Assembly: GCA_001797815.1 (NCBI GenBank)
Contig: MGQK01000039.1
Location: 16,413 to 24,983 of the forward strand
Direction of reading: 5' to 3'
DNA: 8,571 nucleotides
From: Deltaproteobacteria bacterium RBG_13_61_14
Lineage (GTDB): Bacteria; RBG-13-61-14
In this document: one piece after another, positions 1 to 8,571 of the stretch
How the letters are laid out: each line of letters begins with the position of its first letter
Numbering within the stretch: the stretch's first letter is position 1
Notes under the pieces: generated by a model
Told to the model about the DNA's origin: nothing
Database searches by the model: none
What the model saw: only the letters and a program-made list of their open reading frames with translations
Position numbers and translations under genes: made by a program

Positions 1-1
1 C

Positions 2-403
2 GCGATCTTCCTGCCCCTGGCCCTGCTCGCGCTCAAGAAGGTCCGGCTGCACGGCCTGGTCTTCGGCGCCATCGTCGGCACCTTGATCGGCATTGCCATG
101 ATCTTGGGCGATATGGCCCTGGTCAAAGCCGGCGGATCTCTCCTCGGCCAGTTCCAAAACCCCTATCCCTATGCCGCCCTCTTCTGCGGCGCTTCGGCCC
201 TGGCCCTCACCCAGTTCGCCTTCTGGCGGGCCACCGCCCTGGCGGTGGTGCCTACCATCAATTCTTTTATCATCCTGGTGCCGGTGCTGGTCGAATACTT
301 CACCTTTGGCACCGTGCTTCAGCCGGCCCAATACCTGGCCATCGCCCTGATCGTCCTAGGCGTCGTCCTCCTCACCACCGCCCCGCGCCAGGAATTCGCC
401 TGA
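2..403 (+). CDS. EamA/DMT-type permease, C-terminal part (5' truncated)
   Basis: The frame is open from the window edge to TGA at 401-403, giving 133 residues that begin before the window. They are almost wholly hydrophobic, with about four membrane segments. The first ends in a short charged loop (LALKKVRLHG). The last pair reads AVVPTINSFIILVPVLVEYF and YLAIALIVLGVVLL and ends in a short tail (TTAPRQEFA). A late hydrophobic helix with an Ile/Val/Leu-Gly core and a terminal Arg is typical of the second EamA repeat in drug/metabolite transporters. The family consists of inner-membrane, usually ten-helix, proton- or exchange-driven exporters of metabolites; the substrate cannot be read here. 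The gene is GC-rich like the 5100-8571 side and unlike the block that follows. Its last seven bases overlap a relic of the glycosyltransferase tail. Another small multi-helix permease family remains possible because half of the protein is missing. Confidence 0.65.
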   Translation, partial: AIFLPLALLALKKVRLHGLVFGAIVGTLIGIAMILGDMALVKAGGSLLGQFQNPYPYAALFCGASALALTQFAFWRATALAVVPTINSFIILVPVLVEYFTFGTVLQPAQYLAIALIVLGVVLLTTAPRQEFA

Positions 404-449
404 CCCGAAGATAGACCGCCTCGGTCGCGGCCGAGAGCCTGGACCCAGG
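397..449 (-). pseudogene. Relic of a glycosyltransferase 3' end
   Basis: This stretch is a diverged copy of 5112-5163, the 3' end of the GT4 gene, in the same orientation. Bases 411-433 match 5126-5148 exactly, and the flanks match with scattered substitutions and small indels. Read on the minus strand it gives SAATEAVYLRVRR, against AAATEAVYVQVRR in the intact enzyme. Only this tail is left; nothing beyond 450 resembles the rest of the gene. It overlaps the last codons of the upstream permease. The simplest reading is that the permease once faced the end of a glycosyltransferase gene here and that later DNA separated them. Confidence 0.7.
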
Positions 450-655
450 CACTTACCAATGACTAATTGATTTAATGGAAGATTCCCTTATAGCTCGATT
501 GGCTCAAATGGCCTCTTCCAGATTCTTCCGCTCCATCTACCAACGCGGTGATCTCCGAAAATTAAAATTAATAAGGTGTCCCGAATTGAAAAGTCTTAAA
601 AGTTCCATAGTTTCAATGCATTAGAGACAAATTGCAAATTCCCTCCATTTTTTTC

Positions 656-684
656 TTGACATTTTCAATCAAATGATTTAATCT
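656..684 (+). promoter_or_regulatory. Candidate sigma-70 promoter of the TetR gene
   Basis: A perfect -35 box TTGACA lies at 656-661. Seventeen bases downstream is a weak -10 box, TAATCT (679-684). The region is AT-rich and sits about 60 bases ahead of the start codon at 746. The poor -10 makes exact placement uncertain. Confidence 0.5.
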
Positions 685-695
685 TTTGATTAAAT
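676..695. promoter_or_regulatory. Palindromic operator candidate (TetR autoregulation)
   Basis: A perfect inverted repeat, ATTTAATC (676-683) and GATTAAAT (688-695), is separated by TTTT. A second, overlapping pair, AATCAAA (667-673) and TTTGATT (685-691), shares part of it. The palindrome covers the candidate -10 box, where a bound dimer would block transcription. TetR-family dimers commonly bind such palindromes just upstream of their own gene. Binding by this particular regulator is inference. Confidence 0.5.
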
Positions 696-745
696 GGGCT
701 GATTTGCGAAATTCTGCTAAGCATTGGATTTAACCGGAGTTGTAG

Positions 746-1498
746 ATGAATAAAAATACTCTCAGAATTGACCATGTGCCTCTGAAGACACTGGCGATGG
801 CGCTGGATGATCCTTCATTACCTCCAGGAAGGATACTCCAGGCCGCGGAAGATATATTTGCCGAGCAAGGATACAAGGCGGCAACTACAAGGGGGATAGC
901 AAAGAGAGCAGGAGTCAACATTGCCACCATCCATTACTACTGGGGCTCAAAAGATGAACTGTGGCATGCGGTCATTTACAACGTAGTGATGCGGATTACA
1001 GAGTTAAGCAAAGGGTTATTGGACCTCCCCGCCCATGATTTAGAGGGTGGTATAAGGAATATCATCGGGAAGCTTGTTGATATATTCGCCGATAATCCCA
1101 ACTATGCGCGCCTGCTTCAACATCGGACACTGGAAGGACTCAGCGCCGAAATTGCCAAAGAGCTTTCTCTTCCAATCCTCAATATCGGTCTGGAGTTTAT
1201 AAAAGAAAATAAAATAAAAGGGTTTGCCATGACCTTTGACCCGGCGCTCGTGCTTTTCTGCCTGCAAGGGGCCCTGAGAATTTTCTTTCAGGAAAAAGAT
1301 TCAGTCAAAGCAATCTTTGGAGAAGACCCTTCGTCATTCTCTCCGGCTTTCAGGCGCCAGCTCAAGGATTTAATATCGTCGCTTGCCCTTCATATGGCGG
1401 GACTCAGTCCGGGTAATGGAAAGGAAAAAAATTCTTTACGCTTCAACTCGCTGAAGAGAGGTTACTCACCCACGGATTCTCTAGAGGAGTCTAAATAG
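746..1498 (+). CDS. TetR/AcrR-family transcriptional regulator
   Basis: This 250-residue protein is a cytoplasmic DNA-binding repressor type. Residues 28-75 form the TetR N-terminal domain: GRILQAAEDIFAEQGYKAAT, then the helix-turn-helix TTRGIAKRAGVNIATIHYYW, ending with the family's GSKDEL box. The remaining helices form the ligand-binding and dimerisation part (HRTLEGL near 126-132, FCLQGALRIFF near 171-181). ATG at 746 is preceded by GGAG at 736-739 with six bases between. The N-terminal arm before the domain (about 27 residues) is longer than usual. The last 25 or so residues (KEKNSLRFNS onward) are polar, and a second relic of the same tail at 2153-2221 stops before them, so the tail may be a recent extension. 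The protein probably controls itself and the downstream block; the inducer is unknown. Confidence 0.88.
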   Translation: MNKNTLRIDHVPLKTLAMALDDPSLPPGRILQAAEDIFAEQGYKAATTRGIAKRAGVNIATIHYYWGSKDELWHAVIYNVVMRITELSKGLLDLPAHDLEGGIRNIIGKLVDIFADNPNYARLLQHRTLEGLSAEIAKELSLPILNIGLEFIKENKIKGFAMTFDPALVLFCLQGALRIFFQEKDSVKAIFGEDPSSFSPAFRRQLKDLISSLALHMAGLSPGNGKEKNSLRFNSLKRGYSPTDSLEESK

Positions 1499-1542
1499 TT
1501 AAGGTATCCCGGAATTTTCGGAAACCAAGACATTGGGGCAAG

Positions 1543-1547
1543 TGAGG
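1543..1547 (+). promoter_or_regulatory. Ribosome binding site choosing the ATG at 1554
   Basis: TGAGG at 1543-1547 lies six bases before ATG 1554. The alternative TTG start at 1533, which would add seven residues, has no purine-rich site at the right distance. This decides the start of the next gene. Confidence 0.55.
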
Positions 1548-1553
1548 CAAGGC

Positions 1554-2114
1554 ATGAAACAAGATTCCGAGCAAAAACAAATGAAGGGAACAACGGTCAT
1601 TGACATCATTCGAACAATCAAATCCATGAAAGACCGACCCTGGGAGCAACACCTCTCGGAGGAGGCAAAACAACTGGTTTCCCAGCGGATTCTACCCTCC
1701 CAGTGGTATCCCTTTGAGCCGGCATTATCCTGCATTTGGGCGGTCTACAATCTGGTTGCGGGAGGCAGACCGGAACTGGTGAAGGAATGGGGAAAAATAA
1801 ACAGCAAGCGGTTGATTGAAACTATCTATAAAGTGCCCGAGAAGGACACCGCGGCGGCCTTGAAGAGGCTGGATATCATCGCCAACCGCAATCTGGTTAA
1901 AGGTCTGACCGTGGAATATGTAGAAGTCTGCCCGAAACATTCTCAAGCGAAATTTGCTGACGCGGATCCAAAAACCGAGGTCATCTATTATTTCATTCAA
2001 GGATGGATCGAGGGGGTCATCGAGTTGACGGGAGGCAAGAACGGCCGGACTACAATAACGGATAAACACTGGGAAGGTTCGAAGGAGACGGTGATTGACG
2101 TAGTATGGGAATAA
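1554..2114 (+). CDS. Uncharacterised soluble protein, possibly DUF2378/HNOB-like
   Basis: This 186-residue protein has no signal peptide or membrane segment and is probably cytoplasmic. I do not recognise it firmly. It begins with a polar stretch followed by VIDIIRTIKSMKDRPWEQHL (15-34). A Trp/Tyr/Pro-rich segment (ILPSQWYPFEPALSCIWAVY, 46-65) is followed by a helix with GGRPELVKEWG (70-80). The C-terminal part runs VEYVEVCPKHSQAKF (120-134), YYFIQGWIEGVIELTGG (145-161), and ends in a strand, VIDVVWE. A 'helix, P-W-Y, then F-x-x-G-x-x-x-G-x-x-E, ending in a strand' plan recalls DUF2378 proteins and the wider heme-NO-binding/V4R fold, which bind tetrapyrroles or other hydrophobic ligands. This is a weak resemblance made by eye. 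It lies 55 bases after the TetR gene on the same strand and is probably co-transcribed with it. C126 and H129 are possible ligand residues. Confidence 0.55.
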   Translation: MKQDSEQKQMKGTTVIDIIRTIKSMKDRPWEQHLSEEAKQLVSQRILPSQWYPFEPALSCIWAVYNLVAGGRPELVKEWGKINSKRLIETIYKVPEKDTAAALKRLDIIANRNLVKGLTVEYVEVCPKHSQAKFADADPKTEVIYYFIQGWIEGVIELTGGKNGRTTITDKHWEGSKETVIDVVWE

Positions 2115-2137
2115 GAATGGGGGAATTAGGGAATTTG

Positions 2138-2221
2138 AGGAGACCTTACCCAGATTTAATATCATCGCTTGCTCTTCACGTCGCGGGGCTCAGTCCGGGC
2201 AACGCCAAGGGGGGAAGTTAG
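2138..2221 (+). pseudogene. Orphan C-terminal fragment of a second TetR regulator
   Basis: In frame from about 2138 the sequence reads NLRRPYPDLISSLALHVAGLSPGNAKGGS and then TAG (2219-2221). The intact TetR reads FRRQLKDLISSLALHMAGLSPGNG at its C-terminus, so this is a diverged duplicate of 1352-1420. Nothing upstream of 2138 looks like the rest of a TetR gene; the unknown gene ends at 2114. The similarity resumes beyond the stop: GAGAGGTTACTCACCCACG at 2240-2258 equals 1456-1474. This is therefore a leftover tail from a duplicated or deleted regulator, or a recombination junction. Confidence 0.75.
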
Positions 2222-2239
2222 TTGCGTTTGCGCTCGCCG

Positions 2240-2258
2240 GAGAGGTTACTCACCCACG
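2240..2258 (+). repeat. 19-bp exact direct repeat shared with the TetR 3' end
   Basis: The 19 bases are identical to 1456-1474 and form the downstream part of the longer diverged duplication 1352-1480 / 2138-2262. In the first copy the repeat is read as TetR codons; in the second it lies beyond a stop and is non-coding. It is followed by a short inverted repeat GAATTCC (2258-2264) / GGAATTC (2277-2283) that has no T-run after it. Confidence 0.75.
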
Positions 2259-2333
2259 AATTCCCCGGAGGGGCCCGGAATTCTTAAAGGGCGGGAGGCC
2301 GCATAATTTCGAATAAGAACCTGGGGGTCGGTT

Positions 2334-2807
2334 ATGGGATCAATACCGGCGGTGAATATCGTGGCCGTGCTTCATCTTGCGTTCGTGTCGGCGCTGATCG
2401 GCGTCATTGCCACTGAAACCGTGATGGAACTGCTTCCTCTCCGGAGCAAGGACCTTCATCACGGCGCCATTCGGTTTCATCTATGGATAGACTTATTGCT
2501 TGAGGCGCCCCTTGCCCTGGGAGTAGTCGCCACGGGAATCGCAATGGCGACACTGGTCAGCGAACTCACAACCTATCATCTCGTAAAAATATCGTTTGCT
2601 TCCATCGCTTTTGTGCTGGGCATTACCTGCATCCTAAGGGTGATTCGCAGAAGCCGGCTTCGGGAGGGCCGGGCGCCGGAAGACGTTCTCGAAAAGGAGA
2701 CCAAAAAGATTCATCTTACCGCGGCGGTCATCTATGTTCTGTTGACTGCCGTGGTGGCCCTGGGCGTTTGGCTCGCCTATCACCGGGTCCTTGGTTTTTA
2801 TGGATAA
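2334..2807 (+). CDS. Four-helix integral membrane protein
   Basis: This 157-residue inner-membrane protein has four predicted membrane helices at about residues 8-30, 52-74, 84-104 and 127-148. A basic/acidic cytoplasmic loop (LRVIRRSRLREGRAPEDVLEKETKK, 101-125) links helices 3 and 4, so both ends probably face the periplasm or outside under the positive-inside rule. Histidines sit at or near helix ends (H14, H41, H42, H49, H82, H127, H150). That pattern, with a YHLVKISF helix, recalls small CopD/HemJ-like or DUF2214/DUF2269-like proteins that bind heme or metal, but I cannot place it in a family. ATG 2334 has only a G-rich stretch (2323-2328) five bases ahead. It stands between the TetR relic and an orphan coding tail, so whether it shares a transcript with its neighbours is unclear. 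Confidence 0.7.
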   Translation: MGSIPAVNIVAVLHLAFVSALIGVIATETVMELLPLRSKDLHHGAIRFHLWIDLLLEAPLALGVVATGIAMATLVSELTTYHLVKISFASIAFVLGITCILRVIRRSRLREGRAPEDVLEKETKKIHLTAAVIYVLLTAVVALGVWLAYHRVLGFYG

Positions 2808-2840
2808 AGCACGCAAAGCCGCCAATGGCGCGAAACCGGA

Positions 2841-2927
2841 AGCCCCTTCTTCCCCGGCTTCAGAGAGATCGGCAAGGCGGTGCTTGAAACCATCAAGGAC
2901 CAGGCGAAAAGATTAATTATGCCCTGA
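2841..2927 (+). pseudogene. Orphan coding tail, family not recognised
   Basis: In the frame that ends with TGA at 2925-2927 the sequence reads SPFFPGFREIGKAVLETIKDQAKRLIMP. It has the amphipathic character and codon pattern of a genuine protein C-terminus (aliphatic third-base G/C choices, no rare clusters). There is no start codon and no homologous upstream part: going back in frame one meets the TAA (2805-2807) that ends the four-helix gene. It may be the end of a gene lost by deletion between that gene and the radical SAM gene. A chance open stretch cannot be excluded. Confidence 0.35.
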
Positions 2928-2953
2928 GAGACTTATGATTCCGCCATAAGACA

Positions 2954-2960
2954 AAGGAGG
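2954..2960 (+). promoter_or_regulatory. Strong ribosome binding site of the radical SAM gene
   Basis: AAGGAGG at 2954-2960 lies seven bases before ATG 2968. It is the strongest ribosome binding site in the window and fixes the start. Confidence 0.75.
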
Positions 2961-2967
2961 GACCGCC

Positions 2968-4221
2968 ATGAAATACCTTGAGAAACTTCTGAATGAATTC
3001 CCCGATACTCCCAGGAACATTATCCTTCATGCTGATATCCTGCGACGGGGCATGAAGCAAAACCCTGATCTTACCGAGGCCGGCGAAACCGCTTGCATCA
3101 CCGGAATCTCAACCAGGCTTCAGAGCCTCATCTCAGACTCCAAGCCGTCTCCCAGTATGTTCCATTTTAAGGCTGATGAGACCTCGGTTGACATCAAGAT
3201 AGATCCAAGAAGCCCCTATGAAATCAGAAAAGACGGGGACGGCCAATATCATCTTTTCTGTGGAGACGAAAAATTTGGAGAGGTGAGATTTACCAAGCGG
3301 CCATCTTATACGGACAAAAAAACTTCGGATGGCGAGTCCTGTGCGGCCCTGCTCATGCAAAGGGGGCCTTTCTGTATCCTGGTCAGCCCGCTGGACTTTT
3401 GTGCCTATTATAGCAAGGGCGAAGCCTGCAAATACTGCGTTTTATCCGCGGCAATGGATATTGGGATTAAGAAGAAGATCTTGCCACCGGTTCCGGATCA
3501 TCGCACCATAGCCGAAGCCGTGGCCATGGCAACCGAGGATATCAATCTCAAAGATTTGAAAATCTGTGGTGGCGCCCTTTATGACACCAAAAAAGAAGCG
3601 CATTACTACAAGAAATGCCTCGAGGCTATCCTCGAGCGTATTGATCCACCCGAAGAGATCACCATCTTCTCCCAGGCTTTTGACGCTGAGGATCAGAAGG
3701 ACTTAAAGGAGTTGGGGGCCACCAACATCCTGTTCAACATGGAGGTCTGGAACGAGCGGCTGTGGCCGGAGCTTTTGCCCGGCAAGGTCAAGGCCATCGG
3801 CCGGGAAGAATGGATCAATCGTCTTATCAAGGCGGTGGAGATCTTCGGCCGGGGTCATGTCGGGAGCGGCTTTGTCGGAGGGTTCGAGTGCGCCCCTCGC
3901 CCTGGCTTTCTTTCCCAGGACGAGGCCTTGAATTCGTACCTTGAGGGATTCGAGTTCCTGATTGAAAGGGGGATTGTCCCCTGGTTCACGGTCTGGACTG
4001 CGTTTTCAGTAGGCGGTTTTCAGGTTGATGATCCACCGCCGACCGAGTTTTACCTTCGCCTTGGCCAGGGACTTCATGAGCTGTTAGAGAAACACGGGGT
4101 TTATCCCGACCTGGGATTTTCCAGAATGGGCGTGAACCCGCCTACTCTCGGGCTCTATTGCTACTACTGCTTCAGCATGACTTTTACCCGCGACTACCCC
4201 CGGCTGATCGGACGAAAATGA
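2968..4221 (+). CDS. Radical SAM protein with CX8CX2C cluster motif
   Basis: This cytoplasmic enzyme has 417 residues. After an N-terminal domain of about 130 residues of unknown role comes a strand (PFCILVSPLDF) and the cysteine cluster C145, C154, C157 (CAYYSKGEACKYC). The spacing is CX8CX2C instead of the usual CX3CX2C; an aromatic residue before the last Cys is normal. The SAM-binding GGA (201-203, KICGGALYD) follows. Later elements fit the partial TIM barrel: EITIFSQAF (230-238), ATNILFNMEVW (251-261) and a GxGxxGGFE loop (VGSGFVGGFE, 298-307). These enzymes bind a 4Fe-4S cluster and cleave S-adenosylmethionine to start radical chemistry; the substrate is unknown. A CYYC pair near the C-terminus (398-401) might ligate metal or form a disulfide. 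No SPASM or B12 domain is visible. It lies between an orphan coding tail and a MITE-like element. Confidence 0.8.
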   Translation: MKYLEKLLNEFPDTPRNIILHADILRRGMKQNPDLTEAGETACITGISTRLQSLISDSKPSPSMFHFKADETSVDIKIDPRSPYEIRKDGDGQYHLFCGDEKFGEVRFTKRPSYTDKKTSDGESCAALLMQRGPFCILVSPLDFCAYYSKGEACKYCVLSAAMDIGIKKKILPPVPDHRTIAEAVAMATEDINLKDLKICGGALYDTKKEAHYYKKCLEAILERIDPPEEITIFSQAFDAEDQKDLKELGATNILFNMEVWNERLWPELLPGKVKAIGREEWINRLIKAVEIFGRGHVGSGFVGGFECAPRPGFLSQDEALNSYLEGFEFLIERGIVPWFTVWTAFSVGGFQVDDPPPTEFYLRLGQGLHELLEKHGVYPDLGFSRMGVNPPTLGLYCYYCFSMTFTRDYPRLIGRK

Positions 4222-4231
4222 ATACTAATGG

Positions 4232-4340
4232 GAGCAGATTATAGTTGACACATTACGCGGGATCGCCCACTGTAGGGGCACGGCATGCCGTGCCCCTACC
4301 CCGCCTGCCTGCATCTAGAAGTGTCAACTATATTATGCTC
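4232..4340. mobile_element. MITE-like element with terminal inverted repeats
   Basis: The two 20-bp ends, 4232-4251 and 4321-4340, are inverted repeats matching at 18 of 20 positions, with a perfect 12-bp core TATAGTTGACAC (4240-4251) / GTGTCAACTATA (4321-4332). Between them is a perfect 28-bp palindrome. The element is 109 bp and has no reading frame of note, as expected for a miniature element mobilised by an enzyme elsewhere. I could not see a clear target-site duplication. It ends exactly where the GGAG ribosome binding site of the next gene starts (4341-4344), so it could affect that gene's expression. Confidence 0.65.
4272..4299. repeat. Perfect 28-bp palindrome
   Basis: GTAGGGGCACGGCA (4272-4285) is followed directly by its reverse complement (4286-4299). 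The same kind of GTAGGGGCACGG...CCGTGCCCCTAC palindrome is known to me as a dispersed repeat in many bacterial genomes. The transcript could form a strong hairpin, but no T-run follows, so it is not a classic terminator. Confidence 0.85.
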
Positions 4341-4351
4341 GGAGTAATAAG

Positions 4352-4981
4352 GTGTATAAGATAGTTTTTTTCGTGCCCGTTCTTGTTCTCCTGGTTTGTT
4401 CGTCCCAACTACTGGCGAGGGCAAGTCCCGAGTTGAATCTGACCCAGGAGGAATGGGCCAGGCTGGAAAAGGGCGAGTTGATCTTGAAGATAGAGGAGTT
4501 TGAAGGCGAAAAGGGCATGAGAGGCGTGCGAACCGTCACTTTTCGAATGGTCAACGCCACGCCGGATGAAGTATGGAAAGTGTTGCATGAGCCGGAAAAG
4601 GATTTCGAATGGGCGCCCAGGATCTCGACCAGCAAGGTCACAAACAAGGAGGGGAATTGCATTGACATCCATTACCTTATGAGCATACCTTTTATCCCCG
4701 TCCAGTTCCACATCCGCCGGGTCTATGAAAAGGATAATTGGCTAATCGAAAGCAGCCTGATAGAAAATGAGGAGAATTCTCTTGAGGCAGTTGAGGGCCA
4801 ATACGCCCTCTATCCTCAGCACGCCGGCAAGAAGACCGTCATTAAATATTCGCTTTACCTTATGCTCAGCAATAGAACCCCGATGATAATCCAGCAATAC
4901 TTCACTAAACGAGGCTGCAAGGAATGGATGGAAAACTTTAAAAAGCGGGTTGAAAGCAAAGGGACTTGGAAGAAAGAATAA
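4352..4981 (+). CDS. Secreted SRPBCC (START/cyclase-like) domain protein
   Basis: This protein has 209 residues. The N-terminus is a Sec signal peptide: a short basic start (MYK), hydrophobic core IVFFVPVLVLLV and a cleavage site after ARA (about residue 24), so the mature protein should be periplasmic. Residues 50-205 fit the helix-grip SRPBCC fold. VTFRMVNATPDEVWKVLHEP (62-81) is the typical first strand plus the 'x-A-x-x-x-V-W-x-x-L' helix. Alternating strands follow (FHIRRVYEKDNWLIESSL, GQYALYPQHAGKKTVIKYSLYL), then a long C-terminal helix (FTKRGCKEWMENFKKRV). The fold encloses a hydrophobic ligand cavity and is used by lipid-transfer proteins and some cyclases. The start is GTG 4352 with GGAG (4341-4344) seven bases before it. 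The MITE-like element separates it from the radical SAM gene, so it may have its own promoter. Confidence 0.75.
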   Translation: MYKIVFFVPVLVLLVCSSQLLARASPELNLTQEEWARLEKGELILKIEEFEGEKGMRGVRTVTFRMVNATPDEVWKVLHEPEKDFEWAPRISTSKVTNKEGNCIDIHYLMSIPFIPVQFHIRRVYEKDNWLIESSLIENEENSLEAVEGQYALYPQHAGKKTVIKYSLYLMLSNRTPMIIQQYFTKRGCKEWMENFKKRVESKGTWKKE

Positions 4982-5087
4982 TAAATAAGCGACGCAGTCA
5001 CAGGATTTCAGGATTTTTCAAAGTAGCCCGGAGCCAGGGAAGAGAAAGTCTGAACTCAAATACCCAGCCGTCACGCCGCAAGATTTA

Positions 5088-5109
5088 AATTAGTAAGGTG
5101 CCCGCCAAT
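5088..5109 (+). repeat. Degenerate 'aaggtg-cccg' repeat at the right edge of the block
   Basis: ATTAGTAAGGTGCCCG here resembles ATTAATAAGGTGTCCCG at 567-583 in the same orientation, differing by one substitution and one base gap. A looser form, TTAAGGTATCCCGGAATT, lies at 1499-1516. On the minus strand this repeat supplies the last codons and stop (TAA) of the glycosyltransferase. It may mark the right edge of inserted DNA. Its origin is unknown. Confidence 0.45.
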
Positions 5110-6337
5110 CCCGCCTGACCTGAACATAGACCGCCTCGGTCGCGGCCGCGGCCTTGGCCCAGGAAAAATTCTGCTCGGCACGCCGGCGCGCCTGCCCGCC
5201 CAGTTGCCGGCGGAGCGAGGGAGAGGAGAGGAGTCGGCGGATGGCCCGGGCCAGCGCTTCCGGGTCGGCCGGCGGCACCAGCAGAGCCGCCACGCCGTCC
5301 GGTCCGGTCACTTCCGGCAAGGCGCCAGCGCTGGTGGCGACCACGGGCAGGCCGCAGGCCATGGCTTCCAGCGCCGGCAGGCCGAAGCCCTCGAACAGGC
5401 TCGGCACCACCGCGGCCTCGGCCCGGTTATATTCCTGCACCAGTTCCTCGTTGCTGATCCGCTCCCGCCAGCTCACCCGCTCGCCCAAGCCCAGCTTGGC
5501 AATCAGGTCCCGGGCATAGACCCGGCCCGGATACCGCCTTCCGTCCACGATCACCAGATGCACCGCCGCGGCCAGACTCGCCAGCGCCTCCAGGAGGTAG
5601 CGCACGCCCTTTTTCCGGTCCTCGGTCGAGCCGACAAAAATCAAACGGCCCGGCACTTTCTCGATCTCCGGGATCGGTCGGAAAAAAGCGCAGTCCACCC
5701 CGTGGTAGATCCGCTCGGCCCGGCCCGGCCCCAGCCGGTAATGCTCTTCGATCAAGCTCCCGACAAAATCGGATCCGGTAATCACCGCCTGAAGCTTCCG
5801 CGCCACCAGCGCCTGCATCAACGGAGGATAGTAAATGGCGCGGCGGGCTTTGCGGAGCAGGCCTTCCATCTGGCGCAGGTCTTCCTGGCGGTCAATCGCC
5901 AGCGGATGGTGGATGGTCGCCACCACCGGGATCCCGAGGCGCTGGATCAGGAGCAGTCCATAGCCCAGGCTCTGGTTGTCATGCACCACGTCGAATTTTT
6001 CCCGGGCATGGAGCCGGCGGAGCAACCCATAGAGACGGAAGCTCTGAGTCATCATCTCGGGATTGGCGCCGGCGCGGGCCAGGGCATACTCCAGGAGGCT
6101 CAGGGGTTGGATGATGGTCCGGAGCGGGAAATGACGGGCGGGCCGGACGATGAAGTTTTCGTTGGGCAGCAGGTGGGTTGTGGCCCAGGGCATCGGCCCC
6201 GGATAGGGCGGGCCGGAGAAGATGTGGACCTGGTGCCCGCGCTCGGCGAGCGCGCGCGAGAGGTTCTGGAGGTAAACGCCCTGCCCTCCGCAAAAGGGAT
6301 TGCCCCGATAACTGAAGAGAGCAACTTTCAACGGCAC
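5090..6337 (-). CDS. GT4-family glycosyltransferase (GT-B fold)
   Basis: This protein has 415 residues from GTG 6337. GGGAG (6342-6346) precedes GTG by only four bases and TTG 6331 by ten, so TTG (two codons shorter) is also possible. The N-terminal Rossmann domain starts with KVALFSYRGNPFCGGQGVYL and NLSRALAERGHQVHIFSGPP, the standard acceptor half. HDNQSLGYG and VVATIHHPL (120-146) follow. The donor half has RLIFVGSTEDRKKGVRYLLEAL (231-252), then the E-x7-E motif EGFGLPALE (E316, E324) and AGALPEV, which bind nucleotide-sugar phosphate and ribose. The enzyme is a retaining transferase using a nucleotide-sugar donor, probably at the inner membrane. It starts 23 bases after the aminotransferase stop and is in one operon with it. 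The last residues (about DWRAPY) come from sequence resembling a motif of the neighbouring insert, so the native C-terminus may be altered. Confidence 0.9.
   Translation of the reverse strand: MPLKVALFSYRGNPFCGGQGVYLQNLSRALAERGHQVHIFSGPPYPGPMPWATTHLLPNENFIVRPARHFPLRTIIQPLSLLEYALARAGANPEMMTQSFRLYGLLRRLHAREKFDVVHDNQSLGYGLLLIQRLGIPVVATIHHPLAIDRQEDLRQMEGLLRKARRAIYYPPLMQALVARKLQAVITGSDFVGSLIEEHYRLGPGRAERIYHGVDCAFFRPIPEIEKVPGRLIFVGSTEDRKKGVRYLLEALASLAAAVHLVIVDGRRYPGRVYARDLIAKLGLGERVSWRERISNEELVQEYNRAEAAVVPSLFEGFGLPALEAMACGLPVVATSAGALPEVTGPDGVAALLVPPADPEALARAIRRLLSSPSLRRQLGGQARRRAEQNFSWAKAAAATEAVYVQVRRDWRAPY
5112..5163. repeat. Right copy of the 53-bp imperfect direct repeat
   Basis: This is the partner of 397-449, including a 23-bp exact core (5126-5148). 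It is part of the intact glycosyltransferase gene and encodes FSWAKAAAATEAVYVQVRR. The two copies bracket the whole low-GC block. Confidence 0.75.
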
Positions 6338-6360
6338 TCTGCTCCCTTCGCCCGAGAATC

Positions 6361-7482
6361 TCAACTCGAGTGTTGGTAGAATCCAAGGATGGTCGAAGCC
6401 ACCCGGGACACGTCCTCTTCCGAAAGCTCCGGATACACCGGGATGGCCATGGTCTCTCGCGAGGCCCGCTCCGCCTCGGGCAAGGAAAGCCCCTCCGGCA
6501 CCAGCGGCGCGAAACACTCCAGCCGGTGCAGCGGCACCGGGTAATAAACCGCGGCGCCAATGCCCTGCTCCCGGAGATGCGCCAAGAGCTCATCGCGCCG
6601 GGGCACCCGGATCACGTAGTTGTTGTAAACGTGTTCGCACCCCTTGGCCTTCACCGGCGCCCGGACCGGCGAGTCCACGAAGAGGCGGTCATACTGGTCG
6701 GCATGCCGGCGCCGGGCATAGGTCCAACGCTCGAGGTACTTGAGCTTGACCCGCAGCACCGCGGCCTGGAGGGCATCCAGCCGGCTGTTGTAGCCGACCC
6801 GGCGGTGATGGTATTCCCGGCTGGCGCCGTGCACCCGCAGTTCCCGCACCGTCTTGGCCACGTCCTCCCGGTTGGTCAAAACCATGCCGCCATCCCCGAA
6901 CCCGCCCAGGTTCTTGCTCGGATAAAAACTCAAACAACCCGCGTCACCCAAGCTCCCGGCCGCCACGCCCTGGTAGCGCGACCCGATCGCCTGGGCGGTG
7001 TCTTCAATCACCGCCAGGCGGTAGAGGCGGGCGAGCTCCAGGATGGGAGCCAGGTGGGCCGGCTGGCCGAAGAGGTGCACCGGGACGATGGCCCGAGTCC
7101 GCTCGGTGATCCGCTTCTCGATCTGGGCCGGGTCCAGGTTGTAAGTGACCGGATCAATGTCCACGAAGACCGGCCGGGCGCCTAAAAGCGCCGAGGTGCT
7201 GGCGGTGGAGAAGAAGCTGTAGGCCGTGGTGATCACCTCATCGCCCGGCCCGACCCCAAGCGCGCGCAGCGCGAGCAGGAGCGCGTCGGTGCCCGAAGCC
7301 ACGGCGATGGCATAGCGCGCGCCCAGGTAAACGGCCAACTCCAGCTCCAGCGCCTCCACCTCCGGTCCCAGAATGAACTGCTGGCTGTCCAAAACCGCGA
7401 GCACCGCGGGAACGACTTCGTCCCGGATCTCGGCCCACTGGGCCTTCAGGTCGAGCAGCGGAATAGTTTTTCTTGCTTTCAT
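6361..7482 (-). CDS. DegT/DnrJ/EryC1/StrS-family sugar aminotransferase
   Basis: This PLP-dependent enzyme has 373 residues, the usual family length, and is cytoplasmic. It opens with IPLLDLKAQWAEIRDEV. QFILGPEVEALE (35-46) is the family's N-terminal signature, and ASGTDALLLAL (62-72) grips the cofactor phosphate. EDTAQAIGS (160-168) supplies the Asp that pairs with the pyridine nitrogen, and FYPSKNLGGFGDGG (186-199) contains the Schiff-base lysine K190. GYNSRLDALQAA (230-241) and the late VYYPVPLH (312-319) complete the pattern. Such enzymes transfer an amino group, usually from glutamate, to a keto-sugar nucleotide to make aminosugars for O-antigen, capsule or glycoconjugates. The exact sugar cannot be told. 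Its short leader has no strong ribosome binding site (AGGT at 7497-7500 is too far from ATG 7482). It is the first gene of a two-gene minus-strand operon with the glycosyltransferase. Confidence 0.92.
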   Translation of the reverse strand: MKARKTIPLLDLKAQWAEIRDEVVPAVLAVLDSQQFILGPEVEALELELAVYLGARYAIAVASGTDALLLALRALGVGPGDEVITTAYSFFSTASTSALLGARPVFVDIDPVTYNLDPAQIEKRITERTRAIVPVHLFGQPAHLAPILELARLYRLAVIEDTAQAIGSRYQGVAAGSLGDAGCLSFYPSKNLGGFGDGGMVLTNREDVAKTVRELRVHGASREYHHRRVGYNSRLDALQAAVLRVKLKYLERWTYARRRHADQYDRLFVDSPVRAPVKAKGCEHVYNNYVIRVPRRDELLAHLREQGIGAAVYYPVPLHRLECFAPLVPEGLSLPEAERASRETMAIPVYPELSEEDVSRVASTILGFYQHSS

Positions 7483-7591
7483 TGGCGAGACAGTTTACCT
7501 GATGGCAAATGATTAAGCAAGAAAGCCGGGTGATAATCACAAGGGTGATTTCAAATCGAAAAGGGAGGTGCAGGATAAAAACCTATTTGCT
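7483..7591. promoter_or_regulatory. Divergent promoter region with GTGAT palindrome
   Basis: This 109-bp spacer between two divergently read genes is AT-rich within GC-rich DNA, as expected for promoters. It contains a perfect 11-bp palindrome GTGATAATCAC (7530-7540) and a further half-site GTGAT at 7545-7549. The palindrome includes GATAAT (7532-7537), a five-of-six match to a plus-strand -10 box, but I find no good -35 box. A regulator binding here could control both directions; which one is unknown. Confidence 0.4.
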
Positions 7592-8571
7592 ATGATCTAC
7601 CCCATGACCGATTTCGAGACACCTGGGACGGAAACCTCTGCGCCTTTCCCGCAGCCGATGGCACTCTTCCGGGACCGGATGCGCGGCCCGGAGCTGGCCT
7701 CCCTCTACCAGGCGATCTGGCGCCTGGCCTGGCCGGCCTTCCTCGGCCAGGGCATCAGTTCCATGGTCATGTTCCTGGTGCGCATCATCGTCAGCAACCT
7801 CGGCGACAAAGCCTACAACAGCGTCAACATCGGGATGATGGTCTTTTTCGTGGTGATGACCGTGATCGCCGCGGTGGGCGTCGGCACCACCGCCCAGGTG
7901 GCCCTGGCCTGGGGCGCCGGCGACCGCCGCCACGCCGGCCGGGTGCTCCAGCAAAGCCTGCTCTGGGGGTTCCTGCTCACGGTGGTGATCGCGCTGGTGG
8001 GCATGCCCACCTCCAAGTTGCTCTACCACCTCCTGGGCGCGGACCAGGAAACCATCCGCTTCGGGACCACGGTGTTGATCTGGCTCTATGCCGCCACGCC
8101 CCTCCTGGCGCCCGGCTTTTTCCTGGCCGCCGGTCTTCGCGCCGCAGGTGATACCCGGACCCCCATGGTGGCCGGCGTGATCATGGCGGTGGCCGCCTTG
8201 ACCCTTTCCTATGGCCTGATCCTGGGCAAATTCGGATTTCCCGCGCTGGGCACTCTCGGCGCCGCCCTGGCGATTGATTGCTCTTTTTTTGTTTTTACCC
8301 TGATTCTGGGCATGCTCTTCCTCACCAACCGCACTGTCCTCAAGCTGCCGCTCCGCGGCTGGAAGCTGGATACCAAGATCGGCGCGGCCATCTTCAAGAT
8401 CGGGCTGCCCGCGGCCCTGGAATGGATCCTGATCCAGGTGGGTATGTTAGTTTACGTGTTTGTCATCTACAAGTACGGCGATGAACCGGCCGCCGGCTAT
8501 TTCACCGGCGTAGCCATCTTGACTTTTGCCCAGACTCCGGGCCACGGCTTCCAGACCGCGGCGGCAACCCT
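7592..8571 (+). CDS. MATE-family efflux transporter, N-terminal part (3' truncated)
   Basis: The frame is open from ATG 7592 to the window end, giving 326 residues of a family that usually has about 450. A hydrophilic cytoplasmic leader of about 40 residues precedes AIWRLAWPAFLGQGISSMVMFLVRIIVSNLG, the first helices. The MATE signature GLRAAGDTRTPM (181-192) lies after helix 5, with GTLGAALAID following. The second half begins FKIGLPAALEWILIQVG and PGHGFQTAAAT near the cut. MATE proteins are twelve-helix inner-membrane antiporters that export drugs or metabolites using sodium or proton gradients. The start is uncertain: ATG 7592, 7604 and 7658 are all in frame and none has a well-placed ribosome binding site; GGGAGG (7563-7568) is over 20 bases from the first. 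It diverges from the sugar aminotransferase; a link to that operon is possible but unproven. Confidence 0.88.
   Translation, partial: MIYPMTDFETPGTETSAPFPQPMALFRDRMRGPELASLYQAIWRLAWPAFLGQGISSMVMFLVRIIVSNLGDKAYNSVNIGMMVFFVVMTVIAAVGVGTTAQVALAWGAGDRRHAGRVLQQSLLWGFLLTVVIALVGMPTSKLLYHLLGADQETIRFGTTVLIWLYAATPLLAPGFFLAAGLRAAGDTRTPMVAGVIMAVAALTLSYGLILGKFGFPALGTLGAALAIDCSFFVFTLILGMLFLTNRTVLKLPLRGWKLDTKIGAAIFKIGLPAALEWILIQVGMLVYVFVIYKYGDEPAAGYFTGVAILTFAQTPGHGFQTAAAT

Follow-up and report, generated by a model that had tools for sequence, protein, structure and literature searches.

What kind of enzyme is encoded by an open reading frame in which eight residues separate the first two predicted radical SAM cysteines, and what chemistry might it perform? 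We addressed these questions in an 8,571-nucleotide stretch, hereafter the window, of contig MGQK01000039.1 (C39) in the genome of Deltaproteobacteria bacterium RBG_13_61_14 (G000). Translation of the window placed the open reading frame exactly at positions 2968 to 4221 of the plus strand, with an ATG start and a product of 417 amino acids, designated P0001. The protein contains C145-AYYSKGEA-C154-KY-C157 (CX8CX2C; positions 3400 to 3438, +), the predicted ligands of a [4Fe-4S] cluster; G201-G202-A203, a GGE-type SAM-binding motif (3568 to 3576, +); G299-S-G-F-V-G-G-F-E307, a GxIxGxxE-type SAM-binding loop (3862 to 3888, +); and a C-terminal CXXC, C398-Y-Y-C401 (4159 to 4170, +). Hence, the open reading frame and all the motifs listed in a preliminary description of this DNA were indeed present. 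A canonical CX3CX2C motif was absent from the whole 417-amino-acid protein.

To compare P0001 with its relatives, we aligned 40 homologues gathered from unrelated genomes. Only the columns of C145, C154, C157, and G202 were fully invariant, G305 being nearly so. Eight residues separated C145 from C154 in 37 of the 40 sequences, with 9, 10, and 14 residues in the remaining three. Since the cysteines are invariant and the exact spacing is kept in 37/40, CX8CX2C is under constraint and cannot be put down to chance. The proposal that P0001 belongs to the radical SAM enzymes and that its CX8CX2C motif is conserved was thus sustained, all 40 homologues having retained C145.

The NCBIfam model NF045502 ("variant_rSAM") recognized P0001 with 219.8 bits (cut-off, 125) over residues 17 to 375 and matched all 40 homologues, whereas the Pfam radical SAM model PF04055 reached 19.3 bits, below its gathering score of 29.5, so that profile searches supported the assignment through the former model but not through the latter. 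CX8CX2C is a hallmark of this catalogued family; therefore, the wide spacing is not peculiar to P0001. Likewise, the suggestion of a poorly described subfamily was apt with regard to function but not to existence, as the family is already modelled. P0001 scores well above the NF045502 cut-off and shares its three-cysteine spacing with the compared homologues; however, NF045502 is a broad domain model without a function, whereas the P0001 clade has neighbours of its own and a CXXC tail. None of the Pfam and NCBIfam models for SPASM or Twitch C-terminal domains matched P0001, the tail of which holds just the CXXC. A literature search yielded no relevant paper on radical SAM enzymes with a CX8CX2C or CX9CX2C motif and none that assigns the CX8CX2C family a reaction. 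P0001 is truly a radical SAM enzyme, and its variant family is catalogued but functionally uncharacterised.

Within the tree of homologues, P0001 grouped with proteins from loci L020 (70% identity), L028 (50%), and L002 (35%), with support values of 99/97. The protein from L063 (54 to 55% identity), which is truncated by a contig end and was left out of the tree, is closest to these four. The clade is small, patchy, and rare. A scan of genome contigs from 84,980 species with patterns derived from P0001 and L002 returned a single locus, L020. Of three genomes from the phylum to which the window belongs, one has a clade member, as does 1 of 12 genomes of the family to which genome G434 belongs. 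Viral contigs contained no relatives of P0001. Among the matches listed for a plasmid collection, about 370 Klebsiella records carry a distant MSMEG_0568-type relative that is 21% identical to P0001 over half the length. Other neighbourhoods of variant radical SAM genes looked different. At L068:5924-9197 and L069:8382-10172, the gene downstream of more distant members encodes a small protein similar, by eye, to PPOX-type flavoproteins; this other recurring pair may be the sign of a further subfamily. At L023:4216-10207, two tandem members lie beside genes that by eye appear to encode the binding protein, permease, and ATPase of an ABC transporter. In genome G026 (L022:4492-8539), the gene of the 35% relative is convergent to a spermidine-synthase-like gene, and its neighbours appear by eye to encode 2-phosphoglycerate kinase and cyclic 2,3-diphosphoglycerate synthetase.

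We evaluated whether P0001 might act like NitD of the Nit1C cluster, in the nitrogen metabolism of nitriles or cyanide. TIGR04043 (MSMEG_0568/NitD) was the second-best family for P0001, and NitD-like proteins belong to the same NF045502 set, with which P0001 has the CX8CX2C motif, the barrel, and a portion of the N-terminal region in common. However, the score of 62.3 bits is far under the TIGR04043 cut-off of 303.7, the P0001 clade is separate in the tree, and the tail of P0001 carries CYYC in place of the CX2CX2C of NitD-like members. Moreover, no nitrilase, GNAT, or AIR-synthase-like gene was seen in the window or the surrounding 20-kb region. We consequently rejected a NitD/MSMEG_0568 identity on the basis of the score and the lack of nit genes in these regions, and we regard a NitD-like role as highly improbable. 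The consulted passages of Nit1C papers name NitD simply as a radical SAM protein and assign it no reaction (PMC10138600, PMC11049912).

An AlphaFold2 model of P0001, built from the 40-row alignment, had a pLDDT of 89.3 and a pTM of 0.90. The solved structures closest to this model all have the radical SAM barrel, namely, lipoyl synthase (Z score of 17.2) and HydG and HydE (approximately 16), followed by NosL, NifB, PylB, and biotin synthase (approximately 15). From this match to LipA, HydE, and HydG, we infer that C145, C154, and C157 come together in space. A search of the PDB with the P0001 sequence alone gave no meaningful match, and a profile search gave weak matches to BioB, ThiH, HydG, HydE, and PylB. 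The radical SAM barrel (Z scores of 15 to 17) is what P0001 has in common with lipoyl synthase, HydE, HydG, and biotin synthase, from which it differs by an identity of only 11 to 19% and by another N-terminal domain. These four enzymes carry the canonical CX3CX2C motif. The N-terminal alpha+beta domain of P0001 (residues 1 to 130; positions 2968 to 3357, +) is common to the family. Because it lies mostly inside the NF045502 alignment, it is no unassigned add-on, contrary to the preliminary description. Folded alone, it reached a pLDDT of 87.1 and had no Foldseek match in the PDB at an E value of ≤0.001 and no VIA match with a Z score of at least 2, an absence of match that leaves a new fold unproven. 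The family membership and the fold of P0001 are well supported.

The C-terminal CYYC has counterparts in the three nearest full-length relatives (CNYC, CYFC, and CYQC). In the 40-member set, other branches have a CXXC or a CX2CX2C tail, and many members have neither. Conservation of CYYC, which had been expected to back the assignment, was therefore observed as CXXC in the nearest relatives and several branches but was not universal. Another cysteine, C136, is kept throughout the P0001 clade and in several other branches. We considered that C136 might strictly accompany the C-terminal CXXC and act as a third ligand, an idea not upheld across the 40 members. An auxiliary metal or cluster site at CYYC is possible. 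Such a site could serve sulfur insertion or Fe-S cluster remodelling as in lipoyl or biotin synthase, in which case a sacrificial or auxiliary cluster would be bound by CYYC, perhaps together with C136. Consistent with this scenario, lipoyl synthase is the nearest solved fold, one member of the NF045502 set touches the LipS2 model, CXXC recurs in the nearest full-length relatives, and C136 is found in the whole clade. However, CXXC and C136 do not strictly co-occur across the family, and residues 386 to 392, just before CYYC, were modelled with low confidence. In addition, the nearest fold tells little, because Z scores of 15 to 17 are common to many radical SAM enzymes. We thus consider sulfur insertion or cluster remodelling unlikely.

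The 70% relative is encoded by a metagenome-assembled genome (G098). There, the genes on one strand are ordered GntR, radical SAM, metK, MTAP, apt, tal, prs, tkt, and lsrF, with a gap of 80 bp between the GntR and radical SAM genes and then of 91 bp before metK, 83 bp before MTAP, 8 bp before apt, 58 bp before the transaldolase gene, 44 bp before prs, 53 bp before the transketolase gene, and 40 bp before lsrF. Farther along the run (L020:9361-17107 and L031:2703-9752) are mtnA and the genes of a START-like protein and a DMT transporter, likewise on the same strand. Two genes that lack a family come next, before rpiB. All nine enzymes scored above curated cut-offs (MetK, 597 bits; MTAP, 300; Apt, 260; transaldolase, 459; Prs, 464; transketolase, 922; LsrF, 510; MtnA, 409; RpiB, 173). 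The two genes between those for DMT and RpiB (L031:5448-7277 and 7339-9255) encode large proteins that have hydrophobic segments at the N terminus and match no Pfam family; these are possibly envelope proteins of the same system. G098 contains two copies each of metK and mtnA, one of each being within the radical SAM cluster. The compactness of the run and these second copies make it hard to explain as housekeeping. The position of this close relative's gene at the front of genes for making and recycling its cofactor suggests a dedicated pathway with a product that is probably transported.

Gene clusters for a phosphorylase, an isomerase, and an aldolase dispose of 5'-deoxyadenosine, an inhibitor of radical SAM enzymes (PMC6079011, PMC8102628). 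The set that defines this DHAP shunt or 5'-deoxyadenosine salvage (phosphorylase, MtnA-type isomerase, and aldolase) is present in G098 as MTAP, MtnA, and LsrF, encoded on the same strand. The enzyme logic beside the 70% relative is therefore the same as in the 5-deoxyribose salvage clusters of Bacillus thuringiensis (drd) and of E. coli and R. rubrum (mtnP-mtnA-ald2). However, those clusters encode a class II aldolase, whereas LsrF is of the DeoC/LacD family, and the G098 run adds metK, apt, prs, and the radical SAM gene. The presence of LsrF beside MTAP and MtnA suggests that a DeoC/LacD-type aldolase takes part in the disposal of 5'-deoxyadenosine; we found no report in the literature of LsrF acting on 5-deoxyribulose 1-phosphate. 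In the proposed scheme, MTA phosphorylase, MtnA, and the LsrF-type aldolase would convert 5'-deoxyadenosine to adenine, dihydroxyacetone phosphate, and acetaldehyde; Apt would salvage the adenine as AMP, using PRPP from Prs and the pentose-phosphate enzymes; and MetK would restore SAM from the methionine released in the radical SAM reaction. SAM recycling by this run is what the gene content of one genome suggests. The salvage set is absent from the window's own locus. Indeed, the window's genome has one metK and one mtnA gene, each on a different contig from the window (C123 and C36, respectively), so SAM recycling is not packaged with the enzyme there. Near the 50% and 35% relatives, we found neither SAM-recycling genes nor a DMT transporter gene.

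The same phosphorylase and isomerase could alternatively act on their textbook substrates, if SAM were cleaved as in Dph2 to yield a 3-amino-3-carboxypropyl radical and 5'-methylthioadenosine (MTA). MTAP and MtnA take their names from MTA, and Dph1-Dph2 offers a precedent for non-canonical cluster ligands (PMC11048331). Nonetheless, P0001 is predicted to adopt the ordinary radical SAM barrel of LipA, HydE, and BioB with GGE-type and GxIxGxxE-type motifs, and no mtnB, mtnC, mtnD, or mtnE gene for sulfur recovery was among those read in the G098 run. A Dph2-like cleavage thus appears very unlikely to us.

We then compared the window itself with G098. The window opens with the 3' end of a gene for a DMT-superfamily (EamA-like) transporter (positions 1 to 403, +), which begins before the window does and stops 2.6 kb short of the P0001 gene. 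It contains a run of N located on C39 just before window base 1. Its product is 44% identical over 271 amino acids to the DMT transporter of the G098 cluster (E value, 3e-65) and is the only strong homologue of that transporter in the window's genome, the next best being 23% identical (E value, 2e-6). Downstream of P0001, positions 4352 to 4981 (+) encode a START/SRPBCC-like protein with a hydrophobic, signal-like N-terminal segment (PF10604, 22.7 bits, below the cut-off), which is 22% identical to the START-like protein of the G098 cluster (E value, 7e-11). The START link is weak because this family is multi-copy. Linkage of a DMT transporter gene to the radical SAM gene is thus seen in two unrelated genomes, an argument made post hoc from one pair among the compared neighbours. 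When about 20 kb of G000 was compared with 50 kb of G098, the shared pairs were the radical SAM, DMT, and START genes only, plus a weak transketolase-like/transketolase match. Vertical synteny was accordingly rejected as an explanation of the wider gene order, as essentially just these three genes are common to both regions. G434 has a DMT gene of another type, YddG-like, which immediately precedes its radical SAM gene.

Between the DMT and P0001 genes, the window encodes a TetR-family regulator (746 to 1498, +; PF00440, 62 bits), which possibly controls the group, a small protein without a family or profile match (1533 to 2114, +), and a 157-amino-acid putative membrane protein without a significant family (2334 to 2807, +); the latter two are candidate group members at most. 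The gene of the 50% relative is likewise immediately preceded by a TetR gene, with no SAM genes at that locus. Promoter and terminator scans gave no more signals than shuffled sequences did. Positions 5090 to 8569 hold GT4 glycosyltransferase and DegT-type aminotransferase genes on the minus strand and then, by eye, a MATE-type transporter gene, all ordinary and apparently unrelated.

The shared neighbours allow another interpretation, in which the SAM genes of G098 stand there by chance or for general metabolism and P0001 is an orphan tailoring enzyme, with DMT and START proteins as its only partners, that modifies, for example, a lipid or a metabolite resembling one. Lipids are frequent ligands of START domains. 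This interpretation fits the adjacency of SAM genes to the radical SAM gene in one genome only and the fact that DMT and START are the sole partners common to both neighbourhoods, but it accounts poorly for a compact run with second metK and mtnA copies. We consider it rather unlikely, though worth keeping in view.

The best explanation as a whole, which we favor tentatively, is an NF045502-type radical SAM enzyme that uses SAM as a cosubstrate and is associated with recycling and DMT transport. A literature search found no assay of any member of the P0001 clade. By analogy with the fold and motifs, C145, C154, and C157 would hold a [4Fe-4S] cluster that binds SAM and reductively cleaves it to methionine and a 5'-deoxyadenosyl radical, which would in turn take a hydrogen from a small-molecule substrate. 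SAM would then be consumed stoichiometrically in the P0001 clade. The linked DMT transporter probably moves the product or the substrate through the membrane, where the START-like protein may bind it. P0001 is thus most likely a SAM-consuming 5'-deoxyadenosyl-radical enzyme that acts on a small, probably transported molecule and is linked to a DMT transporter. A bolder proposal is that the radical SAM enzyme, its own SAM supply, LsrF-type 5'-deoxyadenosine disposal, purine and PRPP recovery, and the DMT transporter form an undescribed module for a high-flux transported product, which we consider doubtful as formulated.

The CX8CX2C family is widespread and counts NitD-type proteins among its members. 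The G098 cluster offers a concrete handle on the P0001 clade, as it predicts that 5'-deoxyadenosine is the by-product, that SAM is consumed stoichiometrically, and that a small molecule is transported, and it nominates an LsrF-type aldolase for the disposal of 5'-deoxyadenosine.
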